64,000 nt of DNA from Faecalibacterium sp. I3-3-89 (GTDB lineage Bacteria > Bacillota > Clostridia > Oscillospirales > Ruminococcaceae). The stretch lies in assembly GCF_023347275.1 (NCBI RefSeq), contig NZ_CP094468.1:1426001-1490000 (forward strand), in the 5' to 3' direction. A program made the position numbers and the translations under genes. Below, piece by piece: positions 1-64,000 of this stretch; positions within the stretch are counted from its first letter, which is position 1, and each line of letters begins with the position of its first letter. The notes below the pieces were generated by a model that ran no database searches, was not told where the DNA came from, and saw nothing but the letters and a program-made list of their open reading frames with translations.

Positions 1-795
1 AGCGGAGACGCCAGCGCCCGGGAAGGTGATCTTGCTGGTGGAGGTGAACATAAAGACGCGGTCTTCGTTGCCGTACTTCTTGCACTCGTTCAGCAGGACG
101 GGGGTCTCGATGATCTCCTCCGTCAGATGGTGGACGATGTAAGCCTCATCCCAGAAGATCTTGAAGTCGGGGGCGGCGGTCTTCATCTTAGCAAAGCGGT
201 CGATGGTCTCATCGCTGTAGGTGTAGCCGTCGGGGTTGGAATACTGCGGCACGCACCAGATGCCCTTGATGGTGTCATCCTCGGCCACCAGCTTCTCGAC
301 GACGTCCATGTCGGGGCCGTTTGGGGTCATGGGGACGCTGATCAGCTCGAAGCCGAACTCCTCGGTGATGGAAAAATGGCGGTCATAGCCGGGCACCGGG
401 CAGAGGAACTTCCGCTTCTCCACCTGAGACCACGGGCAGGGAGACTCCGGGAAACCGAAGCTGTAGCCCATCGAGATGAGGTTGTACATCAGCTGCAGGC
501 TGGAGTTGCCGCCCACAAAGACCTCCTCGGGCTTCACGCCCATCACGTCGGCGAACAGCTCGCGGGCCTCATGCAGGCCCTCCAGATCGCCGTAGTTGCG
601 GGCGTCGGTGCCGGCGTCGGTGGTGTAATCCGTCATCTGCAGCAGACCCATTGCCAGATCCATCTGGTGAGGGCCGGGCTTGCCGCGGGCCATGTTCAGC
701 TTCAGGCCCATCGCCTGAAACTTTTTGTACTCTTCTTCCAGAGCCGCCTTTTCGGCAGCCAGTTCGTCGCGGGTCATCTCAAAATAATTTGCCAT
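1..795 (-). CDS. PLP-dependent aminotransferase (MocR/AspT-like), N-terminal 265 residues only
   Basis: The reading frame begins at 795 after a good ribosome binding site (AAAGGAG) and runs off the left edge, so the C-terminal part is missing. The N-terminus (MANYFEMTRDELAAEK) and the motifs NMARGKPGP, NYGDLEGLHEAR and VFVGGNSSLQLMYN are typical of the large PF12897-type class I aminotransferases that transaminate aspartate or alanine. The PLP lysine lies in or beyond the missing part. The gene stands alone downstream of its own promoter and is separated from clpX by a terminator. The substrate is inferred from family only. Confidence 0.85.
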   Translation of the reverse strand, partial: MANYFEMTRDELAAEKAALEEEYKKFQAMGLKLNMARGKPGPHQMDLAMGLLQMTDYTTDAGTDARNYGDLEGLHEARELFADVMGVKPEEVFVGGNSSLQLMYNLISMGYSFGFPESPCPWSQVEKRKFLCPVPGYDRHFSITEEFGFELISVPMTPNGPDMDVVEKLVAEDDTIKGIWCVPQYSNPDGYTYSDETIDRFAKMKTAAPDFKIFWDEAYIVHHLTEEIIETPVLLNECKKYGNEDRVFMFTSTSKITFPGAGVSA

Positions 796-914
796 AACAC
801 ACACTCCTTTATCGTACGTTCTATTTCCCACAGGGTCCGGTACTGTATCTCTGCGAAGCAGGTTCATGCCAGTGGGCCGCTCCGATTTTTACCCTCACAG
901 TTCCAGACTTTTAT

Positions 915-943
915 AGTTTACTACAATTTGACCTCGGAAACAA
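915..943 (-). promoter_or_regulatory. putative sigma-A promoter of the aminotransferase gene
   Basis: On the minus strand a -35 TTGTTT (938-943) and a -10 TAAACT (915-920) are separated by 17 bp. They sit between the clpX terminator and the aminotransferase start. Pattern match only. Confidence 0.4.
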
Positions 944-960
944 GTCGGATGGCACAAAAA

Positions 961-997
961 GACCCCGCCAAAAAGTAAAAAGCTTTCAGCGGGGCCT
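961..997 (-). terminator. Rho-independent terminator after clpX
   Basis: GGCCCCGC and GCGGGGTC form an 8-bp stem on the minus strand, followed by a TTTTTG tract. It lies 25 bp past the clpX stop and closes the clpP-clpX unit. Confidence 0.85.
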
Positions 998-1022
998 GTT
1001 CTCCCCTGCTGCGCGCTGCCGC

Positions 1023-2351
1023 TCAGCTCAGGGAAGGCTGGTTCTTATAACGCTTGCGCACTGCGCCGTACTCCATGTGTGCCTCGCCGCCCTCTACCGT
1101 ATCCTCGTCGATGGTGACGCGGATGATGGTGGGGTCTGTGGGCACATTGTACATGACGGGCATCAGGATGTTCTCCATCACGCTGCGCAGACCGCGGGCA
1201 CCGGTCTTGCGCTCGATGGTCTTCCGCGCAATGGCGTGGAGGGCCTCATCGGTGATGTTCAGCTCCACATTATCCATGGCCAGCAGCTCTTTGTACTGCT
1301 TGACCAGACTGTTTCGAGGCTCCTTCAGGACACGCACCAGCGCATCCTCGTCCAGATCATCCAGCACCGTAATGACCGGCAGACGGCCGATCAGTTCGGG
1401 GATGAGGCCGAACTTGACGAGGTCGTGGGGTTCGACCTTCTGCAGCAGGGCTTTCTGGGCCTCGCTGGAATTGTCCTTCAGGCTGCTGCCGAAGCCCAGA
1501 GCGGACTTATCGGTGCGGCGAAGGATATACTTGTCCAGACCGTCGAAGGCACCGCCGCAGATGAAGAGGATGTTGGTGGTGTCGATCTGGATGAACTCCT
1601 GCTGAGGGTGCTTGCGGCCGCCCTGCGGGGGAACATTGCTGACCGTTCCCTCCAGGATCTTCAGCAGAGCCTGCTGGACGCCCTCACCGCCCACATCACG
1701 GGTGATGGAGGGGTTCTCGCTCTTGCGGGTGATCTTGTCGATCTCATCGATATAGATGATGCCGATCTGCGCCTTCTGGACGTCGAAGTCTGCGGCCTGA
1801 ATGAGCTTGAGCAGGATGTTCTCCACGTCCTCGCCCACATAGCCGGCCTCCGTCAGGGTGGTGGCATCTGCGATGGCGAAGGGCACGCCCAGCATCTTGG
1901 CCAGTGTCTGGGCCAGCAGGGTCTTGCCGACACCGGAGGGGCCGAGGAGCAGGACGTTGGACTTCTGCAGCTCAACGTCGGCGCCCTTGCCGCTCAGGAT
2001 GCGTTTGTAGTGGTTGTAGACCGAGACGGCCAGCACACGCTTGGCCTCGTCCTGACCGATGACGTACTGGTCAAGTCCCTCCTTGATCTCCGCAGGGGTC
2101 TTGATGTTGATAGAAAGCTCGTCAGACGGCTGGATGCGCGCCCGGCTGGCACTGCCGCGGCTGGGGCGGGAGCTGCTGCCCGCGTGATCCGGCTTGTCCG
2201 AGAGCAGATCGGCACAGAGGCCGATGCATTCGCTGCAGATGTTCACGCCGGGACCGATGATCATCCGCTCCACTTCATCCTGATGTTTGCCGCAGAAGCT
2301 GCAGACCAGATCCTTTTCGTTTTTATCTCTGCCGGAATTGTTATTAGCCAT
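1023..2351 (-). CDS. clpX: ATP-dependent Clp protease ATP-binding subunit ClpX
   Basis: ClpX is the AAA+ unfoldase that recognises, unfolds and feeds substrates to ClpP. The 442-residue protein has an N-terminal C4 zinc-binding domain (C17, C20, C39, C42), Walker A GPSGVGKT, Walker B IIYIDEID, and the GYVGEDVE pore-loop region. Length and domain order are normal. It lies 40 bp downstream of clpP in the same direction and ends at a terminator, so the two are probably co-transcribed. This matches the usual tig-clpP-clpX order. Confidence 0.98.
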
Positions 2352-2391
2352 AACCGTTTTTCCTTATCCTGGGTGTATTGCTTTCTGCCGC

Positions 2392-2991
2392 TCAGCGGTG
2401 GGTGATGACCTCATCGATGAGGCCGTATTCCTTGGCCTCCTGCGCAGAAAGGAAGTTGTCGCGCTCGGTATCCAGCTCCACCTTTTCCAGCGGCTGGCCG
2501 GTGTACTCGCTGAGCAGCCGGTTCATCTTGGCGCGGGTGCGGACGAGATGGTCGGCATGGATCTTGATGTCGGTAGCCTGTCCGGACAGACCGCCGCCCT
2601 GACCGCCGGCGATGAGGGGCTGGTGGATCATGATCTCGGCGTTGGGCAGGGCGAAGCGCTTGCCCTTGGTGCCGCTGGCCAGCAGGAACGCACCCATCGA
2701 GGCGGCCATGCCCATGCAGATGGTGGAGACGTCACACTTGATATACTGGATGGTATCGTGGATGGCCATACCTGCGCTGATGGAGCCGCCGGGGCTGTTG
2801 ATATACAGGCTGATGTCCTTATCGGGGTCCTGCCCTTCCAGATACAGCAGCTGTGCCACGACAAGGCTGGCGGAGGTATCGTTGACATCCTCGCTCAGCA
2901 CAATGATGCGGTCGTTCAGCAGACGGGAGAAAATATCATAGGAACGCTCCCCGTGCGCCGACTGCTCGACAACGTAAGGAACAAAACTCAT
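2392..2991 (-). CDS. clpP: ATP-dependent Clp protease proteolytic subunit ClpP
   Basis: This is the serine peptidase that forms the barrel of the ClpXP machine. At 199 residues it is of standard length, with catalytic Ser98 (MAASMGAF), His123 (MIHQPL) and Asp174 (LDTERD). A strong AGGAGG site precedes the ATG. A strong hairpin separates it from tig, so it is probably expressed by read-through or from a promoter close to the hairpin (a TACAAT lies at 3018-3023, but the -35 is poor). clpX follows after 40 bp. Confidence 0.98.
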
Positions 2992-3030
2992 AGGGTTCGC
3001 CTCCTGAATGAAAAATTATTGTATTTGCAA

Positions 3031-3079
3031 AATTGACCGATACGGCAAGCACACAGGGCCGTAGCCGTATCGGTCAATT
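3031..3079 (-). terminator. 16-bp perfect hairpin between tig and clpP (terminator/attenuator)
   Basis: AATTGACCGATACGGC (3031-3046) is perfectly complementary to 3064-3079 with a 17-base loop. The stem ends in AATTTT on the minus strand. It can end tig transcripts or attenuate read-through into clpP-clpX. Confidence 0.8.
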
Positions 3080-3142
3080 TCAACAACCTTCACTTACAGA
3101 GCCGGGGACTTCCCCTGCCCTGCATGACCTTGTGCGCCGGAA

Positions 3143-4459
3143 TTACTCAGCGTCAGCGGTCTTCTCGGCCTCAGCGGCCTTCTCCACGACATTTGCGTGG
3201 CTCTTGATGAAGTCGATCGCCTTATTGATGGCCAGATCGTGCTTCACCTCATCCACGTTGATCAGCTCGCGGACCTTGTCCTCTTCCATCTTGTACTGGT
3301 CAGCAATGCGCTTGACCTCGGCATTCAGCTCGTCCTCAGTGGCCTCGATGTTCTCGGCAGCTGCGACAGCCTCCAGAGCCAGACGGATCTTGACCTGCTT
3401 CTCAGCCTGCGGCATGAAGGAAGCGCGGAACTGATCGACGGACTGGCCCATATACTTCAGGTAGTCCTCGAGGCGCAGGCCCTGCTGCTCCATACGGAAA
3501 GCAAAGTCGTTGACCAGCTCGTCCATGCGGACATCATACATGGCCTGAGGGATCTCAGCCTCCATGCCCTCGATGACCTGATCGACCAGAGCGTTCTCGA
3601 CGGCCAGATCATCCTGCTTGTCCAGCTGCTCCTGATTGTTCTTGCGGATGGAAGCCTTGAACTCGTCCAGAGTGTCGTACTCGGAGCAGTCCTTTGCCAG
3701 CTCGTCGTCCAGAGCGGGCAGCTCCTTGTACTTGACCTCGTGCAGCTTGATCTTAAAGACAGCGGGCTTGCCAGCCAGCTCGGCAGCCTGATACTGCTCG
3801 GGGAAGGTGACGTTGACGTCGAACTCCTCACCAGCAGCGTGGCCGATGATCTGATCCTCGAAGCCGGGGATGAAGCTGCCGCTGCCCAGAGTCAGGCTGT
3901 AGTGCTCTGCCTTGCCGCCCTCGAATGCAACGCCGTCCACAAAGCCCTCGAAGTCGATGTCAACGATGTCGCCGTTCTCAGCAGCGCCCTCACGGGTCAG
4001 CTCACGGGCGTTGCGCTCCTGCACACGCTTCAGCTCGGCCTCGACAGCCTCGTCAGAAACAGTATGGACCGTCTTCTCGACAGTCAGACCGTTGTAAGCG
4101 CCGATCTTCACCTCGGGCTTGACTGCGACCTTGACGGTCAGGGTAGCGCCCTCAGCCTCACTGGCGGAATCGACGGAGACCTCAGGACGGCCCACCGGCT
4201 CGATACCGGCAGCCTTGACAGCCTCTTCGTAAGCTGCGGGGAACAGCTCGTTGATGGCGTCATAGGTAAAGACATCAGCGCCGTACATCTTCTCGATCAG
4301 AGCCTTGGGAGCCTTGCCCTTGCGGAAGCCCTGAACAGGGTACTTCTTGCCCTCCTTCTTGAAGACATCGGCAACTGCTGCCTTGAAGGCCTCAGCGTCG
4401 ATGGAGAACTGCAGCTCTGCCATGCTCTTCTCGAGCTTTTCGCACTTGATGAAATTCAT
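3143..4459 (-). CDS. tig: trigger factor (ribosome-bound chaperone, peptidyl-prolyl isomerase)
   Basis: Trigger factor binds nascent chains at the ribosome exit. The 438-residue protein has the N-terminal ribosome-binding domain, including the GFRKGKAPK signature, a central FKBP-type PPIase domain (residues about 150-245) and an alpha-helical C-terminal domain rich in Glu/Lys/Ala. The frame is open for 21 codons further upstream, but GGAGG sits just before the ATG at 4459 and MNFIKCEKLEKS is the conserved beginning, so that start is chosen. An extended -10 promoter lies about 140 bp upstream. Confidence 0.97.
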   Translation of the reverse strand: MNFIKCEKLEKSMAELQFSIDAEAFKAAVADVFKKEGKKYPVQGFRKGKAPKALIEKMYGADVFTYDAINELFPAAYEEAVKAAGIEPVGRPEVSVDSASEAEGATLTVKVAVKPEVKIGAYNGLTVEKTVHTVSDEAVEAELKRVQERNARELTREGAAENGDIVDIDFEGFVDGVAFEGGKAEHYSLTLGSGSFIPGFEDQIIGHAAGEEFDVNVTFPEQYQAAELAGKPAVFKIKLHEVKYKELPALDDELAKDCSEYDTLDEFKASIRKNNQEQLDKQDDLAVENALVDQVIEGMEAEIPQAMYDVRMDELVNDFAFRMEQQGLRLEDYLKYMGQSVDQFRASFMPQAEKQVKIRLALEAVAAAENIEATEDELNAEVKRIADQYKMEEDKVRELINVDEVKHDLAINKAIDFIKSHANVVEKAAEAEKTADAE

Positions 4460-4599
4460 TTTGTGTATCCTCCACTCAAATATTGTATTGCGTTGGGGCA
4501 GCGGGAAAACTGCCGCCTGCAACCGCGCACCGCGTCCTTGCTGTTGCGAAATGCGGGGACGCGCGCGCTCAAATTGGGTGCAACAATCGCGTCACAACC

Positions 4600-4629
4600 T
4601 ATTATAACACGCTTGTGATAGAATTGCCA
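4600..4629 (-). promoter_or_regulatory. extended -10 promoter of tig
   Basis: TGTTATAAT (minus strand, TATAAT at 4600-4605) is an extended -10 element. A weak -35 TGGCAA lies 18 bp upstream. It is well placed between the phosphoesterase gene and tig. Confidence 0.6.
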
Positions 4630-4675
4630 CCCCAAATTTTGACTTTTTGTTATTTCTGACCTTTCCGTCCCGGCC

Positions 4676-5359
4676 TCAGTTGATGCGGTAGGGGCAGAAC
4701 TTCAGGCCGTCGGCGCTGACGAGCTTGTAGCGGATGCCGTCCACATCGCCCTGTACGGCGTACCGGATGGCGTTGCCGTGCAGATGGCCGTAGTAGCAGG
4801 TCCGGATGCCGTAGGCCTTCAGCGTCGCCACGATCTCAGGGGCACTGGTGCCGGTGTAGACCGGCGGATAATGCAGGAACACCAGCTTCTCCAGCCCCGG
4901 CTCTGCGGCGTCAAGGCTCATTTTGAGCCGCCCGATCTCCCGGTTCATCACCTTTTCGTCGTGGGCCTCCCCCACATCGAACAGCCAGCCCCGGGTGCCG
5001 CAGATGGCGTAACCCTCCACGGCGTAGGAGTTGTTGTGCAGGATGTGGAGGGTGTCAAAGCCCTCGGCCTTCAGGTAAGCGTTCATCTTGTTGGCGGTGG
5101 TCCACCAATAATCGTGGTTCCCCTTCATGATGAGCTTCTGCCCCGGCAGCTGCTGCAAGAACGCGAAGTCCTTCCGGGTGTCGGTCAGCCGCATGGCCCA
5201 GCTGATGTCGCCTGCAAGGACGATGGTGTCCTCGGGCTTGATGAGCTTGCGCCAGTTGCGTTCCAGCCGCTCCACATAGCCGTTCCAGCCGGGGAAAACG
5301 TCCATCGGCTTGGAGGCACCTAGGGAGAGGTGGGTATCGCCAAGCACAAAAAGTGCCAT
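4676..5359 (-). CDS. metallophosphoesterase family protein
   Basis: The 227-residue protein shows all calcineurin-like phosphoesterase signatures: GDTHLS at the N-terminus, GDISW, GNHDYWW and GHLHG near the C-terminus, the ligands of a two-metal centre. There is no signal peptide, so it should act in the cytoplasm. The substrate cannot be told from the sequence. It starts 28 bp after thrC on the same strand and is probably co-transcribed with it. Confidence 0.92.
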   Translation of the reverse strand: MALFVLGDTHLSLGASKPMDVFPGWNGYVERLERNWRKLIKPEDTIVLAGDISWAMRLTDTRKDFAFLQQLPGQKLIMKGNHDYWWTTANKMNAYLKAEGFDTLHILHNNSYAVEGYAICGTRGWLFDVGEAHDEKVMNREIGRLKMSLDAAEPGLEKLVFLHYPPVYTGTSAPEIVATLKAYGIRTCYYGHLHGNAIRYAVQGDVDGIRYKLVSADGLKFCPYRIN

Positions 5360-5387
5360 AGTTTATTTACTCCTGTTCTGGTTTTCA

Positions 5388-6851
5388 TCACGCCTGATAG
5401 CCCAGCGCCACCTCCGCGATCCCCGCCGGGTCGATGACGGTGCTGAACCGCTCGGCTTTCTGCCGCAGGGCAGCAAGGCTTGCGGGCGCGGTCCGGCCGG
5501 TAGCTTCTTCCAGCGCCTGCATGGCCTCGAAATCGTTCTCCGGTGCGGTATGACCCAGAGCCTCCAGCACGCTGCGGGGGAACTTGAAGGGCGAGGCGGT
5601 GGAGAGCACCACCATCGGCACGCCGTCCCGCTTCTTCTGGGCAGCGACGTGGAACGCCACAGCGGTATGGGTGTCGCAGAGGTAGCCGTCCTTCTCGTAG
5701 CGGGCGCGGATCTCCCCTGCCACCTGCTCCTCGCTGCTCCAGCCGCAGTCGAAGCTCTCCCGGATCGCCGCCAGCGTCTCGGGACGGACGGTGTAGCTGC
5801 CTGTCTCATTCAGGCTCTTCATCAGACCGGCCACCTCAACATCGCTGCCGGTGACGTGGTAGAGCAGACGCTCGAGGTTGGAGGAGACGAGGATGTCCAT
5901 GCTGGGCGAGGTGGTCTTATAAAACTCCCGCTTGGCGGTGTAAGTACCGGTGGAGAGGAAGTCGGTCAGGACATTGTTCTGGTTGGAGGCACAGACCAGC
6001 CTGCCCACGGGCAGACCCATCTGCTTTGCATAATAGCCCGCCAGAATATCGCCGAAGTTGCCGGTGGGCACGCAGAAATCCACCTCGTCGCCGAAGGCGA
6101 TCTTCCCGGCCTTGAGCAGCTGGGCGTAGGCGGCAAAATAGTAGACGATCTGGGGCACAAGGCGGCCCCAGTTGATGGAGTTGGCGCTGGAAAGGCGGAT
6201 GTTCCGCTCGGCCAGCTTGGCCGCGATGGCTTTGTCGCCGAAGACCCGCTTCACGCCGGTCTGGGCATCGTCGAAGTTGCCCCGCACCGCGTAGACCGCG
6301 ACGTTCGCCCCCTCCTGCGTCGCCATCTGCAGGCGCTGGATCTCGCTGGTGCCGCCCGTGGGGTAGAACACGGCGATCTCGACGCCCGGGATGTCGTGGT
6401 AGCCATCCAGCGCAGCCTTGCCGGTGTCGCCGCTGGTGGCCACGAGGATGAGGGTCTTTTCGGTGCGGGAGAGGTTCTTCTTTGCCTCCACGAGAAGCTT
6501 GGGCATCAGCTGGAGGGCGTAGTCCTTGAACGCACAGGTCGGGCCATGCCACAGCTCAAGGGCATAGGTATCCCCTTCCACCGGGGCCAGATAGCCTGCC
6601 TTGCCGCCGAACGCCTCCCCGTAGGTGGTGCGGGTGGCTTCAGCGAGGAAGTTCTTGGAGTAGTCGGTCAGATATTCGCTGACGACGGCAGCGGCCAGCG
6701 CGGGATAATCCAGCTGGCACAGCGCCCTGACGTCCACCTGCGGAAAGCGTTCCGGGACGAACAGACCGCCCTCATCCGACAGGCCCTGTGCGATCGCCTG
6801 AGAGGCGGTCACAATGCGGTCATGGTCTCTCGTGCTGAAAAATTTCATCAT
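5388..6851 (-). CDS. thrC: threonine synthase
   Basis: Threonine synthase converts O-phosphohomoserine to threonine with PLP. The 487-residue protein belongs to the long, yeast/E. coli-like class. It has an N-terminal domain (STRDHDRIVTASQAIAQGLSDEGGLF), the PLP-lysine motif AFKDYALQLMP near residue 110, and the phosphate-binding TSGDTGKAAL segment. No other threonine-pathway gene is adjacent. The 100-bp upstream stretch holds a CGGCCTC/GAGGCCG hairpin but no recognisable T-box. Confidence 0.97.
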   Translation of the reverse strand: MMKFFSTRDHDRIVTASQAIAQGLSDEGGLFVPERFPQVDVRALCQLDYPALAAAVVSEYLTDYSKNFLAEATRTTYGEAFGGKAGYLAPVEGDTYALELWHGPTCAFKDYALQLMPKLLVEAKKNLSRTEKTLILVATSGDTGKAALDGYHDIPGVEIAVFYPTGGTSEIQRLQMATQEGANVAVYAVRGNFDDAQTGVKRVFGDKAIAAKLAERNIRLSSANSINWGRLVPQIVYYFAAYAQLLKAGKIAFGDEVDFCVPTGNFGDILAGYYAKQMGLPVGRLVCASNQNNVLTDFLSTGTYTAKREFYKTTSPSMDILVSSNLERLLYHVTGSDVEVAGLMKSLNETGSYTVRPETLAAIRESFDCGWSSEEQVAGEIRARYEKDGYLCDTHTAVAFHVAAQKKRDGVPMVVLSTASPFKFPRSVLEALGHTAPENDFEAMQALEEATGRTAPASLAALRQKAERFSTVIDPAGIAEVALGYQA

Positions 6852-6952
6852 TATCGCTCCTTTTTGCCAGAAGGCCCATCACTCGGCCTCATCCTGCGGC
6901 AGCGGCCCGAGGCCGTTTTCTGCCTTTTCCCACCGGGTTTTTCTGTGCGCGT

Positions 6953-7324
6953 CTAGCTTTTTGCCCAGAAAGCACCCTTTATAATATGTACCATCCAGCG
7001 CCCGCTGTCAAGAGGGACGACCTCAGCCACGTCGAAACGCACCGGTTCGTCGCTCTGACGGGTGCTCTGGAGATACAATGCGGCAGATGCGATGATACGC
7101 CTCTGCTTCGCGGCATTCACCGCAGCGGCAGGGGTATCCAGAGAGTCTTTGGCGCGGGTCTTGACCTCGCAGAACACCAGTGTCCCGTCCGGTTCCCGCA
7201 GGATGAGGTCGATCTCCCCCATCCGGGTGTGATAATTATGGCCGAGAAGCTCTGCCCCCTGCTTCTGGTAGAAGCGGGCCGCGGCGGCCTCTCCTCTTTG
7301 GCCCGTCTCGGCCCGGCCCATCAC
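6953..7324 (-). CDS. YraN / UPF0102 family endonuclease-fold protein
   Basis: The 123-residue protein carries the UPF0102 core: GEIDLI followed by [10 protein letters not shown], the acidic and E-x-K residues of a restriction-endonuclease-like fold. Its physiological substrate is not established. Its ATG overlaps the rnhB stop by 4 bp, and the pairing rnhB-yraN is common in Firmicutes, which supports the call. Confidence 0.9.
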
Positions 7325-7965
7325 TTGCCTTCGGGCCAGTAGCCCTGTTTTTTGAGGAAGCTGCGGCGGTAGAAGGGCTGGATGCCGTACTGTGCAATGA
7401 GTTCATAGTGCAGCTTTGTGCCGTAGCCCTTGTGCTTCGCCAACTGATACTGGGGATACTGCTTGTCCAGCTCCAGCATATAGCGGTCACGGCTGACTTT
7501 CGCCAGCACTGATGCCGCGCCGATGCTGGCGCTGGTGGCATCGCCCTTCACCACCGGCTGTGCGGGCATGGTCAGCCCTGCCGGAGTCCGGTTGCCGTCC
7601 ACGAGGACGAGGTTGGGCACGATGTCCAGCCCCTCCACGGCCTGACGCATCCCGCCCATGGTGGCGTTGAGGATGTTGTCGCGGTCGATGACATCCGGGC
7701 CGACGAAGACGATCTTATAGGCCAGCGCCTTTTCGATGATCTGCTCGAAGAGGGCCTCCCGTTTTTTCTCGGTCAGCTTCTTCGAGTCGTTGATGCCGTA
7801 GACCGGAGCCTCGGGGTCAAGGATGCAGGCAGCCACACAGACCGGGCCGCACAGCGGGCCGCGGCCCGCCTCGTCCACGCCTGCAAAGCAGCCGTACTGC
7901 GCCCGGATGTCGGCATCATAGGCATAGAGCGGCGCAGAGATCTCCTCGTCTGTCCGGCGCTTCAT
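7321..7965 (-). CDS. rnhB: ribonuclease HII
   Basis: RNase HII removes ribonucleotides from DNA-RNA hybrids. The 214-residue protein contains the [13 protein letters not shown] active-site motif near residue 30, [12 protein letters not shown] and the later VDG and [21 protein letters not shown] motifs. The frame is open for 24 codons further upstream, but that part lies inside rbgA; MKRRTDEE at 7965, overlapping the rbgA stop as ATGA, is the better start. Part of the tightly overlapping lepB-rbgA-rnhB-yraN unit. Confidence 0.96.
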
Positions 7966-8885
7966 TCCTCGTCCTCCTCGGCAAAGTCCGCCATATCGTC
8001 CCGCTGGGGCGGGCGCTCGAGGGAGATGCGGCCCCACTTGCAGGCGCGGAACTCGTCCACCAGCATGATCGCACAGCGCTCGGTGTCCACCTCGCCGCCC
8101 CGCACCAGCAGGCCGCGCTTGCGGCCGATGGCCTCCATCAGCTCGTAGGGCGGCAGAGCCAGCGTCTCGGCGTCCAGCTTGTACCGCTGGGCCACGAGGT
8201 CGGGATAGTTGCGGCGCACCTCATCCAGAAGGTTCATAGCCAGCTCTTCGACGTCAAGGATGTCGTCCTTGATGGAGCCGATGAAGGCCAGATTCGAGGC
8301 GATGGTCTTGGAATCGAATTTCTTCCAGAGCACGCCGGGCATATCCAGCAGGTCGAATTTCTCGGTGCTGACCCACTGCTTGCCCTTGGTCACGCCGGGA
8401 CGGTCGGCCGCCTTGGCACGGGCCGAGCCTGCGAAGGTATTGATGAAGGTGGATTTGCCCACATTCGGGATGCCGCAGAGCATCACCTGCGTCTTCGCGC
8501 CGCCCATGCCGCGGTTCTGACGGCGGGCCAGCAGGCCGGACAGCTCCTTCTCGATGGCGGCCTTGACGGCGTTCGCGCCGCCCTTTTGCTTGGCGCTGAT
8601 GGCCACACAGCCTGCGTCGGCCTCGTGGAAGTAGCGGATCCACTCCTCCGTCACGGCGGGGTCGGCGAGGTCGGCCTTGTTCAGCGCATAGAGCTTGGGC
8701 TTGCGGGCCGTGATGCGCTCGATCTCCGGGTTGAGGCTGGACAGCGGGATGCGGGCGTCCAGCAGCACAAGGCTGGCGTCAACGTGCAGGATCTCCTGCT
8801 CCATCATCCGCAGCGTCTTGGTCATATGGCCCGGAAACCATTGGATGGTATATTGGTTTGCAAACCGGGTGTCCTGATTGTTCAT
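7962..8885 (-). CDS. rbgA: ribosome biogenesis GTPase RbgA (YlqF)
   Basis: RbgA is needed for late assembly of the 50S subunit. The 307-residue protein has the circularly permuted GTPase order: G4 NKADLAD first, then G1 [12 protein letters not shown], then G3 DMPGV, with a C-terminal RNA-binding extension. The beginning ([15 protein letters not shown]) is characteristic of the family. It overlaps lepB upstream and rnhB downstream by 4 bp each, an order also found in Bacillus (lepB-type gene, ylqF, rnhB). Confidence 0.97.
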
Positions 8886-9424
8886 TTTACTACTCCAAAA
8901 TCCGAAAAGGGCAAAAAGCAGAGCAGCACTTTGCCCAGTATATCCTGTTCGTCGATGCAGCCGACATAGCTCGAGCGGCTGTCCAGCGAGGCGTTGCGGT
9001 TGTCTCCCATAACGAAGACCGTCCCCTCCGGCACAGTGTAGGGAAACTCCACGTCATAGCCCAGATAGGTCGGCTCTGCAATGTAATCCTCTTCCAGCAC
9101 CTTGCCGTTCACCTTCACGGTGCCGGCGGCGTAGTCGATGGAGATGGTGTCGCCGCCCTTGGCGATGACCCGCTTGACCAGCGGCCGGCCATAGCTGGTG
9201 TAGCTGTCCACGATGACCACATCGCCCCGCTGCGGCTCGTATCCTGCGCCCCAGACGATGAGCTTGTCTCCGTTTTCCAGCGTAGGCACCATCGACTCGC
9301 CATCCACCTGAATGATGCGGAAAAAGAAGGAGAACACCAGCACCAACACCAGCGCCGCCGAAATGAGCGCTTCGTACCATTCCAGCAGGCTCTGCCCACG
9401 GGCAGCAGGCTGTGACTGTTCCAT
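8882..9424 (-). CDS. lepB: signal peptidase I
   Basis: Type I signal peptidase cleaves signal peptides at the outer membrane face. The 180-residue protein has one N-terminal transmembrane segment (residues about 20-38), the catalytic Ser44 in DGESMVPTL, the catalytic Lys84 in RPLVKRVIAKGGD and the GDNRNASLDSR box. This is the short Gram-positive form. It heads the lepB-rbgA-rnhB-yraN unit and lies just after the rplS terminator. Confidence 0.96.
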   Translation of the reverse strand: MEQSQPAARGQSLLEWYEALISAALVLVLVFSFFFRIIQVDGESMVPTLENGDKLIVWGAGYEPQRGDVVIVDSYTSYGRPLVKRVIAKGGDTISIDYAAGTVKVNGKVLEEDYIAEPTYLGYDVEFPYTVPEGTVFVMGDNRNASLDSRSSYVGCIDEQDILGKVLLCFLPFSDFGVVK

Positions 9425-9501
9425 ATCCGATGCACCTCTTTGTCCGGGCTTGCGCCCGTTTTTATTTTCTCTGTCCCTGCGCCAAAAGCGCCGTATAACA
9501 G

Positions 9502-9532
9502 AAAAAAGGGGACAAACAAGTTGCCCCCTTTT
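9502..9532 (-). terminator. Rho-independent terminator after rplS
   Basis: AAAAGGGG and CCCCTTTT on the minus strand form a stem ending in TTTTTT. It lies 25 bp past the rplS stop and insulates rplS from lepB. Confidence 0.85.
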
Positions 9533-9556
9533 CTCCCGCTTTGAAACGGGGAATCA

Positions 9557-9898
9557 TCAAATATCGCTCTTGACCTTGGCAGCCTTGCCGGTGCGGCCAC
9601 GCAGGTAGAACAGCTTTGCGCGGCGGACCTTGCCCTTACGGACAACAGTGACCTTCTCGACGAAGGGGCTGTTGATGGGGAAGACACGCTCGATGCCGAC
9701 GCCGTAGGAAACGCGGCGAACGGTAAAGGTCTCTGCGACGCCGCCGTGCTTCTTTGCAATGACGGTGCCCTCGAAGGCCTGAATACGCTCGCGCTCGCCT
9801 TCCTTGATACGAACATCAACGCGGACGGTATCGCCGACGTTGAACTGGGGCTTCTCAGCCTTGATGCTGCCTTCAGAAATGATCTTCAGTGCGTCCAT
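9557..9898 (-). CDS. rplS: 50S ribosomal protein L19
   Basis: L19 sits at the 30S-50S interface. The 113-residue protein has the family core ([40 protein letters not shown]). The frame is open for 12 codons upstream from a GTG, but the ATG at 9898 follows GGAGGAATTAA and begins the conserved protein. It is monocistronic: promoter, structured leader, gene and terminator are all visible. The usual rpsP-rimM-trmD neighbours are absent here. Confidence 0.97.
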
Positions 9899-9972
9899 TT
9901 TAATTCCTCCATTTGTTTTTAGACGTTCATGCACGGCGAACTGCCGTCAGAGGACCGCCCGTTTAATGATAT

Positions 9973-10006
9973 GTGTCATTAACCCCGCTGTGGTCTCAGC
10001 GGACAC
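9973..10006 (-). ncRNA. structured 5' leader of rplS (L19-leader-like hairpin)
   Basis: Just after the rplS promoter the transcript can form an outer stem GUGUC/GACAC enclosing an inner stem CGCUG/CAGCG with a 6-base loop. L19 leaders that mediate autogenous control are known in Firmicutes. Assignment to that RNA family is by position and shape, not by a covariance search. Confidence 0.5.
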
Positions 10007-10018
10007 TAACGCCTTAAT

Positions 10019-10047
10019 AGGATAGCACAAACCGCCCGCAAAAGCAA
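10019..10047 (-). promoter_or_regulatory. promoter of rplS
   Basis: Minus strand: -35 TTGCTT (10042-10047), 17-bp spacer, -10 TATCCT (10019-10024). Upstream of the structured leader. Confidence 0.65.
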
Positions 10048-10102
10048 GGGTTTTATGCAAATTCATGCGGGAAATTTTCATTCCGGCCCCGCCGGGCCGT
10101 TC

Positions 10103-10747
10103 TTACTGAAACTTCTGCTTGTCCGCCGTCAGGAATTCGGTGCGCAGGATGGAGGCGCTCGCCGCAGACAGGCCGAATCTTGCTTCCAGCGCCGCCGTCA
10201 GCAGCGAAGGGTTCAGGTTCAGCTCCTGTGCAGCGGGCAGACAGACGGCAAAGCTCACGTCCTCCCCTTCCGGCTCAAGCGTGAGCGCGGGGACGTAGTC
10301 CTTCATCTCGACCATCCGGACGCCGCGCTTGCTCTTCTTCTCCACCGGCACGCTGTCGAGGGTGTTGTACTGCTCAAGCAGCGGCGCAGCAGAGGCCGGG
10401 TAGCGGATGCGGTAGCAGGCGTAGGCGATGGCGTCGGCCTTCATCTTTACCGGCTCCACCCGGTAGACCTCGATGCCAGTGGGCATGATGGCGTTCAGCG
10501 CCGTCTGCCACTGGGCAAAGTCGGGGGCTTCGGCCTCGGTCTTTACGTCCACGCATTCACACTCGCTCTCCTGCCCCAGCGAGAGCGGGCAGGCAAAGGT
10601 CATATAGATATGGGGGTTGAAGCCCAGTGTGTGCCACACCGGCAGTCCGCTGCGCTTGAGCACCCGCTGCATCACCCGCTGCAGATCCAGCAGGGAGATG
10701 TAGGAGGCTTCGTCCCTCTTCTTAAACGAGATCCTGACTGTAATCAA
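10103..10747 (-). CDS. DUF2344 / TIGR03936 radical SAM-linked protein
   Basis: The 214-residue protein matches the family that is fused to or encoded beside B12-binding radical SAM proteins: RISFKKRDEASYISLLDLQRVMQRVLKRSGLP at the start and GFNPHIYMTFACPLSLG soon after. The biochemical role is unknown; in fused homologs it is the C-terminal domain. Its start overlaps the radical SAM gene by 26 bp, which implies translational coupling. Confidence 0.88.
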   Translation of the reverse strand: MITVRISFKKRDEASYISLLDLQRVMQRVLKRSGLPVWHTLGFNPHIYMTFACPLSLGQESECECVDVKTEAEAPDFAQWQTALNAIMPTGIEVYRVEPVKMKADAIAYACYRIRYPASAAPLLEQYNTLDSVPVEKKSKRGVRMVEMKDYVPALTLEPEGEDVSFAVCLPAAQELNLNPSLLTAALEARFGLSAASASILRTEFLTADKQKFQ

Positions 10748-12587
10748 AGCACGGCCCTCCTAACAGATGATTGGCGCCGCAGCCGTGGCAGGCACGGTTG
10801 CAGGGCTGGGTGGTCTGGGCTGCGAGGGCCTTGTTGTACTCCCGCACCAGATATTCGTGGGTGATGCCATAGTCCATATGGCTCCACGGCGTCACCTCGT
10901 CCAGACCGATGGGGCGCTGGCAGTAGAACTTCGGGTCGATGCCCATGTCCTCGAAGACCTTCAGCCATGTGTCGTACTGGAAGCACTCCTCCCAGCCGTC
11001 GAAGTAGCAGCCCCGCTTGTAGGCCTCGAGGATGACCGGGGCCAAGCGGCGGTCACCCTTGGCGAAGACGCCCTCGAGGAAGCTGGTGGTGCTGTCGTGG
11101 TAGTTGACCTTGATCTTCCGGCTGTGGACGCTCTCCAGCAGATGCTTCTGCTTGGCCTTGAGCATTTCCTCGGTGTCCATGGGGACGAACTGGAAGGGAG
11201 TGTGGGGCTTGGGCACGAAGCAGGCGCAGCTGATGGTCACCTGCACGCCGCGGCCCTTGGCGTGCTTGGGGTTGGAGTAGTAGAGGTCCACCACCTTCTG
11301 GGCCGTCTCGGCGATGCCCTCGATGTCCTCCATCGTCTCGGTGGGCAGGCCCATCATGAAGTAGAGCTTGACGGAGGTGTAGCCGTTGGCGAAGGCCAGC
11401 GAGCATGTCTTCTCGATCTCGTCCCATGTGACGTTCTTGTTGATGACGTCGCGCAGGCGCTGGGTGCCGGCCTCGGCGGCAAAGGTCAGGCCGCTTTTGC
11501 GCACCTTGGTGGTCTTTTCGATGAGGCTCTGGGAGAAGTTGTCCATCCGCAGGGAGGGCAGCGACAGGCTGACGTGCTCTTTCGGTGCCCACTCGTTCAG
11601 GTCGTCCAGCAGCTCTTCCAGCTGGCTGTGGTCGGAGGTGGACAGGCTGGAAAGGCTCAGCTCCTCATAGCCGGTGTTGGCACAGAGGTCCTGCGCTGCC
11701 TTATTCAGCAGGCTGGCGTCGCGCTGGCGCATGGGGCGGTAGAGGAAACCGGCCTGACAGAACCGGCAGCCCCGCACGCAGCCCCGCAGCACCTCGACGC
11801 TGGCGCGGTCCTGGATCGCGCCCACCATGGGGACGACGAAGTTGGTCGGGGGTGCAAACTCGTTCAGGTCCTTGATGATGGCCTTGGTGACGACGGCCGG
11901 GATGCCCGGCTCGTTGGGGGTGATGGACTTGACGCGGCCATCCTCGCAGTATTCGACATCGTAGAACGCCGGGATATAGACGCCGGGAATTTTGGCGATG
12001 CGGCGCAGCAGCTCCTTCTTGGAGACTCCGCCCTCCTTCTTCGCCTTTTCGATCTCGGCACAGATACCGGGCAGCTGGTTCTCGCCCTCGCCCAGCTGGA
12101 TGACGTCGAAGAAATCCGCGATGGGCTCAGAGTTGCAGGCACAGGGGCCGCCTGCCACGATGAGCGGCCAGCGCTCGTCGCGGTCTTTCGAATAGAACGG
12201 GATGCCCGCCAGCTCCAGCATGGCGAGGATGTTGGTGTAGGACAGCTCATATTGGAGCGTGAAGCCCACGGCATCGAAGTCGGTGAGAGGGTCTTTGCTC
12301 TCCATCGTGTAGAGGGGCAGACCCAGACGCTCCATCTCCGCCTTCATATCCAGCCACGGCATGAAGGCGCGCTCGCACCACCAGTTCTTGTGGCTGTTCA
12401 GCAGCTCATAGAGTATCTTTTCGCCCAGAAAAGACATTCCCACTTCGTAGGTGTCCGGGAAGCAGAACGCAAAGCGGACGTCCACCTCATCTTTATTTTT
12501 ATACACGCTGCCCGGTTCGCCGCCGGTATAACGGCCCGGCTTCTGCACCCGGGACAGCGCTTCTTTCAGTTTCGGATCAAACATCAA
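10722..12587 (-). CDS. B12-binding-domain radical SAM protein (TIGR03960 type)
   Basis: The 621-residue protein has an N-terminal region of B12-binding type, the radical SAM cluster motif CVRGCRFCQAGF (residues about 270-282), a TIM-barrel core and a C-terminal cysteine-rich tail (CNRACHGCGANH) that could bind a second cluster. Members of this family are widespread in Clostridia next to DUF2344 and rplU/rplS-type ribosomal genes, but their product is not known. Two adjacent methionines begin the protein and either could be used. Confidence 0.9.
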   Translation of the reverse strand: MMFDPKLKEALSRVQKPGRYTGGEPGSVYKNKDEVDVRFAFCFPDTYEVGMSFLGEKILYELLNSHKNWWCERAFMPWLDMKAEMERLGLPLYTMESKDPLTDFDAVGFTLQYELSYTNILAMLELAGIPFYSKDRDERWPLIVAGGPCACNSEPIADFFDVIQLGEGENQLPGICAEIEKAKKEGGVSKKELLRRIAKIPGVYIPAFYDVEYCEDGRVKSITPNEPGIPAVVTKAIIKDLNEFAPPTNFVVPMVGAIQDRASVEVLRGCVRGCRFCQAGFLYRPMRQRDASLLNKAAQDLCANTGYEELSLSSLSTSDHSQLEELLDDLNEWAPKEHVSLSLPSLRMDNFSQSLIEKTTKVRKSGLTFAAEAGTQRLRDVINKNVTWDEIEKTCSLAFANGYTSVKLYFMMGLPTETMEDIEGIAETAQKVVDLYYSNPKHAKGRGVQVTISCACFVPKPHTPFQFVPMDTEEMLKAKQKHLLESVHSRKIKVNYHDSTTSFLEGVFAKGDRRLAPVILEAYKRGCYFDGWEECFQYDTWLKVFEDMGIDPKFYCQRPIGLDEVTPWSHMDYGITHEYLVREYNKALAAQTTQPCNRACHGCGANHLLGGPCFDYSQDLV

Positions 12588-12632
12588 GCTCCTCCATTTG
12601 ACAATACGGATTTCATGTTTCCTTATTGTACC

Positions 12633-13082
12633 CTATTTTGAGGAGGATTGCAACAGACAGCGCACCATCTGCGCCCCGTCCAGCGGCGGGATGGGCAGGA
12701 GATTGAATGCCCCGGTGAGGACGTTGGCCGCGAGAAAGGCGCTGTCCCGGATGGCAGCGTACTGCCCCATCCGCACCGCCCAGACAGCGGCCAGCAGAGC
12801 GTTCGTCCCCGGCCCGGCGGCAGCGAGAAGAAAGGTCTGCCCCCGGGTAAGGGCCTGCCCCCTCGTCCGCATACAAAAGCCGGTCATGGTCACTTCGATG
12901 ACCGGCAGGCGGCGGAAGAGGGCCAGATAGACGAGGATATGCCCCAGCTCATGGAGGACAGCGGCATACAGGCCGATGCGCAGAAAGCCGCTGGCGTCGG
13001 ACCAGAGCAGCAGATACAGCGCCCCGCAGAGCAAGAGCGGGTCACGGAAGACCAGCGGCCCTGCCCGGACGAGCCGCCTCAT
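12633..13082 (-). CDS. M50 site-2-protease-like membrane metallopeptidase (SpoIVFB-like)
   Basis: The 149-residue membrane protein carries the HELGH zinc motif within a hydrophobic helix (residues about 44-48) and later hydrophobic segments with NVLTGAFNLLPIPPLDG, the NPxPPLDG-like second motif with the third metal ligand. This is the compact intramembrane protease fold of SpoIVFB. Its ATG overlaps the stop of the upstream M23 gene by 4 bp. SpoIVFB in sporulators activates pro-sigma-K; whether that applies here is not known. Confidence 0.85.
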   Translation of the reverse strand: MRRLVRAGPLVFRDPLLLCGALYLLLWSDASGFLRIGLYAAVLHELGHILVYLALFRRLPVIEVTMTGFCMRTRGQALTRGQTFLLAAAGPGTNALLAAVWAVRMGQYAAIRDSAFLAANVLTGAFNLLPIPPLDGAQMVRCLLQSSSK

Positions 13083-13618
13083 GGCAGACCCAGCAGCGCC
13101 CCGGCGTCATAGCGGATGCCCTGCTCAAGAAGCTCGAAATGGAGGTGTGCCCCGGTGGAGCGGCCAGTCTCCCCTGCTGTGCCCAGCGGCTGGCCCGCCT
13201 GCACTACCTCCCCGGCCCGGACGAAGAGGTATTGGAGGTGGGCGTAAAGCGTCTCCTGCCCGCCACTGTGGCTCAGGCGGAGATAGTTGCCGTAGGTCGT
13301 GCTCCGCCGGGCGGCAGATACGACGCCGTCCATCGCGGCCAGCACCCGCGTCCCTTCCGCGCAGGCGAGGTCTGTGCCCCGGTGAAAGGTTTCTTCGCCG
13401 GTGAGGGGGTCGGTGCGCCAGCCGTAGGCGTCCGAGACGCGCCATCCATTCGTCCCCAGTGGGAAGCAGACGGCCTGCGTCGGCCGCACCCGTTCCAGCG
13501 AGCAGCCCTCCGGCGCAGTCTTGGCGGCACAGGCCCGCAGCACAGTCATACAGAACAAAACGGCGCAGAACGCCGCGAAGATGACCCACCCCTTTGTGCT
13601 CTGCTGTCTTGTCCGCAT
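13079..13618 (-). CDS. membrane-anchored M23 (LytM) domain protein, SpoIVFA/SpoIIQ-like
   Basis: The 179-residue protein starts with a transmembrane segment (GWVIFAAFCAVLFCMTVL) and ends with an M23 fold: FHRGTDLAC, a YAHL motif and HLHFELL. Both metal-binding H-x-x-x-D and H-x-H are present, so it may be an active endopeptidase. The frame is open upstream but AGGAGGG precedes the ATG at 13618. The pairing with an M50 gene in one overlapping unit mirrors spoIVFA-spoIVFB. Confidence 0.85.
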   Translation of the reverse strand: MRTRQQSTKGWVIFAAFCAVLFCMTVLRACAAKTAPEGCSLERVRPTQAVCFPLGTNGWRVSDAYGWRTDPLTGEETFHRGTDLACAEGTRVLAAMDGVVSAARRSTTYGNYLRLSHSGGQETLYAHLQYLFVRAGEVVQAGQPLGTAGETGRSTGAHLHFELLEQGIRYDAGALLGLP

Positions 13619-13672
13619 CGGCGTCCCTCCTGCTCTCTGCACTGTATGCAGCAGAAGGGGCAGCCAGAACAC

Positions 13673-13708
13673 AAAAAAGCTGCCGCCAGCTTTGGGGCTG
13701 ACGGCAGC
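13673..13708 (-). terminator. Rho-independent terminator after ppk
   Basis: GCTGCCGTCAGC and GCTGGCGGCAGC form a 12-bp stem with a CCCAAA-type loop, followed by TTTTTT on the minus strand. It begins 9 bp past the ppk stop. Confidence 0.88.
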
Positions 13709-13716
13709 AGGTCTCA

Positions 13717-15999
13717 TTATTTCCGGAAATATCCGAGCAGACGGCCCAGCAAGCCGGTGCTGCGGGAGCGGCTCTCGGTGACGACAACGGGCATGGGTGC
13801 AGGAGCGGCCTTCGCCTGCGGCTTTTCTGCCGGGGCGGGAGCGGCGGGCTGAGGTACAGCCTTTGCGAGTGCGGCAGGCTTCTCCGGGGCCTTGCTGGGC
13901 TTCGGCGGTTCAACGGGCGCAGCTGCCTTGTCCCGGGCGGTCCAGTCGTCCCGGAGAAGGTCGTACATCCCCATCTGGCTGTTCACCAGCGGCTCGCCGG
14001 GGGCGGGCTTGACCTTCTGGTAGCTGCCGTCCGGCTGCATCTCGCGGGCGTTGACGTTGTCGCTGAGCTGAAGCCGGAGGATGCTGTCCAGCTTTTCCTT
14101 CAGGACGGGGTCTTCCACCCGGACGCCCACCTCCACGCGGCACTCGGTGTTGCGGGTGAGGAAATCGCCGGAGGCGATATAGGTGCGGGTGTTGACCCCA
14201 TCGAAGAAGCTGTAGATGCGGCCATGCTCAAGGTAGCGGCCCACGAGACTGCGGATGTGGAGGTTCTCGGTCTTTCCGGGCACACCGGCGCGGACGCAGC
14301 AGATGCCACGGACGATCATGTCGATGCGGACCCCCGCACAGCTGGCCTCCTCGAGCTTCAGGATGATATCCCGGTCGGAGATGGAGTTGTTCTTGAGGAT
14401 CATGGAGGCCGGACGCCCCAGACGGGCGGCGTTGATGACCCGGTCCATCTCGTCCAGCAGGACGCTCTTGAATCGCAGCGGCGCCACCAGCATCTTTTCG
14501 CTCTCTTCCGTCAGCTTCTGCACAGCGAGGTTCTGGAAGACATTGGAAGCCTCCTCGCCGATGCCGAGGTCGGCGGTGATGAAGGAGTAGTCGGTATAAA
14601 GCTCACTGGTCTTCTCGTTGTAGTTGCCGGTGCCGATCTGGGTGATGTAGGAGTAGCCATGGGCGCTCTTTTTGGTGATGAGGGTCAGCTTGGAGTGCAC
14701 CTTGTAGTCGTCGAAGCCGTAGATGACGGTGCATCCCGCTTCCTCGAGGTGCTTCGACCAGTCGATGTTGTTCTGCTCATCAAAGCGGGCGCGCAGCTCC
14801 ACCAGCGCCACGACCTCCTTGCCGTTTTCGGCAGCCTCCACGAGGGCCTGCACGATCTGGGACTCCCGGGCCATCCGGTAGAGGGTCATCTTGATGGAGA
14901 TGACGTCGGGGTCCTGCGCGGCCTTTTTGAGCATCGCAATGAAGGGGCGGATGGACTGGTACGGATAGCTCAGCAGCACATCATGCTTTTCCACCTCGGC
15001 GGTGAGGTCGTAGTCCTGCGGAGGCAGCATGGGCCGGGCCGACGAATAGAACAGCTCCGGGTGTCCGTCGGACTCCATCCGGCTCGTGAGCTTGAAGAAG
15101 AAGCTCAGGTCAAGGGGGCTTTTCTGGACGAAGACCCGCTTGTGGGTCAGCTCGAGGCGGCTGCACAGCAGCTGCGTGACCTGCGGCGCGGCAGGGATGA
15201 CCTGCAGCCGCACCGCGGCCAGCTTGCGGCGGCGCTTGAGCAGGTCGGCCATGATCTCGCGGTAGTCGATGTCATGGTCCATCATCCCCTCTTTCACGTC
15301 GATGTCGGCGTTGCGGGTGACCCGGAAGAGGCACTTTTCCTGCACGTTCTCCTTACCGAAGATAAGAGCCGCATAGTGGAGCACCAGCTCTTCCGTCAGG
15401 GCAAAAAGCGTCTCGTTGTCCTTCCGGACGAGGTGCATCCGCTCCATCTGGCTCGAGATGGGCACGATGCCGAGGGTGTTCTCCGCAGAGTGCTTTTCGT
15501 GGAGGAGGACGCCGAGGTAGATCTCCTTATTGCGCAGGAACGGGAAAGGATGACGGCTGTCCACGATCTGGGGGCTGAGGATGGGGAAAAGCTCGCTCTG
15601 GAAATACTTTTTCCAGAAATGCTCGTCCTCCTTGGTCAGCTTATCGAAGTCCACCTTGCGGTAGCCGCAGGCGGCCAGATTTTCCAGCGCTTTGGCGTAA
15701 TATTTGTCGCAGTCCTCCTGAAGCTGGGCCGTCTTGGGCATGATGGCGGCAAGCTGCTCCTCCGCCGTCATGTTGGTCTTATTCTCCCGCTTCTCCTTCT
15801 TGCCGCGCATGAGGTTTGCCCGCTCTTGGAGCGAGCCGACGCGCACCATGAAGAACTCGTCCAGATTGGAGCCATAGATGGACAGGAACTTGAGCTGCTC
15901 GGCCAGCGGGACATTTTTATCCTTGCCCAGCACCAGCACGCGGCGGTTGAAATCCAGCCAGCTCAGTTCCCGGTTGATAAAGATGCTCTCTTCACTCAT
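13717..15999 (-). CDS. ppk: polyphosphate kinase 1
   Basis: PPK1 reversibly polymerises the gamma phosphate of ATP into polyphosphate. The 760-residue protein has the N-terminal FINRELSWLDFNRRVL motif, the catalytic-histidine segment DYKVHSKLTLIT, and the GTGNYNEKTSELYTDYSF segment of the phospholipase-D-like half. After about residue 690 comes a Pro/Ala/Lys-rich tail of roughly 70 residues that is not part of the canonical enzyme and may be disordered. It lies 34 bp after the ComEA-like gene. Confidence 0.96.
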   Translation of the reverse strand: MSEESIFINRELSWLDFNRRVLVLGKDKNVPLAEQLKFLSIYGSNLDEFFMVRVGSLQERANLMRGKKEKRENKTNMTAEEQLAAIMPKTAQLQEDCDKYYAKALENLAACGYRKVDFDKLTKEDEHFWKKYFQSELFPILSPQIVDSRHPFPFLRNKEIYLGVLLHEKHSAENTLGIVPISSQMERMHLVRKDNETLFALTEELVLHYAALIFGKENVQEKCLFRVTRNADIDVKEGMMDHDIDYREIMADLLKRRRKLAAVRLQVIPAAPQVTQLLCSRLELTHKRVFVQKSPLDLSFFFKLTSRMESDGHPELFYSSARPMLPPQDYDLTAEVEKHDVLLSYPYQSIRPFIAMLKKAAQDPDVISIKMTLYRMARESQIVQALVEAAENGKEVVALVELRARFDEQNNIDWSKHLEEAGCTVIYGFDDYKVHSKLTLITKKSAHGYSYITQIGTGNYNEKTSELYTDYSFITADLGIGEEASNVFQNLAVQKLTEESEKMLVAPLRFKSVLLDEMDRVINAARLGRPASMILKNNSISDRDIILKLEEASCAGVRIDMIVRGICCVRAGVPGKTENLHIRSLVGRYLEHGRIYSFFDGVNTRTYIASGDFLTRNTECRVEVGVRVEDPVLKEKLDSILRLQLSDNVNAREMQPDGSYQKVKPAPGEPLVNSQMGMYDLLRDDWTARDKAAAPVEPPKPSKAPEKPAALAKAVPQPAAPAPAEKPQAKAAPAPMPVVVTESRSRSTGLLGRLLGYFRK

Positions 16000-16033
16000 G
16001 ATGATTCCTCTTTCCTGCGAGGGGGGTCTCCCC

Positions 16034-16384
16034 TCAGCTCAGATAGACGAGGCCCTGCCATCCGTCTATCATATCCTGCGTAACGCCCGGCACCTGCGCC
16101 ACCTCGCCGAGGCTCCGGAAGGGGCCGTGGGTGAGGCGGTATTCCAAGATCGCTCTCGCCTTCTTTTCTCCGAGGCCGGGCAGGGTGGTCATCGCGTCCA
16201 CCCCGGCGGTGTTGAGGTCCACCCGGAAGGACTCCCGCAGCGCCTCCGGCGCGGACGCCGGAGCATCCTGCACCGGGGCGGGCGGCACGGCGTACCACAG
16301 TGCCAGCCCGACGATGCACGCTGCCGCCGCTGCTGCCAGCGCCAGAAAGCGGCGCTGGCGGGGCGCGGACATAGTTTCTTTCAT
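16034..16384 (-). CDS. ComEA-like helix-hairpin-helix DNA-binding protein
   Basis: The 116-residue protein has an N-terminal membrane anchor (FLALAAAAAACIVGLALWYAV) and a C-terminal ComEA helix-hairpin-helix domain (VDLNTAGVDAMTTLPGLGEKKARAILEYR...). ComEA proteins bind incoming DNA outside the membrane during transformation. No other com gene is adjacent. The ATG at 16384 is preceded by GGAGGG; the upstream open frame would run into a terminator hairpin and is not used. Confidence 0.85.
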   Translation of the reverse strand: MKETMSAPRQRRFLALAAAAAACIVGLALWYAVPPAPVQDAPASAPEALRESFRVDLNTAGVDAMTTLPGLGEKKARAILEYRLTHGPFRSLGEVAQVPGVTQDMIDGWQGLVYLS

Positions 16385-16409
16385 TGTACTAGAAATCCCT
16401 CCAAAAAGA

Positions 16410-16441
16410 AAGTCTCCTGCGGAAAATTTGCAGGAGACTTT
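16410..16441 (-). terminator. Rho-independent terminator after the HAD gene
   Basis: AAAGTCTCCTGC and GCAGGAGACTTT form a perfect 12-bp stem with a 9-base loop, followed by a T-rich stretch (TTTCTTTTT) on the minus strand. Confidence 0.88.
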
Positions 16442-16450
16442 ACACAATTT

Positions 16451-17284
16451 TTACGAAGCAGCTTCAGCACTTCGCACAAGGCCGTAGAAAAACTCTGCCG
16501 CCGCGCCGGTGTCGTGGTCGGTCAGGGTCGTCTGACTGGCGGCAAGGCGCAGCTCCACCGGGGCATCGGCCGGGACGACGCTCTGCCTAGCCTGACGGAC
16601 AAGCTCCAGCATCTGGCCGCATCCGGCGGCGACGGTGAGCTGGTCTGCGGTGCAGTTGATGGGCAGGCAGACCGCCCCCAGCATCGCCTCCGCCGAGACC
16701 GTGCCCGGCGTCAGCACCATGACGTCCATGCCGATGCGCTCCGAGCGCAGCATGGCGGCATTGTCCCCCAGCGCCCGTTCCAGCAGGGCCTGAATGGGCA
16801 GCTGCTGGCGGTCCTGATAGAGCAGGATGCGCAGCACGTCCTCGCCCCGGACATCGGCGGGGCTGCACAGGGTAAAGGGGGTGAACTCCCGGCGCAGATG
16901 GCGCTCAAGGGCGGTGCTCATCCGCAGCACACGGGTGGAGCCGTCGGCCATCTGCAGCGCGATGCCAAGCCCCACCGCAGCGGGCAGCTTCTTGAAGATG
17001 GACTCCTCACAGCCCGCGAAGCTGCACAGCGGCTGGCCGCCGCCCTCCGAGAACCGGTAGGCCAGCGTGCCGCCGCAGGTCAGCGCAGGCGCGGCGAGGC
17101 GCACCCCGCCCAGCACGGCGCGGACAGCCCGGGGCGAGCGCTGGGTGAAGACGGTCAGGCGGCCGCCCCGGCTGGAAAACAGCTGCAGCACGTCCCGGAC
17201 GACCTGCGGCATATTGCCGTCACCGGCCAAGAGAAGGTGGTCCAGATCGCAGAGCACGAGCGCAGAATCGAGAAGTTTTGTCAT
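16451..17284 (-). CDS. HAD-superfamily (Cof-type) phosphatase
   Basis: The 277-residue protein begins with the HAD nucleophile motif LVLCDLDHLLL (DxD) and has a large cap domain, as in Cof-type sugar-phosphate or cofactor phosphatases. The substrate is unknown. The frame is open 80 codons upstream, but that part overlaps rluD out of frame; AGGAGGGGG before the ATG at 17284 and a 4-bp overlap with the rluD stop fix the start. It is the last gene of the lspA-rluD-HAD unit. Confidence 0.85.
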   Translation of the reverse strand: MTKLLDSALVLCDLDHLLLAGDGNMPQVVRDVLQLFSSRGGRLTVFTQRSPRAVRAVLGGVRLAAPALTCGGTLAYRFSEGGGQPLCSFAGCEESIFKKLPAAVGLGIALQMADGSTRVLRMSTALERHLRREFTPFTLCSPADVRGEDVLRILLYQDRQQLPIQALLERALGDNAAMLRSERIGMDVMVLTPGTVSAEAMLGAVCLPINCTADQLTVAAGCGQMLELVRQARQSVVPADAPVELRLAASQTTLTDHDTGAAAEFFYGLVRSAEAAS

Positions 17285-18213
17285 ACAGTCCCCCTCCTGA
17301 GCGATGCGATAAAGTGGGTGAAATACTCCGGCAGCTCCGAATCGAAGCGGAGCTGCTCCCCCGTGATGGGGTGGATGAAGCCCAGCGTCTTGGCGTGGAG
17401 GCACTGGCCGTGGAGCTTGGTGATGCAGTTGTGCGGGCCATACACAGGGTCGCCCGCCACGGGGTGCTGGATGGACGCCATATGGACGCGGATCTGGTGG
17501 GTGCGGCCCGTCTTGAGGCGGCACTCCAGCAGGGTGAAGCCCCCGAAGCGCTCCAGCACCTTGTAGCCGGTGTAGGCATACTTGGTGTGCGGCTCGCTGG
17601 CCGGGTAGACCGCCATCTTTTTGCGGTCGGTCTTGGAGCGGCCCAGATTGGCCTCCACAAAGCCCTCGTCCTGTGCAAAGCCGCCGTAAACGACGGTCTG
17701 GTAGGCCCGCTCCACGCTGTGAACGGCCATCTGCTGGGACAGGCCGATGTGGGTGGCGTCGTCCTTCGCCACCACCAGCAACCCGCTGGTGTCCTTGTCG
17801 ATGCGGTGGACGATGCCGGGGCGTATCTCGCCGCCGATGCCCGAGAGGCTGCCCTTGCAGTGCCAGAGCAGGGCGTTCACCAGCGTGCCGTCCGGGTTGC
17901 CCGGGGCCGGATGGACCACCATCCCCTTGGGCTTGTTCACCACCAGAAGATGGTCGTCCTCATACACGATGTCCAGCGGGATGTCCTGCGGCACGGCCTC
18001 GATGGGCTTTGCGTCGGGGATCTCCAGCAGGATGGTATCCCCCGCCTTGAGCTTGAGGCTCTTGGCGATGCTCCTGCCGTTGCAGAGCACATGGCCCTCG
18101 GCCACGAGGCCCTGCAGCGCGCTGCGGGAAAGCCCGGTGTCCTCCCCGCTGAGGAAGCGGTCGATGCGCTGGCCTGCGGCCTCCGCCTCCACGATAAATT
18201 CACGCTGTTCCAT
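17281..18213 (-). CDS. rluD: RluA/RluD-family 23S rRNA pseudouridine synthase
   Basis: The 310-residue enzyme has an N-terminal S4 RNA-binding domain (RIDRFLSGEDTGLSRSALQGLV) and the catalytic HRIDKDTSGLL motif carrying the essential Asp, followed by KTGRTHQIRVHM. This composition is that of RluD-like synthases which modify large-subunit rRNA; the exact uridine is not predictable. It follows lspA by 3 bp, the lspA-rluD order common in Firmicutes. Confidence 0.92.
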   Translation of the reverse strand: MEQREFIVEAEAAGQRIDRFLSGEDTGLSRSALQGLVAEGHVLCNGRSIAKSLKLKAGDTILLEIPDAKPIEAVPQDIPLDIVYEDDHLLVVNKPKGMVVHPAPGNPDGTLVNALLWHCKGSLSGIGGEIRPGIVHRIDKDTSGLLVVAKDDATHIGLSQQMAVHSVERAYQTVVYGGFAQDEGFVEANLGRSKTDRKKMAVYPASEPHTKYAYTGYKVLERFGGFTLLECRLKTGRTHQIRVHMASIQHPVAGDPVYGPHNCITKLHGQCLHAKTLGFIHPITGEQLRFDSELPEYFTHFIASLRRGTV

Positions 18214-18216
18214 GCT

Positions 18217-18693
18217 TCAGCGCTCCTTCGAGGGCTTGTCGTCCACCTCTTCCAGCAGGATGACCAGCACCCAGAGCGCCACACCGACGCAGACGCAGAT
18301 GTCGGCAAAATTGAAGACCGCAAAGTCGATGAACAGAGGGTTGATGTAGTCCACGACCTCGCCGTTGAGCACCCGGTCGATGAGGTTGCCGATGCCGCCC
18401 GCCAGCACGAGGATGAACGCCGTCTGCTGCAGCAGCTTGCCCCGGCTGCGGAAGAACAGCATATAGGCCACCAACAGCAGCGCGGCGGTGGTGGTGAGGA
18501 TGAGGAAGAGCTGCCTGCCGCTGAGCAGGCTGAAGGCCATGCCCTGATTGAGCACGAAGCGCAGCTCCAACACATGGGGGATGAGGGTGATGGACTCCAC
18601 CGGAGCCAGCGCCTGAACGGCCCAGAGCTTGATGGCCTGATCGATGCCCACCAGCGCGGCCACACAGACCAGATTCAGAATGACGTATGCCAT
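18217..18693 (-). CDS. lspA: lipoprotein signal peptidase (signal peptidase II)
   Basis: LspA removes lipoprotein signal peptides in the membrane. The 158-residue protein has four hydrophobic segments, VLNQGMAFSLL, and the two catalytic-aspartate motifs GNLIDRV and FNFADICV. The start at 18693 gives a conserved N-terminus (MAYVILNLV); longer open frame upstream runs through the ileS terminator. Only 26 bp separate it from that terminator, so its promoter probably lies inside or just after the 3' end of ileS. Confidence 0.94.
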   Translation of the reverse strand: MAYVILNLVCVAALVGIDQAIKLWAVQALAPVESITLIPHVLELRFVLNQGMAFSLLSGRQLFLILTTTAALLLVAYMLFFRSRGKLLQQTAFILVLAGGIGNLIDRVLNGEVVDYINPLFIDFAVFNFADICVCVGVALWVLVILLEEVDDKPSKER

Positions 18694-18719
18694 AGTTTCT
18701 CCCAACGCTTGATTTTTTG

Positions 18720-18757
18720 AAAAAGGCGGCGCCCCCTTTTGCGCCGGGTGCGCCGCC
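18720..18757 (-). terminator. Rho-independent terminator after ileS
   Basis: GGCGGCGC and GCGCCGCC close an 8-bp GC stem around an inner GC-rich loop, followed by TTTTT on the minus strand. It lies directly after the ileS stop. Confidence 0.82.
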
Positions 18758-18773
18758 AGAGATCTAAAATGGA

Positions 18774-21569
18774 TCAGCCCTCCACAACGCTGGCGCAGCG
18801 TGCGCACAGGGTGGGGTGAGCAGAGTGGGTGCCGATGTCGGCAGAGTACTTCCAGCAGCGCTCGCACTTGTCGCCGGTGGCGTGTGCAGCAGCAACGCCC
18901 AGACCCTCGACTGCGCTGGCTGCGCCGCCCTCGCCCTTGACCAGCTCCACATGGGAGACGATCATCAGGTCGGCCAGCTCGTCCATCGGGATGCTGTTCA
19001 GCAGCGCATAGACGGCATCATTGCAGTACAGGGTGACGGAAGCCTCGAGAGAAGCGCCGATCTGCTTGTCGGCACGGGCCTGCTCCAGCACCTTCTTGAC
19101 CTCGTCGCGGACAGCGATGAGCTGTGCCCACTTGGCCTTGAAGGCGTCGTCGGCTGCATACTGGCCGGCCTTCGGCATATCCTCGAAGACGACGTACTTG
19201 TTCATGCCCTCGGTCTTGGGCAGGAAGTCCCAGATCTCCTGACTGGTGAAGCAGAGGATGGGGGCGATGATCTTGTCCAGAGCGACGAGGATCTTGTACA
19301 TCGCGGTCTGTGCAGCCTTGCGGCCGGTGCCGTTGGTGCAGTACAGACGATCCTTGGTGACGTCCAGATAGAAGTTGGACATGGCCACGACGCAGAAGTT
19401 GTAGACCGCATGGTAGACCTTGTTGAAGTCGTAGACGGCATAGCCTGCGTTGGTGTTGACGATGAGGTCATCCAGCGCAGCCAGTGCCCAGCGGTCGATG
19501 TCCTGCAGCTGGTCATCGGAGACGCAGTCGGTGTTGGGGTCGAAGCCGTCGAGGTTGCCCAGAATGAAGCGGGCGGTGTTGCGGATCTTGCGGTAGGCCT
19601 CGCTCAGCTGCTTGAAGATGTTCTTGCCTGCACGCACGTCAACGGTGTAGTCGGAGGAAGCCACCCACAGGCGGATGATGTCTGCGCCGTAGTCCTTGAT
19701 GATCTCGCTCGGCTCGACGCCGTTGCCGGCGCTCTTGTGCATCTGCTTGCCCTGCTCGTCCACGACCCAGCCGTGGCACAGAACGGACTTGTAGGGTGCG
19801 CAGCCCTTGCTTGCAACGCTGGTCAGCAGGCTGGACTGGAACCAGCCGCGGAACTGGTCGCCGCCCTCCATATACATATCGGCCGGGAAGCGCAGCTCAG
19901 GCCGCTCTTCCAGAACGGCGGCGTGGGTGGAGCCGGAGTCGAACCAGACGTCCATGATGTCGGTGTCCTTCGTCCACTCGGATGCGCCGCACTTCTCGCA
20001 GACCTCACCGGCGGGGATGATCTGCTCGGCGTCGTACTTGTACCATGCGTCAGAGCCTTCCTTGCGGAACAGGTCGCTGACAGCCTTGATGGTGGCATCG
20101 GTGATGTGGTAGGTGCCGCACTTCTTGCAGTAGAAGGCCGGGATGGGCACGCCCCAAGTGCGCTGGCGGCTGATGCACCAGTCGTTGCGGTCACGGACCA
20201 TGCCGTGCATCCGGTCGTGGCCCCAGTCAGGCATCCAGGTCACGGTGTCGATGGCCTTGTAGACGTCCTCACGGAACTTGGCGATGGAGCAGAACCACTG
20301 CTCGGTGGCGCGGAAGATGATGGGGTTGTGGCAGCGCCAGCAGTGCGGATACTGATGCTTGATGTGCAGCTGGCCCATGACAGCGCCGGAGGCGGTCAGG
20401 TCGGCCAGAATGGTCTTGTTGGAAGCCCAGACGCGCTGACCAGCGTACTTGCCGGCCTGCTCGGTCAGATAGCCGCCGTCGTCCACAGGGACGGTGATGG
20501 GGATCTGGGGGTACTTCTGGCAGACGTTGAAGTCATCGACGCCGTGGCCGCCGGCGGTGTGGACGCAGCCAGAGCCGCTTTCCAGCGTGACGTGGTCGCC
20601 GAGGATGACCCAGCCCTCCTTGGGCAGGTAGACGTGGTTGTAGCGCATCAGCTCGAACTCAGCGCCGCTGACCGGCTCGCCCACCACCTCGTAATCAGTG
20701 ATGTGGCAGGAATCCATGACGCTCTTGACGAGGTCGGTGGCCATGATGTGGAACTCATCGCCGATCTTGACGAAGGAGTACTCGAACTGGCCGTTCAGGC
20801 AGATGGCCTCGTTGGCGGGCAGGGTCCAAGTGGTGGTGGTCCAGATGACGAAGTAGGTCTTCTCCATCGGGATGCCGTGCTTTGCCAGCACACCGTTGGG
20901 ATCCTGAGAAACATGGAAACGGACGAAGATGGAGTCGCACTCGTCCTCGCCGTACTCGATCTCGGCCTCTGCCAGAGCGGTGCGGCAGTCGGGGCACCAG
21001 TAGACCGGCTTCAGGCCCTTGTAGATGTAGCCCTTCTTGGCCATCTCGCCGAAGATCTCGATCTGACGTGCCTCAAACTCGGGCTTGAGGGTCAGGTAGG
21101 GATGCTCAAAGTCGCCGATGACGCCCAGACGCTTGAACTGGTCGCTCATGATGTCGATGTGCTCGGTGGCAAACTTCTCACAGATCTGGCGCAGCTCGAG
21201 CTTGGAGATGTCCTTCTTCTTCTCGCCGACGGAGGACAGAGCCTTCAGCTCAATGGGCAGGCCGTGGGTATCAAAGCCGGGCACATAGGGAGCCTGAAAG
21301 CCCTCCATGTTCTTCTCGCGGATGATGATGTCCTTGATGATCTTGTTCAGCGCGGTGCCCATGTGGATGTTGCCGTTGGCATACGGAGGGCCATCGTGCA
21401 GGATGAACTGAGGCTTGCCCTCATTGTGCTTCATGAGCTGGTTGTACAGGTCGTTGTCGTCCCAATCCTTGAGCATGACCGGCTCCTTCTTGGGCAGACC
21501 GGCACGCATCTCAAACAGGGTCTTGGGCAGGTTCAGAGTACTATCGTACTGAGACTTATTCTTAGCCAC
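18774..21569 (-). CDS. ileS: isoleucyl-tRNA synthetase
   Basis: This 931-residue class Ia synthetase charges tRNA-Ile and edits valine. It has the HIGH-type motif (PYANGNIHMG), the editing CP1 domain, a KMSKS-type motif in the variant form KQMHKS, and a C-terminal zinc ribbon (CERCW...CARC). The start is a GTG at 21569 preceded by GAGGAG; the ATG further upstream adds 31 poorly conserved residues and lies next to the divIVA stop. No T-box fits the short gap upstream, so it likely depends on the sepF-divIVA transcript. Confidence 0.97.
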   Translation of the reverse strand: MAKNKSQYDSTLNLPKTLFEMRAGLPKKEPVMLKDWDDNDLYNQLMKHNEGKPQFILHDGPPYANGNIHMGTALNKIIKDIIIREKNMEGFQAPYVPGFDTHGLPIELKALSSVGEKKKDISKLELRQICEKFATEHIDIMSDQFKRLGVIGDFEHPYLTLKPEFEARQIEIFGEMAKKGYIYKGLKPVYWCPDCRTALAEAEIEYGEDECDSIFVRFHVSQDPNGVLAKHGIPMEKTYFVIWTTTTWTLPANEAICLNGQFEYSFVKIGDEFHIMATDLVKSVMDSCHITDYEVVGEPVSGAEFELMRYNHVYLPKEGWVILGDHVTLESGSGCVHTAGGHGVDDFNVCQKYPQIPITVPVDDGGYLTEQAGKYAGQRVWASNKTILADLTASGAVMGQLHIKHQYPHCWRCHNPIIFRATEQWFCSIAKFREDVYKAIDTVTWMPDWGHDRMHGMVRDRNDWCISRQRTWGVPIPAFYCKKCGTYHITDATIKAVSDLFRKEGSDAWYKYDAEQIIPAGEVCEKCGASEWTKDTDIMDVWFDSGSTHAAVLEERPELRFPADMYMEGGDQFRGWFQSSLLTSVASKGCAPYKSVLCHGWVVDEQGKQMHKSAGNGVEPSEIIKDYGADIIRLWVASSDYTVDVRAGKNIFKQLSEAYRKIRNTARFILGNLDGFDPNTDCVSDDQLQDIDRWALAALDDLIVNTNAGYAVYDFNKVYHAVYNFCVVAMSNFYLDVTKDRLYCTNGTGRKAAQTAMYKILVALDKIIAPILCFTSQEIWDFLPKTEGMNKYVVFEDMPKAGQYAADDAFKAKWAQLIAVRDEVKKVLEQARADKQIGASLEASVTLYCNDAVYALLNSIPMDELADLMIVSHVELVKGEGGAASAVEGLGVAAAHATGDKCERCWKYSADIGTHSAHPTLCARCASVVEG

Positions 21570-21668
21570 TGGTTTACACTCTCCTCTATTGGTTTTGCAA
21601 TCGCAAGCAGCGCAGTTGTGCGCCTGATGATTATCGAAAACAGCGTTTTGCTGTCGATGCATGGTTTT

Positions 21669-22433
21669 TTATTCGCTGAAGCTCACGCCCTGAAATGCAG
21701 CGTTGGGGTCTGCGGGGGGCGGGTCGAGCTTGAGCTGGGATTCATCCTTTTCCCAGAAGTCCTCGCCCTTATCGGAAGCAGGGGCGGCGGGGGCAGCTTC
21801 GGCCTCGGGGGCGTCCGCAGCGGGTGCGGTCTCTGCTGCGTTCTCAGCGTCAGCAGCCTCTGCCTCGGGCAGCTCCTCGTCTGCATCCTGCGCGGCCGCC
21901 TCTTCCTTCTGCTGGAACTCCGGCAGACGGCTCAGGGACTCCACGTGGGTGCGGTAGAGGTTCAGCACGTCGGACTTGAAGCGGGTGACTTCGAGACGGA
22001 CACGGTCATACTCCCGCTCCTCAGCCAGCTTCTTGTCGTTGGCCTCGCTGATGATCTCATCGGCGCGGTCGCTGGCCTTCTGCAGCAGCTCGTTGGCATC
22101 CCGGATGATGTCGTCGCCGCGCAGATTCGCACGGTGCAGGATGTCCTCGGCTTTCTGGTTGGCCTCGCGGATGACATTTTCACCCATCCGCTGGGCATTG
22201 ATGAGGGCGCTCTTGAGCATATCTCCGTCGGCCTCATAGCTCTGCATACTGCGGCGCAGCGTCTCGTTCTCCGCAGTCAGATCGGCCACCTGCTTGCGCA
22301 GCGCCTCCATCTGTCCTGCATCCTGCTCGAGCTGCTGTTCTACCTTATCCAGAAAACGATCCACGTCCTCGGTGCGGTAGCCGCGGAGATTCTTTTCGAA
22401 TTGGACAGCGCGCACGTCCTGCGGTGTCAGCAT
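21669..22433 (-). CDS. divIVA: DivIVA-domain cell division / polarity protein
   Basis: The 254-residue protein opens with the DivIVA lipid-binding domain (MLTPQDVRAVQFEKNLRGYRTEDVDRFLDKV) and continues as long coiled coil (residues about 30-175). The C-terminal 80 residues are Ala/Glu/Pro-rich and low in complexity. DivIVA binds curved membrane at septa and poles. GGAGGAGATCACT before the second ATG favours the start at 22433. It lies in the classical sepF-ylmH-divIVA-ileS order. Confidence 0.95.
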   Translation of the reverse strand: MLTPQDVRAVQFEKNLRGYRTEDVDRFLDKVEQQLEQDAGQMEALRKQVADLTAENETLRRSMQSYEADGDMLKSALINAQRMGENVIREANQKAEDILHRANLRGDDIIRDANELLQKASDRADEIISEANDKKLAEEREYDRVRLEVTRFKSDVLNLYRTHVESLSRLPEFQQKEEAAAQDADEELPEAEAADAENAAETAPAADAPEAEAAPAAPASDKGEDFWEKDESQLKLDPPPADPNAAFQGVSFSE

Positions 22434-22466
22434 AGTGATCTCCTCCATTTATTCCGGTCCTTCGCA

Positions 22467-23285
22467 TCAATACTGGAAGAACTCGATGATTTGTCGGTCT
22501 TTTTTACTCTTGCCCGGCAGAGCCGTCAGGCGGAAGCGCCCCTTGCCCCGCACGGTGAACACATCCGATGGGTACACCGGCGCGTGGGCGCTGGAAGCGG
22601 GCAGATGGTTGATCTCCACCCGTCCCGCCGCCACAAGCTCTGCGGCCATGCCCCGGCTGCACCGCAGCATGGCCGCCAGCACAGCGTCCAGACGCAGGGA
22701 CGACACGGTGGCCGTCTGCAAACGGCGCTCGGCCTCGGCGAACTGCGGCACCTCGTCCAGTGCCAGCAGCTGGGCCGTCACCTCGGTGCGGCCCACGCTG
22801 CGCAGCTCCTGACAGATGAGGTCTGCGGCCGGCTCCAGCGCGAACACATAGGCGGTGCCCGGCTCTTCCGGCGGCAGGACGATGTCGCCCAGCGCCTCCC
22901 GGCGAAGCTCGAGACCCATCAGGCTGCCCAGATAGTCCTTGTGGACGGGCAGCTGTGCCCCGGCCAGCCCGCGGCATCTGAGCCGGACGCAGCAGACCGG
23001 GCAGGCCGGATAGCAGTCCTCCGGCTCAAGGCAGAGCACCCGGCGCTCTGCCCCGGGCCAGCCGCCCTCGAAGCGGCAGCTCTCTTCCGGCGCGTCGGCG
23101 CGGTTGAGTGCCGCCTGCGCCAGCTGCTGTTCCCGGTCGCTCAGAAAGGCCGAATAGCGGGCGATGCCCCGGCCAAAGGCGGCGCGGGCCAGATCCTCCA
23201 CATGGCGCATGAGGAAGCGTTCCTCATCGTTCTGCGCCGGGACGAAGCCCCGCACGCCGGGCTGTGCATCAATAGAACGCGCCAT
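22467..23285 (-). CDS. ylmH: YlmH-family S4-domain RNA-binding protein
   Basis: The 272-residue protein has an N-terminal region conserved in YlmH and a C-terminal S4 domain (RLDAVLAAMLRCSRGMAAELVAAGRVEINHLP). YlmH homologs bind RNA and have been linked to division and to rescue of ribosome-associated peptidyl-tRNA. It overlaps the end of sepF by 17 bp, and sits between sepF and divIVA as in many Firmicutes. An internal methionine could also serve as start. Confidence 0.92.
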   Translation of the reverse strand: MARSIDAQPGVRGFVPAQNDEERFLMRHVEDLARAAFGRGIARYSAFLSDREQQLAQAALNRADAPEESCRFEGGWPGAERRVLCLEPEDCYPACPVCCVRLRCRGLAGAQLPVHKDYLGSLMGLELRREALGDIVLPPEEPGTAYVFALEPAADLICQELRSVGRTEVTAQLLALDEVPQFAEAERRLQTATVSSLRLDAVLAAMLRCSRGMAAELVAAGRVEINHLPASSAHAPVYPSDVFTVRGKGRFRLTALPGKSKKDRQIIEFFQY

Positions 23286-23739
23286 TGTTCTCCAGCTCGT
23301 CCAGCAGGTCGCCCATGATGTCTACGTTGTAGGGGGTAATGATGAAGGTGCTGTTGGCCACCCGCTTGATCTGGCCGTTGTTGGCGTAGGCCACACCGGA
23401 GAGGAAGTCCACCAGACGGCGGGAGACCTCTTTGTTGGTGGACTCCAGATTCAGCACAACGGTGCGCTTGTTGTTCAGGTGGTCTGCAATGGTGCTGGCG
23501 TCCTCGAAGTGCTCGGGCTTGACCAGAACGACCTTCAGCTGGGTGGTGGCATGGATGTTGACCACCTTGCCGTTCCGCTTGGGGGCCGCGGCCTCCTCGG
23601 GGGCGTCCTCCTCGTCGGCACCTGCGGTGCCGATGCCGTTGTTGTTATTCACCATCTGAGGGCCGTCGTCCATGTACTGATCGTCGTAATCGTCCTCACT
23701 GCCAAAAAGTCCTTTTTTCAGACTATCCACAAAAGACAT
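23269..23739 (-). CDS. sepF: cell division protein SepF
   Basis: SepF links FtsZ filaments to the membrane. The 156-residue protein has the N-terminal amphipathic helix (MSFVDSLKKGLFG), an acidic, Asn-rich linker and the SepF/DUF552 domain (VVLVKPEHFEDASTIADHLNNKRTVVLNLE...RLVDFLSG). It is the first gene of the sepF-ylmH-divIVA-ileS unit, behind a near-consensus promoter. ylmE, usually upstream in relatives, is absent. Confidence 0.96.
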   Translation of the reverse strand: MSFVDSLKKGLFGSEDDYDDQYMDDGPQMVNNNNGIGTAGADEEDAPEEAAAPKRNGKVVNIHATTQLKVVLVKPEHFEDASTIADHLNNKRTVVLNLESTNKEVSRRLVDFLSGVAYANNGQIKRVANSTFIITPYNVDIMGDLLDELENNGAFY

Positions 23740-23819
23740 AGAAACTTGCTCCTTTCATTCAGGCAGCTCACGCCGCCCGGCACCCCTTTGTGAACAAAGA
23801 GCTGCTAATAGCTTTTTCT

Positions 23820-23848
23820 ATTATCTGATTTTTTGCATCAGATGTCAA
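23820..23848 (-). promoter_or_regulatory. promoter of the sepF operon with a palindrome in the spacer
   Basis: Minus strand: consensus -35 TTGACA (23843-23848), 17-bp spacer, -10 GATAAT (23820-23825). ATCTGAT and ATCAGAT form an inverted repeat that spans the spacer, in a position to act as an operator. Confidence 0.7.
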
Positions 23849-23851
23849 TAA

Positions 23852-25171
23852 CTATAAAAGCTTTCCATCATACAAATTTTGTCCCGAGACGATGATCTCG
23901 TCATAAAGGCGGACTTCGCTGATGGTTTTGGTCTTATCGGTGCTGCTGGGCATGACGATGCAGTAGTCGCCATCCGTCACCAGCGGATGAGCGCTGTCCA
24001 CAGGGTCGATCTTACAGAAGCGGGCGAGATTGCCGTACTTGACGTAGACGCCCGGGATGTAATTTTCGCCCTGCGTCTCAGACTCGGTGCCGTCTTCCTT
24101 TAAATAATGGACAGCCTCGATGGGGATGCGCAGGCCGGTAGTCTCGTCCACGATGATCTGGGCCTTGGCCCGGCTGAGGCGGAGGACATCGCCGTTGATG
24201 ACCTCGCAGGTAACGACGAAGCGGGCCAAGCCGCTGGCCTCGTCGATGCTCACCTCCGACACCGACGCCTTGAGGGGCGTTTCCATCTGGCCGGGAAACT
24301 TGATCTTCACCGAGCGGGTCAGGGGCTTGCCGTTGTCCCCCAGCAGCTTCTCCCCCTCCTTGGCCGAGCAGAGGCCGACATACCTCCACGTAAAGCCCGA
24401 GACGAGCTTGCCCGCGCAGCCGTCCAGCGGCAGCTCCGGGTCGGAGTTCAGATAGGCCTCAAGACCGGCAGCATCCAGCGCGAGGATGTCGTCCGCCCCG
24501 GCGTTGAGCCGTCTGGCGGCGGTGCTGCGGATGAAGTAGCCGGTCTGGGGGGCGGCGATCTGGGTGGGCGCGCCCAGCTGAGCCTGCACCTGCGCCGACT
24601 GCTGAGTGAGGGCCGCGATCTGGGCCGAAAAATCCGAGACTTCCCCTGTGATGACCCAGAGCTTGTTCTGGGCGAGGATGTAATTCTCCTCGCCCTGCGC
24701 CGTCTCGTCATAGGCGGAGCTGTCCAGCGCATCCATCAGGTCATAAAGTGCACCGGAACGCTCTTTTCTCAGGGAGTCCAACTGGGTGGCGGTGGTGTTC
24801 TGAGACCGCTGCAGCAGCTCGATCTGGTCGTTCAGGGCCGTGAGCTGCTGGCGGAGGCCCGCCTGTTCCGGGCTGCTGTAGATCTCGGCCACCGCAGCGC
24901 CCGCCGAGACGCGCTCGCCGTCGGCGGCGAGGTAGCCCAGCGTCCCGCTGCCGGAGATGTAGGTCTCGTCGAAGAGCAGGACGCCGTCGGCGCTCACGGT
25001 ATCCGCCACCGTGGCAAGCATCGCGGTCTCGTAGGTGCTGGGCGGGAAAAGCACCTGTAAGGCCTGATAGCCCACATAGATGCCCGCCAGAACCACCGCC
25101 ACCACAGCGATGCCCGCCAGACGGCTCAGCACACCCGGCGTTCCGGGTTCTGAATGCGTTTTATCGGCCAT
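23852..25171 (-). CDS. HlyD-like membrane protein of the sepF region
   Basis: The 439-residue protein has one N-terminal transmembrane helix (IAVVAVVLAGIYVGYQAL), then a barrel-sandwich/lipoyl-like region, a coiled coil (residues about 105-150, LRQQLTALNDQIELLQRSQ) and beta-rich C-terminal part, the layout of HlyD-type adaptor proteins. No transporter gene is adjacent, so export is not established. Similar proteins are found beside sepF in Clostridia. It lies between miaA and the sepF promoter. Confidence 0.75.
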   Translation of the reverse strand: MADKTHSEPGTPGVLSRLAGIAVVAVVLAGIYVGYQALQVLFPPSTYETAMLATVADTVSADGVLLFDETYISGSGTLGYLAADGERVSAGAAVAEIYSSPEQAGLRQQLTALNDQIELLQRSQNTTATQLDSLRKERSGALYDLMDALDSSAYDETAQGEENYILAQNKLWVITGEVSDFSAQIAALTQQSAQVQAQLGAPTQIAAPQTGYFIRSTAARRLNAGADDILALDAAGLEAYLNSDPELPLDGCAGKLVSGFTWRYVGLCSAKEGEKLLGDNGKPLTRSVKIKFPGQMETPLKASVSEVSIDEASGLARFVVTCEVINGDVLRLSRAKAQIIVDETTGLRIPIEAVHYLKEDGTESETQGENYIPGVYVKYGNLARFCKIDPVDSAHPLVTDGDYCIVMPSSTDKTKTISEVRLYDEIIVSGQNLYDGKLL

Positions 25172-25177
25172 AAAAGG

Positions 25178-26128
25178 TCACCCTTTCGCTAAAAATTCTC
25201 GGGTCAGTCGGACAGCCCGGGCCGCAGCGTCCGGCGCGGAGGCGTCCAGCCAGACCACGCCGTCCATATGGCGGAACCACGTCAGCTGACGCTTGGCGTA
25301 GTTGCGGGAGGCCTGCTTGAGCTTGTCGGCGCACTCCTCCAGCGCAGCCGTCCCCTCAAAAAAGGGAAAAAACTCTTTGTAGCCGATGGCCTGCGCCGCC
25401 GTGCGGTAGGTCTGGCGGTGGTCGTAGACCAGCTTCGCCTCGTCCAGCAGACCGGCATCCAGCATCTTGTCCACCCGCAGGTCGATGCGGCGGTAGAGCT
25501 GGGCGCGGTCGGGGAAATCCAGCCCCAGCACCAGCGAGCGATAGGGCCGCTCGGGCGGGAGGGACTGGGCTTTCTGTTCACTCAGACGCTTGCCGGTGGC
25601 GCGGAAGTGTTCCAGCGCCCGCAGCACCCGCACCTGATTGTTCGGGTGGATGGCGGCAGCGGCCTCCGGGTCGGCCTCCTGAAGCTCCTTGTACATGGCT
25701 TCCGGGCCTTTTTCGGCCAGCTCGGCGGCCAGCTGCTCCCGCAGGCCATCCGGCGTCTTTTCGGCGGCAAAGCGCACACCATATAAAAAGCTCTGAACAT
25801 AGAGTCCCGTACCGCCCACAAGGATGGGCAGACGGCCCCGGGCGGAGATGTCCACTTCGAGCCGCCCGGCCAGCGCGACGAAATCCGCTACGCTGAACGG
25901 CTCATCGGGGGTCAGGAGGTCCACCGCGTGGTGGGGGATGCCGTGGGTCTCGTCGGGCGTGACCTTTGCCGTGCCGACATCCAGACCCTTATAGAGCTGC
26001 ATCGAGTCGGCGCTGATGACCTCGCCGCCAAACGTCTCGGCCAGCGTGACGCCGAGGGCGGTCTTGCCGGTGGCCGTAGGGCCTACGACGGCCAGCACCG
26101 GATGCTTTTTGTTACACGATTCGGCCAA
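25178..26128 (-). CDS. miaA: tRNA dimethylallyltransferase
   Basis: MiaA prenylates A37 of tRNAs that read codons starting with U. The 316-residue protein has the P-loop GPTATGKTAL, SADSMQLYKGLDVGTAK and DFPDRAQLYRRIDLRVDKM. Its start overlaps mutL by 17 bp. MiaB, which thiomethylates the same base after MiaA, is encoded further upstream in the same direction. Confidence 0.97.
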   Translation of the reverse strand: MAESCNKKHPVLAVVGPTATGKTALGVTLAETFGGEVISADSMQLYKGLDVGTAKVTPDETHGIPHHAVDLLTPDEPFSVADFVALAGRLEVDISARGRLPILVGGTGLYVQSFLYGVRFAAEKTPDGLREQLAAELAEKGPEAMYKELQEADPEAAAAIHPNNQVRVLRALEHFRATGKRLSEQKAQSLPPERPYRSLVLGLDFPDRAQLYRRIDLRVDKMLDAGLLDEAKLVYDHRQTYRTAAQAIGYKEFFPFFEGTAALEECADKLKQASRNYAKRQLTWFRHMDGVVWLDASAPDAAARAVRLTREFLAKG

Positions 26129-28265
26129 ACTGCTTTTCCAGCTCCTTTCGGGTCAGTTTCAGGACGCAGGGGCGTCCGTGGGGACAGAAGGGTGGCACCT
26201 CGCCGGAAAGGATCTTCTCGGCCAGCGCCATCAGCTCCTGCGGCGAGGTGTGGTCGCCCGCCTTGATGGCGGCGCGGCAGGAGATGGAGTGGAGCACCCA
26301 TTCCGTCCGCTCATTCAGGGCGTCGCGGCTGCCGTGAGCCAGCTTTGCCGCCAGCTCCACCAGCAGGTCCTCGGCGCTCCCCTGCTCTACGTCGGCAGGC
26401 ACAGAGCGCAGACAGACCGAGCTGCCGCCGAAATCGCTCACCTCGAGGCCCGCGCTTTCCAGCAGCGGGAGGTTCGCAAGGAGAGCCGTTTTCTCTTCCG
26501 CCGAAAGCTCGATGACCAGCGGCTCCAGCAGGAGCTGGCTGGGGACGTCGCCGTAGTTCGCAGCCAGCTTCTCGAAGAGCTGGCGCTCATGGGCGGCGTG
26601 CTTGTCGATGATACAGACTTCATCGCCCCGCTCCGCGAGGATATAGGTGCGGAAAAGCTCCCCCACATACCGCAGCGGCTCAGGGCCGTCCTGCACAGCA
26701 AAGCCCAGCTGCTCGGGGGCCGTGCTCTGCTGCGGCGCGTCCGGCACATCGGGCAGGGACGGCAGCGGCGGGCGTTCCGCTCCCACCGGGGCCGGCTCCC
26801 ACGCGGCCATGTGGTCGCGGGTGACGTCCGGCAGGTCGATGTCCGGCTCCACATCCAGCTGGGATTCGCTGGACGCAGCCCGGAAGGGCGGCGGCTCAAG
26901 GGTGCTGTCCTGCACCGGAGGCTCCGGGCTGTGGAGAGCGGCGTCCATCGGCAGCAGTGCATCGGCTGCAACCGTTGTCCAGCTGTGCTCCGACTCCGGA
27001 GCCGCCGTTTCCGGGGCTTTTGCAGGCAGCGGGAGGATGTCCTGCTCCGGGGCAGAGGGCTGTGCCGGGCGGGGCACTGCCGACGCCGCAGGGCGGAGGG
27101 GGCTTTCGGTCGGGTGCGGCAGGCTTCCCGGCTCTGCCTGCCCCGAAATGACTGCGGAAAGCCCTGTAAAGCAGTTATTCTTTACATTTATATTTTCTTT
27201 CGTTTCGCTGTTTTTTGATTCTTGGGATGCATCGTTGTCTTTATCTTCGTCGAAAACGAATCGTCTTTCCCCCGTGCCCGGCTGGCTCAGAGCCAGCTTG
27301 ACGGCGTGGTAGACAAGGTCAAAGATGTCGTTTTCCCGGGCAAATCGGACCTCCGTCTTGGCCGGATGGACATTCACATCCACGAGGTCGGCAGGCATCT
27401 CAAGAAGCAAGATCCCTCCAGGGAACTTGCCCTGCATCATGGTGCCCTTGAACGCCATCTCCATGCCCGCCATCATGGTGCGGTTGCGGACGTAGCGGCC
27501 ATTGATATAGAAATACTGCATACTGCGGCTGGCGCGGCAGCTGCGGGGCTGGGTGATCAGGCCCCAGACCCGGTAGACGCCCTCACGGTTGTCCACCTCC
27601 ATCAGGTCGCGGCTGAACTCCCGGCCCAGCACAGCGTAAGCCGCACTGCGGAGCTGGCCGTCACCGGGGGTGACATACTGCAGCTTGCCCTCGCGGAGGA
27701 ACTTGAAGCTCACCTCAGGGTGGCTAAGGGCCACATGGCCCACGAGGTCGGCCACGAAGGTGCCCTCGCTGGAATCCTTTTTGAGGAACTTCATCCGGGC
27801 GGGCGTGTTGAAGAAGAGGTCCCGGACGCGGATGGTGGTACCGACGCCCCGGGCACCCGGTTCGATGGGCTGCTCTTCCCCGCCCTCAATGCGGTAGAGG
27901 GAAGCGCACTCGTCGGCCTCGGTACGGGTGAGCAGCTCGACCCGGGCCACGCTGGCGATGGAGGCCAGTGCCTCGCCCCGGAAGCCCAGCGTGTGGATGC
28001 TGTTGAGGTCGTCTTCCGTCCGGATCTTGCTGGTGGCGTGGCGGATGAAGGCTGTAGGGATGTATTTCGCCTCGATGCCGGTGCCGTTGTCGCTGATCTC
28101 GATGAGGCGGACGCCGCCCGACTCGATGGAGACGGTGATCTGGGACGCGCCTGCGTCGATGGCGTTTTCCAGCAGCTCCTTCACGACCGACGCGGGCCGC
28201 TCCACCACCTCACCGGCGGCGATGAGTTCTGCGGTGTGCTTGTCCAGAACGTGTATCTCTGCCAT
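26112..28265 (-). CDS. mutL: DNA mismatch repair protein MutL (endonuclease type)
   Basis: The 717-residue protein has GHKL ATPase motifs (LLENAIDAG, ISDNGTGI, GFRGEALASI), a long variable linker rich in Pro/Ala/Glu (residues about 330-530) and a C-terminal domain with DKHAAHERQLFE, SCRAAIKAGD and CPHGRP. These last three are the metal-site motifs of MutL proteins that nick DNA, expected where mutH is absent. It follows mutS by 25 bp. Confidence 0.97.
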   Translation of the reverse strand: MAEIHVLDKHTAELIAAGEVVERPASVVKELLENAIDAGASQITVSIESGGVRLIEISDNGTGIEAKYIPTAFIRHATSKIRTEDDLNSIHTLGFRGEALASIASVARVELLTRTEADECASLYRIEGGEEQPIEPGARGVGTTIRVRDLFFNTPARMKFLKKDSSEGTFVADLVGHVALSHPEVSFKFLREGKLQYVTPGDGQLRSAAYAVLGREFSRDLMEVDNREGVYRVWGLITQPRSCRASRSMQYFYINGRYVRNRTMMAGMEMAFKGTMMQGKFPGGILLLEMPADLVDVNVHPAKTEVRFARENDIFDLVYHAVKLALSQPGTGERRFVFDEDKDNDASQESKNSETKENINVKNNCFTGLSAVISGQAEPGSLPHPTESPLRPAASAVPRPAQPSAPEQDILPLPAKAPETAAPESEHSWTTVAADALLPMDAALHSPEPPVQDSTLEPPPFRAASSESQLDVEPDIDLPDVTRDHMAAWEPAPVGAERPPLPSLPDVPDAPQQSTAPEQLGFAVQDGPEPLRYVGELFRTYILAERGDEVCIIDKHAAHERQLFEKLAANYGDVPSQLLLEPLVIELSAEEKTALLANLPLLESAGLEVSDFGGSSVCLRSVPADVEQGSAEDLLVELAAKLAHGSRDALNERTEWVLHSISCRAAIKAGDHTSPQELMALAEKILSGEVPPFCPHGRPCVLKLTRKELEKQFGRIV

Positions 28266-28290
28266 TCATTTCCCTCCGTTTCAGATAAAC

Positions 28291-30906
28291 TCAGCCCTTC
28301 AGGCTGCCGCTCAGGGTCTTTTTCAGCTCATAGAGGAAGTTCAGCGCCTCGATGGGGGTCAGGGTCTCCACGTCCAGCGCCTCGAGCTTTTCCATCATCT
28401 CGCTGGGGACGACGGGCGAGGAATACTCCTGCAAGGCGTCGAAGTCCATCTGCTCCACCTTATTTTTCGGGGCAGAAGCTTCCAATGCACGCAGCACCTC
28501 GTGGGCGCGGCGGGTCACAGTGCCGGGCAGACCGGCCAGCTTCGCCACCTCGATGCCGTAGCTGTCGTCGGCAGGGCCGCGGACGATGCGGCGGAGGAAG
28601 GTAATGTCCTCTCCCCGCTTCTTGACGGCGATGTTGTAGTTCTTGACCCCCTCGATGGACCCTTCCAAATCGGTCAGCTCGTGGTAGTGGGTGGCGAAAA
28701 GAGTCTTGCAGCCGAGGCCCTTGGCCGGGTCGGAGATGTGCTCCACCACGGCGCGGGCGATGCTCATGCCGTCGAAGGTGGAGGTGCCGCGGCCGATCTC
28801 GTCCAGCACGACGAGGCTCTTGGGGGTGGCGTTTTTCAGGATTTCGGCCACCTCAGTCATCTCCACCATGAAGGTGGACTGTCCGGCGGCGAGGTCGTCC
28901 GATGCGCCGATGCGGGTGAAGATGGCGTCCACGACGCCCACATGACAGCTGGACGCCGGGACGAAGGAGCCGATCTGGGCCATCAGCGCGATCAGCGCGT
29001 TCTGACGCATATACGTCGATTTGCCTGCCATATTCGGGCCGGTGATGATGAGGCAGCGGTCGGTGGTGCAGTTGAGCTTCGTATCGTTGGGCACGAAGAG
29101 GCTCCCCTTCAGCATCTGCTCCACCACCGGGTGGCGGCCCTCGGTGATGGTCAGCTCGTCGCTGTCGTCCACCACGGGGCGGCAGTAGTTGTTCTCTGCC
29201 GCCACCTGCGCCAGCGCCGCCAGCACGTCCAGCTCGGCCACGGCGTTGGCCGTCCGCTGGATGCGGTCGAGCTGACCGCCGATCTTTTCCAGCAGCTCGG
29301 CAAAGAGCCGGTGCTCCAGTGCGATAAGGCGCTCGTGTGCGCCGAGGATCTTGTTTTCCAGCTCCTTCAGCTCCTGCGTGATGTAGCGCTCGCCGGAGGT
29401 GAGGGTCTGTTTGCGGATGTAGGTCTCGGGGACCATCTGCTTATAGGAGTTGCTGACCTCGATGAAGTAACCGAAGACGTGGTTGTAGCCGATCTTCAGC
29501 TTGGGGATGCCCGTCTCCTGCCGCAGGCGCGTCTCCAGCTGGGCGAGGACACCCTTGGTGTTGTCGCGGATGGAGCGCAGCTCATCCACCTCGGAGTGGT
29601 AGCCCTTGGCGATGACGCCGCCGTCCTTCAGGGTGGAGGGGGCATCCGGGTCGATGGCTGCGAGGATGGCTGTTTTGACGTCGTCCAGCAGATCGATCTG
29701 ACCTGCAAGGGCGGTCAGCTCAGGGCAGCCGCAGCTCTCGGCCTGCGCCCGCAGGTCAGGCAGGCGCTCACAGGTCTGGGCCATCGTGTAGATCTCCTTG
29801 GGCGTGGCCGAACCATAGACCGCACGGGTCATGAGGCGCTCGAGGTCGGCGATGTAGTGGAGCTGCTCGATGAGGTCGCCCCGCTGCATGGTCTGGTTCA
29901 CGAGGCTCTCTACCGCGCTGAGGCGGCGGTTGATGGCAGCGCTGGACACCAGCGGCTGCTCGATCCAGCTGCGCAGCATCCGCTTGCCCATGGCAGTGCT
30001 GGTCTTGTCCAGCACCCAGAGCAGCGTCCCCCGCTTTTCGCGGCCCCGCAGCGTCTCGGTCAGCTCAAGGTTGGCCCGTGTGACCGGCGACAGACTCATG
30101 AACTGAGCCTCGTTGTAGGTGATGACCGTCTTGAGCCGCTCGACGCCTTTGATCTGGGTATCGTGGAGATATTCCAGCAGCGCCGCCATCGCAAAGCGGA
30201 CGAGACCGTCCTCGGCCATGCCGGTCTTGGCAGGCCAGTCGCGGCCAAACTGGTTCTCGAGGGCGATGGAGACGAGGCCCGGGGCATACCGTTCCTCCTC
30301 CACCAGCTCGACGGCGCAGATCATGTTCTTTTTGAGGTAGGCGGTGATCTCCCGGCAGTCCAGCAGACCCGGGTTCATCAGCACCTCGCTGGGGTGGTAG
30401 CGGCAAAGCTCTGCGATGACCGCCGGGGCGATCTTTTCCCGCTTCAGCTCGGTGATGTGGGCCGTGCCGGTGGAGACGTCAGCAAAGCAGAGGCCCGCCG
30501 CACCGCCCTTCAGGAAGATGCTGGCGATGTAGTTGTTCTTGTCATCCTGAAGCATACTGCTCTCGATGACGGTGCCCGGCGTGACCACCCGGATGATGTC
30601 CCGCTTGACGAGGCCCTTGGCCTTGGCCGGGTCTTCCACCTGCTCGCAGATGGCGACCTTATAGCCCTTTGCGATGAGGCGGGCCACATAGCCCTCGTAG
30701 CTGTGGAAGGGCACGCCGCACATGGGCGCACGTTCCTCGAGGCCGCACTGCTTGCCCGTAAGGGTCAGGTCCAGCTCCCGCGAGGCCGTGAGCGCATCGT
30801 CGAAGAACATCTCGTAGAAATCGCCGATGCGATAGAAAAGGATCTCGTCCTTATGTTGTTTTTTTATCTCAAGATATTGCTGCATCATGGGCGAAAGCTC
30901 TGCCAT
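28291..30906 (-). CDS. mutS: DNA mismatch repair protein MutS
   Basis: MutS recognises mismatches. The 871-residue protein has the N-terminal mismatch-binding F-x-E motif (GDFYEMF), connector and lever domains, Walker A GPNMAGKST, Walker B VVLDEIGRGTSTFDG and a C-terminal dimerisation region. Length is normal for MutS1. It is followed by mutL and miaA and preceded by a ricA-like gene and miaB, the same order as in Bacillus apart from cotE. Confidence 0.98.
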   Translation of the reverse strand: MAELSPMMQQYLEIKKQHKDEILFYRIGDFYEMFFDDALTASRELDLTLTGKQCGLEERAPMCGVPFHSYEGYVARLIAKGYKVAICEQVEDPAKAKGLVKRDIIRVVTPGTVIESSMLQDDKNNYIASIFLKGGAAGLCFADVSTGTAHITELKREKIAPAVIAELCRYHPSEVLMNPGLLDCREITAYLKKNMICAVELVEEERYAPGLVSIALENQFGRDWPAKTGMAEDGLVRFAMAALLEYLHDTQIKGVERLKTVITYNEAQFMSLSPVTRANLELTETLRGREKRGTLLWVLDKTSTAMGKRMLRSWIEQPLVSSAAINRRLSAVESLVNQTMQRGDLIEQLHYIADLERLMTRAVYGSATPKEIYTMAQTCERLPDLRAQAESCGCPELTALAGQIDLLDDVKTAILAAIDPDAPSTLKDGGVIAKGYHSEVDELRSIRDNTKGVLAQLETRLRQETGIPKLKIGYNHVFGYFIEVSNSYKQMVPETYIRKQTLTSGERYITQELKELENKILGAHERLIALEHRLFAELLEKIGGQLDRIQRTANAVAELDVLAALAQVAAENNYCRPVVDDSDELTITEGRHPVVEQMLKGSLFVPNDTKLNCTTDRCLIITGPNMAGKSTYMRQNALIALMAQIGSFVPASSCHVGVVDAIFTRIGASDDLAAGQSTFMVEMTEVAEILKNATPKSLVVLDEIGRGTSTFDGMSIARAVVEHISDPAKGLGCKTLFATHYHELTDLEGSIEGVKNYNIAVKKRGEDITFLRRIVRGPADDSYGIEVAKLAGLPGTVTRRAHEVLRALEASAPKNKVEQMDFDALQEYSSPVVPSEMMEKLEALDVETLTPIEALNFLYELKKTLSGSLKG

Positions 30907-30976
30907 GACCGTTCACCTTCCTCCCCTTGTTGTCGCGTGGGTGTGGGTTTGGCATCCAAAACCGTCTTTTGCAAGC

Positions 30977-31009
30977 AAAACGCGGCCCTGCATTGCACAG
31001 CCGCGTTTT
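30977..31009 (-). terminator. hairpin between the ricA-like gene and mutS (terminator/attenuator)
   Basis: AAAACGCGGC and GCCGCGTTTT form a 10-bp stem followed by TTTTGC on the minus strand. An outer GGCATCC/GGATGCC pairing surrounds it. It may limit transcription from miaB into mutS. Confidence 0.6.
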
Positions 31010-31032
31010 GTAAGCCTTGGATGGGGATGCCT

Positions 31033-31440
31033 TTAGTGGCAGCCGCCGCAGGTGGAGCAGCTGCCGGTGCAGGAAGCGGAAGGCTCCTGCACGGTCATGG
31101 GGTCGCCGCCGTTCATGGCGGTGTTGATGATGGCGTCGATATAGTTCACGAGGTTCTCGCAGTCGCGCTTGGCCTCGTTGTAGGCCACCATGCCCTCGTC
31201 GGCCATGATCTTGCCGTAGAGGTCGTTCACCTTCTCGTTCAGCTCGGCGATGCGTGCATCGCTGCGCTCGGTCTTGCCGATCTCGTTGTTCAGGTCCATC
31301 CGGGCCAGATTGAACTCGCCGATGAGGTTCTGCAGCTCCTCGTCCTTATCGTTCATCTTGCGGGCCTGGTCCATGGCCAGATAGCGGGGGTCGGTCTGAA
31401 GTGCCATCGCGGCACGCTTGAAGAGGTCGATGCAATCCAT
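31033..31440 (-). CDS. RicA (YmcA)-like protein with C-terminal cysteine cluster
   Basis: The 135-residue, mostly helical protein belongs to the YlbF/YmcA family (PF06133). Its tail has C124, C128, C131 and C134 (C-x3-C-x2-C-x2-C), close to the cysteine tail of Bacillus RicA, which shares Fe-S clusters with RicF and RicT and tunes mRNA processing. Position supports the call: miaB-ricA-mutS-mutL is the Bacillus order (ymcB-ymcA-cotE-mutS-mutL). No ricF or ricT is in the window. Confidence 0.82.
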   Translation of the reverse strand: MDCIDLFKRAAMALQTDPRYLAMDQARKMNDKDEELQNLIGEFNLARMDLNNEIGKTERSDARIAELNEKVNDLYGKIMADEGMVAYNEAKRDCENLVNYIDAIINTAMNGGDPMTVQEPSASCTGSCSTCGGCH

Positions 31441-31480
31441 TGTAATAGTCTCCTTTTTTCCTGTGTTCTATATTCTATTA

Positions 31481-31641
31481 GGGTGTATCTGAAAAGTCGA
31501 AAATCTAGTCTATTTCTACAAGCACAGCTGGATTTTGCGTTAAACAGCCTTGAAATCCACAAAGGATTCCTGCGGCTCTTTGCCTTAAATCCCGCTTGTG
31601 CTTGCGAAATATTCGTCATTTTCTTTGTTTTCAGATACACC
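31481..31641. repeat. 161-bp MITE-like imperfect palindrome
   Basis: The ends are inverted repeats (GGTGTATCTGAAAA at the left, its complement at the right) flanked by TTA on both sides. Subterminal CAAGCACA/TGTGCTTG and further inner pairs make the whole element foldable into one long hairpin. No coding sequence is present. It lies between miaB and the ricA-like gene. Confidence 0.6.
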
Positions 31642-31666
31642 TTAGGATAGTATATCCAGAATATCG

Positions 31667-33058
31667 TTATTCGGTCAGCTCGCCCAGCAGGACGGTGGCG
31701 CGGGCATCCGTGAGATGCACCATCGCATAGCTGCCCATGAGGGCCGGGTCGGCCTTGAACTCGACGGTGAGGTTGTTGTCGAGACGGCCCGAGAGGGTGC
31801 CTTCGTTCCGGCCATAGCCCTCCACGAGGACGCGGACAGTCTGGCCCACCTGCGCCTTGACGAGGGCCATTGCAATGTCGTCCTGCAGCTTCAGCAGGCG
31901 GGTCATCCGGTCGGTCTTCTCCTTGCGGGGGGTGGGGTCGGGCAGGTCGGCGGCCTTGGTGCCGGTGCGCTTGGAGTAGATGAAGGTGAACAGCTGCATA
32001 TAGCCCACCTTCTGCACCAGCTCGAGGGTCTTCTGGAAGTCCTCCTCCGTCTCACCGGGGAAACCCACGATGATGTCGCTGGAGAAGGTGATGCCGGGGA
32101 TCTTCTTCCGGGCGTACTCGATCAGCTCCAGATAGTGCTCCACGGTATAGTGGCGGTTCATCTGGACCAACAGCCGATCCGAGCCGCACTGCACCGGCAG
32201 GTGCAGGTGCTTGCAGATCTTCGGCTGCGCCGCGATGGTGTCGATGAGCTTGAAGCTGGCATCCTTCGGGTGGCTGGTCATGAAGCGGATGTGATAGTCC
32301 CCCGGGACGGTGCAGAGCAGGTTCAGCAGGTCGGAAAAATCCACCTGCTCTTCAAGGCCCTTGCCGTAGCTGTTGACATTCTGGCCCAGCAGGGTGATCT
32401 CCTTGTAGCCTGCCTCTACGAGGCCCTTGAACTCGGCGAGGATGTCGCCGGGCTTCCGGCTCTTCTCGCGGCCGCGGACGTAGGGCACGATGCAGTAGGT
32501 GCAGAAGTTGTCGCAGCCGTACATGATGGGCAGCCATGCGCGGAACTCGCTCTCGCGGCGGATGGGGATATTCTCCACGATGACGGGGCGCTGGGCCGGC
32601 TCCATCAGCACCCGCTTGTGCTTTTGCAGCTTCTGGGCGATGAGCTGAGGCAGGGTGTCGATGCCGTCCACGCCGAAGACGAGGTCAACGTAGGGGTAGC
32701 TCTGGCGCAGCTTCTCCACGACGTGCTTCTGGTTGGCCATGCAGCCGCAGAGTCCGATGATGAGGCCGCGTTTTTTCTCCTTCAGGCCCTTGAGGGCGCC
32801 CACGTTGCCGAAAACGCGCTGCTCGGCGTGCTCACGGACGGCGCAGGTGTTGAAGAGAATGAGGTCGGCATCCTCGGGCTTGTCGCACAGGCCGTAGCCG
32901 ATATCCATCAGCACGCCCTTGATGCGCTCGCCGTCGTTGACGTTCTGCTGACAGCCGTAGCTGTGGACGAAAGCCAGCGGCGGGGTGTCGTAGGCCAGCT
33001 TGACCAGCTCAGCCGCCGCGTTGTTATGTTCAAATGCTATGTACTCCAATGGAACCAT
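31667..33058 (-). CDS. miaB: tRNA-2-methylthio-N6-dimethylallyladenosine synthase
   Basis: MiaB adds the methylthio group to i6A37 of tRNA. The protein (463 residues from the chosen start) has the UPF0004 domain with three cluster-binding cysteines (HSYGCQQN, NTCAVRE, GCMANQ), the radical SAM motif CDNFCTYCIVP and a C-terminal TRAM domain. The start is uncertain: AGAAGG lies almost against the ATG at 33058, and a TTG three codons later is better spaced; the open frame reaches 33091. Confidence 0.93.
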   Translation of the reverse strand: MVPLEYIAFEHNNAAAELVKLAYDTPPLAFVHSYGCQQNVNDGERIKGVLMDIGYGLCDKPEDADLILFNTCAVREHAEQRVFGNVGALKGLKEKKRGLIIGLCGCMANQKHVVEKLRQSYPYVDLVFGVDGIDTLPQLIAQKLQKHKRVLMEPAQRPVIVENIPIRRESEFRAWLPIMYGCDNFCTYCIVPYVRGREKSRKPGDILAEFKGLVEAGYKEITLLGQNVNSYGKGLEEQVDFSDLLNLLCTVPGDYHIRFMTSHPKDASFKLIDTIAAQPKICKHLHLPVQCGSDRLLVQMNRHYTVEHYLELIEYARKKIPGITFSSDIIVGFPGETEEDFQKTLELVQKVGYMQLFTFIYSKRTGTKAADLPDPTPRKEKTDRMTRLLKLQDDIAMALVKAQVGQTVRVLVEGYGRNEGTLSGRLDNNLTVEFKADPALMGSYAMVHLTDARATVLLGELTE

Positions 33059-33116
33059 CCTTCTCTGCCGCCGCGCACCGGCGGCAGACATCGTTATACT
33101 ATAAAAAGCTCCTTAT

Positions 33117-33145
33117 AGTATACCCTTTTTGGCCTTGGAGGGCAA
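33117..33145 (-). promoter_or_regulatory. promoter of the miaB operon
   Basis: Minus strand: -35 TTGCCC (33140-33145), 17-bp spacer, -10 TATACT (33117-33122). The -10 overlaps an AT-rich inverted repeat (TATACTATAA/TTATAGTATA) that spans the probable start of transcription. Confidence 0.65.
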
Positions 33146-33155
33146 GAGCTTATTT

Positions 33156-33536
33156 TTACTGTGCCTGCTTGGCGGCGCAGGCCTCGCACAGGCCGAACAG
33201 CACCACAGCGCAGTCCTCCACGACGCCCTTCTGGTGGCGCACCAGCTTCATCACCTGCTTTTCGTCCACGTCGGCGTCCACGACACCGCCGCAGCAGTTG
33301 CAGTAGAGGTGGCTGTGCCAGCCCAGCGTGTGGTCGAAACGGTCGGCCTTGCCCGGGATGGAGACGCGGCGGACGCGGCCCGCCTCCACGAGGCTGTTGA
33401 GGTTGCGGTAGACGGTGCCGAGGCTCAGGCCGGGGCACTCCCTGGCCGCAAGGTCAAAAATCTCTTCTGCGGTGGGGTGGTCGCACAGCTGCTCCACCTT
33501 CTGCAATACCAGCTCGCGCTGCTTGGAATAACGCAT
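33156..33536 (-). CDS. Fur-family transcriptional regulator (PerR-like)
   Basis: The 126-residue protein has the Fur winged helix (SLGTVYRNLNSLVEAGRVRRV), the regulatory-metal region DRFDHTLGWHSHLYC and paired cysteines (CNCC and CEAC) for a structural zinc. Aspartates instead of glutamates in the second metal region (VVDADVD) favour PerR over Fur. Peroxide sensing is inferred. It stands between rarA and miaB. Confidence 0.87.
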   Translation of the reverse strand: MRYSKQRELVLQKVEQLCDHPTAEEIFDLAARECPGLSLGTVYRNLNSLVEAGRVRRVSIPGKADRFDHTLGWHSHLYCNCCGGVVDADVDEKQVMKLVRHQKGVVEDCAVVLFGLCEACAAKQAQ

Positions 33537-33584
33537 GGTCTTTCTCCTCTTTCTTATCGTTTTGGGGCCGGATCAAGGCCGGGG

Positions 33585-34859
33585 TCAGAGCTTGTCCTCC
33601 CCCTTGATCTTTGCCCAGTAGGCCCGGGCAGCCTGTTCGGTGCGGTTGTCTCCGAACGTATAGTATTTCACATCCTTGAGCACATCCGGCAGATACTGCT
33701 GCTCGACCCAGTGGTTCTCAAAATCGTGGGCGTACTTGTAGTTCTGGCCCTTGACTGCCGCATCCTCGCCGTCGAAGTGCTTGTTCTGGAGCTGGCGCGG
33801 GATGGGGCCGGTGCGGCCCGCCTGCACGTCGGCGATGGCGGCGTTGATGGCGTCGTGGGCGCTGTTGGACTTGGGGCTGGTGGCCACGAGGATGACGGCA
33901 TCCGCCAGCGGGAGACGGGCTTCGGGCAGGCCCACCATGTTGGCGGCGTCCACCGCCGCCTTGACGATGGGGATGATCTGCGGGTATGCAAGGCCCACAT
34001 CCTCACAGGCGCAGACCATGAGGCGTCGGCAGGCCGAGGGCAGGTCGCCTGCTTCCAGCAGACGGGCCAGATAGTGGAGGGCGGCGTTGGGGTCAGAGCC
34101 GCGCATGGACTTCTGGTAGGCTGAGACGATGTCGTAGTGGTCGTCGCCGTCCCGGTCGTACCGCATGGCGGTGCGGCGGGTGACCTGCTGCACCATCCCG
34201 AGGGTGACGTGCTTTTCCCCCTCGTCCACAGGGGCCGCCGTCACCACGAAATCGAGGCAGCCCAGCGCCTTGCGCAGATCGCCCCCCGCGCTCTCGGCGA
34301 GGTAGGCACAGGCGTCCTCGTCCATCGTCACGGGCTGCGGCTCGGACGCCGAGAGCTTTTTCAGGGCGTTGCGGATGCCCCGCTCCACATCGGCGGCAGA
34401 GAGAGGCTTGAACTCGAACACGGTGCAGCGGGACAGCAGCGCATTATAGATGTAAAAGTAGGGGTTCTCCGTCGTGGAGGCGATGAGGGTGACAGAGCCG
34501 TCCTCGATACACTCCAAGAGGCTCTGCTGCTGCTTTTTGTTGAGGTACTGTATCTCGTCGAGGTAGAGCAGGATGCCCCCTGCCCCGGCCAGTGTGCCGA
34601 TGTCCTTCAGCACGGCCTTGATGTCGCCAGTGCCACAGGAGGTGCCGTTGAGCTTATGGAGGGTCATCCCGCTGTTCTCGGCGATGATTCGGGCCACGGT
34701 GGTCTTGCCCGTGCCGGAAGGGCCGTAGAAGATCATGTTGGGGATGCGGCCGCTCTCGATGGTGCGGCGGAACACCTGCCCCTCGGCCAGAAGATGCTGC
34801 TGGCCGCAGACATCGGCCAGCGTTTTGGGGCGCAGACGCTGCGCCAGCGGTTCGTTCAT
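33585..34859 (-). CDS. rarA: replication-associated recombination protein A (MgsA/RarA AAA+ ATPase)
   Basis: RarA acts at stalled replication forks. The 424-residue protein has Walker A YGPSGTGKTT, Walker B LYLDEIQYLNK, a sensor region with STTENPYF and the C-terminal tetramerisation domain (PRQLQNKHFDGEDA, and HWVEQQYLP near the end). The ATG at 34859 is preceded by GGAGGG; the open frame further upstream is not conserved. It is divergent from nth. Confidence 0.95.
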   Translation of the reverse strand: MNEPLAQRLRPKTLADVCGQQHLLAEGQVFRRTIESGRIPNMIFYGPSGTGKTTVARIIAENSGMTLHKLNGTSCGTGDIKAVLKDIGTLAGAGGILLYLDEIQYLNKKQQQSLLECIEDGSVTLIASTTENPYFYIYNALLSRCTVFEFKPLSAADVERGIRNALKKLSASEPQPVTMDEDACAYLAESAGGDLRKALGCLDFVVTAAPVDEGEKHVTLGMVQQVTRRTAMRYDRDGDDHYDIVSAYQKSMRGSDPNAALHYLARLLEAGDLPSACRRLMVCACEDVGLAYPQIIPIVKAAVDAANMVGLPEARLPLADAVILVATSPKSNSAHDAINAAIADVQAGRTGPIPRQLQNKHFDGEDAAVKGQNYKYAHDFENHWVEQQYLPDVLKDVKYYTFGDNRTEQAARAYWAKIKGEDKL

Positions 34860-34902
34860 GGGTCTTCCCTCCAAGCATAGGATGCGGTTCGTTCTTTTTT
34901 CT

Positions 34903-34931
34903 AGTATAGCGCATTTTACACGCCGGGGCAA
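34903..34931 (-). promoter_or_regulatory. promoter of rarA
   Basis: Minus strand: -35 TTGCCC (34926-34931), 17-bp spacer, -10 TATACT (34903-34908), about 45 bp before the rarA start. Confidence 0.65.
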
Positions 34932-34971
34932 GAGAAATAATAAAAATGATTCTCAGATAATCCGCAAAGGA

Positions 34972-35000
34972 TTTACAAATTTCGCAAAACGTGATATGCT
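34972..35000 (+). promoter_or_regulatory. promoter of nth
   Basis: -35 TTTACA (34972-34977), 17-bp spacer, extended -10 TGATATGCT (hexamer 34995-35000), 35 bp before the nth start. Confidence 0.6.
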
Positions 35001-35034
35001 TGTACCATTCCAGTCAAGAATCGAGGGAGAGCGT

Positions 35035-35718
35035 ATGCGTGGAAAGACCGCTGCCGCCGAAGACCTGACGGCCAAGAAGGAACTGGCGCTGGAGGTCATC
35101 CGGCGGCTCAAGGCCGAATACCCCGACGCAGACTGTACGCTGGACTACGACCATGCGTGGCAGCTTCTGGTAAGCGTCCGTCTGGCGGCCCAGTGCACCG
35201 ACGCCCGGGTGAACGTGGTGGTGCAGGACCTGTTTGAAAAATATCCGTCGGTGGCCGCGCTGGCCGAAGCCGAGCCGGAGGACATCGAGGCCATCGTCAA
35301 GCCCTGCGGTCTGGGCCGCAGCAAGGCCCGGGACATCTCGGCCTGTATGCGCAGGCTCCGGGACGACTACGGCTGCAAGGTGCCCACCACCTTCGACGAG
35401 CTGCTGACCCTGCCCGGCGTGGGCCGCAAGAGCGCCAACCTCATCATGGGCGATGTGTTCGGCAAGCCCGCCATCGTCACCGACACCCACTGCATCCGGC
35501 TGTGCAACAAGATCGGCCTCGTGGATGGCATCAAGGAGCCGCAGAAGGTGGAGATGGCCCTGTGGAAGATCATCCCGCCCGAGGAGGGCAGCGACCTGTG
35601 CCACCGCTTCGTGATGCATGGCCGTGCCGTCTGCAGCGCCCGGAAGCCCGAATGCGAAAAGTGCTGTCTCTCTGACATCTGCCGCTATGCGCGGGAAGAA
35701 GCGGCATCCATTGGATAA
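35035..35718 (+). CDS. nth: endonuclease III (DNA glycosylase/AP lyase)
   Basis: Nth removes oxidised pyrimidines. The 227-residue protein has the helix-hairpin-helix with the catalytic Lys (LPGVGRKSANLI), the catalytic Asp (VTDTHCIRL) and the C-terminal 4Fe-4S motif with four cysteines (CSARKPECEKCCLSDIC). GAGGGAGAG precedes the ATG at 35035; the longer open frame begins inside rarA on the other strand and is rejected. A small membrane protein follows after 18 bp. Confidence 0.96.
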   Translation: MRGKTAAAEDLTAKKELALEVIRRLKAEYPDADCTLDYDHAWQLLVSVRLAAQCTDARVNVVVQDLFEKYPSVAALAEAEPEDIEAIVKPCGLGRSKARDISACMRRLRDDYGCKVPTTFDELLTLPGVGRKSANLIMGDVFGKPAIVTDTHCIRLCNKIGLVDGIKEPQKVEMALWKIIPPEEGSDLCHRFVMHGRAVCSARKPECEKCCLSDICRYAREEAASIG

Positions 35719-35736
35719 AGCAAGGAGGTTTTGCTT

Positions 35737-36063
35737 ATGTTCACTCTGACGATCTTACTTATCCTCGCCGTTATGGTCGCCCTGTTCGGCTGCCTGATGG
35801 GGCTTTTTTCGATCATCGGCCTCTTCTTTTCCCTGCTGATCGGCATTCTGGTCGGCGCACTGGCCGGTTATCTTGCCAGCCGCTTTATGGGCACGCAGAC
35901 TTCGTTCCTGCGCAATGTCGTTCTGGGCGTTCTGGGCAGCTTTGTCGGCGAGTTTCTGTTCGGGATGTTCCACATCTACGCCACCGGCAGCTTCAGCTCC
36001 TTCGTCATCTCGGTCGTGGGCGCCTGTGTCTGCATCTGGATCGACAACAAGCTGTTCCACTGA
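35737..36063 (+). CDS. GlsB/YeaQ/YmgE-family small membrane protein
   Basis: The 108-residue, very hydrophobic protein has three or four transmembrane segments with the glycine-rich GILVGALAGYLASRFMG motif and a second GVLGSFVGEFLFG, as in the transglycosylase-associated GlsB family often linked to stress. AAGGAGG is well spaced to the ATG at 35737; a TTG two codons earlier is less likely. A terminator follows directly. Confidence 0.85.
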   Translation: MFTLTILLILAVMVALFGCLMGLFSIIGLFFSLLIGILVGALAGYLASRFMGTQTSFLRNVVLGVLGSFVGEFLFGMFHIYATGSFSSFVISVVGACVCIWIDNKLFH

Positions 36064-36076
36064 GCCGTCTGTCTTG

Positions 36077-36116
36077 AAAAAGCCGCAGCTTTCGGGGGTG
36101 AAAGCTGCGGCTTTTT
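36077..36116 (+). terminator. Rho-independent terminator after the GlsB-like gene
   Basis: A perfect 17-bp stem (AAAAAGCCGCAGCTTTC with its complement) and a 6-base loop, followed on the plus strand by the T tract. It could work in both directions. Confidence 0.9.
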
Positions 36117-36134
36117 CGTCTCAGTGGAATCGAA

Positions 36135-36163
36135 TGTCATTTTCCGGCAAACTATGCTATAAT
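36135..36163 (+). promoter_or_regulatory. extended -10 promoter of azlCD
   Basis: TGCTATAAT is an extended -10 (hexamer 36158-36163) with a poor -35 (TGTCAT, 17 bp upstream). It lies between the terminator and azlC. Confidence 0.5.
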
Positions 36164-36199
36164 AAGCGTTGTGTTTGAAATTGGAAAGGAGCTTTTCTC

Positions 36200-36982
36200 A
36201 TGGAAACAACGCATGAGTCGTCGAGACAGACCCTCCGCTCCGCACAGCTCTCCAGGCCCTACGCCTTCAGCCGCAAGGTGTTCTGCGAGGGGATGCGGGA
36301 CGGTGTGCCCATTGCGCTGGGATATTTTGCGGTGTCCTTCTCGCTGGGCATCGCGGCCCGGACGGCGGGCTTCACGCCCCTGCAGGGCTTCGTGGCCAGC
36401 CTGCTCAACAACGCTTCGGCCGGCGAGTACGCCGCCTTCGCCCTCATCGCCAGCGGTGCGACCTATCTGGAAGTGGCCATCATCACCCTCATCGCCAACG
36501 CCCGCTATCTGCTGATGAGCTGTGCGCTGGCCCAGCGGTTCGCCCCGGGCACCCCCTTCTTCCACCGCCTCATCATCGGCTACGACGTCACCGATGAGCT
36601 GTTCGGCATCACCATCGCCCGGCCCGGCTACCTGAACCCCTTCTACACCTACGGCGCTATCGCGCTGGCCGCCCCGGCGTGGGCCTCGGGCACGGCGCTG
36701 GGCATCATCGCGGGCAATCTGCTGCCTCTGCGGGCCGTCAGCGCCCTCAGCGTGGCGCTCTACGGGATGTTCCTCGCCATCATCATCCCCCCGGCCCGGA
36801 AGGATAAGGTCGTCGCCGGGCTGGTGGTCCTCAGCTTTGCGCTGAGCTTCGTCTGCACCTACCTACCGGGCATCTCCGCCCTTTCGGACGGCACCCGCAC
36901 CATCCTTCTGACGGTGGCGATCTCCTGTGCCGGAGCGCTGCTGTTCCCCATCAAGACCCAGAGTGAGGAGGCTGAACAATGA
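36200..36982 (+). CDS. azlC: AzlC-family branched-chain amino acid exporter, large subunit
   Basis: AzlC and AzlD form a two-component exporter for branched-chain amino acids and their analogues. The 260-residue protein has a hydrophilic N-terminus, then GVPIALGYFAVSFSLGIAA and several transmembrane helices, including YLEVAIITLIANARYLLMS, a family hallmark. AAAGGAG precedes the start. It overlaps azlD by 4 bp. Confidence 0.92.
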   Translation: METTHESSRQTLRSAQLSRPYAFSRKVFCEGMRDGVPIALGYFAVSFSLGIAARTAGFTPLQGFVASLLNNASAGEYAAFALIASGATYLEVAIITLIANARYLLMSCALAQRFAPGTPFFHRLIIGYDVTDELFGITIARPGYLNPFYTYGAIALAAPAWASGTALGIIAGNLLPLRAVSALSVALYGMFLAIIIPPARKDKVVAGLVVLSFALSFVCTYLPGISALSDGTRTILLTVAISCAGALLFPIKTQSEEAEQ

Positions 36983-37290
36983 TCCGCAGCAACTGGCTTT
37001 ACATCGCGGTGATGTTCGCGGTGTCCTACACCATCCGCATCCTGCCCCTGACCCTCATCCGCAAGCCCATCCGGAACCAGTTCATCCAGTCCTTCCTCTA
37101 CTATGTCCCCTACGTCACGCTGGCGGTCATGACCTTCCCGGCCATCGTCAACGCCACCCAAAGCCCGGTGGCCGGTGCGGCAGCGCTGGTGGTGGGCATC
37201 GCTGCGGCATGGTACGGGGCCAGCCTGTTTCAGGTGTCGGTGGCCTGCTGTGCCGTCGTCTTTGTGCTGGAGCTGTTTCTTGTGAGGTGA
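36979..37290 (+). CDS. azlD: AzlD-family branched-chain amino acid exporter, small subunit
   Basis: The 103-residue protein has three to four transmembrane helices and the AzlD motifs RILPLTLIRKPI and YYVPYVTLAVMTFPAI. It is the small partner of AzlC, translated from an ATG overlapping the azlC stop. The SDR gene follows after 7 bp and is probably on the same transcript. Confidence 0.9.
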   Translation: MIRSNWLYIAVMFAVSYTIRILPLTLIRKPIRNQFIQSFLYYVPYVTLAVMTFPAIVNATQSPVAGAAALVVGIAAAWYGASLFQVSVACCAVVFVLELFLVR

Positions 37291-37297
37291 CGACCCG

Positions 37298-38137
37298 ATG
37301 AAAAAGATCCTTGTGACCGGCGCAGGCGGCTTCGTAGGCGCGCGCATTCTGGAGATGTGGCGCGGCCGGTTCGAGCTTTCCGCCTTTCCGCCCGATTTTC
37401 TGCGTACCGCCGACGAGACCGCCGTGCGCCGCTTCATCACCGCAGAGCGCCCGGACGTTATCGTCCACACCGCAGCCCTCTCCAACACGCAGGTCTGCCA
37501 GCAGCATCCGGAGGAGTCCTTCCGGGCCAACGTCCTGCTGCCCGAGTGGGTGGCAGCGGCGGCAGCGGAGACCGGCGCAAAGCTGCTCTCCTTCAGCTCC
37601 GATCAGGTCTACGCAGGGGTACAGCAGCCCGGGCCTCTGGCCGAAGCGCTGCCCCTCTCCCCCGCCAATATCTACGGTCGGCACAAGCTTGAGGCTGAGG
37701 CGCGGGTGATGACCCGCTGCCCGGACGCTGTGGCGCTCCGTCTGCCGTGGATGTATGATCTCCCGGGCGGTCGGCTGCCCATCCGGGGCAATCTGCCGCT
37801 GAACCTTCTGCAGGCCGCGAAGACCGGCGAAGTGCTGCACTTTTCCCGTCGCGACCACCGGGGCGTGGGCTATGTGCGGGAGGTCATCGCAAACCTTCTC
37901 CCCGCGATGGCGCTGCCCGGCGGCGTCTACAACTTCGGCAGCGGAAACGACAAGGATATGGTCGATACTGCGCTGTATTTCGCACACCTGCTCCAAGTGG
38001 ATGTGCGCATCGAAGAGGCGGACTTTGTCCGAAACCTCGTGATGGACGGGCAAAAGCTGCAAGAACATGGCATCGTGTTCCGGTCTACACAGGAGGCATT
38101 CCGGCAGTGCCTTGCAGATCACGGGACGGACATTTGA
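37298..38137 (+). CDS. NAD(P)-dependent SDR / RmlD-like sugar nucleotide reductase
   Basis: The 279-residue protein is an extended SDR: TGAGGFVGARIL at the N-terminus binds the nucleotide, SFSSDQVYAG carries the catalytic Ser region and YGRHKLEAE the Tyr-x-x-x-Lys pair. It resembles dTDP-4-dehydrorhamnose reductase (RmlD), but no other rhamnose gene is present. A strong terminator follows. The substrate is unknown. Confidence 0.85.
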   Translation: MKKILVTGAGGFVGARILEMWRGRFELSAFPPDFLRTADETAVRRFITAERPDVIVHTAALSNTQVCQQHPEESFRANVLLPEWVAAAAAETGAKLLSFSSDQVYAGVQQPGPLAEALPLSPANIYGRHKLEAEARVMTRCPDAVALRLPWMYDLPGGRLPIRGNLPLNLLQAAKTGEVLHFSRRDHRGVGYVREVIANLLPAMALPGGVYNFGSGNDKDMVDTALYFAHLLQVDVRIEEADFVRNLVMDGQKLQEHGIVFRSTQEAFRQCLADHGTDI

Positions 38138-38150
38138 TTCCAAAACAAAA

Positions 38151-38218
38151 AAATCATCTGCAAATGCTTCTCTCGGTTTTTCGAGTCGGAGCGGCACTTG
38201 CAGATGATTTTATTTTTT
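38151..38218 (+). terminator. long-stem terminator after the SDR gene
   Basis: AAATCATCTGCAAATGC and GCACTTGCAGATGATTT form a 17-bp stem with one mismatch around a 26-base loop, followed by TTATTTTTT on the plus strand. Confidence 0.82.
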
Positions 38219-38240
38219 ACAAAATTCCGCTATGCAGAAA

Positions 38241-38426
38241 GCCTCTCCCCTTGGGAGAGGTGTCATCGCTTGCGATGACGGAGAGGGCAAGGAAGTTGAC
38301 CGGGAAGCACACACATAGCGATAATATTGCTATAACAAAGGCCAAAAATCATGCTGTGCACAGCGGCTCTTTCGAGCCGGGCTTGCCCTCTCAGGCGCTT
38401 CGCGCCAGCTCTCCCAAAAGGAGAGC
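38241..38426. repeat. composite double-hairpin repeat, full copy 1
   Basis: Order: hairpin I (GCCTCTCCCC/GGGAGAGG), hairpin II (TCATCGC/GCGATGA), GAGAGGGCAAG (38281-38291), a 90-bp core, CTTGCCCTCTC (38382-38392), hairpin II' (GGCGC-TTC-GCGCC), hairpin I' (GCTCTCC/GGAGAGC). The two 11-bp boxes are complementary, so the whole element can form a cross with four arms. It lies between the convergent SDR gene and yqeB; its right hairpin may end the selenium operon. Confidence 0.8.
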
Positions 38427-38435
38427 CTGTTTTGC

Positions 38436-39251
38436 TTATTTCCACAGTTGTTCTGCCACCAGCTCCAGCACACTTCCGGCGATGCAGCGGGCTTTGTCCG
38501 AGATGAGGAAGCAGTTTTCCAGCTCCTCGCGGCGGGGGTCCACGTCGGCCACCTTGAAGCCCATCGTGACGGGATACCCGTCCCGCAGCAGGCCCCGCAG
38601 GATACCCCCGATGCAGGTCGTGACCGGGGTGCGGGTGCCGTCAAAGGCCTCGATCTCGGCGATGACGTCGCCCGGCTCCACAACATCGCCGATGGCGCGC
38701 AGCTCATGGAAGATGCCTTCCCGCGCTGCGCGGACGACCCGCTCTGCGCTGTAGCCACCGATGACGCCGGGGACGCCGGTGTTCGGGATGGCGATGCCCT
38801 CCCGGATGATGCGTCCCAGACGATGGCCGCGCTTGGTCTCCACCACGAAATCAACGTCCTCCCCCGCAGTGAAGCCCGGGCCGAGGGCGATGGTCAGCGG
38901 GGCCATATCCCGCGTCGTGCCGAGATTTCTCTTCGCAAGGATGGCGTCCACGACAACGGCGGGCCGCACCTGCGGGATCAACGCTCCCTTCGGGTCCACC
39001 ATCACCGGCACATCGCCGCGGCACCAGATGACCACGGCCTCGTCCAGCGTCTGCACGAGGGTGGCGCGCATCCCTTCTACGACCGCCTCGCCCTCATAGA
39101 CGGCCTCACTTACCGAGACCTGACGGCGGATGGCGGCGGGCTGTTCCGCTTCCAGCACGAGCACCTTCAGCCCCGCCGACCACAGCCGGTGGATGGTGCC
39201 GGTGGCAAGGTCGCCGCCGCCCCGCACAAGGATGACTTCATCACGCTTCAT
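38436..39251 (-). CDS. yqeB: selenium-dependent molybdenum cofactor maturation protein YqeB
   Basis: The 271-residue protein begins with a Rossmann-like VRGGGDLATGTIHRLW segment and contains CRGDVPVMVDP, FTAGEDVDFVVETKRGHRLGR and IREGIAIPNTGVPGVIGGY, characteristic of the EF2563/YqeB family that accompanies selenium-dependent molybdenum hydroxylases. Its precise reaction is not known. It is the last gene of the ten-gene operon and overlaps the XdhC-family gene by 11 bp. Confidence 0.9.
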   Translation of the reverse strand: MKRDEVILVRGGGDLATGTIHRLWSAGLKVLVLEAEQPAAIRRQVSVSEAVYEGEAVVEGMRATLVQTLDEAVVIWCRGDVPVMVDPKGALIPQVRPAVVVDAILAKRNLGTTRDMAPLTIALGPGFTAGEDVDFVVETKRGHRLGRIIREGIAIPNTGVPGVIGGYSAERVVRAAREGIFHELRAIGDVVEPGDVIAEIEAFDGTRTPVTTCIGGILRGLLRDGYPVTMGFKVADVDPRREELENCFLISDKARCIAGSVLELVAEQLWK

Positions 39252-40293
39252 TGCTCTTTTCCTCCTTGAGCAGCTGCAAAAATACCTTCATCGAACCGCC
39301 GCAGGCTGCAAGCGCCGCGTCGTCCTCCTGTGCGCTGGCCGAATACTCCGCCAGCTGACAGGGTGCGGCCTCGCCTGCCTGCATTTTGGATGCAAGCTGT
39401 TGGATGCGGTACTCCATGATGCCGCCGCCCACGCTGCCGACGCACTTCCCATCCGGCAGCATCAGCATCTTTGCGCCCACCTCCCGGGGGGTCGAGCCGT
39501 GGCGGGAAACGATAGTCACGAGGACGGGGGGCGGTTCCTGCCCGGCGCAGGCGTCCAGCGCGTTCAACAGGGCGGGCGGGAAGCCCTCGGTCTGCTGACG
39601 GCTGTTTTTCACTTGGACGATCTCGGCAAGGATGGACAGGGCGATCTCCGGCGCGGTCTGTCCCCCGATGGCAAGGCCGATGGGGGCATGGAGCCCCTCG
39701 ACCCGCACGGGGTCGGCCCCGGCCTCGGTGAGCTGACGCCGGACGAGGGCCGCGCGGCTCCTGCTGCCCAGCATACCGACGTAGGCAGATCGTTTTTTGC
39801 ATATCTCCGTGAGGCATTCCACGTCGAAGGCGTGGGCACGGGTAGCTACGACAAAGTAGGTCTCCGCGCTGCCCTCCACCCGGGCGAGCGTCTCCGCGTA
39901 GGGGCCGCAGAGCACCGTTTCCGCCCCCGCGCGGCGGAGGGCGTCGGCGTAGTCGGGGCGCTCCTCCAGCCCGGTGACAGGCAGGCCCAGCATGACGGCC
40001 AGCCGGACGACGCTCTCGGCCACATGGCCTCCGCCGCAGAGGACAAGCCGGGACGTACCGCCGAACTTTTCCACGAAGACACGCACGCCCTCCAGCGTCA
40101 GGAGGCCGCTGGCTCCACACCCGGCCAGTGCCGGGAGATTCCGGGCCAGCAGACCCTCGGGCTTCGGGGGCCAGACCGGCACACCCTCACAGAGCAAAAG
40201 CCGCTGCCCCTGCTCGGGGCCTTCCAGCACAGATGCCAGAATATGCTGGCCCTGCGTGGTACGCAGCGCTTGTGCAAACTCACGAATCGACAT
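39241..40293 (-). CDS. XdhC/CoxI-family maturation protein with permuted domain order
   Basis: XdhC proteins bind molybdenum cofactor and help its sulfuration and insertion. Here the Rossmann (XdhC_C) domain comes first (LVLCGGGHVAESVVRLA near residue 83; GMLGSRSRAALVRRQL), and the XdhC_CoxI domain comes last (GSTPREVGAKMLMLPDGKCVGSVGGG near residue 270), the reverse of the usual order. The 350-residue length fits both. It lies between yqeB and the DUF3343 gene. Confidence 0.88.
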   Translation of the reverse strand: MSIREFAQALRTTQGQHILASVLEGPEQGQRLLLCEGVPVWPPKPEGLLARNLPALAGCGASGLLTLEGVRVFVEKFGGTSRLVLCGGGHVAESVVRLAVMLGLPVTGLEERPDYADALRRAGAETVLCGPYAETLARVEGSAETYFVVATRAHAFDVECLTEICKKRSAYVGMLGSRSRAALVRRQLTEAGADPVRVEGLHAPIGLAIGGQTAPEIALSILAEIVQVKNSRQQTEGFPPALLNALDACAGQEPPPVLVTIVSRHGSTPREVGAKMLMLPDGKCVGSVGGGIMEYRIQQLASKMQAGEAAPCQLAEYSASAQEDDAALAACGGSMKVFLQLLKEEKSNEA

Positions 40294-40314
40294 AGAACTT
40301 CTCCTTATGGAGTT

Positions 40315-40545
40315 TTATTGCATGACCGGCGTTGCGGCGTCGTAGCCTGCACCGTCCAGCCGGGGGTTCCAAGCCTCCCAGTCCTCCGGCAGCATCCGCC
40401 AGCCGAGGCCGCAGCCCGCCGTGATCTCGCTGGGCAGCGGGATGATGCGCCCCGGGATGCCCCGGGCGGCGCACTCCTTCTCCCAGCCCATCGCGCGGGC
40501 GGTGGAGGCAAATGAAAGCACGATATATTGTCTCTTTTTCCGCAT
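40315..40545 (-). CDS. DUF3343 Se/S-carrier-like protein
   Basis: The 76-residue protein has the PF11823 layout: a beta-alpha-beta ferredoxin-like fold beginning MRKKRQYIVLSFAST, then RIIPLPSEITAGCGLGWR with the conserved Cys45. The family is proposed to carry selenium or sulfur between enzymes. The first ATG, 1 bp past the desulfurase stop and preceded by GAGGAACTG, is the start; the frame open upstream lies inside the desulfurase gene. A persulfide or selenide carrier role fits the neighbours. Confidence 0.85.
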   Translation of the reverse strand: MRKKRQYIVLSFASTARAMGWEKECAARGIPGRIIPLPSEITAGCGLGWRMLPEDWEAWNPRLDGAGYDAATPVMQ

Positions 40546-40546
40546 C

Positions 40547-41686
40547 TCACAGTTCCTCGGCCAGCTGACAGACCGCCTCGGCAGCCTCGAACACCTCGGC
40601 CTCGGTGTTCTGATGGGAAAAGCTGAACCGCACCATCCCCTGTTCCGCCGTGCCGAGGGCCTTGTGGATGAGGGGGGCACAGTGCGCCCCGGCCCGGACG
40701 CAGAGCTTATAGTCCTCCCAGAGGATGTCAGCGGCGCGGGCAGCGTCCTCCCCGCCGAAGTTCAGCGAGACGATGGGGGCGCGGTCGGCCTCGGCGAAGC
40801 TGCCGTAGACCTTCACGCCGGGGGCATGGACGATCCGCTCATAAAACAGGTACGTCAGGGCCAGCTCCTTTTTGTGCAGAGCCTCGACGCCCTGCGACAG
40901 GAGCCACTCCACCCCTGCCCCGAGGCCTGCGAGACCGGGGACGTTCAGAGTCCCCGCTTCCAGTGCCGTGGGCATCTGGGACGGGTGGGCCTCATCGAAG
41001 CTATGGATGCCGCTGCCACCCACCACAAGGGGACGGACGGCGAGGCCGGGCCGAACATACAATCCGCCTGTGCCCTGTGGGCCGAGCAGTGCCTTGTGTC
41101 CGGTGAAGCAGAGGACATCCGCCCCCAGTGCCTGTACGTCGATGGGCTGCGCGCCTGCGGTCTGGGCCGCGTCCACGATAAGCGTAAGACCGTGCTTTTC
41201 CGCAAAAGCAGAGACGAATGCAAGGTCGGTCAGATTTCCGGTCACGTTCGAGGCGTGGGTCACGGCCACAAAGCGGGTGTTTGGGCGGAGAAGCCGTTCG
41301 AACTGGTCGTAGCACAGCCGCCCGGCGTTGTCCACCTCCACGAAGCTGACCTGTGCCCCTTGCTCCCGCAGGCGGTAGAGGGGGCGCAGCACCGAGTTGT
41401 GCTCACAGACCGTCGTGATGACGTGGTCGCCGGGGCGGACAAGACCGGAGAGCGCCGTGTTCAGCGCCTGCGTCACGTTGGCCGCAAAGGCGATGCAGTC
41501 GGGGCTTTCGGCATGGAGAAGTGTTGCAAGAGCCTCCCGGGCGCGGTAGACGAGGCGGGCTGCGTGAAGGGTCGGCTCATGGGCACCACGGCCCGGGTTT
41601 CCCCCATGGGCCAGTGCATCCAGCACAGCCTGCCCCACGCAGGGCGGCTTCTGAAGGGTAGTGGCGGCGTTATCAAGGTAGATCAC
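40547..41686 (-). CDS. cysteine desulfurase-family protein (TIGR01977 type)
   Basis: The 379-residue class V PLP enzyme has NAATTLQKP at the N-terminus, the PLP lysine K198 in FTGHKALLGPQG and a catalytic cysteine C336 in RAGAHCAPL. The EF2568-like subgroup is regularly found in selenium-dependent molybdenum hydroxylase loci, where it could release selenium or sulfur from (seleno)cysteine. It overlaps yedF by 4 bp. Confidence 0.92.
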   Translation of the reverse strand: MIYLDNAATTLQKPPCVGQAVLDALAHGGNPGRGAHEPTLHAARLVYRAREALATLLHAESPDCIAFAANVTQALNTALSGLVRPGDHVITTVCEHNSVLRPLYRLREQGAQVSFVEVDNAGRLCYDQFERLLRPNTRFVAVTHASNVTGNLTDLAFVSAFAEKHGLTLIVDAAQTAGAQPIDVQALGADVLCFTGHKALLGPQGTGGLYVRPGLAVRPLVVGGSGIHSFDEAHPSQMPTALEAGTLNVPGLAGLGAGVEWLLSQGVEALHKKELALTYLFYERIVHAPGVKVYGSFAEADRAPIVSLNFGGEDAARAADILWEDYKLCVRAGAHCAPLIHKALGTAEQGMVRFSFSHQNTEAEVFEAAEAVCQLAEEL

Positions 41687-42285
41687 GGCTTGACCACGTT
41701 CCCGGCAGTGAGCATTTTTTCTGCAATGACGTACATATTCGTCACGCCGCCCACGGCCAGCTGCTCGGTCAGGCCGTAGAAGTTCAGGCAGGTGCCGCAG
41801 GTCAGGATCTCGACGCCCTCGGCCTCCAGTGCCTTGAGGTCATCCAGCATGGGCGAGCCTGCACAGGTGAGGTGAGCGCCGCCGTTGTAGAAGAGGATGG
41901 TCTTGGGCAGCTTGTCCTGCTGGGTCAGCGAAAAAACGAAGGCCTTCAGCAGGGTCTTGCCCAGCTCCTCCGCACCCTCTCCCATCTTGTCGGACGCGAT
42001 GGCCACTACCGTGTCGGTGCGGGCGTCGGGGGTGCAGACCGGGGCTTCCGCCTCGGCCTCGACCGGCTCGCCCACCGTGAGGAGGACGCGGTACTCCCGC
42101 TCGCCCAGCTTCTCTGCGGTGGACTGGCAGCCCTTCTGTTTGGCCATTTTCGTCAGGTTCTGGACGGCGATCTCATTGTCCACCAGCACCTCCACCTCGC
42201 CTGCGCCAGCCAGCGCGGCGATGGCTTTCTTTGCCTTGACCACGGGCAGCGGGCAGGCGTCTCCTCTGGCATCTACTCTCAGCAT
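41683..42285 (-). CDS. yedF: selenium metabolism protein YedF (TusA-DsrE fusion)
   Basis: The 200-residue protein joins an N-terminal TusA/SirA-like domain (MLRVDARGDACPLPVVKAKKAI, with C11 in the CPxP motif) to a C-terminal DsrE/F-like domain (TILFYNGGAHLTCAGSPML, LTCGTCLNFYGL). TIGR03527 proteins of this build occur almost only with selD. A persulfide or selenide relay role is inferred. A 99-bp gap with possible RNA structure separates it from selD. Confidence 0.92.
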   Translation of the reverse strand: MLRVDARGDACPLPVVKAKKAIAALAGAGEVEVLVDNEIAVQNLTKMAKQKGCQSTAEKLGEREYRVLLTVGEPVEAEAEAPVCTPDARTDTVVAIASDKMGEGAEELGKTLLKAFVFSLTQQDKLPKTILFYNGGAHLTCAGSPMLDDLKALEAEGVEILTCGTCLNFYGLTEQLAVGGVTNMYVIAEKMLTAGNVVKP

Positions 42286-42332
42286 AATTTTTCCTCTCTA
42301 TCGTACGTTTTATCGCAAGGCTAGAAATTAGC

Positions 42333-42401
42333 GCAACCGTAACAGCATATCTGCGATATGCAAACCAATGTTGTTGCCGTTGCATTAAAAAATTGGTTTG
42401 C
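42333..42401 (-). promoter_or_regulatory. competing stem-loops between selD and yedF
   Basis: GCAAACCAAT (42392-42401 read on the minus strand) pairs perfectly with ATTGGTTTGC (42360-42369). The loop contains GCAACGGCAACA, which can instead pair with TGTTACGGTTGC (42333-42344). A third small hairpin GCATAT/ATATGC lies in between. The pairs are mutually exclusive or a pseudoknot. Role unknown. Confidence 0.35.
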
Positions 42402-43443
42402 TATATTCCGGATAAGACACCAATATCTCGGTGTCCTGTCTCTCTGTGATCTCGCCCACGATGGCTGCGGGCAGGCCGACCCCCTTCAGCTCTGTCTCGA
42501 GCGGAGCCGCGTCCTCCGGCGCGACCGCCAGCAGCAGGCCGCCCGAGGTCTGAGGGTCGAAAAGGATCTCCTCCATGGCGAAGGGCACCCCCTCGAACCG
42601 GACGAAGGGGCCTGTGTGGTTGCGGTTTCGCTGACCGGCGGCGGTAAAAAGACAGTCGTCCGCTGCCTGCCATGCACCGGGCAGGACGGGCACGGCACTG
42701 GCGCCGATCCGGCAGGACAGCCGCCCGCCCATCATCTCATGGAGATGGCCGAGGAAGCTGAACCCGGTGACGTCGGTGGCGGCGTGGACGGCGTACCGGC
42801 GGCTGCATTCCGCCGCGGACTTGTTCAGGGTCGTCATGGAGGCCACCGCAGCGTCCATCGCGCCGGGGGCGGCCTCGCCCACCCGGTTGGCGGTGCAGAT
42901 GAGGCCGACGCCCAGCGCCTTGGTCAGGATGAGCTTGTCGCCGGGTTTTCCGGTGTCGTTGGCGGTAAGGCGGCGGGGGTCTACGAGTCCGGTGACGGAC
43001 AGGCCGTACTTCACGCCGGTGTCGGCGATGGAGTGCCCTCCCGCGAGGATGCCCCCCGCTTCGGCCACCTTTTCCGCGCCGCCGCGCAAGATCTCGCCGA
43101 GGACGTTCAGGTCCATGCTCTCCGGGAAGCAGACAAGGTTCAGTGCGGTCTTCACCTCGCCGCCCATGGCGTAGACGTCGCTGAGGGCGTTCGCCGCTGC
43201 GATCTGCCCGAAGGTATAGGGGTCGTCCACCATGGGCGGGAAGAAGTCCACCGTCTGCACCAGCGCGATCTCGTCGGTGATGCGGTAGACGGCGGCGTCG
43301 TCCCGGCTGTCATAGCCCACCAGAAGGTTCGGGTCCGGCTCGCCCCGGGGCAGCTTTTCCAGAATATGGCTCAGCACTCCTGCGCCGAGCTTGGCGGTAC
43401 AGCCGCCGCCCGTGCAGAAGATGATTTTATCCTCCTGTGCCAT
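42385..43443 (-). CDS. selD: selenide, water dikinase (selenophosphate synthetase)
   Basis: SelD makes selenophosphate from selenide and ATP. The 352-residue protein has the N-terminal active-site GGCTAK with C15 and K18, then DDAAVYRI, the substrate-binding [18 protein letters not shown] and [14 protein letters not shown]. Residue 15 is encoded by TGT, so it is a cysteine form, not a selenoprotein. No selA, selB or selenouridine synthase is nearby; the neighbours show that the product serves molybdenum hydroxylase maturation. It overlaps yqeC by 1 bp. Confidence 0.96.
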
Positions 43444-44141
43444 CAGGCCCTCTCTCCTTCCTCAAAATGGGTCAAAAATCCCGATGCATTGTAGGTTTCT
43501 TTCAGAATCGTCAGCGTTCTCTCCCCCGCTGCGCGGCGCGGGGCGTCGTCGGCCTGATTGAGGATGACATAAAATGCCCAGGTGCCGACATTCTTTCTCC
43601 CGCCTGCGCCGCTTGCCAGCAGCTTTGCCAGCCGCTCAGGCGTCAGAGAGGCTTCGGGCGGCACGCCCAGCAGGGCGCAGGCCGCATCCAGCCGGAAGCA
43701 GACCTCCGCGAGGGGCCTGCCCAGAGCCGACAGCCCGGCCACGGCCAGCACGATGTCGCTTTCGGGCAGGAGCACCGGCTCATGGGCCGCCGGGGCCTTG
43801 CAGGGGCGATGCTTCGCGCCGTCGGCTTCGAGAAGGACGGTATCGGCCCCGGCCATCCATCCGGACAGGCCGGGCGGCTGGGTCAGCTTGCCGTTTTCGG
43901 CGGGCGAACCCGCCACGGCATAGGTCCCGGCCTGCCAGAGGGCATCCCGCACGGCCTCATCGGGGGCGTAATGCGCGCTGGGGCGCTGGATATGGGTGGT
44001 GGTGGAGACCAGCACCCTCTGCCCCTCGGCGGCGCAGAGGCGGGCCATCCCGTAGAGAAGCGTTGTCTTTCCGCCGCCCCCCACGAGGGAGACGACATGG
44101 CCCTTCTCCCGCAGGAAGGGCAGCGCTTCGAGGCCGTTCAT
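43443..44141 (-). CDS. yqeC: selenium cofactor biosynthesis protein YqeC
   Basis: The 232-residue protein begins with a P-loop ([19 protein letters not shown]) and has STTTHI and [20 protein letters not shown], the marks of the TIGR03172 YqeC family. It is a putative NTPase tied to selenium-dependent molybdenum hydroxylases; the reaction is unknown. Its start abuts the stop of the catalytic subunit gene. Confidence 0.92.
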
Positions 44142-46438
44142 CAGACTTCGCCTGCTTGTTCGGCCACAGCCATAGCGACCTTCTCAGGGGTGATGGGCAG
44201 CTCGTAGAAGCGGGTGCCGATGGCGTTGTAGATGGCGTCCGAGATGGCGGGCAGCGGGGTGTTGATGACCACCTCGCCGATGGATTTCGCGCCGAAGGGG
44301 CCGTTCGGCTCATAGCTGTTCTCGAACTCGACCCGGATATGGCCCACGTCGGCGCGGGTGGGGATCTTGTACTGCATGAGCGAATTTTCCATGGGCCAGC
44401 CCCGCTGGTCGTAGGTGATGTTCTCGGTGAGGGTCATACCGATGCCCTGCAGCAGACCGCCCTCGGCCTGCACACGGGTAAGGTTCGGGTTGATGGGGGT
44501 GCCGCAGTCCACGCAGGCGTCGAACTCCAGCAGCTTCACCTCGCCGGTCTCGGTGTCCACCTCTACCTCAGCCGCGCCCACCATATAGGGCGGAGGCGAC
44601 AGGGGCGACATATGGGTCTCCGTGACCTCCAGCGGCACATCGTGGCCGAACATGGAGGCCGTGGCAATGTCGGCCAGCGGGACGCTCCGGGCGGGGTCGG
44701 CAGAGACAAACACCGTCTTACCGTCAAATTCCACGTCGCTCTCCCCACAGCCCAGCAGCTGCGCGCCCAGCTTGCAGATCTGACCGCGCAGCTTCAGGGC
44801 GCACTTCTCGACGGCCTTACCGGTGATGTAGGTAGTGCTGGACGCATAGGAGCCGGAGTCGTAGGGGGAGGTGTCGGTGTCGGCACCGTAGACGGTGATG
44901 TCGTCCATGCCGCATTCCAGCACCTCGGCGGCGATCTGGGCCAGCGTGGTGTCACAGCCGGTGCCCATATCGGCAGCGCCGATGAGGAGGGTATAGAAGC
45001 CCTCATCGTTGATCTTCAGGGTGGCGCTGCCCACGTCCATGCCGGAGATGCCGGAGCCCTGCATCGCCATGCCCATGCCGACGGCACGGATCTTTCCGTT
45101 GCCCATATCGCGGCGGGGGTACTTTTCGTCCCAGTTTATCATTTCGTGGACCTTCGCAAGGCACCGGTCGAGGGCGCAGCTGGTGTTCACCGCGCCGTAG
45201 TAGGCGGGCATGACCTGCCCCTCCTTCACGATATTCATTTCCCGGAGCTTGAAGGGGTCCATATGGAGCTTTGCGGCCAGCTCGTTGACGGCGGATTCCA
45301 CCGCAAACAGGCCCTGCGTCGCACCATAGCCCCGGTAGGCACCCGCCGACATATGGTTGGTGTACACCACATCATAGGTAAAGCGGAAGGCCTCGGCCCT
45401 GCCGTAGAGGGGGATGGATTTATGTCCCGAAAGGCCCACTGTCGTGGGGCCGTGCTCGCCGTAAGCGCCGGTGTTGGAGAGGGTGTAGAGGTCGAGGCCG
45501 CGGATGGTGCCGTCCCTGTCCGCGCCGAGGCGGAGGTGGATCTCCATCTCGTGGCGGGGGGTGGAGGCGATCTGGCTCTCCTCCCGGGTGAAGATGAGTT
45601 TGGAGGGCTTTTTGGTCTTCCACGTCACGAACGCCGGGTAGACCTCACAGACGGCGGTCTGCTTCGCGCCAAAGCCGCCGCCGATGCGGGGCTTCGTCAC
45701 CCGCACCATGGACTTCGGGATGTGGAGGGCGTTGGCAATGATGCGGCGGGCGTGGAAGACGATCTGGGTCGAGCTGAGGACGTTCAGACGGCCATAGAGG
45801 TCGATGCTGCAATAGGTGCGGAAGGTCTCCATCATGGCCTGCTGGCAGGCTTTGGTGTGGTAGACATGGTCGATGACGATGTCACAGTCAGCCAGCACCC
45901 CGTCGATGTCGCCGTCGCTGCACTCGTCGTGGGCGCAGAGGTTGCGCTTGTTGTCCGCGCCCACGGGGCACAGGCTCTCCCAGTTGTCCTCGGGGTGGAC
46001 GAGGATGGGGTTGTCCTTGGCGGTGTGATAGTCCAGCACCGGCTCCAGCACCTCATAGGCGACCTTTATCAGTTTCAGCGCCCTATCGACGCATTTGTCG
46101 TCCTTGCCCGCCACGATGGCCACAACGTCGCCCACGAAGCGGACGTGGCGGTCGATGAGGAGGCGGTCGTAGGGGCTGGCCTCCGGGTAGGTCTGGCCTG
46201 CCTGCGTGTAGCGGCGGGCGTCCTGCGGCACATCCTCCCATGTAAAGATGGCCTCGATGCCGGGCACCTTCTTGGCCACAGCGGTGTCGATGCTCTTCAC
46301 GATGGCGTTGGCGTGGGGGGAGCGCAGGAGCTTGACGATGAGGCAGTCGGCGGGGACGAGGTCGTCCATATAGACGGGCTGGCCCGTCACCAGCTGCATG
46401 GCGTCCTTCTTGCGGAAGGGTCTGTTGACCGTATTCAT
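44141..46438 (-). CDS. molybdopterin-binding catalytic subunit of selenium-dependent xanthine dehydrogenase-type hydroxylase
   Basis: The 765-residue protein has both halves of the aldehyde oxidase/xanthine dehydrogenase fold: an N-terminal a/b hammerhead (GQPVYMDDL, LRSPHANA), and molybdopterin contacts GGGFGAKQ, AGAYRGYGATQ, and a late glutamate region (FGAKSIGE). The ATG at 46438 follows GAAGGAGG and overlaps the Fe-S subunit stop as ATGA; ten more upstream codons are open but not conserved. The maturation genes suggest the Mo ligand carries selenium. Purine substrate is inferred. Confidence 0.93.
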   Translation of the reverse strand: MNTVNRPFRKKDAMQLVTGQPVYMDDLVPADCLIVKLLRSPHANAIVKSIDTAVAKKVPGIEAIFTWEDVPQDARRYTQAGQTYPEASPYDRLLIDRHVRFVGDVVAIVAGKDDKCVDRALKLIKVAYEVLEPVLDYHTAKDNPILVHPEDNWESLCPVGADNKRNLCAHDECSDGDIDGVLADCDIVIDHVYHTKACQQAMMETFRTYCSIDLYGRLNVLSSTQIVFHARRIIANALHIPKSMVRVTKPRIGGGFGAKQTAVCEVYPAFVTWKTKKPSKLIFTREESQIASTPRHEMEIHLRLGADRDGTIRGLDLYTLSNTGAYGEHGPTTVGLSGHKSIPLYGRAEAFRFTYDVVYTNHMSAGAYRGYGATQGLFAVESAVNELAAKLHMDPFKLREMNIVKEGQVMPAYYGAVNTSCALDRCLAKVHEMINWDEKYPRRDMGNGKIRAVGMGMAMQGSGISGMDVGSATLKINDEGFYTLLIGAADMGTGCDTTLAQIAAEVLECGMDDITVYGADTDTSPYDSGSYASSTTYITGKAVEKCALKLRGQICKLGAQLLGCGESDVEFDGKTVFVSADPARSVPLADIATASMFGHDVPLEVTETHMSPLSPPPYMVGAAEVEVDTETGEVKLLEFDACVDCGTPINPNLTRVQAEGGLLQGIGMTLTENITYDQRGWPMENSLMQYKIPTRADVGHIRVEFENSYEPNGPFGAKSIGEVVINTPLPAISDAIYNAIGTRFYELPITPEKVAMAVAEQAGEV

Positions 46439-46908
46439 TCTGCCGCCTCCTTCTTGGCTTTTTTCCATGCGAGGAAGTTCTGGATGCCCCGCAGCTGGCC
46501 CTCATAGCCCGAGCAGCGGCAGAGGTTTCCGGCGAGATATTCCTTGATCTCCTCCTCGGTGGGATATTCCTTCTCCCGGAAGAGGGCGAGGGCGTTCATG
46601 ATGAAGCCCGGGTTGCAAAAGCCGCACTGCTCTGCGCCCTGATCGGCGATGAAGGCGCCGAACTCGGCGGCTTCGTCCTGCAGGCCCTCGAGAGTGGTCA
46701 CTCTGCGGCCGTCGGCCCGGACGGCGAGGACAGAGCAGGACAGCACCGGCTTGTCGTCGAGAAAGACGGTGCACAGGCCGCAGTTGGAGGTCTCGCAGCC
46801 CCGCTTGACGCTCAGGCAGCCGTGGCTGCGCACAAAGTCGATGAGCAGCGCGTCAGGCGCAACGTCGGCGGTGAGCTTCTTATTATTTAAGGTAAGTGTG
46901 ATCTGCAT
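46435..46908 (-). CDS. 2Fe-2S subunit of the molybdenum hydroxylase
   Basis: The 157-residue protein has the N-terminal plant-ferredoxin-like cluster motif (GCETSNCGLCTVFLD with C further on) and the C-terminal helical second cluster (CGFCNPGFIM ... GNLCRCSGYEG). It transfers electrons from the molybdenum site to FAD. It lies between the FAD subunit gene (14 bp upstream) and the catalytic subunit (4-bp overlap). Confidence 0.95.
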   Translation of the reverse strand: MQITLTLNNKKLTADVAPDALLIDFVRSHGCLSVKRGCETSNCGLCTVFLDDKPVLSCSVLAVRADGRRVTTLEGLQDEAAEFGAFIADQGAEQCGFCNPGFIMNALALFREKEYPTEEEIKEYLAGNLCRCSGYEGQLRGIQNFLAWKKAKKEAAE

Positions 46909-46922
46909 GGTGTTCCCCTTCC

Positions 46923-47705
46923 TCAGCCTTCCAGACGGCAGACGGCGCGTTTGGTCAGCACGCTGGCCAGATGGCGGCGGTACGCGGCGCTGCCCCGGAT
47001 GTTGCTTTCGGTCTTGATGTCTGCCTTCACCTCAGCGGCGAAGCGGGTGGCGAAGGCCTCGGCGGTCTCCCCTGCCTGCGGTGCGGCGGTGTAGAGCACA
47101 GCCTTGCCCGGGCGTGCGCCGAGGGCGGCGCGGATGCTGCCGTCGGCAAGGCGGGCGGCGGCGCAGGTCAGCACCGGGAAATCGGTCTGGCTGTTGCGCA
47201 CCGACTGGTAGCAGAAGCGGGCGTGCTCCTTCGGCACGAGGACCCGCACGAGGATGTCCCGGTCATAGGGGCGCTGGGCGTACTCCGAAAGGGGCACGAC
47301 GCCGCCCTTGTACAGCTCCACCGAGGCGTTCAGCGCAAGGAAGATGGTCAGCACGTCCGAAAAGCCGAAGCGGCTGTAAAGACTGCCGCCCACGGTGGCG
47401 AGGTTGCGCAGCTGGACGCCCACGATGTGGCGCACCGACTCCCGCACTGCGCCCTCGGTGTAGGCGGCGAGGCCCTCGTGCAGCTCGAGCTGGCGCAGCG
47501 TCACCATCGCACCGATGGCAAAGCCCTCCTCCGTCTCCTCGATGGTATCGAGGCCGAGGCCCGACAGGTCGATGGCAGTGCCCACATTGATGTTCTCCAT
47601 CTTGAGCCAGATCATGCCGCCGAGGACACGGTTCTGCTTTTTCTGGTTGAGCTGCCACGCCTCCTCGAGACTTTCGGCCTTTTTGTATTCCCGAATGGTC
47701 ATCAT
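46923..47705 (-). CDS. FAD-binding subunit of the molybdenum hydroxylase
   Basis: The 260-residue protein is of the CoxM/XdhB type: EAWQLNQKKQNRVLGGMIWLK near the N-terminus and the FAD signature TVGGSLYSRFGFSDV around residue 115, then a C-terminal CO-dehydrogenase flavoprotein domain. It is the first gene of the ten-gene operon; GAGAGGAAACAGCAAA precedes two ATG codons, either of which may start. Confidence 0.93.
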   Translation of the reverse strand: MMTIREYKKAESLEEAWQLNQKKQNRVLGGMIWLKMENINVGTAIDLSGLGLDTIEETEEGFAIGAMVTLRQLELHEGLAAYTEGAVRESVRHIVGVQLRNLATVGGSLYSRFGFSDVLTIFLALNASVELYKGGVVPLSEYAQRPYDRDILVRVLVPKEHARFCYQSVRNSQTDFPVLTCAAARLADGSIRAALGARPGKAVLYTAAPQAGETAEAFATRFAAEVKADIKTESNIRGSAAYRRHLASVLTKRAVCRLEG

Positions 47706-47737
47706 TTTGCTGTTTCCTCTCTTTTTTGGCCTTTTGC

Positions 47738-47769
47738 TTTTATTCTATCACAAAATCCGCTATAATGCC
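47738..47769. promoter_or_regulatory. back-to-back promoters of the hydroxylase operon and the mocA-like gene
   Basis: Minus strand: extended -10 TGATAGAAT (hexamer 47742-47747) with weak -35 near 47764-47769 (TGGCAT-like). Plus strand: -10 TATAAT (47761-47766) with weak -35 near 47738-47743. The two promoters overlap, so they may exclude each other or share a regulator. Confidence 0.45.
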
Positions 47770-47811
47770 ACTGTAGCGATTCAACTTTTCCATGCAGGGG
47801 AGGACGAGACG

Positions 47812-48438
47812 ATGGAACAGACGAAGCAGGCGGCGGTGGGCTGCGTCATCATGGCGTCGGGGCGGGCGGTGCGCTTCGGCTCGGATAAGCTTCTGGCCGA
47901 CTTCGGCGGCGCGCCCCTCATCGCCCGGGCGCTGGCCGTCACGGCCTCCCCCGCCCTTGCGGCCCGGGTGGTCGTCACCCGGTCGGCGGAGGTGGCGCGT
48001 CTCGCCCGGGCGGCGGGTGCAGCGACCGTCCTCCACAGCCTGCCGGGCCGGAACGACACCGTCCGCCTCGGCCTTGACGCGCTGCTGGGCGAGTGCCCCG
48101 GCCTCGGGGGGTGCATCTTCCTGCCCGGCGACCAGCCGCTGCTGCGGCGGGAGAGCCTCGAGGCCATGGTGCGCGACTTCCACGCGCAAAAAGAAACAGA
48201 ACGGGTCATCCTCCGTCTGGGCTGGCGCGCCGGGGGCGCAGAGCCTCTGCTGGGGAGTCCCGTCCTGTTCGGAAGCGGTCATTTCGACGCCCTGCGCGCC
48301 CTGCCCGAGGGCAAGGGCGGCGGCGTAGTCATCCGCCAGCACCCCGGCTGCGTCCGGGCCGTGTACGCCCAGAGCGCCGAGGAGCTGGAAGATGCGGATA
48401 CGGTGGAGCGCTTAGAGGCGCTGAAGCGTTTCCTCTGA
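47812..48438 (+). CDS. MocA-like molybdenum cofactor cytidylyltransferase / MobA-like NTP transferase
   Basis: The 208-residue protein has the nucleotidyltransferase fold with VIMASGRAVRFGSDKLLADFGGAPLIARAL at the N-terminus and FLPGDQPLLRRESLEAM in the middle. In this context it would attach CMP to molybdopterin for the hydroxylase. The start at 47812 follows GGGGAGG; the frame open upstream is the antisense of xdhB. The last 27 bp overlap the convergent dehydrogenase-like gene. Confidence 0.88.
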   Translation: MEQTKQAAVGCVIMASGRAVRFGSDKLLADFGGAPLIARALAVTASPALAARVVVTRSAEVARLARAAGAATVLHSLPGRNDTVRLGLDALLGECPGLGGCIFLPGDQPLLRRESLEAMVRDFHAQKETERVILRLGWRAGGAEPLLGSPVLFGSGHFDALRALPEGKGGGVVIRQHPGCVRAVYAQSAEELEDADTVERLEALKRFL

Positions 48439-49332
48439 GCCGTCCAGCGCCTTTTTCAGGTTTGCCAGCACCTTCTCGCTCAGCAGCACGAAGGCCTGCT
48501 TGGTGCGTCCGGCCGAGACGCCCGGGCTGTGGACGTTGGGACGGGCGAAGAAGCCCTCGCTCACCGGGCCGGCGGCGGCGTAGGTGTCGCAGAAGAAGTG
48601 GGTGCCGGGCTTGTCCAGCCACGCTTCGAGGGCGGCGGAGTCGAAGCCGGGGCCGATGGAGGTATTGAAGAGGACCTTGCCCTCCCCCAGCGCCTCAAAC
48701 TCCGGCCCGCCCAGCAGCAGGACGTTCTTGTTCAGGCAGGTAAAGACCACCTCGCTGTCCCGCAGAAGGGCGTCCAGAGGCTTGTACTTCATGCCCGCAG
48801 CCTCGGCGTCCGGCTTGCGGCTGCGGCTGTAATAAGAGATGTCCGCGCCGAGGAAGGCCAGCGCGTCGGCGATCATCCGGCCCGAGACGCCCAGACCCAC
48901 GACGCCCACCTGGAGGCCGAAGATCTCCACCGGCTCGTCCCGGAGCATCGGCATCCCGAAGCCGTGGAGCAGGCCGGTCAGCTCGTGGAGGACATATTCC
49001 ACCACGCCCCGGTCGCCGTAGTCCCGGATGCCCAGCACCCGGATGCCCTTTTCCCGGGCAAAGGCGATGTCCACGTTGGCGCTCTTCTCGGAGTAGAGGC
49101 TGCAGCACATCCCGATGTAGCACAGATCGGGGCAGCGGGCGATGACGTCCCGGCCCATGCGGGAGGTATAGCTCAGGAGCACCGCGTCGGCGTCCCCGAT
49201 ACGGCGGACGATCTCGTCCGCGTCGGCGGGGACGTCCCGGAAGAGCACGACCTCCCTAGCGTACTGATGCAGGGCCTCTTCCGCCGAGGGGATGAGGCTG
49301 ACCGGCTCGATGGCGACCAGTTTCTGGAACAT
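48412..49332 (-). CDS. D-2-hydroxyacid dehydrogenase-fold protein lacking the usual catalytic residues
   Basis: The 306-residue protein has the NAD-binding Rossmann core of the family (VGVVGLGVSGRMIADALAFLG) and an overall D-isomer dehydrogenase layout. The usual NTARG segment reads NTSIGPG, and the usual TPH motif reads HSPG, so the catalytic arginine and histidine seem missing. It may act on another chemistry or as a sensor. It lies 18 bp downstream of the aspartate dehydrogenase-like gene and is probably co-transcribed with it. Confidence 0.78.
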   Translation of the reverse strand: MFQKLVAIEPVSLIPSAEEALHQYAREVVLFRDVPADADEIVRRIGDADAVLLSYTSRMGRDVIARCPDLCYIGMCCSLYSEKSANVDIAFAREKGIRVLGIRDYGDRGVVEYVLHELTGLLHGFGMPMLRDEPVEIFGLQVGVVGLGVSGRMIADALAFLGADISYYSRSRKPDAEAAGMKYKPLDALLRDSEVVFTCLNKNVLLLGGPEFEALGEGKVLFNTSIGPGFDSAALEAWLDKPGTHFFCDTYAAAGPVSEGFFARPNVHSPGVSAGRTKQAFVLLSEKVLANLKKALDGSEETLQRL

Positions 49333-49350
49333 AGCGCTTTCCCTCCTTAT

Positions 49351-50151
49351 TTAATAGAAGCAGACCGGCGAGGCGAGGTTGCGCAGCAGGGCCACGGCGC
49401 TCCACCCGGCGATGGCGCTGGTGGAGGAGCAGATGTCCACCACAGCCTTGACGCCCTCGATCTCAGCGGTGATGCAGTGGTCGTCGCCCACCCAGCCGGG
49501 GACGGAGTGCATGGTCACGCCGGTGACGTCCGGGCCGGTGGTGGCCAGCGAGGTGGCCACGGCGACGTTCACCCGGCGGGGGAAGGTGGCGATGGCCTCC
49601 TTGGCACTGCCGGTGAAAACGGTGGTCTTTTCGGTGTCGGTCAGCAGATGGTCAGCCCAGACGGGGGTGTTGCGGAAGCCCTTCGCGCCGGTGTGGGTCT
49701 CGATACCGGCCTTTTCGTCCAGCTTCTGGGCCTCAGCCATGAGGGTGACGGTCTGCAATACGTCGAAGCCGCCGATGGCACCGCTGGCCAGATGCACCTT
49801 GGCCCCGCCCTCCCGGGCCGCCTGCTTGACCTCCTCGTAGAAGGCGAGGTCGGCGAACGCACCGATGGACAGCACCACGAGGCTCACGCCCCGGCGCAGC
49901 ACCGGCACCGCCATGGCCCGCACCGCCTCCACCGAGGCCGCCTCCACGATGTACTCCGGCTCCAGCGCCAGCAGGGCGTCCACGTCCGCGCAGGCCGCAC
50001 AGCCCACGGCGGACGCCGTCTTCTCTGCCGAGGCGAAGGTGCGGCTGGTGACGCCCACCAGCTCGTAGTCTTCCAGCAGGCCCCTCTTCCACGCGTCGGC
50101 CACAATATTTCCGAGGAAGCCGCAGCCCACGATGCCAAATTTCGTTTTCAT
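49351..50151 (-). CDS. L-aspartate dehydrogenase-like NAD(P)-binding protein
   Basis: The 266-residue protein begins with FGIVGCGFLGNIVADAW, a Rossmann motif, and has the DUF108/aspartate dehydrogenase C-terminal domain (SGAIGGFDVLQT..., NVAVATSLAT, DDHCITAEIEG with a probable catalytic His). Such enzymes oxidise aspartate to iminoaspartate for NAD synthesis, but no nadA/nadC genes are near. It has a good promoter and a 5' leader hairpin (CCCGCC/GGCGGG). Confidence 0.82.
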   Translation of the reverse strand: MKTKFGIVGCGFLGNIVADAWKRGLLEDYELVGVTSRTFASAEKTASAVGCAACADVDALLALEPEYIVEAASVEAVRAMAVPVLRRGVSLVVLSIGAFADLAFYEEVKQAAREGGAKVHLASGAIGGFDVLQTVTLMAEAQKLDEKAGIETHTGAKGFRNTPVWADHLLTDTEKTTVFTGSAKEAIATFPRRVNVAVATSLATTGPDVTGVTMHSVPGWVGDDHCITAEIEGVKAVVDICSSTSAIAGWSAVALLRNLASPVCFY

Positions 50152-50199
50152 GATACCATTCTCCTTTTTCCCGCCTGATCGGCGGGTTTTTCCTTTCCC

Positions 50200-50228
50200 A
50201 GTATACCATGTCTACCCCGGAAAAGCAA
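50200..50228 (-). promoter_or_regulatory. promoter of the aspartate dehydrogenase-like gene
   Basis: Minus strand: -35 TTGCTT (50223-50228), 17-bp spacer, extended -10 TGGTATACT (hexamer 50200-50205). Confidence 0.7.
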
Positions 50229-50280
50229 AAGTGGCGCTTCTTCTTCGCCAAAAGGCATTCTTTTGGTCGTATCTTCTCCA

Positions 50281-50310
50281 TTCACGCAGGAAACAGGGCG
50301 ATTCGCGCAG
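50281..50310 (+). promoter_or_regulatory. 9-bp direct repeats, LytTR-type site, before the phase-variable gene
   Basis: TTCACGCAG (50281-50289) and TTCGCGCAG (50302-50310) repeat with a period of 21 bp, ending 6 bp before the -35. The same arrangement lies before the lipoprotein gene at 60 kb. Confidence 0.6.
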
Positions 50311-50316
50311 GTTTTA

Positions 50317-50345
50317 TTGATTTTTCCCCGCAAATGTGGTACATT
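50317..50345 (+). promoter_or_regulatory. promoter of the phase-variable repeat protein
   Basis: -35 TTGATT (50317-50322), 17-bp spacer, extended -10 TGGTACATT (hexamer 50340-50345), 62 bp before the ATG at 50408. Confidence 0.65.
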
Positions 50346-50407
50346 CAGGACAGTCAGACGTTCCCTGTTTTTACCACTTATTTTCACCATTCAAAGGAGG
50401 TTTTTGT

Positions 50408-52335
50408 ATGTTGTCTTATCGTAAGCTTGCGATGCGTGTTCTGGGTCGGCCTCTCCATACGGGGGGGGTAACGATTCACCCCGTCCGGCCTCTCAGCGGG
50501 CAGCGGCGTTTATCCTGACTGCCGCTCTGCTGACCGGGGCGGCCTTCCCCGCCTTTGCAGGCACCTATTATATTGAGGATGGCGACATCGTCATCTCGGC
50601 AGGTACCGAGGCCGGCACCAACAAGGTGGAGCAGACCGGCAAGGATACGGTCGACAACGATAAGGACACCGTCATCACAAATCATGACAAGGACACCGCT
50701 TCTTCCAACACCGTGACCATCGACGCCAAAGACGAGGACGATAAGGTAGAGGTCACGCTCAAAGATGTAAACATCGACGCCAGCAGAGGGAGCGAAGCCG
50801 CCGTGAGCGTGACCGGCAAGGGCGATACCAATATCGAGCTGGATGGCGACAACGAGCTGAAGAGCGGCGCTGGCCATGCCGGATTGGAGTACAACAAGAC
50901 CGACACCAGCGGCGAACTGACCATTCAGGACAAAGATAAGAACGGCAGTCTGGACGCTACCGGTGGATTCAAAGGCGCAGGCATCGGCAGCGCTGGCAGC
51001 AATGACACTCAGGTAAAGATCACTGGCGGCAATATCACGGCCACCGGTGACGATTGGGGTGCAGGCATTGGCAGTGGTTCCGACGGCAACGGCACGGACG
51101 GTACGGCTTATGTAGAGATCACCGGCGGCGAGATCAATGCGACCGGCGGTTATTTAGGCGCTGGCATCGGCGGCGGCTGCAACGGCAGCGGCAATGTGAC
51201 CATCAGCGGCGGCACCATCACTGCCGTAGGCGGTGGTGACGGTGATGACAGTGGCGGCGGCGCGGGCATCGGCGGTGGTTATTATAACGGTGCGACCGTT
51301 ACGGTAACCGGCGACGCTGTTATTAAAAATGCATCCAGCACGAAATACGGTGCAGGCATTGGCGGCGGTTATGGCCACGACGGTGATGTGACGATCTCCG
51401 GCAATGCAAAAATTGAGAATGTGACCGGCGGCTACGGTGCGGCAGGCATCGGCGGCGGCGCATTTAGTTCCCCCGATAAAATCGGCAACGGTAACGTGGT
51501 CATCAAGGATAATGCCGAAATCGACAATGTGCAGGGCGGCGCTTATGGCGCAGGTATCGGCGGTGGTATTTTTGGTCTCGGCAATGTGACCATCGAGGGC
51601 AACACCAAAGTCAACGCTGCCGGAGGCGCAGGCGGCGCGGCCATCGGCGGCGGTGCTGGCGCTAAAAACAGCAGCAATAACAATGGCAATCAAATCACCA
51701 TCAAGAGCAATGCGAACGGCAGTCCCACCGTCAAAGCGGTCGGCGGCGGTACAGATGAAGAGGAAGAAATCGTTATTGGCGGCGCGGGCATCGGTGCTGG
51801 CTGCGAAAGCGATGCAGATGCCGACATCACCCTCGAGGGCAAAGTGACTATCACAGCCACCGCTGGAAAAGACAATGTTGCCATCGGTGCCAACGGCATC
51901 GAGCAGGAGTTCTCCGGCCTTGCTGAGGGCAGCTCCATCACCCGTTACAACTCCGAGGGCAACAACATCACCCTCCCCACCGACCCTGTTCCTGCGGTTC
52001 CCTCCGCGTCGGGCGGCGGCTCTGCGGACGCCTCTGTGCAGGAGTCGGTCTTCCCGGGTCTCGTCGTCACCGACAAGGACGGCCAGCGCATCTCCTACAC
52101 CAGCATCCGGGGCAACAACGTCCTCTCTATCCGCGTCGGGCGGTTCACGGCCTCCCTCCGGGCCTCGCTGGCCACCCTGCGTCAGCTGCGGGCTGAGGGC
52201 ATCGATACCATCACCTTCCAGACCATCCTCTGCTCCACCACCCTCTCGGTGGATGAGCTGCTGGCCATGGGCGGCGAGGACGCCGAGGCCGTCCTGACCC
52301 ACCGGCTCACCGCTTCCAGCCTCACCGTGGGCTGA
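50408..52335 (+). CDS. secreted GAGIGGG-repeat protein, frame broken at a run of eight G (putative phase-variable)
   Basis: An ATG at 50408 after AAAGGAGG opens a frame that stops at 50518. One extra G in the G8 run (50461-50468) would join it to the downstream frame, giving a 642-residue protein with a signal peptide (FILTAALLTGAAFPAFA, then GTYYIEDG). The rest has about nine repeats of roughly 30 residues, each with GAGIGGG followed by a V-T-I-x-G-G strand, which suggests a beta-solenoid, and a C-terminal domain (residues about 540-642). No LPxTG or membrane anchor is seen. The shortest unbroken frame starts at 50626 and lacks the signal. As sequenced it is off; a sequencing error in the run is the alternative. 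Confidence 0.75.
50461..50468 (+). repeat. homopolymer G8 tract (slippage site)
   Basis: Eight consecutive G inside codons 18-21 of the gene. Nine G restores the full frame; seven G gives an immediate TAA; eight G stops at codon 37. Confidence 0.85.
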
Positions 52336-52342
52336 GGCGCTC

Positions 52343-52371
52343 TTGTCCCCCGATTCGTTTTGTGCTACACT
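52343..52371 (+). promoter_or_regulatory. promoter of the PHP gene
   Basis: -35 TTGTCC (52343-52348), 17-bp spacer, extended -10 TGCTACACT (hexamer 52366-52371). Confidence 0.5.
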
Positions 52372-52414
52372 ATGGGCGTAGAAAAATCACACGCAAATCG
52401 AGGGAATAGAAACT

Positions 52415-53272
52415 ATGGCTGGCGATCTTCACACCCATTCCACCTGCTCTGACGGCTCTGTGCCCATCCACCGTCTGCCCCTGATGGCAGCACGGCTGGG
52501 CCTGAGCGCTCTGGCCCTCTCGGACCACGACACCATCCTCAGCGCACAGTACGCCTACGACCACCCGGTGCAGGACGGCGTGCGGCTCATCCCCGCCGCC
52601 GAGCTGACCGGCTACGACTTCCAACGGAGCCACCGCGTCCACATTCTGGCCTTCTGGCCCGACCCTGACAGCCCCGCCCTGCGGCGGCACTGCGACATCA
52701 TGCGCCAGCGCCGCAACGAGTGCGCCTTGCAGAGCTGCCGGGAGATCGAGGCGCTCTACCCCCAGTTCCGCACCGAGCAGGCGCTGGAGTACGCGCAGGA
52801 CAGCGGCGTCCTCTTCAAGAGCGGCATCATGCAGGCGCTGCAGCAGCTGGGCCTGTGCGACGGCATCTACACCGGGCTGTACCATGAGCTGTTCGGCTGG
52901 GAGCCTCGGGGCAGATGCCTCCACTCCCCCGCCTACCCGCCGGTGCGGGAGGTGCTGGCCACAGCCAGAGCCTCCGGGGCGGTGGTGGTGTTCGCCCACC
53001 CGACGGTGTACAAGAGTATGCCCCTTGTGCGGGAGCTGGTGGCCGAAGGGGCCATCGACGGCATCGAGGTGGACCATCCCCGCAACAGCCCCGAGGACAG
53101 GGCCGAGTGCGCCGCCCTCTGCGCGGCCCACGGCCTCATCGTCACCGGCGGCAGCGACTTCCACGGCGCGAACCACGGCAAGCCCCACCCTGTGGGGGCC
53201 TGCGTCACCGCCGACGACCAGATCGCCCGGGTGGAAGCGCTGGCCCGCCAGCGCCGGGGCGGCACACTGTGA
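52415..53272 (+). CDS. PHP-domain metal-dependent phosphoesterase
   Basis: The 285-residue protein has the PHP motifs GDLHTHSTCSDG, LSDHDTI, a central glutamate region (PAAELTGYD), and late FAHPTVYK and GSDFHG, together the ligands of a trinuclear metal site. Related proteins hydrolyse 3',5'-nucleoside bisphosphates or act on histidinol phosphate; the substrate here is not fixed. It has its own promoter. Confidence 0.9.
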   Translation: MAGDLHTHSTCSDGSVPIHRLPLMAARLGLSALALSDHDTILSAQYAYDHPVQDGVRLIPAAELTGYDFQRSHRVHILAFWPDPDSPALRRHCDIMRQRRNECALQSCREIEALYPQFRTEQALEYAQDSGVLFKSGIMQALQQLGLCDGIYTGLYHELFGWEPRGRCLHSPAYPPVREVLATARASGAVVVFAHPTVYKSMPLVRELVAEGAIDGIEVDHPRNSPEDRAECAALCAAHGLIVTGGSDFHGANHGKPHPVGACVTADDQIARVEALARQRRGGTL

Positions 53273-53282
53273 CTGGGTCACA

Positions 53283-53312
53283 TTGACATTTTCTGCCCTG
53301 CGGGTGTATAAT
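53283..53312 (+). promoter_or_regulatory. consensus promoter of the TSCPD gene
   Basis: Perfect -35 TTGACA (53283-53288) and -10 TATAAT (53307-53312) with an 18-bp spacer. Confidence 0.8.
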
Positions 53313-53344
53313 ACGACTGTCAATCGGCCATAGAGAGAGGATGT

Positions 53345-53611
53345 ATGAATATGAGCAAGTCTTTCAGCTACCCCAACAAGGGCACCTGCTCCAAAGAGAC
53401 CCACATCGTGCTGAACGATGACCACACCATCGAGTCCATCGAAGTCGTCGGCGGCTGCAACGGCAACCTGAAGGGCATCAGCCGCCTGCTCAAGGGCATG
53501 AAGGTGGAGGACGCCATCGCCCGGATGGAGGGCACGACCTGCGGCCCCCGTCCCACCAGCTGCCCCGACCAGATCGCCCAGAATCTCAAGCGCGCTCTGG
53601 CGGAGCTGTAA
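53345..53611 (+). CDS. TIGR03905-type TSCPD domain protein
   Basis: The 88-residue protein has four conserved cysteines: KGTCSKE, VVGGCNGN, TTCGPRPTSCPDQIA. The TSCPD motif also occurs at the C-terminus of B12-dependent ribonucleotide reductases and in YdfZ-like proteins; the role of the free-standing form is unknown. It has a consensus promoter and a terminator, so it is monocistronic and probably well expressed. A second in-frame ATG lies two codons downstream. Confidence 0.88.
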   Translation: MNMSKSFSYPNKGTCSKETHIVLNDDHTIESIEVVGGCNGNLKGISRLLKGMKVEDAIARMEGTTCGPRPTSCPDQIAQNLKRALAEL

Positions 53612-53646
53612 AAAGCGGTCTTCGCGCCGGAATATCGCTGTACAAG

Positions 53647-53685
53647 ATCGCCGGGAGCTGCCCGACAGCACCCCCGGCGATTTTT
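53647..53685 (+). terminator. Rho-independent terminator after the TSCPD gene
   Basis: ATCGCCGGG and CCCGGCGAT form a 9-bp stem with an inner GCTG/CAGC, followed by TTTTT. Confidence 0.85.
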
Positions 53686-53696
53686 GATGCCGCATT

Positions 53697-53727
53697 ACTT
53701 GACTTTGTCAAGTTAATGTGCTATACT
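53697..53727 (+). promoter_or_regulatory. promoter/operator of the bilQRS-like operon
   Basis: -35 TTGACT (53699-53704), 17-bp spacer, -10 TATACT (53722-53727). The inverted repeat ACTTGAC-TTT-GTCAAGT (53697-53713) covers the -35, the position expected for repression by the MarR protein encoded next. Confidence 0.7.
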
Positions 53728-53772
53728 GCATTCCATCCTAGATAAGAAAGCAGAAGAAAGCGAGCTGAGCAC

Positions 53773-54180
53773 ATGGAGCCTTATACCGTATCCTCCTGCA
53801 TCCTGACCCTGCACAGAGCCTTCGCCGCTTATACGAGCCAGCGCCTGCAGGAGCTGGGCCTGAACTTCGGGCAGATGTATTTCATCCTCTACGTCGGAAA
53901 GCACCCGGACTGCACCCCCTCGGAGCTGACCAAGGAGCTGCATCTGGACTGGGGACACTCCCAGCGCAGCCTTGTCAAGCTGGTCGAGGACGGCTTTCTG
54001 ACGAGGGAAAAGCCGGGGCGCAGCTACCGTCTGCGGCTGACTTCGCAGGGCGAACAGGCCTTTATGGTCTGTCACCGGGTCTTTGCCGACTGGGACGCGG
54101 AGGCGCTGAGCGGGCTGACGGCCCCGGAGCGGCAGCAGCTGCTAGCCCTCCTGCAAAAAGCAGCAAAAAAGAAAGGGTGA
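53773..54180 (+). CDS. bilQ: MarR-family regulator (BilQ-like)
   Basis: The 135-residue protein has a winged helix: TPSELTKELHLDWGHSQRSLVKLVEDGFLTREKPGRSYRLRLT. It begins the operon with an old-yellow-enzyme gene and a flavodoxin gene, the arrangement described for bilQ-bilR-bilS of gut Clostridia. A palindrome over its own -35 suggests autoregulation. The ligand, perhaps bilirubin or a related compound, is inferred only from context. Confidence 0.82.
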   Translation: MEPYTVSSCILTLHRAFAAYTSQRLQELGLNFGQMYFILYVGKHPDCTPSELTKELHLDWGHSQRSLVKLVEDGFLTREKPGRSYRLRLTSQGEQAFMVCHRVFADWDAEALSGLTAPERQQLLALLQKAAKKKG

Positions 54181-54184
54181 AACG

Positions 54185-55303
54185 ATGTACGAAACGATTT
54201 TAAGCCCCGTCGATTACGGCGGGCTGCGGCTGAAGAACCGCATTCTTTTTGCGCCCACCACCTTCGGCCTGTCGGACGAGGAGACCCTTGCAAAATACCG
54301 CGCACTCGCCGAGGGCGGCTGCGCCATGATCATCGTCGGGGATGTCCCGGTGGGCAAAAGCAGGTTTGAGAAGTCGCTCTTCGATGCCAAGGGCTTTGCC
54401 TTTTATCAGCAGCTCGCAGAGATCGCCCACGCCGCAGACTGCAAGCTCTGCGCCCAGCTCCACCAGAGCGACTCCGACCTGCTGGCGATGTTCAAGTACC
54501 TTCCCGCCCTCCTGACGAAGAAGCTCACCCCCGACCAGCTGCGGGAGAAGCTGAACGAAGCCGTCGGCCCCTACATCACCAAGCTGCCCAAGCGCAAGCT
54601 CCAGAACATCCTCGACGGCTTCGGGAAAGCCGCCCTGCTGGCCAGACAGGCGGGCTTCGACATGGTGCAGGTGCACGGCGACCGGATGTGCGGCAGCTTC
54701 AGCTCGGCCCTCTTCAATCATCGCACCGACGAATACGGCGGCAGCGCAGAGAACCGCGCCCGCTTTGCGGTGGAGGCCGTCCGGGCCGTCCGGACGGCTG
54801 TCCCGGGGATGCCCATTGATTACAAGCTGGCCGTCCGGCAGGAGGGCCCGCACTTTGGCAACGCCGGTGTGGCGGAGGAAGAGCTTTCGGTCTTCGTCCC
54901 GCTGCTGGAACAGGCGGGCGTCACCAGCTTCCATGTGACGTTGGCGAACCACTCGGCCTTGGAGGATACCATCCCCCCGGCCAGCCATCCCTATTTCGGA
55001 CAGCCGGGGTGCTTCCTCAAGTTCTGCGACGAGGTGCGGCAGTATACCGCCCTGCCCCTCTGCGGGGTCGGCGGCCTGAACGACCCCGATTTCGTGGAGC
55101 AGCAGCTCGCCAGCGGGCGCATCCAGTGCGCCGCCATGAGCCGTCCGCTTCTGGCTGACCCGGACTTAGTGAACAAATTGAAAAACGGACAGGCGGCACA
55201 GATCCACCGCTGTGTCCGCTGCAACAAAAAGTGTCTGGGCGGGCTGATGGCCCATCAGGGCACCCGCTGCATCTACGATGCGCTGCGGGTGAAAGAAGCC
55301 TGA
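54185..55303 (+). CDS. bilR: old-yellow-enzyme flavin oxidoreductase, bilirubin reductase BilR-like
   Basis: The 372-residue protein is a TIM-barrel FMN oxidoreductase (LSPVDYGGLRLKNRILFAPTT) ending in a cysteine cluster (CVRCNKKC ... TRC) for a 4Fe-4S centre. Residues 164-168 read HGDRM; D166 and R167 fall exactly on the active-site pair reported for BilR, which reduces bilirubin to urobilinogen. The short length without the extra C-terminal domains of dienoyl-CoA reductases also fits. It follows bilQ by 4 bp. Confidence 0.85.
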   Translation: MYETILSPVDYGGLRLKNRILFAPTTFGLSDEETLAKYRALAEGGCAMIIVGDVPVGKSRFEKSLFDAKGFAFYQQLAEIAHAADCKLCAQLHQSDSDLLAMFKYLPALLTKKLTPDQLREKLNEAVGPYITKLPKRKLQNILDGFGKAALLARQAGFDMVQVHGDRMCGSFSSALFNHRTDEYGGSAENRARFAVEAVRAVRTAVPGMPIDYKLAVRQEGPHFGNAGVAEEELSVFVPLLEQAGVTSFHVTLANHSALEDTIPPASHPYFGQPGCFLKFCDEVRQYTALPLCGVGGLNDPDFVEQQLASGRIQCAAMSRPLLADPDLVNKLKNGQAAQIHRCVRCNKKCLGGLMAHQGTRCIYDALRVKEA

Positions 55304-55355
55304 GCCGCCCGTACCATCATCATTTCAGAGAGCCAACGGCTCCAAAGGAGAATCT

Positions 55356-55847
55356 ATGCGCTACGCCATCGTATTCAGCAGCAAAACAGGCAACACGAAA
55401 TTATTGGCAGACACCCTCCACGACAGTCTGCCGCAGGACACCTGCGCTTATTTCGGCGCTCCGGACCCTGCTGCTCTGGACGCCGACACCCTCTATGTGG
55501 GCTTCTGGACGGACAAAGGCACCGCCGACGCCGCAATTCTGGAATTTCTGGAACAGCTGCACGGAAAGAAGGTCTTTCTCTTCGGCACAGCAGGCTTTGG
55601 CGGCAGCGAGGGCTATTTCAACAAGATCTTAAAGACCGTCCAAAAGTCTCTCGACCGCAGCAACACCCTCATCGGCAGCTTCATGTGTCAGGGCAAGATG
55701 CCGCTGTCGGTGCGCCAGCGGTATGAAGCGATGAAGAAGCAGCCCATCCATATGCCGAATCTGGATATGCTGATCGAGAATTTCGACAAGGCCCTCTCTC
55801 ACCCAGATGCCGACGATCTGGCGCGGCTGAAGCAGGCCGTTCGGTGA
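55356..55847 (+). CDS. bilS: flavodoxin-family protein (BilS-like)
   Basis: The 163-residue protein has the FMN phosphate loop SSKTGNTKLLA at the N-terminus and LFGTAGFGGSEGYF in the third FMN loop. In bil operons the flavodoxin BilS aids bilirubin reduction, presumably as electron donor to BilR. It lies 52 bp after bilR and ends just before a bidirectional terminator. Confidence 0.85.
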   Translation: MRYAIVFSSKTGNTKLLADTLHDSLPQDTCAYFGAPDPAALDADTLYVGFWTDKGTADAAILEFLEQLHGKKVFLFGTAGFGGSEGYFNKILKTVQKSLDRSNTLIGSFMCQGKMPLSVRQRYEAMKKQPIHMPNLDMLIENFDKALSHPDADDLARLKQAVR

Positions 55848-55852
55848 CAAAC

Positions 55853-55888
55853 AAAGCCCCCTTTCGGAGCGTTCCGAAAGGGGGCTTT
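55853..55888. terminator. bidirectional terminator between bilS and the permease gene
   Basis: AAAGCCCCCTTTCGGA and TCCGAAAGGGGGCTTT form a perfect 16-bp stem with a GCGT loop between convergent genes. Confidence 0.9.
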
Positions 55889-55908
55889 GCTATGTTCCAG
55901 AGAAAGAG

Positions 55909-57303
55909 TTACTTCTCCTCCCGCGGCAGCAGGCAGTTGAGGATGATCGCCACAAAGGCGGCGGGCACGATGCCGCTCTCGCCGCAGATGAGCTGGACGA
56001 ACTGGGGGGTGTTGGCGAGGATGCTGGCGTTCGCACCCATGCCGTAGCCCACGCCCAGCGCGACAGAAACGATGGTCAGGGTGCGGGGGGTCATCTTCTC
56101 CTTGGTGATGAGCTGGATGCCGGACACCACGATGGAGGAGAACATCATAACGGCTGCGCCGCCCAGAACGGCCTGCGGCATGATGGAGATAAGTGCGCCC
56201 AGCTTGGGGATGAGGCCGCAGAGCATCAGGAAGATGGCGCCGGTGGCCAGTGCGCCACGGTTGACCACCTTGGTCATGGCCACGAGGCCCACGTTCTGGC
56301 TGAAGGAGGTGTTGGGCAGGACGCCGAAGCAGGCGGCCACGGTGGAGCCGAGGCCGTCGCAGATGATGCCGCCGGACAGCTCCTTATCGGTGGCCTCACG
56401 GCCCATGCCGCCCTCCATGACGCCCGAGATGTCGCCCACCGTCTCCACAGCGGTGACGATGAACATGATGATGACGGGCAGGATGGCGCGGAGGTCAAAG
56501 ACGATCTTAACGGGCACCAGCTTCGGGATGGCGAACCAGCTGGCCTCGGCGACCTTGTGCCAGTTCAGCACCCATGCCTTGGTGAACTCCACGCCCTCGG
56601 CGGTGACGCCGGTGGTGGGCAGGACGAAGCCCATGACGATGGCGGCCAGATAGCCCGCGACGATGCCCACGAGGATGGAGGAGGAGCTGAGGAAGCCCTT
56701 CGTCCAGTGCTTAAAGAAGAGGATGACCACCAGCACGAAGAGGGCCAGCAGCAGGTTCTCCACCGAGCCGAAGTCCTTGGCCGCGTTGCCGCCGCCGAAG
56801 GAGTTGACGCCCACGGAGATCAGGGACAGGCCGATGGACAGCACCACCGTGCCCGTGACCACCGGGGGGAAGAGCTTGCGCAGGGGCTTGAGGAAGACGC
56901 CCAGCACACTCTCGAACAGGCCGCCCAGAATGGATGCGCCCATCATGGCGCCGTAGGCCGTGACGCCGCCGCCCATGGTGGCCGCGACGCTGTTGAAGAC
57001 GCCGAGGAAGCCCGAGCTGGTGCCCATGATGATGGGCACCTTGCCGCCGACCGGGCCAAGGCCGTACAGCTGCACCAGCGTGACGATGCCCGCCACGAAC
57101 ATGGCGTTCTGCAGCAGGCTCACCTGCAGGTCTGCAAACTCACCGCCTGCGATGCCGCAGGCGCTGGTGATGATGAGCAGCGGGGTGAGGTTGCCCACGA
57201 ACATGGCGAAAACGTGCTGCAGGCCCAGCGGGACGGCGTGGCGCAGCGGCATCTTCGCCTCGAAATCATATGCCGAATTTTCCAGTTCAGCGCTCTTTAT
57301 CAT
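55909..57303 (-). CDS. NCS2-family xanthine/uracil-type nucleobase permease
   Basis: The 464-residue membrane protein has about 12-14 transmembrane segments and NCS2 marks: PLGLQHVFAMFVGNLTPLLI, GFLGVFNSVAATMGGG and GLGSTVAACFGVLPNTSFSQNVG. Purine specificity is likely because a xanthine dehydrogenase-type operon lies 8 kb away, but uracil cannot be excluded. The start at 57303 follows AAAGGAGCTAGG. No purine riboswitch was recognised in the short leader. Confidence 0.9.
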   Translation of the reverse strand: MIKSAELENSAYDFEAKMPLRHAVPLGLQHVFAMFVGNLTPLLIITSACGIAGGEFADLQVSLLQNAMFVAGIVTLVQLYGLGPVGGKVPIIMGTSSGFLGVFNSVAATMGGGVTAYGAMMGASILGGLFESVLGVFLKPLRKLFPPVVTGTVVLSIGLSLISVGVNSFGGGNAAKDFGSVENLLLALFVLVVILFFKHWTKGFLSSSSILVGIVAGYLAAIVMGFVLPTTGVTAEGVEFTKAWVLNWHKVAEASWFAIPKLVPVKIVFDLRAILPVIIMFIVTAVETVGDISGVMEGGMGREATDKELSGGIICDGLGSTVAACFGVLPNTSFSQNVGLVAMTKVVNRGALATGAIFLMLCGLIPKLGALISIMPQAVLGGAAVMMFSSIVVSGIQLITKEKMTPRTLTIVSVALGVGYGMGANASILANTPQFVQLICGESGIVPAAFVAIILNCLLPREEK

Positions 57304-57351
57304 ATCCTAGCTCCTTTGCTTCACTTCCGGGTTTTGTAACAAGCATAGAAA

Positions 57352-57360
57352 ATTATAGCA
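57352..57360 (-). promoter_or_regulatory. extended -10 of the nucleobase permease gene
   Basis: TGCTATAAT on the minus strand (hexamer 57352-57357), about 50 bp before the start; the -35 is weak. Confidence 0.55.
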
Positions 57361-57438
57361 GACCAGCGGCGGAAACGGTAGATGTTTTCGAAGTTTTTCT
57401 TCCTCTTTTCGTCATAAGTCGTACTTCTCCCGCTCCCC

Positions 57439-58971
57439 CTACACCCCCGGCACCAGCAGTCTTTGAGCCTCATCGAGGCGCTCTGTGCCCTCGGGCAGGT
57501 CGTTGGCGGCGAGCATCTGGCCCGGCGAGACGTGGTAGCGCTTGGCGATGGCGAAAAGCTCCTCCCCCGCCTGCGCATAGCAGATGCGCAGCGACACCTC
57601 GGGGTCGGCGGGGGCCAGCGGGTCGCCCAGCTCCACCCCGCCCACCAGCGGCCACGTCTGCCGCACCAGCACTGCGCCCTCGGCCCGGACGGTGAGGGAC
57701 ACCTCCAGCGCACCGCCCGCGCTGGTGCACTGTACGTCCTGCACTGTCAGCCAGCACTCAGGGTAGGCTTGGGCGTCGGGCGGGAGATCGGCGGGCAGGG
57801 GCAGGGCGTAGTCCAGCGCCTTTTCGTAGCACTCGATCTCCCCGAGGGTGTTTTCGGCGAAAGCCGACACCACGGCCCGGGCCGTCAGCGCGGCCCTCCC
57901 CTCGCTCCGCGTCAGGCTCACCGGCCCGAAGGAAGCAAAGCAGGCCAGAATGTGCGCGCCCGCATCGGGCAGCGGCCCGGACCCCCGCAGCACCGTCGTC
58001 TCGTCCAGCGTACAGAGCAGCCCCTCGGTGGCGATGGTCTGGGGCGTCACCTCGGCGGCGAAGCGGGTGGAAAAGGCGTCGGCCACGCATTGGAGCTGGT
58101 AGGGGCGCCAGCCGCTCAGCCGGAGCAGGGCGGTGGCCGTCAGGGTGGTGGAGGCGCTGCCGTCCTCGGCGGTCTCCCCCTCGGCGGCGGCAAAGCCCAC
58201 CGGCGCAAGGGTGCACAGGCACTGGCAGTCCTCGCTCAGCCCCTCCACGTCCACGATCTGATGGAAGGGCAGCTCGGCGGTCTGGCTCAGGAGGGCGGCG
58301 TCCCCCTCGGCCCGCCACGCGCAGAGGGCGCGGAGGGTCCCCTTCGCCACGGCCTTGCCCTGCATCCGCTTCAGCTCCCTCACCTCGGCGGTGCCGGTGA
58401 TGTCGAGGATGGCGGCGGGGGGCTTGGGGAAGGTCAGCGCCCCCTCGATGGTGACGAGCTTTTCGAGGGTGGCGGCCCGCCGCACGCCCCCAAGGGTCGT
58501 CAGCTTCTGCTCGATGCCGCCCTCGCTGAGGGCTGTGATGACCTCGGTGGACAGCTGGGCGTGGACGCTCACCACCAGCCCATAGGCCCCCCGCACCTCG
58601 ATGCGGCGGGAGTTGACGGCCCGGCAGTTGAGGTACTCGGTCTGGCCCTCGACGCAGGCCGTCCACGCGGTGGCCCCGAAGCTGGGCAGCTCGAGGGTCT
58701 TGGTGAAGGGCAGCTTCTGCTCGGTCTGGCACAGGCCCGCCCCCTCTTCGCCCTGATAATAGACGGTGCAGCGCAGATACCCTTCCAGCGTCAGCCGCCC
58801 GGGGGCCAGCTGCTTTTGCAGCACCACCGGCTGCGCGAAGCACTTGACGATGCGCTGCACCGGCGGCAGATAGTCCGAGATGAGAAGTTCGGTCTCAAGG
58901 GGCAGCTCTGCCTTGGCCGTGCAGTCCGCACCCGCCGCAGGCAGAACGTCCCGGAACACTTTCAGCTCCAT
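57439..58971 (-). CDS. SPOCS (DUF3794) / LysM protein, SipL-like
   Basis: The 510-residue protein has repeated DUF3794/SPOCS-type domains (residues about 10-140, 150-270 and 300-440) and a C-terminal LysM domain (residues about 455-509, AGEELFAIAKRYHVSPGQMLAANDLPEG). This is the layout of SipL, which binds SpoIVA during spore coat assembly in Clostridioides. No signal peptide is present. The gene is monocistronic. Its presence in a lineage often described as non-sporulating is notable. Confidence 0.85.
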   Translation of the reverse strand: MELKVFRDVLPAAGADCTAKAELPLETELLISDYLPPVQRIVKCFAQPVVLQKQLAPGRLTLEGYLRCTVYYQGEEGAGLCQTEQKLPFTKTLELPSFGATAWTACVEGQTEYLNCRAVNSRRIEVRGAYGLVVSVHAQLSTEVITALSEGGIEQKLTTLGGVRRAATLEKLVTIEGALTFPKPPAAILDITGTAEVRELKRMQGKAVAKGTLRALCAWRAEGDAALLSQTAELPFHQIVDVEGLSEDCQCLCTLAPVGFAAAEGETAEDGSASTTLTATALLRLSGWRPYQLQCVADAFSTRFAAEVTPQTIATEGLLCTLDETTVLRGSGPLPDAGAHILACFASFGPVSLTRSEGRAALTARAVVSAFAENTLGEIECYEKALDYALPLPADLPPDAQAYPECWLTVQDVQCTSAGGALEVSLTVRAEGAVLVRQTWPLVGGVELGDPLAPADPEVSLRICYAQAGEELFAIAKRYHVSPGQMLAANDLPEGTERLDEAQRLLVPGV

Positions 58972-59065
58972 GGTGATGCTCCTTTCCTGTCCTTGCTCTT
59001 GGGAAAGTGTATGCGGGCAGGAAGGGCGGTATGACGGAGCTGCACCTCCGAGCCATGCAGGTTAT

Positions 59066-59238
59066 CTGGCGAAGTTCCCAAATATCAGCGTACCAACGCC
59101 ATAAAACAAACTTCGCCAAGGTGGCGAACTTGTGCCCAGCTGGCGAAATAGGTACTTCGCCAATCGGGGGAACTTCGCCACGTTGGCGAACAACTGATAT
59201 TTAATGATGTATCGTTTAATTTATAGGAACTTCGCCAC
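59066..59238. repeat. palindromic cluster of TTCGCCA/TGGCGAA motifs
   Basis: Eight copies of the 7-mer: TGGCGAA at 59067, 59122, 59141 and 59184; TTCGCCA starting at 59112, 59156, 59174 and 59231. TGGCGAAGTTCC (59067-59078) is fully complementary to 59226-59237, and AAATATCAG (59080-59088) to 59194-59202, so the whole block is a nested palindrome. It lies in the gene-free stretch 58972-59661. Confidence 0.6.
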
Positions 59239-59291
59239 TTGTTCCACCGCAGTGGAGCCGTATCGTGCAGTTGAAAAGGCTCTCCCCGCGG

Positions 59292-59343
59292 CTTGCCCTC
59301 TCCGTCATTGCTTCGCAATGCCACCTCTCCCAAAGGGAGAGGC
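59292..59343. repeat. composite repeat, right half only
   Basis: CTTGCCCTCTC (59292-59302), hairpin CATTGC-TTC-GCAATG and hairpin CCTCTCCC-AAA-GGGAGAGG. This is the right end of the double-hairpin repeat without its core. Confidence 0.75.
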
Positions 59344-59400
59344 ATTGGCATGTCGGGCAACTCTGCGCTGACCGCTGGAAGCTCAATATGGCGCAAAAAA

Positions 59401-59480
59401 TAGTGCCCTGCTACAGAGGGCAGCAGCTTCGGGACAATATCCCTTGTCAAGCTGTTGTGAATCTCTGTAGCAGGGCACTA
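59401..59480. repeat. 80-bp hairpin element
   Basis: TAGTGCCCTGCTACAGAG (59401-59418) is perfectly complementary to 59463-59480. The 44-base loop contains a second stem (CAGCTT/AAGCTGTTG region with GGACAA/TTGTC). No coding sequence. It may be a small mobile palindrome or an RNA hairpin. Confidence 0.5.
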
Positions 59481-59538
59481 CCGTTTTCGGATAGAGTAAG
59501 CTTTGCTCGTCCCGCGTGGGCCTGACCGACACGCCAGT

Positions 59539-59590
59539 GGCTCCCCCTTTGGGGGAGCTGGCGAGCGGAGCGAGACTGAGAGGGCTAGCC
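59539..59590. repeat. composite repeat, left half only
   Basis: GGCTCCCCC-TT-TGGGGGAGC hairpin, a diverged second part (GGCGAGCGGAGCGAGACTG) and GAGAGGGCTAG, one base from the GAGAGGGCAAG box of full copies. Confidence 0.65.
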
Positions 59591-59661
59591 CGCTCCGAGG
59601 GGGAAAAGCTTTCTTTCCGGAAAAGGGTGTGTAAAGCAGAGCCTAATCACTGCTTTCGCTC

Positions 59662-60285
59662 CTAAAATATGATGACCATCGCGGCGTATGTTTTATCGCC
59701 TTTCTGGAACGTACCAGCGTATAGTTCAGCGTTATTTATATTGAGGGATTTCAATTGAGCTTTTAAGAAAGAATACTTTGTCAGACGAGAGTCATAGGAA
59801 GGCACACCAGTATCAGGATCAGGCCCTCGATCCTTATAGCTACCTACGTAAATCATCCTGTGACCCGGATCAGTAACCGCTGTCCCGTCGGAGGAAGGCC
59901 ATTCCATCACGTCCACGCATAACTGCTGGTTTAACAATTTGTCTTTCATGATGGATCCGAGCGCAGCATCTATAGCCGGCTTGTTCACCAACTCGCCGTC
60001 GATGAGCCATTCCGCGTCAAATTTTTTTGCCACTGCCTCAAGCGTCTCCTTGGCCTTGTCGCTTACTGTGGTTTCAGAAAGTTCCAAATACGCCTTGAGC
60101 GGCTCGAGCTTATTGTTAAGCTCCTCGGACTCCCTCACAAGGCCCTTTTCGCTGCCGTGGGAAGCGCTGCCGCTCCCGCTGCCAAAGAACCAGTCGTAGA
60201 GGTCCTCCAGCGGTGCGCAGGCGGTGAGGGTCGCTGCGGTCATCACGCCCGCGAGGGCGAGGGCAAGGAATTTTTTCCGTTTCAT
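59662..60285 (-). CDS. putative lipoprotein of unknown function
   Basis: The 207-residue protein starts with a lipoprotein signal (MKRKKFLALALAGVMTAATL) and lipobox LTAC, so it should be anchored to the membrane exterior. A Gly/Ser linker and a helical region (residues about 45-95) follow; no family is recognised. The ATG at 60285 follows GGAGG. A consensus-like promoter and LytTR-style direct repeats lie upstream, shared in style with the phase-variable gene at 50 kb. Confidence 0.8.
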   Translation of the reverse strand: MKRKKFLALALAGVMTAATLTACAPLEDLYDWFFGSGSGSASHGSEKGLVRESEELNNKLEPLKAYLELSETTVSDKAKETLEAVAKKFDAEWLIDGELVNKPAIDAALGSIMKDKLLNQQLCVDVMEWPSSDGTAVTDPGHRMIYVGSYKDRGPDPDTGVPSYDSRLTKYSFLKAQLKSLNINNAELYAGTFQKGDKTYAAMVIIF

Positions 60286-60325
60286 GGTCGTTACCTCCAT
60301 TCGTGCGATGTGTTTCGGTAGCTCT

Positions 60326-60354
60326 ATTATAACTTGCCTCGCCGCCCCCCGCAA
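60326..60354 (-). promoter_or_regulatory. promoter of the lipoprotein gene
   Basis: Minus strand: -35 TTGCGG (60349-60354), 17-bp spacer, -10 TATAAT (60326-60331). Confidence 0.7.
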
Positions 60355-60360
60355 GTGCGA

Positions 60361-60390
60361 TTCACGCAGATTTCAAGGCCTTTCACGCAG
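60361..60390 (-). promoter_or_regulatory. 9-bp direct repeats, LytTR-type site, before the lipoprotein gene
   Basis: TTCACGCAG (plus strand, 60361-60369) is repeated at 60382-60390, period 21 bp; the near copy is 6 bp from the -35. Relative to the gene it is in the opposite orientation to the site at 50281-50310. Confidence 0.6.
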
Positions 60391-60414
60391 ATTTGGGGGG
60401 TGAAAAAGGCCGCT

Positions 60415-60792
60415 TTACTCCAAGTGTTCTTGCAGCCAGCCCAGCAGACCGTTATAGTCCAGTGTTCCCGACGCCACGCGCAGGATCGTTTCGATCAGAT
60501 CATCGTCTTCATAGGACAATGTGATCTGGTTGATGTCCAGAAAGACCAGCATCGCGTGCGTACCTATCCGCTTGTTGCCGTCGATAAACGGGTGGTTGCA
60601 GATCAATCCAAACCCCAGCCGGGCGGCCTTCTCCAACAGAGAGGGGTAGAGTTCCTGATCGGCAAAGGTCTGGAACGGTGTGCTGACAGCCGAGTCCAAA
60701 AGCCCCTCGTCCCGGATGCCATCCGATCCGCCGGATTGTCGGATCAGTGCCGAATGCAGCAGAAGTATCTGCCGTTTGGTCAACACCTTCAT
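60415..60792 (-). CDS. Doc-type toxin (Fic/DOC family)
   Basis: The 125-residue protein has the Doc motif NHPFIDGNKRIG with catalytic H67 and the lysine and arginine that bind phosphate. Doc toxins phosphorylate EF-Tu in the characterised system. The gene overlaps the antitoxin stop by 4 bp. Length and context agree with a complete, possibly active toxin. Confidence 0.92.
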   Translation of the reverse strand: MKVLTKRQILLLHSALIRQSGGSDGIRDEGLLDSAVSTPFQTFADQELYPSLLEKAARLGFGLICNHPFIDGNKRIGTHAMLVFLDINQITLSYEDDDLIETILRVASGTLDYNGLLGWLQEHLE

Positions 60793-61031
60793 TTGGCAAG
60801 CTCCTCATAGACACGCTTGTTGCGATCCATCAGCTTCAGCGAGGAAGCCAGTACATCGTCGTCTGCTGCGGCCTGCATGGCATCTGCCTGATTGAACTCG
60901 TAGATGATATACCGGGGTGCGTTGTTTTTCAGGATGACCGCTGAGCCGAACTGGTCTACCAGACGCGCAACTTTGGAAAAATTCTGGTTTGCGACCGAGA
61001 TGGGCACCATCGTATCCGTATTGATATTCAT
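60789..61031 (-). CDS. Phd/YefM-type antitoxin
   Basis: The 80-residue protein has an N-terminal Phd/YefM DNA-binding fold (TMVPISVANQNFSKVARLVDQFGSAVILKNNAPRYIIY) and a charged C-terminal helix (KLMDRNKRVYEELAK) that would neutralise the toxin. It precedes doc with a 4-bp overlap and has a strong promoter, in line with autoregulation. Confidence 0.9.
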   Translation of the reverse strand: MNINTDTMVPISVANQNFSKVARLVDQFGSAVILKNNAPRYIIYEFNQADAMQAAADDDVLASSLKLMDRNKRVYEELAK

Positions 61032-61055
61032 AACATCAGACTCCCTTCTGTCTTT

Positions 61056-61084
61056 AGTATACTCAAATCGTAGGATAAATTCAA
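61056..61084 (-). promoter_or_regulatory. promoter of the phd-doc operon
   Basis: Minus strand: -35 TTGAAT (61079-61084), 17-bp spacer, -10 TATACT (61056-61061), 25 bp before the antitoxin start. Confidence 0.75.
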
Positions 61085-61116
61085 CCTAGATTTATCATTC
61101 CACTCCCAGACCGCAG

Positions 61117-61160
61117 AAAAAGCCGCCGCGCCCCCGGTCTTCCCGGGCGGCACGGCGGCT
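61117..61160 (-). terminator. Rho-independent terminator after spoVM
   Basis: AGCCGCCG and CGGCGGCT with an inner GCCCGGG/CCGGGGGC pairing, then TTTTTC on the minus strand. It ends 10 bp past the spoVM stop and closes the prkC-rsgA-thiN-spoVM group. Confidence 0.82.
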
Positions 61161-61170
61161 TCTGTTTTCT

Positions 61171-61257
61171 TTAGTCCTGCGTTTCCTTTTTTATCCCGAA
61201 CAGTCTGCGGAGCAGCCCCCTCAGACACTTGGGGCTTTTGAGCACGACCACCTGCAT
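61171..61257 (-). CDS. spoVM: SpoVM-like 28-residue amphipathic peptide
   Basis: A short frame with AAAGGTGG seven bases before its ATG encodes an amphipathic, basic helix. Aligned without gaps to Bacillus SpoVM it keeps K7, P9, K10, L12, G14, R17 and G21; P9 is the residue important for curvature sensing. The position after thiN, in the order prkC-rsgA-thiN-spoVM, is that of Bacillus. SpoVM recruits SpoIVA to the forespore membrane. A role in this organism is not established. Confidence 0.85.
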   Translation of the reverse strand: MQVVVLKSPKCLRGLLRRLFGIKKETQD

Positions 61258-61322
61258 AGCGCCGACCACCTTTCTCTCGTTTTCTATGCCATTATAGGCG
61301 GGCGGGGCGCAGAATGTGACTC

Positions 61323-61970
61323 TCAGCTCAGGATCGGGCCATCCGGCACCGTCTCCACCACCACCAGCGCACCCTTCCGGGTGGAGATGGTGATGCAGTC
61401 GGAGCCGTCGGCGTACTCGTTGCTGACGCCGAGGGGGTAGCCTGCGGTGAGGACGGCGTCCGTCAGCTCGTAGAACGAGCCGCGCTCCGAGACGCCCTCG
61501 GCCCTGCCCTCCATCGGGAAGACGGAGAGGTAGAAGTATTTGCCCTTCGGGTAGCGGCGGGTCTCGCCGGGCATCACGAAGGTAATGCGGCTACGCTCGT
61601 CGAGGAGCGTGGCCCGGACGCCCCGCTGCTCAAGGCCGAGGCCGGTGCAGAGGTTCGCCAGCGTGTGCTCGAGGCGTCTGCCGCCCAGCGCACCCAGCAA
61701 AAGCGCCTCGTCGAAGCCCTTCTCGGAGGCCAGCTTTGCCGCATATTCGGTGTCGGTGTCGTCCTTGACGTGGGGCAGGACGATGATGCCGTCCTCCTGC
61801 GCCGGGCAGGGCGCGGTGTCGAAGTCGCCCACGATGATGTCGGGGCGGCAGCCCAGCGGCTCACAGTTGCGGTAGCCCGCGTCGCAGGCGATGATGGTGT
61901 CGTCGGGCCGCAGCGCCGCCGCCAGCGCAGGGCTGACGGGGCAGGCCGACAAAATAACACAGCGGGACAT
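61323..61970 (-). CDS. thiN: thiamine pyrophosphokinase
   Basis: ThiN makes thiamine diphosphate from thiamine and ATP. The 215-residue protein has DTIIACDAGYRNCEPLGCRPDIIVGDFDTAP at the N-terminus with the conserved DFD, KDDTDTEYAAKLA, and the GGRRLEHTLANL motif. It lies between rsgA and spoVM as in Bacillus, but rpe, usually between rsgA and thiN, is missing and a composite repeat occupies the gap. Confidence 0.95.
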   Translation of the reverse strand: MSRCVILSACPVSPALAAALRPDDTIIACDAGYRNCEPLGCRPDIIVGDFDTAPCPAQEDGIIVLPHVKDDTDTEYAAKLASEKGFDEALLLGALGGRRLEHTLANLCTGLGLEQRGVRATLLDERSRITFVMPGETRRYPKGKYFYLSVFPMEGRAEGVSERGSFYELTDAVLTAGYPLGVSNEYADGSDCITISTRKGALVVVETVPDGPILS

Positions 61971-62071
61971 TGATTTCCTTCTTTCTAGGGCCTGCCCCCG
62001 TAAGCGAGGCCCACCCTTTTGCGTAAAATTACACTTTCAGCGGGCAGTTCAGAGTGGCCCGGCTCGCCAGT

Positions 62072-62252
62072 GGCTCCCCCTTTGGGGGAGCTGGCGCGGA
62101 GCGCCTGAGAGGGCAAGGACGCTGACAAGACAGCTCCACACAGCGATCGTATTGCTCTGACAAAAAGGCCGCCTATCGCTGCGCAGCAGCTCTGTCGTAA
62201 CTGGCTTGCCCTCTCCGTCTGCTTCGCAGACACCTCTCCCAAAGGGAGAGGC
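62072..62252. repeat. composite double-hairpin repeat, full copy 2
   Basis: Hairpin I GGCTCCCCC/GGGGGAGC, hairpin II GGCGC-GGA-GCGCC, GAGAGGGCAAG (62107-62117), 87-bp core, CTTGCCCTCTC (62205-62215), hairpin II' GTCTGC-TTC-GCAGAC, hairpin I' CCTCTCCC-AAA-GGGAGAGG. The core shares AGCGAT-x-x-TATTGCT and ACAAA-GGCC with copy 1. Stem sequences differ from copy 1 while pairing is kept. Confidence 0.8.
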
Positions 62253-62276
62253 TTTTGCTCACGGGAAGGCTTTGCC

Positions 62277-63158
62277 TTACACTCCCCTCGGCCTCTGCCA
62301 TTCCTTCACGTCCTTGACCTCGTCGTACATGGCGCAGTAGCTGTCGTAGCGGGTCTGGGAGAGCTTGCCCTCGGCCAGCGCGGCCCGGACGGCGCAGCCC
62401 TTCTCCGAGCGGTGGGAGCAGCCGGTGAACTGGCACTCGCCGAGGTAGGGGCCGAACTCCGGGAAAGCGTGCTCCAGGTTCTCCTTGGGGATGAAGCCCG
62501 CCCGGCTGGCCTCGAGGCTGGCAAAGCCCGGGGTGTCGGCGATTCGCCCGCCAAAGGCTTCAAAGATCGTCACCTCGCGGGTGGTGTGGCGGCCCCGGCC
62601 CAGCTTCTGGCTGATGGCAGCGGTCTCCCGCTCCACATCGGGCAGCAGGGCGTTCAGGAGGGTGGATTTGCCCACGCCCGAGTTGCCGCAGAAGGCGCAG
62701 AGACGGCCATTGATCCAGTTCCGGATCTCGTCGAGGCCCTCCCCCGTCCGGTGGTCGATGCGGATGAAGGGCAGCGTGGACTTCTCGTAGGCACTGCGCA
62801 GGAACTCCGCCTCGGCGAGGTCGCCCTTGGTGCAGACGATGACGGGCTGGACGCCCTTGTCCACGGCGATGGCCGAGAGCTTGTCCAGCACGAGGGTGCT
62901 GGGGGTGGGCTGGGTGGTGCTGGCCACGAGGAACAGCACGTCGAGGTTGGCCATCGGCGGGCGGACGAAGACGTTCCGCCGGGGCGCGATGGACGCGATG
63001 ACCGCCGCGCCGTTTTCCGTTTCCAGCGTCACCACATCGCCCGCCACGGGGGTGAGCTTCTGCTTGCGGAAGATGCCCCGGGGCTTGCACTCCACGATGC
63101 CTTCCGACGTTTTGACGTAATAAAATCCGCCGATGCCTTTTGTGATATAACCTGTCAT
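62277..63158 (-). CDS. rsgA: ribosome small subunit-dependent GTPase A
   Basis: RsgA checks late 30S assembly. The 293-residue protein has an N-terminal OB fold, then the circularly permuted GTPase: G4 VCTKGDL, G1 GNSGVGKSTLLN, G3 DTPGF, and a C-terminal zinc site (ECQFTGCSHRSEKGC). It lies 10 bp after the PASTA kinase gene and is probably co-transcribed. Confidence 0.97.
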   Translation of the reverse strand: MTGYITKGIGGFYYVKTSEGIVECKPRGIFRKQKLTPVAGDVVTLETENGAAVIASIAPRRNVFVRPPMANLDVLFLVASTTQPTPSTLVLDKLSAIAVDKGVQPVIVCTKGDLAEAEFLRSAYEKSTLPFIRIDHRTGEGLDEIRNWINGRLCAFCGNSGVGKSTLLNALLPDVERETAAISQKLGRGRHTTREVTIFEAFGGRIADTPGFASLEASRAGFIPKENLEHAFPEFGPYLGECQFTGCSHRSEKGCAVRAALAEGKLSQTRYDSYCAMYDEVKDVKEWQRPRGV

Positions 63159-63168
63159 AGTCTCTCCC

Positions 63169-64000
63169 TTACCCCAGCCACGACGTCCACCAGTCGCCGA
63201 GGCCGCCGCCGGTGCTCCCGGAGGAGGCGCTGCTGCTCTCGCTGGCGGCAGTGCTGGACGAGGACGAGCTGCCGCTGCCGAACAGGCCGCTCCACCAGCC
63301 GCCGCCGGAGCTGCTGGTGCTCTCGCTGGGGGCTTCCGGTTCCGGTGCAGGCTCCGGCCCTGCGCTGACCACCACGCTGACGCGGGTGTTGAGCTTGGCC
63401 GATGCGCCCTCGCCGGGCGACTGGCTGATGATGGTGCCCACGGGCTGGTCGCTGTACTGCTCGGTCTGGCCGCCGAGGCCCAGCTTCTTCTGCACCAGCA
63501 GGGTGCGGGCGTCGTTCACGCTCATGCCGATGAGGCTGGGCACCTTGGTGGTGGTGGCCACCTGCGGGCGGCTGACGTAGATGACGACGGTGGTGCCTGC
63601 GGCCACCTGACTGCCTGCGGCGGGATCGGTGCGGATGATGGAGCCTGCGGCCACCGATTCATCCACGGCCTGCGTCACCAGCACCGAGACGCCCAGATCC
63701 TTGAGCTGCTGTTCGCCGTCGGCCTGCACATAGTTGGTCAGGTCGGGGACGGTGACGTAATGGACGCCGAGGCTGACGGTGAGGGTCACGCTCTGGCCCT
63801 CGCGGACGGTGCGGCCCGCCACCGGCGACTGCTTGTAGACATGACCGGCGGCGTAGTCGTTGCTGTACTCCTGCTCCCAGTTGACGACCACCTGCCCGGA
63901 GGCCACCTGCGGGGAGGCGTTCACCTCGTCCTGCGTCATGCCGCTGAAATCGCTCAGCACGATGTCGGCTTTCTTGTTCATGATGTTGCTCGAGTCGCTC
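63169..64000 (-). CDS. prkC: PASTA-domain Ser/Thr protein kinase (PrkC-like), C-terminal part
   Basis: The frame stays open to the right edge, so only the extracellular end is seen. It has three PASTA domains (VVLS-type repeats with PVAGRTVREGQSVTLTVS, DPAAGSQVAAGTTVVIYVS, SQSPGEGASAKLNTRVSVVVS) and a long Ser/Gly-rich, Trp-containing tail (about the last 70 residues). PASTA kinases sense muropeptides. Identity as prkC rests on the domains and on the rsgA-thiN-spoVM neighbours; the kinase domain lies outside the window. Confidence 0.9.
   Translation of the reverse strand, partial: SDSSNIMNKKADIVLSDFSGMTQDEVNASPQVASGQVVVNWEQEYSNDYAAGHVYKQSPVAGRTVREGQSVTLTVSLGVHYVTVPDLTNYVQADGEQQLKDLGVSVLVTQAVDESVAAGSIIRTDPAAGSQVAAGTTVVIYVSRPQVATTTKVPSLIGMSVNDARTLLVQKKLGLGGQTEQYSDQPVGTIISQSPGEGASAKLNTRVSVVVSAGPEPAPEPEAPSESTSSSGGGWWSGLFGSGSSSSSSTAASESSSASSGSTGGGLGDWWTSWLG

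Follow-up and report, generated by a model that had tools for sequence, protein, structure and literature searches.

A gene that is closed by a stop after 36 codons of its own leader, with a long frame following in another register, raises the question of whether it is broken, wrongly read or switched off. The locus considered here lies on the forward strand of the window, i.e., the whole 64-kb stretch of Faecalibacterium DNA that was analyzed. Its start codon (ATG, 50408) is preceded by the ribosome site AAGGAGG (50394–50400), and a promoter-like pair, TTGATT (50317–50322) and TACATT (50340–50345) with a 17-bp spacer, was read further upstream and has a similar counterpart in a paralogue of the same genome. 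The original prediction had described all three elements as intact; this was verified for the start and ribosome site, while the promoter ahead of the leader is plausible rather than strong. The leader frame, MLSYRKLAMRVLG..., which is kept in relatives, was translated as MLSYRKLAMRVLGRPLHTGGVTIHPVRPLSGQRRLS and ends at a TGA (50408–50518), as had been proposed. A run count confirmed exactly eight G at 50461–50468, the proposed slippage site, which is the sole G8 or C8 in the window. Behind it, a frame of 621 codons plus stop (50470–52335) runs out of the leader register, and coordinate arithmetic agreed with the claim that one added G gives a protein of 642 residues.

The post-tract frame contains one stop, at its end, and the other two forward frames over the same stretch contain 20 and 24. 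One reverse frame over this stretch has only 2 stops and 392 open codons; such a near-open reverse frame in GC-rich DNA means that the openness of the post-tract frame alone proves little. Neither ATG, GTG nor TTG occurs in this frame from its opening at 50425, after an upstream stop, to 50626, a stretch that holds three CTG and some ATC or ATT codons. The secreted product is therefore without a usual start of its own. The translation begins with a hydrophobic signal-sequence core ending in AFA (50500–50559), in line with the signal peptide expected behind the tract, and the residues PAFA are invariant across the 10 aligned family members. The following body (50560–51969) was assigned to a beta-solenoid by Pfam, an AlphaFold2 model and its repeats. 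Nine repeats of the GAGIGGG type ([GA][AG][GA]IG[GAS][GA]) were counted between 50974 and 51801, where about nine had been predicted, and the beta-solenoid-like character attributed to them is borne out by a match to PF18889 (Beta_helix_3) of 48.2 bits, above the cut-off of 27. All 10 aligned members matched PF18889 at E 1 or better. The AlphaFold2 model, built on the ten-sequence alignment, was strand-rich and solenoid-like with a mean pLDDT of 84. A conserved C-terminal domain (GLxVTDxxGK ... SVDELL, 52051–52332) was located from the same ten-member alignment, and was modeled as strands and two helices. LPxTG was absent from the translation as inspected by eye, and PHROGs and NCBIfam gave no match for this protein.

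A comparison of the family profile with the PDB gave one sequence match, Cthe_2159 of Clostridium thermocellum (4peu, E 9e-5), a carbohydrate-binding beta-helix protein of Pfam PF14262. This protein was also the first fold match of the model, but a weak one (Foldseek E 0.26). PF14262 matched one of the 10 family members (1.8e-5) and did not match the window protein, which differs from Cthe_2159 in this respect. With a single PDB sequence match, a weak fold match and PF14262 in 1/10 members, binding of glycan or another carbohydrate by this family is only a lead.

Relatives carry the tract at several lengths. The contig search yielded one relative, F. longum (G012), and no same-species strain, own or very near genomes possibly having been omitted from it. 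The syntenic F. longum orthologue, whose four neighbor proteins are 90, 97, 93 and 97% identical to those of the window locus, has G9 with nearly the same flanks, and its leader is open to the end of a 631-residue protein. The paralogue at 1536 kb of the own genome is closed with G8, and its syntenic F. longum counterpart (G012:C24) is open with G7 and an altered 3′ flank. Both states are thus present at the same kind of locus, closed with G8 at two own loci and open at both syntenic F. longum loci. Further members carry G11 (G011, open), G14 (G030, closed) and, in a very long member that exceeds 2000 codons before its stretch ends (L125, G012:C1), C9 after the same leader (closed). The seven coding-tract members of the genus hence read G7, G9 and G11 when open and G8, G8, G14 and C9 when closed. 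The original prediction would have fallen if all relatives showed G9 or if the downstream frame had degraded in them; the lengths are as diverse as listed, and the downstream frame shows no degradation. When the 31 genus genomes were searched for a ribosome site-ATG-N25–55-G8 pattern, seven distinct places were found, five of them in the beta-solenoid family, and the reversed control gave 0.

The tract is not always in the coding frame. A census of the family, which took in part of the weak family matches from the genus search at E 1e-10, gave 19 frames past the filter, of which 7 have a coding tract, 7 a promoter tract and 5 none; L134 (promoter C7) and L014 (no tract) were added to these, and L029 is truncated where its stretch ends. 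Eight members therefore combine a promoter tract with an open leader, namely two with C9 and one with G11 in G007, one with C7 in G015, one with C11 in G014, one with G11 and a second gene with C7 + C6 in G002, and L134 with C7 in G011. Six examined members have no run of at least seven at either place (two in L095, two in L133, L136 and L014); two each belong to the own genome and F. longum, one to G011 and one to G024. The tractless copies in the own genome and F. longum carry another leader, MRLKSALRRGV, and in L095:2429–6329 two tandem solenoid genes with this leader and without a tract were seen. In L137 (G028), two family-like frames are broken otherwise than by a leader G tract, and one of these broken frames has C10 just inside its opening. 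A family match at E 1e-10 was obtained in 10 of the 31 genus genomes, and the remaining 21, some of which are incomplete, had none. At the family level, 2 of 198 genomes matched at E 1e-20, both Faecalibacterium, in a sample that included at least three Faecalibacterium genomes and at a threshold that leaves room for weaker relatives. Viral contigs, searched by protein and by DNA pattern, and phage records gave no match.

We consider it probable that the window locus is a slipped-strand ON/OFF contingency locus of a secreted beta-solenoid family, caught in the OFF state. As is typical of such loci, a pure homopolymer between the leader and signal sequence sets the frame by its length, the length varies between orthologues with kept flanks (G8 versus G9; 7–14 in the family), and in-frame and out-of-frame alleles (3/7 versus 4/7) occur with the gene behind them intact (dN/dS 0.35). 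Among the points against a contingency locus is the shortness of a G8 tract for rapid switching. In the proposed mechanism, the promoter, ribosome site and conserved leader would stand ahead of the poly-G, with the signal sequence and mature protein behind it. Slipped-strand replication errors would add or remove G residues, and the leader would be joined to the rest at in-register lengths only, all other lengths leading to the 36-residue peptide. A fraction of the cells would then make the full protein and the remainder the short peptide. The full product would be displayed in the cell envelope, where it might bind glycan. We infer the replication mechanism, the switching within a strain and the envelope display from the sequence.

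The main rival is an error of assembly or base calling, in which case the true tract is in register and the gene simply intact. Homopolymers are error-prone, G-tract lengths differing from the reference are described in PMC9187656, and both own G8 copies could have been miscalled alike. However, 15 of the 19 G/C runs of at least eight in the own genome, a single contig of 2.816 Mb, were called at nine or more, which indicates that this assembly does not generally cut runs at eight. Assemblies of other species also display both states (G9 open and C9 closed in G012, G11 open in G011, G14 closed in G030), and a miscall at the window locus would leave the tract-length differences among relatives intact. 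We regard such an error as unlikely.

A fixed pseudogene, closed by an old slippage event and now decaying, appears very unlikely. The features that speak for it are the missing family match in 21/31 genus genomes, the two G028 frames broken without a leader tract, and the dN/dS near 1 of the paralogue. The latter was 0.845 (0.609–1.105) for the 1536-kb paralogue against its F. longum orthologue, again without stops, and this pair is evolving with almost no constraint as judged from the ratio. The window gene itself gave a dN/dS of 0.350 (bootstrap 0.248–0.480) against its open F. longum orthologue over 606 codons at 88% identity, with no stops. If the window copy had been dead since the split, 2.5–3.7 stops would be expected, and 0 were seen (P 0.03–0.08), so that the absence of stops by itself is weak evidence that the gene is alive. 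On the dN/dS of the window pair, which carries the main weight, together with the absent stops of the 621-codon frame, the gene seems to have closed recently or reversibly. In addition, two loci are shut at the same kind of tract and not by scattered lesions, which is unusual for decay, though gene conversion may have copied the closure. Identity between the window gene and the paralogue is 93% in the 130 bases that precede the ATG and 98% in the first 108 bases, comprising the leader, tract and signal start, as compared with 81% and 92.5% for the same two stretches between the window gene and its syntenic F. longum orthologue. This pattern points to gene conversion between the two own-genome copies at the switch end of the gene. 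With promoters and leaders closer to each other than to the F. longum orthologues, the two G8 copies are not independent.

Programmed slippage of RNA polymerase or the ribosome, which does occur on runs in bacteria and for which a pure G tract at a fixed place would be suited, would yield a constant small amount of the full protein from unchanged DNA, but it is highly improbable when some relatives are in register and others are not, and when the tract of eight members is part of the promoter, a place at which recoding would serve no purpose.

How readily a G8 run arises by chance was estimated by shuffling. Dinucleotide shuffles of the window gave an expectation of 6.8 G8 runs versus the one seen, and shuffling of synonymous codons in 15 window genes gave a mean of 0.52 G8/C8 runs, with at least one run in 44% of shuffles. 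In these 15 genes, 52 of 500 Gly codons are GGG, and GGG-GGG accounts for none of the 68 Gly-Gly pairs; the open register of the window gene would place two GGG codons in a row. A G8 as such is within chance for DNA of this kind; what exceeds chance is where it lies and that it recurs in relatives.

The beta-solenoid family accounts for 2 of the 19 G/C runs in the own genome, and 8 of the 19 sit between TTGACA and TAnnnT. These eight promoter runs, G8–G12 in length (L078, L079, L081, L087, L088, L089, L092 and L093; at 719, 753, 1082, 1998, 2171, 2455, 2630 and 2776 kb of G000), each stand before a small lipoprotein gene, and the genes behind them form a candidate phase-variable set. Their spacers are 16 to 23 bp, which would fit promoter switching. 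The TTGACA-Gn-TAnnnT promoters precede lipoprotein genes in 8/8 cases versus 0/24 for control promoters with an ORF, a contrast in which starts, lipoboxes and signal sequences were called by crude rules. A signal or membrane sequence was found behind 2/24 control promoters (Fisher 4e-6 for 8/8 versus 2/24), where the control required TATAAT and a 15–19 bp spacer, a form unmatched to the tract promoters, and chance intragenic matches may flatter the contrast. The control comprised 30 loci of 50 places, which gave 29 promoters, 24 of them with an ORF. The lipoprotein behind the 719-kb run had a match only in the own genome among the 31 searched.

Across the genus, 16 of 31 genomes contain the tract-promoter pattern, and the reversed control gave 0. 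The loci examined contained 30 distinct tract promoters, of which 27 have an ORF, 21 a lipoprotein and 23 a lipoprotein or signal sequence; of the four misses, three (L107, L110 and L120) have a Tat lipoprotein start that the rule had misplaced, and they are still counted as misses. Genes for lipoproteins were found behind the other-species tract promoters of L096, L102, L106 and L114. Near-identical lipoprotein promoters in G027 (L108:2699, the second promoter) and G030 (L111:1501) have G8 versus G10 and spacers of 16 versus 18 bp, with flanks almost unchanged, a difference that does point to switching. The pair L079/L104, with G10 and G9, kept a 16-bp spacer and gave no sign of switching. 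These two promoter pairs are too few for a verdict. A promoter of the form TTGACACC-G9/10-TATG.. recurs in G001, G003, G004, G006, G008, G010 and G016; several of these promoters are ahead of lipoprotein genes, and some are near contig ends. In G001 it occupies eight places, all with G9, which counts against fast variation there, and both G9 and G10 are present in each of G006 and G010. The idea that the TTGACACC-G9/10-TATGCTATAAT promoters are rRNA promoters, with the poly-G as a plain element, was rejected, as Rfam detected no rRNA in the six loci examined (L096, L098, L101, L106, L107 and L109).

Just upstream of the window promoter lies a direct repeat, TTCACGCAG-N12-TTCGCGCAG (50281–50310), found by a pattern search and LytTR-like in its layout. 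Written as a pattern, TTCACGCAG-N12-TTCRCGCAG stands just upstream of the −35 element. With one mismatch allowed, the whole genome contains 5 forward, 0 reverse and 0 control places. They are located at the window gene, the paralogue, two lipoprotein-like genes and, about 60 bp from its start, a gene for a LytTR response regulator (PF04397) at 908 kb. The repeat is reversed relative to the gene at the two lipoprotein-like genes and the LytTR gene. One of these repeats is in the window at 60361–60390, near a lipoprotein-like gene (59662–60354) and opposite in orientation to the switch locus; the repeats at L094:3014–3043 and L095:10040–10069 are likewise opposite to it. That a LytTR protein binds the repeat and regulates the gene is a guess.

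A broader reading, which we put forward tentatively as possible but a little short of probable, is that envelope phase variation in the genus would operate in two modes. Promoter tracts of dozens of lipoprotein genes would make up one and the solenoid coding tracts the other, with cassettes shared by gene conversion and partly one LytTR regulator.

Homopolymer switches located in a promoter spacer exist, as exemplified by porA. Coding homopolymer switches are described for Neisseria, Campylobacter and Mycoplasma in PMC9187656. Faecalibacterium resembles these systems in having envelope genes with a homopolymer in or early in the coding frame, or between −35 and −10; it is unlike them in that one protein family carries the tract at either place depending on the member, and in that the own-genome tract promoters precede lipoprotein genes. 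A closer likeness is offered by Bifidobacterium breve UCC2003, in whose sortase-dependent pilus loci, bbr_0113 and bbr_1889, the G tracts are annotated as G11 and G10 (Penno et al. 2022, PMC9187656). There, the first ORF has a start and the second lacks active initiation, the tract length decides whether they are read jointly, and the mix of tract lengths was determined in a single culture and underwent a shift in mice. Both cases involve a gut commensal and a pure G tract inside a surface-protein gene with a split ORF. They differ in phylum and protein family, and the length variation here was seen only between genomes. In B. breve, the tract is preceded by a Sec signal and followed by LPXTG, whereas the window gene has its signal sequence behind the tract, a beta-solenoid and no LPXTG. 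The original prediction had presented the switch as new for this lineage. The lineage and gene family stand as new, while G-tract switching of a surface protein in a gut commensal was already known from PMC9187656. Homopolymer phase variation in Faecalibacterium was not encountered in titles or abstract starts among the matches listed, and a term search of PMC11792537 gave a single mention of phase variation, which concerns a Bordetella phage and its host. The principle is known, and, as far as the literature search reaches, the Faecalibacterium lineage, the solenoid family and the mixed coding and promoter placement are new.

In the human colon, Faecalibacterium ranks with the most abundant producers of butyrate. 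Random switching of its surface proteins, if real, would mean that strains taken to be identical have different surfaces and perhaps unequal adhesion, sensitivity to phages and recognition by the immune system; annotation pipelines may also record genes of this type as broken. If the two-mode system is real, every population would be a mosaic of surface types, perhaps answering phages or IgA. As tract lengths are directly readable in deep sequencing, the idea is easy to test.

Other runs were observed in the own genome. G23 (L077:2999–3021) and G11 (L090:2958–2968) each occur right after a T run, and the former may be an assembly artefact. G10 (C10 as given, L086:3002–3011) lies near the start of a 395-residue ORF, which is open in the assembly and has no match in Pfam or PHROGs. 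Two G9 runs (C9 as given, L084:3000–3008 and 3670–3678) lie inside adjoining open genes for two transferases of a type that occurs in envelope-sugar clusters, one a hexapeptide transferase and the other an acyltransferase, and are candidates for further switches.
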